DNA of 10,000 nucleotides. Origin: Magnetospirillum sp. (lineage in GTDB: Bacteria > Pseudomonadota > Alphaproteobacteria > Rhodospirillales > Magnetospirillaceae). Numbering within the stretch: position 1 is the first letter of the stretch; each line of letters starts with the position of its first letter. The stretch spans positions 1 through 10,000 of the forward strand of contig JAIWOG010000102.1 of assembly GCA_020217035.1 (NCBI GenBank). Reading direction: 5' to 3'. Positions 1 to 10,000 of this stretch are shown piece by piece. Made by a program: the position numbers and the translations under genes. The notes under the pieces are model-generated. The model had not been told where the DNA came from. It did not search any database and saw only the letters and a list, made by a program, of their open reading frames with translations.

Positions 1-472
1 CGCCCCCAGCTTCACCCCCGGCCGGCCGCTGGCCCAGGCGGTGCTGGAACTGAACGCCCGCATCTTCGCCGACTTCGCCTTCGACCCGGTGGCCACCAGC
101 GTGGGTACGCCCTTGGCCACCGTCTTCGCCGAGCGTCGCGGCGTCTGCCAGGATTTCGCCCATGCCGGCATCGCCTGTCTGCGGGCCATGGGATTGGCGG
201 CCCGCTATGTCAGCGGCTACATCCGCACCATCGCGCCGCCCGGCAAGGAAAAGCTGATCGGCGCCGACGCCAGCCACGCCTGGCTGTCGGCGTTCATCCC
301 CGGCTGGGGCTGGCTGGATCTGGACCCCACCAACAACACCACCGCCGGCGAGGACCATGTGGTGGTGGCCTGGGGCCGCGATTACGACGACGTCAGCCCG
401 ATCAAGGGCGTGGTCCTGGGCGGCGGCGAACATGTGGTCCACGTCGCCGTGGACGTCACCGAGATCGGCTGA
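1..472 (+). CDS. Transglutaminase-like family protein, C-terminal part (5' end cut by window)
   Basis: The reading frame is already open at base 2 and gives 156 residues before the TGA at 470-472. It carries the core of the transglutaminase-like cysteine protease fold. The catalytic Cys sits in ERRGVCQDFAH (visible residue 49), the His in DASHAWL (residue 92) and the Asp in the LDLDPTNN stretch (residue 108). This Cys-His-Asp order and spacing is that of bacterial proteins made of an N-terminal beta domain plus a transglutaminase core. Most bacterial members are thought to be peptidases or amide-bond hydrolases rather than true cross-linking enzymes, and the substrate cannot be told from the sequence. 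The GTG at 41 is internal to the frame and is not the real start. The gene converges on the HD-GYP gene with a 49-base gap. No membrane segment is visible in this part. Confidence 0.88.
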   Translation, partial: APSFTPGRPLAQAVLELNARIFADFAFDPVATSVGTPLATVFAERRGVCQDFAHAGIACLRAMGLAARYVSGYIRTIAPPGKEKLIGADASHAWLSAFIPGWGWLDLDPTNNTTAGEDHVVVAWGRDYDDVSPIKGVVLGGGEHVVHVAVDVTEIG

Positions 473-521
473 CGCCGTTTGCCTGTGCGGCCTCGGACGC
501 CGCGCCGGCCTGGGGCCAACC

Positions 522-3500
522 CTATTCCGCCGCCTTGGTCAGGTATTGGTCGATGTCGACCTCGTCCATCTGTTCAGGCAGCAAGAAACGTTCGGCGTAT
601 TGCCGATAGACCCCCGAGGTCAGGAACAGGTCGAACAGGTCGGAATCGATATGCTTGTCCTTCTTGAAGAAGGACAGGATCTTGATGGATTCGGACAGCG
701 TCTTGGCCTTCTTGTAGGGGCGGTCGGACGCGGTCAGCGCCTCGAAGATATCGGCGATGGCCATGATACGCGACGGCACCGACAATTGGTCCGAGGTCAA
801 TTTCCGCGGATAGCCGGTGCCGATCATGGTTTCGTGGTGGGTGCCGGCATATTCGGGCACGCGCTTCATATGCTTGGGGAAGGGCAGACGCTCCAGCATG
901 GCGATGGTCTGCATGATGTGTTCGTTGATCTTGAAGCGCTCTTCTTCCGACAACGTGCCGCGGCTGACCGCCAAATTGTAGACCTCGCCGAAATTATAGA
1001 GGTTTTCCGGGATGGTGACGTTGAAGTTGAAATCGGCATAGCGTTCCTTGCCGCCGGGGCGCGGTATGATGTGCCAGGGCTTGTCGTCCAGCAGCTTTTC
1101 CACCACCGGCAGTTCCGGCTGCTCGGCCGGGAAACGCTTCAGTTCCTCGTGCGACAGACCCAGGCGGTCGTCGAAGGTGCGGACCCAGGTTTGTTGGGCG
1201 ATCTGCTTCAAGCGCTCGACCTTGTCGGGGGCCATGAACTCGCCGCCCACGTTGCATTCGGCGACGAAGGAGAAATCGGCCAGCAATTGCGCCCGGCGTT
1301 CCTCCATGCGGGCCCGCAGAACGGGTTCGTCCTCGTTGCCCGAGATCACCCCTTGCATGTATTCGATCACCGCGTCGCGCAGCAACACCTCGAAGCGGGT
1401 GCGCACCTCGTGGATGCGGTTGTAGATGGTTTCCAGCTTGGTGGCCTTGTCGACCACGTATTCCGGGGTCACCACCTTGCCGCAATCGTGCAGCCAGGCG
1501 CCGATCTTGAACTCGCGCCATTCCTCTTCGGTCTTGAAGGCGAAGTCGGCCAGCGGCCCGCTTTCCACCTTGCCGGCTTCTTCCGCCAGCATCAGCGCCA
1601 GTTCGGGAACGCGTTCGCAATGGCCGCCGGTATAGGGGCTCTTGGCGTCGATGGCGCCGGCGATGATCTGGATCATCGAGTCCATCAGCTCTTCCTGGGC
1701 TTCCAGCAATTGCCTGTTGTAGAGCGCGGTGGCGGCTTGCGCCGACAGCGCCTCGACGAAGCTTTGGATGGCCGGGTCGAAGGGGATGATATCGTTGGTT
1801 CCCGGCACCCGGGCGTTGATCAGCTGCAAGGCGCCGATGATGTCGCCGCCGCGCGGCTTCAGCGGCACGGTCAGGAAGGATTGCGAACGATAGCCGTTGC
1901 GTTCATCGAAGATCTTGGTGCCCGAGAAGTCGAACTGGGTCGAATCATAGGCGTCGACGATGTTGATGGTCATCTGTTCGTGGACGCAATGGCTGACCAC
2001 GTTGCGGTGGTTGGGGTTGCCGTCGGCATCCTTAAGAGCCACGGCGGGAATGTTGGGAAGCTCGCCCGAGGCGCCGCCCACGGCCACCCCCAAGGTGTCG
2101 TTGCGCAGGATCTGGAAGCGCAACGTTTCGTCCTCGGTACGGATGTAAAGGGTGCCGCCGTCGGCGTTGGTCAGATCCTTGGCCCCCATCAGGATCATTT
2201 CCATCAGCTTGTTGATGTCGCGCTCGGCCGACAGCGCGATGCCCAGGCCCACCAGCTTCTCCAGCTTGCCCTGGGCCACTTCCAGGGCTTGGGCCTTGCT
2301 GGCCAGGGATTCCTTCATCGAGGCGAATGCGTCGGCCAGGGAGTAGAATTCCAGGATGAAGGAATCGGCGGGACCACGCCCCGAGAAGTCGAAATGCTGC
2401 ACGCGCTGGGCCTCGTCCGCCAGTTGGCGGACGGTGGCCCCCATGCGTCGCGACATGACCAGAACCAGGGGCAGGATGACCAGCGCCACCAAGGTCGCCA
2501 TCAGGATCATCTGGCGCTGCATGTCGCGGATATGGCCGGTGAAGTCGTCGAAGGGGGCCAGCACCGCCACCCCCAGCGCCGGGCTGCCGGCCACCTGCCA
2601 GGTCGAGACACGCACCATCAGCGTGCCCAGGTCGGCCGGGTCGGTGAAGCGGGTTTCGGCATCGCCCTTGCCCAGTTGGCTCAGCACCGCCTTGGCCATG
2701 GGGGAAGCGACCTGGTCCAGCGGCGACAGCGGCGCGATGTCAGCCCCCAAGACGGAATTGCCGGCGGCCAGCACCCGCATCTTGTCGTCCACCAGCACGA
2801 TGGCGCCGTTGGCCGACACCCGCTGGCCGCCGACGAAGGCGTTCAGGTCAGAGAGCGTGATGTCGACGCCGAACACCCCGGCTTGGCGCGGCAGGCGGCG
2901 CGACGCCGTGATGCCGGGTTGTTGCAGCGAGTTGAACAGGTAAGGCGAACTGAGCACCGGCTTGTCGTCCGCCTCCATGGCGGGCTTGTACCAGCCGCGC
3001 TGGCGCGGGTCGTAGGCGGGCTGCGGATCGACGGCGGTTCCCACCACAGACCCCGAAGGGTCAAGATAGGTCCAGCTTTGCACCCGCGCCTCGCCCTGGC
3101 CGGAAATGGCGCGGACGATCATCCAGGTGCTTGCCGGGGCCTTGTGGGCATCGACGATGCGGCCATCCTGACGGGCGGCGATCACTTGCAGGAAGTCGCC
3201 GTTGTCATAGCCGTAATACAAGGAATAAAGCGAACGGTCGTTGGCCAGCGTGTCGATCAGATAGGGCACCACCGGATGGGTGACGCCGTCGCCTTCCACC
3301 GCCGCCAATGCCGCCGGCAGCCGCCCGCCCATGCCGGCCAAGGTCATGGTGTCGGCCATCTGGCGGTCGACTTGGTCCACCACCCGGGCGGAAACCTCGG
3401 AAAACAAGGTCGACGCCGCGTCCTTGGCCGCCTGCGTGCTGGAAAAATAGACATTGGCGATGGCGGCCAAGGTCACCGCGACGATGACCGCCAGGATGGC

Positions 3501-3569
3501 GCTGGAAATGCTGACGTGGAAGCGCAACCTCAGATGACGCGTGCCGACCATTACCATCCCCCATATCAT
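522..3569 (-). CDS. Membrane-bound Cache-GAF-HD-GYP protein, predicted c-di-GMP phosphodiesterase
   Basis: This 1015-residue protein has a membrane helix at about 19-42 and a large extracytoplasmic Cache-type sensor at about 45-345, with the typical YDPRQRGWY at 186-194. A second helix lies at about 354-373, followed by a HAMP-like linker and helix to about 440, a GAF domain at about 445-620 and an HD-GYP domain at about 630-1000. The HD-GYP domain should hydrolyse c-di-GMP in the cytoplasm under control of the periplasmic ligand sensor and the GAF domain. Metal ligands expected in the family are present: H650, H694-D695 (with K698), H884, H911-H912 and D940. Two oddities stand out. About 155 extra residues (roughly 715-870) separate the HD and GYP halves, and the usual Asp in HHExxDGxGYP is Ile (HHETMIGTGYP, 911-921). 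The start is uncertain: ATG at 3569 has weak AGAAG upstream, while ATG at 3551 has GGGGGA about five bases ahead. It is transcribed divergently from the diguanylate cyclase. Confidence 0.9.
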   Translation of the reverse strand: MIWGMVMVGTRHLRLRFHVSISSAILAVIVAVTLAAIANVYFSSTQAAKDAASTLFSEVSARVVDQVDRQMADTMTLAGMGGRLPAALAAVEGDGVTHPVVPYLIDTLANDRSLYSLYYGYDNGDFLQVIAARQDGRIVDAHKAPASTWMIVRAISGQGEARVQSWTYLDPSGSVVGTAVDPQPAYDPRQRGWYKPAMEADDKPVLSSPYLFNSLQQPGITASRRLPRQAGVFGVDITLSDLNAFVGGQRVSANGAIVLVDDKMRVLAAGNSVLGADIAPLSPLDQVASPMAKAVLSQLGKGDAETRFTDPADLGTLMVRVSTWQVAGSPALGVAVLAPFDDFTGHIRDMQRQMILMATLVALVILPLVLVMSRRMGATVRQLADEAQRVQHFDFSGRGPADSFILEFYSLADAFASMKESLASKAQALEVAQGKLEKLVGLGIALSAERDINKLMEMILMGAKDLTNADGGTLYIRTEDETLRFQILRNDTLGVAVGGASGELPNIPAVALKDADGNPNHRNVVSHCVHEQMTINIVDAYDSTQFDFSGTKIFDERNGYRSQSFLTVPLKPRGGDIIGALQLINARVPGTNDIIPFDPAIQSFVEALSAQAATALYNRQLLEAQEELMDSMIQIIAGAIDAKSPYTGGHCERVPELALMLAEEAGKVESGPLADFAFKTEEEWREFKIGAWLHDCGKVVTPEYVVDKATKLETIYNRIHEVRTRFEVLLRDAVIEYMQGVISGNEDEPVLRARMEERRAQLLADFSFVAECNVGGEFMAPDKVERLKQIAQQTWVRTFDDRLGLSHEELKRFPAEQPELPVVEKLLDDKPWHIIPRPGGKERYADFNFNVTIPENLYNFGEVYNLAVSRGTLSEEERFKINEHIMQTIAMLERLPFPKHMKRVPEYAGTHHETMIGTGYPRKLTSDQLSVPSRIMAIADIFEALTASDRPYKKAKTLSESIKILSFFKKDKHIDSDLFDLFLTSGVYRQYAERFLLPEQMDEVDIDQYLTKAAE

Positions 3570-3787
3570 CGACTGCTTCTTGATAGCAAATGCCGACGAA
3601 CGACACCAGCAGTCATATTACCCATAAGTATTATGCACAGCCCACCACGCCGCAAGGCCACCTTACATAAACCACAAAACCAAGAATCACGCATTGCCCC
3701 CCTATCCCATGGGGATTATCCTTTCGGCCATTTTTATGGACCGCTGGACGGATGCGTTTGTTTTTTTTGGGGGGGGACCTAGGGGTC
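3570..3787. promoter_or_regulatory. Divergent intergenic region with AT-rich block, inverted repeat and T8G8 tract
   Basis: These 218 bases separate the divergent HD-GYP and GGDEF genes and are much more AT-rich than their surroundings, so both promoters should lie here. Candidate -10-like hexamers (TATTAT, and TAATAT on the other strand) fall within about 3613-3640, but I cannot pair them with convincing -35 boxes. ATCCC-ATG-GGGAT at 3704-3716 is a perfect inverted repeat that could be an operator. Eight T (3761-3768) followed by eight G (3769-3776) end 11 bases before the GGDEF start codon. Confidence 0.55.
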
Positions 3788-5647
3788 ATGAATCTCAATA
3801 TCAAGATCAGTGTGCTTTTCGCCGCCATCGCCGCCTTGTTGATCGCGCTGTTGATGGCCATCAGCCTTTATGCCTTTCGTAGCTTTTCCATCGCCTCGTC
3901 GTCGGAGCACATTCGCACCGCCGCCGAGATCGTGCGCGTTCACCTGACCGAATCCATGATCAACGGCGTCATCGACAAGCGAGAAAGCTTCCTGAAACGG
4001 TTGATGGAGGTCCAGGGGCTGGCGTCGGCACGGGTGGTGCGCTCCCCCGCCGTGGTCAAGCAATTCGGCAGCGGCCTGCACGAGGAAAACCCGTCCGACG
4101 AGATCGAGGCCCAGGTGTTGCGCGACGGCAAGCCCGCTTACGAGATCGTCGAGACAGAGACCGACACCTTGATCCGCGGCACCATTCCCTTCGTCGCCAC
4201 CAACCGCGGCGAGCCCAATTGCCTGCAATGCCACGACGTCCAGGAAGGCCAGGTTCTGGGGGCCGTCACCATGAAGGTGTCGATCGGCGACCTGAAGACC
4301 CAGGCCATGCTGACCGTGGGTGCCTTGGTGGTGGCGGTGACCATCTTCATGGGCATCGCCTTCGTGCTGATCCGCCGCATGGTCAATCCGGTCTCGGCCA
4401 CCGCCATCGACGTGGAAGAAGCGGTGCAGCGGGCGTTGCGCGGCGACTTCAAGGCCAAGGTCGAGCAGGTCACCAAGGACGAGATCGGCCAGATCGCCAC
4501 CGACATGAACCGCCTGTTGTCGTTCCTGGACGAAGGATTGACCCGCATCGGCGCCAACGTGGCGCGGCTGACCAGCCGCACGCCGGCCGCCGACGAGAAC
4601 CAGTTGACCGCCACCATCGACATGGTGGAAGGGCTGACCCGGGCCGCCCATTTCAAGCAGGCCATCGAAGAGGATGAAACCAAGGCGGAAATCCACCTGC
4701 GTCTGGCCAAGGCATTGGAAGGCGAGTTCGGCATCCGCGAATATTCCATCTACGAGATGCAGGCCAACAAGAACCACATGACGCCGTTGTTCGTGGACGG
4801 CCAACCCCAGGCGTCGTGCCGGTGGTGCGACCCGCAGATCCTGGTCCGCTCGGAAGGCTGCCGCGCCAAGCGCACAGGCCACGTGGTGGACGGGGTGCTG
4901 AACCCCGGCATCTGCTATGCCTTCAACCCGCCGGAAGAAGCCCAGGACCGCAAGCACATCTGCTTGCCGATCATCCAATCCGGCGCGGTGGGCAACGTGC
5001 TGCAACTGGTGGTGCCGCCGCAGGAAGAAACCCGCCTGCACGAACAACTGCCCTATGTCAGCGTCTACCTGCGCGAGGCGGCGCCGGTGCTGGAAACCAA
5101 GAAGCTGATGGAAACCTTGCGCGAATCGGCGCTGCGCGACCCGATGACCGGGCTGAACAACCGTCGCTTCCTGGAAGAATACGTGGACACCTTGGTGGCC
5201 AACGTGCAGCGGCGCCAGTCGCAGGTCGGCATCATGATGCTGGATCTGGACTTCTTCAAGATGGTCAACGACACCTATGGCCACGACGCCGGCGACGCCG
5301 TCATCAAGGCCCTGGCCAAGGTGCTGCGTCAGGCGGTCCGCGCCTCCGACATGGTGATCCGCTATGGCGGCGAGGAATTCCTGATCGTTTTGCTGGACGC
5401 CAGCCCGGAACAGGCCGATGCCATCGCCGAGAAAATCCGCGCCACCGTCGAAGCCCTGGACATCCAGGCCGGCACCACGGTGCTGCGCAAGACCATCTCG
5501 ATCGGCGTCGCCGACTTCCCCACCGACAGCGACACCTTCTGGCAGGCGGTCAAGTTCGCCGACGTCGCCCTTTACCAAGCCAAGGAAACCGGCCGCAACA
5601 AGGTGGTACGCTTCGATCCGGCCATGTGGCAGGACAAGAGCTACTGA
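3788..5647 (+). CDS. Membrane-bound diguanylate cyclase with periplasmic c-haem motif and Cys-rich domain
   Basis: This 619-residue protein should make c-di-GMP from two GTP. I chose ATG at 3788 because the protein then opens with a clean N-terminal helix (about 8-30), and AGGGG and the G8 tract lie just upstream. A GTG in frame at 3752 would put the homopolymer tract inside the gene. The periplasmic part (31-172) contains CLQCH at 145-149, a c-type haem attachment motif, as in haem-PAS redox or gas sensors. A second helix lies at about 174-196 and HAMP at about 197-250. A GAF-like cytoplasmic domain (about 285-435) holds five cysteines: C344, C347, C358, C376 and C392. The GGDEF domain (445-612) has metal Asp 486 in LDLDFF, an intact GGEEF at 527-531 and the inhibitory-site pattern RASD at 518-521, five residues before it. 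An active, product-inhibited cyclase is expected. It lies 19 bases before the next gene and probably shares its transcript. Confidence 0.92.
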   Translation: MNLNIKISVLFAAIAALLIALLMAISLYAFRSFSIASSSEHIRTAAEIVRVHLTESMINGVIDKRESFLKRLMEVQGLASARVVRSPAVVKQFGSGLHEENPSDEIEAQVLRDGKPAYEIVETETDTLIRGTIPFVATNRGEPNCLQCHDVQEGQVLGAVTMKVSIGDLKTQAMLTVGALVVAVTIFMGIAFVLIRRMVNPVSATAIDVEEAVQRALRGDFKAKVEQVTKDEIGQIATDMNRLLSFLDEGLTRIGANVARLTSRTPAADENQLTATIDMVEGLTRAAHFKQAIEEDETKAEIHLRLAKALEGEFGIREYSIYEMQANKNHMTPLFVDGQPQASCRWCDPQILVRSEGCRAKRTGHVVDGVLNPGICYAFNPPEEAQDRKHICLPIIQSGAVGNVLQLVVPPQEETRLHEQLPYVSVYLREAAPVLETKKLMETLRESALRDPMTGLNNRRFLEEYVDTLVANVQRRQSQVGIMMLDLDFFKMVNDTYGHDAGDAVIKALAKVLRQAVRASDMVIRYGGEEFLIVLLDASPEQADAIAEKIRATVEALDIQAGTTVLRKTISIGVADFPTDSDTFWQAVKFADVALYQAKETGRNKVVRFDPAMWQDKSY

Positions 5648-5666
5648 TCGCGGGCGGGGGAACACC

Positions 5667-6155
5667 ATGATCGTTTTCGACCTGCGCGAGGAAGCGAGAC
5701 TGGTGTCCTACCTGTACCTGACCGGCGGGCTGACCTTGGCCTTGCTGCTGGTGGGCCTGACCCACAAGTGGTTCCAGGGAAGGCTATGGCCCGCCACCCT
5801 GGGCGACGCCGCCTTCCCCCTGGCCCTGGTCTTCGCCCTGGCGTCGCTGGGCCTGGGCTGGATGGAAGTGGACGAACGCCAACAGGCCGAAACCTTGGCC
5901 GCCCAATGCCTGGCAGGTCAGTGCGACATGGTGGAAGGGCCGGTGGTCAGCGCCACCCCGGTCCGTCAGGTGACCCAAGGCAGCCGCTACACCGCCCCCA
6001 TGGAAAGGGGCGAGTTCCGGGTCGGCGACCATGTCTTCTTCCACTATCCCCGCGACCATTCCGACTATAGCCCCGCCAACAAACTTCAACCGGGCCAGAA
6101 GGTCCGGGTGTACAGCCATCAACAGGTTTTGGTGCTGGTCGAGGAAATCCATTGA
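5667..6155 (+). CDS. Small membrane protein of unknown function, two predicted helices plus soluble C-terminal domain
   Basis: I do not recognise this 162-residue protein. It starts at ATG 5667 after a G-rich ribosome binding site (GGGCGGGGG). Two hydrophobic stretches, about residues 17-34 and 46-66, suggest two membrane helices. They are followed by a soluble domain of about 95 residues (from roughly MEVDERQQAE onward) that is rich in short beta-like segments and in V, G and charged residues. Two cysteines in CLAGQC lie just after the second helix. Its TGA (6153-6155) overlaps the TTG start of the truncated arfB (6152-6154), so the two were translationally coupled in the ancestral operon. 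It follows the diguanylate cyclase by 19 bases, which hints at co-transcription but does not prove a signalling role. Codon use matches the genes to its left. Confidence 0.8.
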   Translation: MIVFDLREEARLVSYLYLTGGLTLALLLVGLTHKWFQGRLWPATLGDAAFPLALVFALASLGLGWMEVDERQQAETLAAQCLAGQCDMVEGPVVSATPVRQVTQGSRYTAPMERGEFRVGDHVFFHYPRDHSDYSPANKLQPGQKVRVYSHQQVLVLVEEIH

Positions 6156-6253
6156 TCCCCATCACCCGCCGCATCGCCCTGGACGAGTCCGAACTGACCG
6201 AAAGCTTTTCCCGCGCTTCCGGCCCCGGCGGGCAGAACGTCAACACAGTTTGA
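6152..6253 (+). pseudogene. arfB: Truncated arfB: peptidyl-tRNA hydrolase cut off just after the GGQ motif
   Basis: Starting at TTG 6152 the frame reads MIPITRRIALDESELTES, then FSRASGPGGQNVN, then T, V and a stop at 6251-6253. The first 31 residues are unmistakably the N-terminus of ArfB (YaeJ), the GGQ hydrolase that frees stalled ribosomes lacking a stop codon. The expected next residues, KVE and the rest of the domain plus basic tail (about 105 residues), are missing, so this copy cannot work. Similarity ends at about base 6245. By eye, 22 of the 31 residues match the complete copy starting at 6318, but the DNA differs at many third positions, so it is not a recent local duplication. It overlaps the stop of the preceding membrane protein gene, which marks it as the original operon member. 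Confidence 0.82.
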
Positions 6254-6306
6254 ACGTCATAGCTAGACAACCCACCGGCCAGTGGACGAGGGAGCGCGGG
6301 CCTCGG

Positions 6307-6312
6307 TATAAA
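6307..6312 (+). promoter_or_regulatory. Possible -10 box very close to the second arfB start
   Basis: TATAAA lies five bases before the ATG at 6318. A weak -35-like GTGGAC sits 19 bases further upstream. If used, transcription would begin at or near the start codon and give an almost leaderless mRNA. This fits the lack of a clear ribosome binding site in front of this gene. The evidence is one good hexamer and one poor one. Confidence 0.3.
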
Positions 6313-6317
6313 GCCGG

Positions 6318-6737
6318 ATGATCCGCATCACGCACCGCATCTCCATCGACGAGAAGGAACTGGAGGAGACGTTCGTCCGCTCCTCCGGGCCAGGCGGGCA
6401 GAATGTGAATAAGGTGGAGAGTGCGGTCCAACTGCGGTTCGACGTGCGGAACTCCCCCTCCCTGCCCGACCGGGTCAAGGAGCGCATGGTCGCCATCGCC
6501 GGCAGCCGCATGACCCAGGACGGGGTGCTGGTCATCATCGCCCAGCGCCACCGGACCCAGGAGCGGAACCGCGCCGATGCCCTCGACCGCCTAATCGACC
6601 TGCTCCGCGACGCGGCGGCCCCGCCGCCGCCCGTGCGCCGCCCGACCAAGCCCACGAAGGGATCGCAACAACGGCGACTGGACAGCAAGTCGAAGCACTC
6701 GGCGACGAAGCGGCTGCGGTCACAGCGGCCGGAGTAA
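6318..6737 (+). CDS. arfB: Alternative ribosome-rescue factor ArfB (GGQ peptidyl-tRNA hydrolase), complete
   Basis: This 139-residue protein is of full ArfB (YaeJ/ICT1-like) length. It hydrolyses peptidyl-tRNA on ribosomes stalled at the end of mRNAs without a stop codon. The catalytic domain (1-100) begins MIRITHRISIDEKELEE and contains SGPGGQNVNKVESAV, where the GGQ reaches the peptidyl transferase centre. A Pro-rich linker (AAAPPPPVRRPTKPT) leads to a basic tail (KGSQQRRLDSKSKHSATKR and beyond) that in this family enters the empty mRNA channel, so all functional parts are present. No strong Shine-Dalgarno sequence precedes ATG 6318. It lies 64 bases after the stop of a truncated arfB of different sequence, so it probably replaces the broken host gene. 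It converges with the HUH-protein gene. Confidence 0.93.
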   Translation: MIRITHRISIDEKELEETFVRSSGPGGQNVNKVESAVQLRFDVRNSPSLPDRVKERMVAIAGSRMTQDGVLVIIAQRHRTQERNRADALDRLIDLLRDAAAPPPPVRRPTKPTKGSQQRRLDSKSKHSATKRLRSQRPE

Positions 6738-6766
6738 AGGCAGACGCGGTTTCCGGCGCGTAGAGA

Positions 6767-6813
6767 CGCCCGAAAGGTCGGCGACTGCGTCGCACGCCTC
6801 GGGCGCTTTCGGG
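6767..6813. terminator. Structured convergent intergenic region with two alternative stems
   Basis: Between the convergent arfB and HUH-protein genes, CGCCCGA (6767-6773) can pair with TCGGGCG (6799-6805). The overlapping CCCGAAAG (6769-6776) can instead pair with CTTTCGGG (6806-6813). An inner hairpin GCGAC-TGC-GTCGC occupies 6781-6793. The position suits a bidirectional terminator, but no clean U-tract follows on either strand. Confidence 0.4.
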
Positions 6814-6834
6814 GCTTCCACGCCCGGCGGAGTG

Positions 6835-7815
6835 TCACGGCGCCCCGTCGAGTGGTGGCTTGAAACCGCGGATGATCGCCCAAGCCTCGACGACGCGCCG
6901 CACGGCTTCCATCCGACCCATGTCTTGCGCCTCCAGCGCCTTCACAACCCGGACCATTACGGGTGCGTCGCGCTCGAAGACTCCGAGGAACGGGGTGGTC
7001 GGCATCTTACCCTGACGGGCGTTCACCAGCATTTCCGTCAGGCCGGCGGCATTCAGGATGTCGATGTCGCCTTGCCCGATGACGTCGGCCAGCTCGCGGA
7101 TCGGAGTGGAAATGGTGACCTCGTCGTCACACTGATTGCCCATGAGCTGGCCGCCGGCTTGGCTCTCGATGAGGTTCTTCTGGAGGTACCCAACGACATT
7201 CCAGAGGTTATGGTCGATGGCCTTGATGTGTCCGCTTCTGGCCTCTTTTGTGCGCCCCCGCGCCCGGCAATACTCCAACAGAGCCTTAAAGGTCGGGGAG
7301 CCCCTGGCGCAGTCCAGCACGATCAAGTGGACGTGTGGCTGACGACTGAAGGCCGGAGGTTTACCGGGCTTGGTCTTCTGCTTGGCGTGCTCGACGAGGA
7401 CGCCGAAGTACAGGGCGCCCAGGCCGCCATTGCTCCGTGTGATGCGCTTGTTGATGGCCGACCTGACCGACGCCAGCGTCTCGCCCTCGACCAAGTTGAT
7501 GGTGAGGAGAGCCATGCCGGCAAGGGCCGGGTCATGGAGCAGGGCGGCAGCCGCGCATAGGTCGAGCTGGGTCTGTGGGGAGTGGGCCGAGAACCTGGTC
7601 CGGGTGGTTGTCCGGGCGAGGGTCTTCGCCATCGTGACCAAGTCGTTCTCGGGCAGGGAGTCGAGGGAGATGAGGAGGTCTTCTCCCCCTTCTATAACTG
7701 ATCGATTCCGGCGCCTTCGCAGCAAGCCTCTGACTCGATTGGCGAAATCGCGATTTTCTGGACCTTGCGTGTCCGCAGAATGCAAGTTGTCGGCGTTGGC
7801 CGTGGCGGTGGTCAT
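6835..7815 (-). CDS. Putative HUH-type replication initiator / single-strand nickase
   Basis: This 326-residue protein has the motif order of single-tyrosine HUH endonucleases, which nick one DNA strand and attach to it during rolling-circle replication, transfer or transposition. A first strand (MALLTINLVEG, 101-111) is followed by a helix. A second strand with an acidic residue (ALYFGVLVEH, Glu142) leads to the HUH metal site PHVHLIVLD (H161, H163), and then NVVGYLQKNLIE supplies Tyr210 and Lys213 in the usual YxxK arrangement. A helical N-terminus of about 95 residues and a C-terminal tail of about 110 residues flank this core. GGAG lies seven bases before ATG 7815, and an in-frame stop lies just upstream. 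The opposite strand also has a long open frame, but it lacks recognisable motifs. The exact family (inovirus Gp2/YfjJ-like, phage or plasmid Rep) cannot be decided by eye. No helicase or ATPase partner is visible. Confidence 0.6.
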   Translation of the reverse strand: MTTATANADNLHSADTQGPENRDFANRVRGLLRRRRNRSVIEGGEDLLISLDSLPENDLVTMAKTLARTTTRTRFSAHSPQTQLDLCAAAALLHDPALAGMALLTINLVEGETLASVRSAINKRITRSNGGLGALYFGVLVEHAKQKTKPGKPPAFSRQPHVHLIVLDCARGSPTFKALLEYCRARGRTKEARSGHIKAIDHNLWNVVGYLQKNLIESQAGGQLMGNQCDDEVTISTPIRELADVIGQGDIDILNAAGLTEMLVNARQGKMPTTPFLGVFERDAPVMVRVVKALEAQDMGRMEAVRRVVEAWAIIRGFKPPLDGAP

Positions 7816-7833
7816 GCTGGCGCTCCATGCAGT

Positions 7834-7970
7834 TCACGGAAGCGCAGGCAGGCGAATTGCGCGGGCGGGGAAGATCATCTAGACTCCCCTATACGAGACA
7901 TATCCTCGTGCAGTGCTCTCCTCACTGCGCAACAGAGGCCGGGCGTTGGCGCGCTCGGCCTCAATCGCAT
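7834..7970 (-). other. Two possible overlapping leader mini-ORFs upstream of the HUH gene
   Basis: On the minus strand, ATG at 7970 opens a 31-codon frame that stops at 7875-7877. Its stop overlaps (ATGA) the ATG at 7878 of a 14-codon frame ending at 7834. The second ATG has GGGGAG five bases upstream, a good ribosome binding site. The stop of the second frame lies 18 bases before the HUH-protein start. Frames this short arise by chance, so the site and overlap are the only support. Confidence 0.25.
7893..7928. repeat. Two abutting inverted repeats with equal 7-base spacers
   Basis: ACGAG (7893-7897), seven bases, CTCGT (7905-7909) is immediately followed by GCAGTG (7910-7915), seven bases, CACTGC (7923-7928). 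Both arms are perfect. They lie about 80-115 bases upstream of the HUH-protein start, in the gap before the next gene. They may be a paired operator for the rep promoter or a hairpin origin where the HUH protein nicks. Confidence 0.5.
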
Positions 7971-8007
7971 CTACGATAGCGCGTCGATCACGACCGCGCA
8001 AATGGGC

Positions 8008-8319
8008 TCACTTTTTCCCATAGTAGTGGCCGATCACGAAGGTCACCACGGGGATAATGGCGACCTTGAGGAGCTCCATGGCGCTTCCGAACAGCTTGTC
8101 AAAGTCAGAACCTCGCCACGCTTCAGCCATGATGAGGATGACAACCGCTCCGACGACGACAAGATAGGCGCCCATGACGAGTTTCGTGGTCGAGTACCGT
8201 GTCCACTCGGAAAGAGGCGCCACCTCAACAGGTTTGGCCGCGTTCGCGTCAGCATCGACCTGCCTTCGCTGCTCTGCGAGCTGCCCCCTGATCTTGTCGA
8301 TGTCGACCGGTCGGCTCAT
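8008..8319 (-). CDS. Small protein with two predicted membrane helices, unknown function
   Basis: This 103-residue protein has a polar N-terminus (about 1-45, with DKIRGQLAEQRRQVDADANA likely helical). It continues with a membrane helix at about 47-65, a short charged loop (EAWRGSDFDKLFG) and a second helix at about 80-97, and ends FVIGHYYGKK. Its start overlaps the stop of the upstream 76-residue gene by four bases (ATGA), so the two are translationally coupled. Size and topology resemble small phage or mobile-element membrane proteins such as holins or coat-like proteins, but no motif settles this. It is the last of three overlapping minus-strand genes. About 190 bases then separate it from the HUH-protein gene. 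Confidence 0.75.
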   Translation of the reverse strand: MSRPVDIDKIRGQLAEQRRQVDADANAAKPVEVAPLSEWTRYSTTKLVMGAYLVVVGAVVILIMAEAWRGSDFDKLFGSAMELLKVAIIPVVTFVIGHYYGKK

Positions 8320-8546
8320 GACGACATGAGCCTATGAATGTTCTGACCGACCTCGCCGGCGGTGTCCCCGATCCTTTGGCCAACGCCGGCCAGCTTCCCA
8401 ATGGCTCTATCCAAAACGAGCCGCTGTTCGGGAGTCGCTTCTTCCTTGAGCTTGTTCAGCTCGTCGATGACTTCAAACAGTTCCATGGCCGCGTCCAGTT
8501 GGGCGCGAAGTCCGCGCTGAACCGACCTCAGATCAAGCGTTGCCAT
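8316..8546 (-). CDS. Small helical soluble protein, unknown function
   Basis: This 76-residue protein begins MATLDLRSVQRGLRAQ at ATG 8546, with AGGGGG about five bases upstream. A TTG one codon earlier is a poorer start. It is rich in A, L, E, R and Q with almost no aromatic residues, and long stretches look like amphipathic helix (residues about 5-35 and 40-70). It may form a helical hairpin or coiled coil. No signal peptide or membrane segment is seen. Its start lies inside the last codons of the 132-residue gene upstream, and its end overlaps the two-helix membrane protein gene (ATGA). The tight overlaps suggest that the three products act together. I do not recognise the family. Confidence 0.7.
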   Translation of the reverse strand: MATLDLRSVQRGLRAQLDAAMELFEVIDELNKLKEEATPEQRLVLDRAIGKLAGVGQRIGDTAGEVGQNIHRLMSS

Positions 8547-8931
8547 CAAAACCCCCTACTCGCTGAACGAAGACCGCGTAGTCGAACGGCCCAACCTGTA
8601 CGCCACCACGCAGGAAGACCCTGCCATTAGCTTCGGTTAGTTTCAAGAACAAAGTGCGAACAACCGGAACCCTTCGGAACGAACCATCGTCTTGAAACAT
8701 GACCGCGTCGGGCTGACCCGTTCGCGGATCAAGGGTCACCGTGGCCTCAAACTGCCCATCAGCCGCCGCCCTCAGGGTGCCCGTTACCAGGCAACCACCG
8801 ACGTCATAGCCGGCGATCCGCCCGTCCCGAATTACCAAATCAGCACGAGAAAACTCGTACATCCCCTCCGGAAGCGACGCGCCACTTGTGAAGTTTGCCG
8901 TGAAAAAGCCATTCAATGCACTGACGTCCAT
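8533..8931 (-). CDS. Beta-rich protein of unknown function (132 residues)
   Basis: ATG 8931 follows a strong GGAGGGG ribosome binding site. The 132-residue product has no signal peptide or membrane helix. It alternates short hydrophobic and polar segments with many G, V, F and T residues (for example DLVIRDGRIAGYDVGG, GQFEATVTLDPRTGQP, GRVFLRGGVQVGPFDYAVF), which points to a compact beta-sandwich or barrel. Its last 14 bases overlap the start of the next gene. It is the first gene of a three-gene minus-strand cluster that is divergent from the lipoprotein gene. I do not recognise the family. Tail-fibre, lipocalin-like or GrlR-like folds are possible readings, but nothing in the sequence chooses among them. 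Confidence 0.72.
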   Translation of the reverse strand: MDVSALNGFFTANFTSGASLPEGMYEFSRADLVIRDGRIAGYDVGGCLVTGTLRAAADGQFEATVTLDPRTGQPDAVMFQDDGSFRRVPVVRTLFLKLTEANGRVFLRGGVQVGPFDYAVFVQRVGGFDGNA

Positions 8932-9060
8932 AGCCCCTCCCTATTGCCTCCAGCCCACGCATCCCTGGCGCAAGCAAGGACTGTAAGACGACCGACGGTG
9001 GTACACAAGACGCGCGAGTGCTGATAACTTTTCCCTCAGCAACCATGCGTGGAGGAGGGA
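8932..9060. promoter_or_regulatory. Divergent intergenic region with inverted repeats
   Basis: This 129-base gap lies between two divergent gene sets and must hold promoters for both. CCACGCAT (8955-8962) and ATGCGTGG (9045-9052) form an 8-base inverted repeat near its two ends. TGCTGA (9019-9024) and TCAGCA (9036-9041) form a small hairpin just ahead of the very strong ribosome binding site GGAGGAGGG (9051-9059). I see no convincing -35/-10 pair. Confidence 0.4.
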
Positions 9061-9282
9061 ATGAAGAGGACTGTATTGGTGCTGTGTTCCGGGCTTTTGC
9101 TGGCGGGATGCGCCACCACGTTCAAAGACCCGAATGAGGTCGTCGCGGGGACCACGTCGAAGTTCGATCCCTATGCGGGCGTCCAGGTGCTGAACGGGCC
9201 GATGATCGACACCGGCGAGTTTCCGAACATCACCAAGACCTGGCTGACCGCCGGCATCGTCGCCATCGACTTCCAGGGGTAA
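9061..9282 (+). CDS. Small predicted lipoprotein
   Basis: This 73-residue protein starts at ATG 9061, directly after GGAGGAGGG. A GTG 12 bases upstream is in frame but would lie within that site. Residues 1-16 form a lipoprotein signal (MKR, hydrophobic core, LLAG), and Cys17 is the lipidated residue, leaving a 56-residue tail after it. Ala at +2 of the mature protein suggests sorting to the outer membrane. The mature part (ATTFKDPNEVVAGTTSKFD and beyond) is polar and ends abruptly at IDFQG. It may be complete, or it may be the N-terminal part of a longer ancestral protein. The superinfection-immunity-type gene follows after 9 bases, so the two are probably co-expressed. This suggests an envelope-level role such as blocking entry or modifying the surface, as inference only. 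Confidence 0.78.
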   Translation: MKRTVLVLCSGLLLAGCATTFKDPNEVVAGTTSKFDPYAGVQVLNGPMIDTGEFPNITKTWLTAGIVAIDFQG

Positions 9283-9291
9283 GAGGCAATC

Positions 9292-9639
9292 ATGGTGGAA
9301 GTCTTATCTGGACTCATGGGATTGTTTTTCCTGCTGATGTTCTATCTGGCTCCGTCCATCTGCGCCAACAGCAGGGAACACCAGTCCGTCAACGCCATCA
9401 TCATCCTCAACATGCTCACGGGCTGGACGGTGATCGGTTGGGTCGTCTGCTGGATCTGGGCGCTGACCGGCACCCATAAGCAGGCGGCACAGGCGATTGC
9501 CCAAGCCACCGAGCAGGCGTTACAGGAACAGCGCAAGGGGGTGGACGACGATTCGATGGCTTGCCCCCGCTGCGCGGAAACCATCAAGAAGGCCGCCAAG
9601 ATATGCCGCTTCTGCGGCCATGAATTGGCGCCAGGTTGA
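9292..9639 (+). CDS. Superinfection immunity family membrane protein with C-terminal zinc ribbon
   Basis: This 115-residue protein starts at ATG 9292 with AAGAGG five bases upstream. It has a membrane helix at 5-22 ending in YLAPSICA, a short polar loop (NSREHQSVN), then IIILNMLTGWTVIGWVVCWIWAL (split here: IIILNMLTGW at 36-45, TVIGWVVCWIWAL at 46-58). The LN..TGWT.IGW pattern is characteristic of the superinfection immunity family related to phage T4 Imm, which blocks DNA entry of related phages at the inner membrane. A Gln/Ala-rich helix (63-80) leads to a zinc ribbon with CPRC (91-94) and CRFC (105-108). Chromosomal homologues are common, so an anti-phage role is not assured. Its position in a mobile element beside a lipoprotein favours host protection. 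Confidence 0.83.
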   Translation: MVEVLSGLMGLFFLLMFYLAPSICANSREHQSVNAIIILNMLTGWTVIGWVVCWIWALTGTHKQAAQAIAQATEQALQEQRKGVDDDSMACPRCAETIKKAAKICRFCGHELAPG

Positions 9640-9773
9640 CACTTTTTCCTGCCCGCCGGGCAATGAGCGCTCCGCCCTGATACCCTCCACCCGCAACCGA
9701 TTTTTTTTATGCTGGCCGAGGCCACAGGGCGGGCATCAACTGGCCGAGGGTGGCGAGGTCGCGGCGAAACGTC

Positions 9774-9785
9774 GTTGACGTCAAC
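9774..9785. repeat. Perfect 12-base palindrome near the recombinase gene
   Basis: GTTGACGTCAAC is its own reverse complement. It lies 49 bases beyond the stop codon of the serine recombinase. Its right half, ACGTCAAC (9778-9785), also occurs at the broken arfB junction (6237-6244). It could be a dimer-binding or recombination site. Confidence 0.4.
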
Positions 9786-9794
9786 CAAGGGCAG

Positions 9795-9819
9795 AGGCGC
9801 CGGAACTGATCCGGCGCCT
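9795..9819 (-). terminator. 9-bp hairpin after the recombinase gene
   Basis: AGGCGCCGG, loop AACTGAT, CCGGCGCCT form a perfect 9-bp stem with a 7-base loop, starting 14 bases past the recombinase stop on the minus strand. The position fits transcription termination, but no U-tract follows, so it may be only an mRNA 3' end structure or a recombinase site. Confidence 0.45.
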
Positions 9820-9833
9820 ACCGCCTGGGCCGA

Positions 9834-10000
9834 TTATCGCAACAGCACGCGACGCACGCTTTCAGCGTGCCACTGGCCGCCGCGAGCGGTCGCGATGCCA
9901 CGGGCGTTCAGCGCCTGGGCTATGGCCGCATAGCCAACAATGCCGGTGCGCTGGATGTCGGCGATGACGGGCCGGACGTTGGCGGCGTGCTGGTCGGCGG
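9834..10000 (-). CDS. Serine recombinase (resolvase/invertase family), C-terminal end (5' end beyond window)
   Basis: Reading the minus strand from the window edge gives 54 residues ending at TAA (9834-9836). The visible end is ADQHAANVRPVIADIQRTG, then IVGYAAIAQALNARGIA, then TARGGQWHAESVRRVLLR. This is the characteristic DNA-binding tail of small serine recombinases (P.I..I...G..s...IA.ALN.RGi.TarGg.WhaesVrrvL.R), which cut and rejoin DNA through a catalytic serine in the N-terminal domain. That domain is outside the window, so activity and full length cannot be judged. This frame was found by reading the edge directly and is too short for a complete gene. As the only recombinase seen in the element, it is the candidate for its integration or excision. 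Confidence 0.8.
   Translation of the reverse strand, partial: ADQHAANVRPVIADIQRTGIVGYAAIAQALNARGIATARGGQWHAESVRRVLLR

Follow-up and report, generated by a model that had tools for sequence, protein, structure and literature searches.

An integrative element, most likely one moved by a large serine integrase, has very probably split the host arfB gene at GAACGTCAAC in the window (the whole 10,000-nt stretch analyzed here, slice C152 of genome G000) and carries a replacement arfB. At this locus we directly observed the target codon, the left attachment arm, a complete second gene, part of the host 3' remnant and, in relatives, empty sites; in genome G070 both arms, the core and a whole element were seen. 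The first-pass annotation had proposed an element that targets the catalytic codons of arfB and brings its own copy, and the empty sites, the recurrence in other genomes and the whole element in G070 support this proposal.

Results

The host arfB gene is cut at its catalytic motif

Analysis of the window confirmed that the host arfB is cut after GGQNVN and that a different, complete arfB lies downstream. The 5' remnant (6152..6253, forward strand) starts with TTG and reads LIPITRRIALDESELTESFSRASGPGGQNVN, followed by TV and a TGA stop codon at 6251-6253, just as the first-pass annotation stated; it holds 31 ArfB residues through GPGGQNVN. Over 93 nt this remnant is 88.2% identical to the intact arfB of G012 and 84.9% identical to that of G009, and by these nucleotide identities it is the native kind of arfB in the genus. 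The attachment core GAACGTCAAC (6235..6244, forward strand) lies within the N-V-N codons and is the same core that is found at both ends of the G070 element. It is followed by the left arm of the element, ACGTCATAGCTAGAC (attL; 6254..6268, forward strand), which is identical in G003, in the second junction of G018 and in G070, and is present as an inverted copy at the right end of the G070 element. The second ArfB was also read correctly from the start: it is complete (139 aa), begins at 6318 and has different codons, with 67 of 93 nt identical to the remnant over codons 1-31.

The host gene upstream (5667..6155, forward strand; ATG at 5667, stop codon at 6153-6155) encodes a 162-aa membrane protein with no Pfam match, and its end overlaps the arfB remnant. 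An uninterrupted arfB had been expected directly after this gene in relatives that lack the element. The intact gene was found, as one uninterrupted 139-aa arfB in each of G009 and G012, which belong to the same genus. The 162-residue gene does not adjoin it, and adjoined arfB in none of 27 other neighborhoods (tblastn, E 1e-8). Conserved neighbors do exist, a GGDEF gene on the upstream side of arfB and YitT and YbaK genes on its downstream side, and these flank the intact arfB of G009 and G012 as they do the window locus.

The predicted 3' remnant of the host gene is present at positions 2-202 of the next assembly slice (C153), although it is visible only from about residue 73. Its nucleotide identity is 90.0% to G012 and 88.6% to G009. 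The joints C151/C152 and C153/C154 read through in frame; C152 and C153 are not directly contiguous, and the stretch missing between them contains the right junction of the element, the window showing the left junction only. The end of C152 and the start of C153 both belong to the broken arfB locus, yet the two slices fail to join.

The same junction recurs in one bacterial family

Other arfB genes broken at the same place (about codon 31) and accompanied by a complete copy, which the first-pass annotation suggested searching for, were found in 8 of 55 genomes of the family. These are G000, G003, G011, G018 (two broken pieces), G029 (3' piece), G070 (both pieces), G073 and G075. Second matches that lay in frames of 381 aa (G071) and 265 aa (G026) were not counted. 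A search of 385 sampled genomes of the class, with no more than 10 candidates scored in each and diverged short pieces liable to be missed, found a broken arfB in none besides G000; second matches there in a frame of 379 aa (G630) and in a complete gene (G292) were likewise left uncounted. A wide host range had also been anticipated; our searches detected the element in a single bacterial family and do not support this.

Eight left junctions could be read in seven of these genomes, and in all of them GAAYGTCA is followed by 15 bases and then CATAGC. Because CATAGC lies at exactly this distance in all eight, the left junction is not a product of chance. The arfB-like sequence stops at about the core in seven of the eight and runs about four codons past it in G075; the core itself is altered in G011 and G073. 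When 248 genomes of the order were searched with the junction pattern, allowing one mismatch, there were seven matches in six genomes, five at arfB (G000, G018 twice and G070, all exact, and G073 with one mismatch) and two elsewhere (G060 and G115, one mismatch each). The reversed pattern, used as a control on the same genomes, gave two matches. The exact attL pattern occurred in six stretches from species genomes of the genome_contigs set, from which records close to the window's own genome may be excluded. Four of these stretches have no ArfB, and the two at arfB (L080 and L083), from a Phaeospirillum MAG and a Rhodospirillales MAG, correspond to G073 and G003. In viral contigs the attL pattern was found in 11 stretches, none of which has ArfB.

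A whole element is present in G070

In G070, which we take to be Magnetospirillum sp. XM-1, the whole element lies on one complete chromosome (contig of 4,825,187 bp). Its left half runs from the arfB 5' remnant through GAACGTCAAC, the arm ACGTCATAGCTAGAC and the promoter to a foreign arfB, and its right half runs from cargo through the C-terminus of an integrase, the arm GTCTAGCTATGACGT and a second GAACGTCAAC to the arfB 3' remnant. The two cores, shared by both junctions, are at L084:4527 and 9263, giving a core-to-core length of 4736 bp, and joining the flanks yields an intact 139-aa ArfB. The 3' remnant is 85.8% identical at the nucleotide level to the G029 gene and 65.4% identical to the arfB copy carried by the element itself. 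At the circle junction the ends read GTCTAGCTATGACGT, 22 bp and ACGTCATAGCTAGAC, that is, perfect 15-bp inverted arms around the core in a 52-bp attP. An attP of about 50 bp with two arms is typical of large serine integrases.

The first-pass annotation named as the alternative an old tandem paralogue with a deletion, which would be favored by a truncated and a complete copy occurring together without other element genes. On this reading arfB was duplicated in tandem long ago and its first copy suffered a deletion, with no mobile element involved. Such pairs do occur: in G003, G011, G073, G075 and the first unit of G018 there is only 0.4-1.1 kb of cargo, with no integrase, between the remnant and the next arfB. 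However, the arm lies at the same distance here as in every other left junction, and in all but G075 the arfB-like sequence ends at about the core. Nor does a duplication fit with the complete copy of the window and of G070 being from another arfB lineage than the remnant, with the two arms and the matching 5' and 3' remnants in G070, or with the relatives that have one intact gene at the site. We consider a tandem duplication highly improbable, and it was rejected because G070 and the shared arms contradict it. Because they have the same arm at the same distance, we read the five small units as scars of an element or as small cassettes rather than as an old tandem paralogue.

The element is probably related to elements that target comM

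The G070 integrase fragment has a zinc-ribbon domain (PF13408), matches the integrase family phrog_95 and has its stop codon inside the right arm. It is 46.6% identical over 247 aa to an intact 582-aa integrase in G034 (residues 331-573); everything before residue 331 is missing, including the catalytic domain. The G034 integrase, with resolvase, recombinase and zinc-ribbon domains, stands beside comM, which the G034 element interrupts (a truncated frame with Pfam ChlI and Mg_chelatase matches), and the integrase junction of G067 reads like this comM junction. Three genes neighboring the G070 integrase also match the G034 element (50-70%), and the G034 and G067 elements share backbone genes with the G070 arfB element. 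Since the G070 integrase, its neighboring genes and a recombinase piece in the window all match G034, the arfB element is probably a member of a family that otherwise targets comM. The G034 (L118, 6749-9175) and G067 (L117) large serine integrases are 87.6% identical to each other over 458 aa and occupy the same place in comM.

Among the eight genomes, none showed an intact integrase at arfB. A search for PF07508 in G000, G003, G011, G018 and G029 found only the window's own piece at arfB, and among the 248 genomes the G070 fragment matched G070, G067 and G034, with no match in G000. The element is classed here as a probable decayed or incomplete member of the large-serine-integrase elements: the G070 enzyme is partial and that of the window would fall in the assembly gap.

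The integrating enzyme might instead be the small serine recombinase at the right end of the window (9834..10000, reverse strand; a C-terminal end cut by the window end; PF07508, E 8.9e-6) or a recombinase acting in trans. The small enzyme is the sole recombinase seen in the window, and the missing counterpart of the G070 fragment in G000 fits with this. We think it unlikely, since the large-integrase C-terminus of G070 ends in the right arm and the 52-bp, two-armed attP fits large serine integrases. Moreover, a 262-aa serine recombinase that is a close relative of the window piece (77% identical over 53 aa) adjoins the intact large integrase at the G034 comM junction. A large serine integrase is the agent that we favor.

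The replacement arfB belongs to another lineage and has its own putative promoter

The replacement arfB of the window (6318..6737, forward strand) scores 196.6 bits and the G070 element copy 192 bits against the NCBIfam ArfB equivalog NF006718, for which the cut-off is 100 bits, and GGQ is kept. The gene starts 166 bp downstream of the start of the remnant in the window, and the spacing is the same in G070. In a tree of 46 ArfB proteins, the window replacement pairs with the protein of G004 (support 100/99) and lies outside the clade (99/98) that is formed by the other 11 genes of the window's genus.

A promoter-like TGGACG-18 nt-TATAAA (6283..6312, forward strand) directly precedes this gene, with 5 nt between the end of the -10 element and the ATG. 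Over the 45 bp ahead of the start codon, the sequence is 73-84% identical to that of G070, G018 and G004; as a comparison, the mean identity of such 45-bp stretches is 31.6% over 325 pairs. A TATAAA at this distance from the ATG (6307-6318) predicts a leaderless mRNA, and the native arfB of G009 is similar.

All nine genomes tested, the eight with a broken arfB and G004, keep tmRNA (in G003 the match is partial and lies where a contig ends). A host need therefore not die when it loses arfB, which is probably a back-up, and simple lethality does not account for selection to carry the gene.

The core of the replacement gene is recoded

An aspect that the first-pass annotation did not foresee is that the core of the replacement gene differs from the target by synonymous codons. 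The common native core is AAC GTC AAC AAG (NVNK), and the host remnant in the window reads AAC GTC AAC. The window replacement has AAT GTG AAT AAG (6402..6413, forward strand), which differs at three of the four codons. AAT GTA AAT AAA stands in the G070 replacement gene, which differs at all four codons, and in the complete arfB of G018, G004 and G013, with the protein unchanged. A degenerate motif gave 147 matches, counted on the motif alone, in 145 of the 248 order genomes. Three of them contain AATGTAAATAAA (G004, G018 and G070); among 46 arfB loci there are four, with G013 added, and all four stand behind an element-type promoter. Compared with nine native genes, the four recoded copies differ at four of four core codons from eight and at three of four from that of G067, with a hypergeometric p of 0.003-0.13 per pair over codons 1-32. 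The recoding of the window taken alone affects two or three of the four codons in such pairs and is not significant (p 0.08-0.33, codons 1-32). Recoding is not universal, because the complete arfB of G003, G011, G073 and G075 keeps the native core, and element-type promoters also precede native cores in G003, G034, G067, G073 and G075.

Judged from their codons, the recoded replacement copies may be used poorly as targets by the element that carries them. That recoding makes the rescue gene self-immune is a tentative proposal, which we would place somewhat below an even chance; if true, it predicts recombination with AACGTCAAC and little with AATGTAAAT. Alternatively, the codon differences could be ordinary drift or donor codon bias, which is only slightly short of an even possibility. 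Drift can produce the window form of the core, since AATGTGAATAAG also occurs in five genomes of two other families. The recoded copies of G070, G018, G004 and G013 may have inherited a single 5' end and so would not be independent events, and the p values per pair are modest (against G009, above 0.05 for three of the four over codons 1-32). In G029 the core change replaces an amino acid (N to H), and the same GGQHVNK is found in G315, which shows no broken copy. However, AATGTAAATAAA was present only in copies with the element-type promoter in the sets examined. The four genes also have A or T at just 14-20% of their third bases (9-20% over five copies including that of the window), yet all four of their core codons end in A or T.

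Two further loci have unusual copies. In G029 (L046, 14735-16318) a complete arfB with GGQHVNK in place of GGQNVNK is followed by HEPN and nucleotidyltransferase frames, the right arm and the 3' remnant, and no left arm was seen there. In G004 (L042, 9168-14327) the only arfB is the foreign, recoded one, which lacks the native GGDEF and YbaK neighbors. Downstream of it are a replication-initiator gene split over two frames (Rep3_N and Rep3_C) and an AlpA-type regulator, so that the region resembles an integrated plasmid or island.

Small units and mosaic 5' ends

The cargo of the small units is a metallophosphatase in G011 and small or lipoprotein-like frames in the others; beside the right arm in G029 there are a HEPN-domain and a nucleotidyltransferase-domain protein. 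A scan that allowed up to three mismatches found no right arm in the stretches analyzed for the small units of G003, G011, G073 and G018; for G075 the reading covered the junction. The form of G003, G011, G073 and G075 is compatible with restoration of the target, whereas the window and G070 carry a separate whole gene instead. G018 has two units in tandem, which suggests that a restored gene was probably hit again.

The 5' ends of several complete copies appear to be mosaic. Between the window and G004 on one side and G070, G018 and G013 on the other, the 45-bp promoter is 64-78% identical and codons 1-31 are 86-90% identical, whereas codons 32-100 are 65-71% identical. When all 325 gene pairs are ranked by 5'-3' difference (mean 3.4, SD 7.1), such pairs take six of the top seven places, and their best breakpoints are at nt 96-152 from the ATG. 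From this contrast and these breakpoints, the left end, recoded core included, seems to move as one block that has been combined with various 3' halves; homologous recombination with a 3' remnant or the action of the recombinase would have made these joins.

These data bear on another view of the small units, namely that those of G003, G011, G073, G075 and the first of G018 are cassettes in their own right that bring cargo, a promoter and the first 31 codons of arfB, with the host gene made whole at the right end of the cassette, in the manner of SXT in prfC; the left end of the window could then be one such cassette stacked on a larger element. The native core in the complete gene of G003, G011, G073 and G075, the position of the complete gene of G003, G011 and G075 among native genes of their own genus in the tree, and the native YbaK gene directly after it in G003 and G011 all fit with this, as do the tandem units of G018 and the close likeness of promoter and codons 1-31 across copies with diverged codons 32-100. 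On the other hand, a single two-armed element explains everything in G070, and the 5'/3' difference is equally large (21.3 points) in a different pair, G029-G072. Homologous recombination between an element copy and a 3' remnant could also leave scars of this form. We regard separate cassettes as a serious possibility that is nonetheless appreciably less than even, and we continue to favor one two-armed element that brings a whole arfB.

A model for insertion and comparison with known systems

On the preferred reading, the element would recombine into the host arfB at GAACGTCAAC, in the N-V-N codons of the catalytic GGQNVN motif. Insertion would split the host gene, and the promoter and complete arfB directly behind the left arm would replace the broken copy, which presupposes that the replacement is expressed and active. 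The agent would be a serine integrase, of which G070 keeps only the C-terminal part and which in the window would lie in the missing stretch. Less certain is the idea that the core of the replacement stays recoded to keep the integrase of the element from targeting it. Later deletion may leave scars in which the recoded arfB is the sole complete copy (G018, and perhaps G004 and G013), and the small units of G003, G011, G073 and G075 would be cases of a complete arfB with the native core behind little cargo. The element could also explain exchange of arfB between genera.

In the open-access literature, judged from titles and abstract openings, we recognized neither an arfB-targeting element nor a natural recoded rescue gene. 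We group the arfB element, on its sequence features, with target-restoring serine-integrase elements. SXT-family ICEs and dusA-specific elements use tyrosine integrases. In prfC and dusA, respectively, they restore the host gene in place (PMC8409611); by contrast, the G070 element brings a whole second gene while both host halves stay as remnants, and its insertion in arfB is at the catalytic motif. Target genes of serine recombinases have been cataloged, and they include comM, a gene for a Mg-chelatase/ATP-dependent protease that large-serine-recombinase elements enter (PMC10083194). Like the arfB element, these insert in a conserved protein gene, and in G034 they have the homologous integrase and the backbone genes shared with G070 described above; the difference is that their target is comM and that of G070 and the window is arfB. 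Islands in tRNA and tmRNA genes, as cataloged by Islander, also split their target, which island sequence restores, and leave a displaced fragment that marks the island end (PMC4383910). The likeness extends to function, tmRNA also being a ribosome-rescue gene. These islands differ in that the target is an RNA gene, the integrases are tyrosine integrases and the split gene is restored by island sequence, whereas the arfB element carries a separate, recoded whole gene.

In engineered Cleave-and-Rescue systems, the breaking enzyme is unable to use the recoded copy. These gene drives resemble the arfB element in that they disrupt a host gene and bring along a recoded version of it (PMC7951863). 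They differ in being engineered nuclease systems in eukaryotes with an inheritance drive; in the arfB element the insertion itself is the break, and immunity by recoding is suggested by codon comparisons. The arfB element may be a natural insert-and-rescue element that strikes a ribosome-rescue gene in its best-conserved codons and in which the recoded copy spares itself and keeps cells immune to further insertion, a view that we hold as possible though shy of probable. If it is true, the recoded sole complete arfB genes of G004, G013 and G018 would be traces of such selection. If recoding does block the integrase, the element would be a natural counterpart of engineered recoded-rescue systems, with a self-immunity that can be tested. 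With the 52-bp attP, the core in arfB and an intact related integrase from G034, the system can be put to the test. With arfB, the targets of integrating elements, among which tmRNA is already known, extend to a protein gene of ribosome rescue, and the catalytic motif is used as a landing site while the gene is kept.

Other genes of the window element

Neither a phage nor a plasmid origin was upheld: ArfB matches were found in only 2 of 50,697 phage records and in 66 of 72,556 plasmid records, all at less than 60% identity. In viral contigs, 36 loci match ArfB or a related release-factor domain. A search for defense genes with PADLOC gave one weak match (E 0.0069) on the cargo of the window. 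In G070 the cargo includes an N-terminal portion of a type IIG-like restriction-methylation protein, a frame (L084, 5377-6756) that matches only positions 2-453 of the 1646-position profile.

Behind the replacement arfB, the element encodes a 326-aa protein (6835..7815, reverse strand) that has no Pfam or PHROG match and no relative in viral contigs. Its HxH (H161, H163) and YxxK (Y210, K213) are invariant in itself and in the only two homologues found, a motif lead by which it is possibly an HUH replication or mobilization protein. An HUH fold as such was rejected, the structure model being too poor (mean pLDDT 40) and no solved structure being matched by sequence. Three more genes are on the reverse strand: a 103-aa membrane protein (8008..8319) with a weak holin-like match below the cut-off (PF23778, E 0.062), a 77-aa small protein (8316..8549) with weak matches only, below the cut-off, and a 132-aa protein (8533..8931) with no assigned family. 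On the forward strand, a 73-aa lipoprotein-like protein (9061..9282) has a weak match to the Cor superinfection-exclusion family (phrog_1119, E 0.0058), and it is followed by a 115-aa superinfection-immunity family protein with a zinc ribbon (9292..9639; PF14373, E 2.3e-15; phrog_1039, E 9.1e-21).
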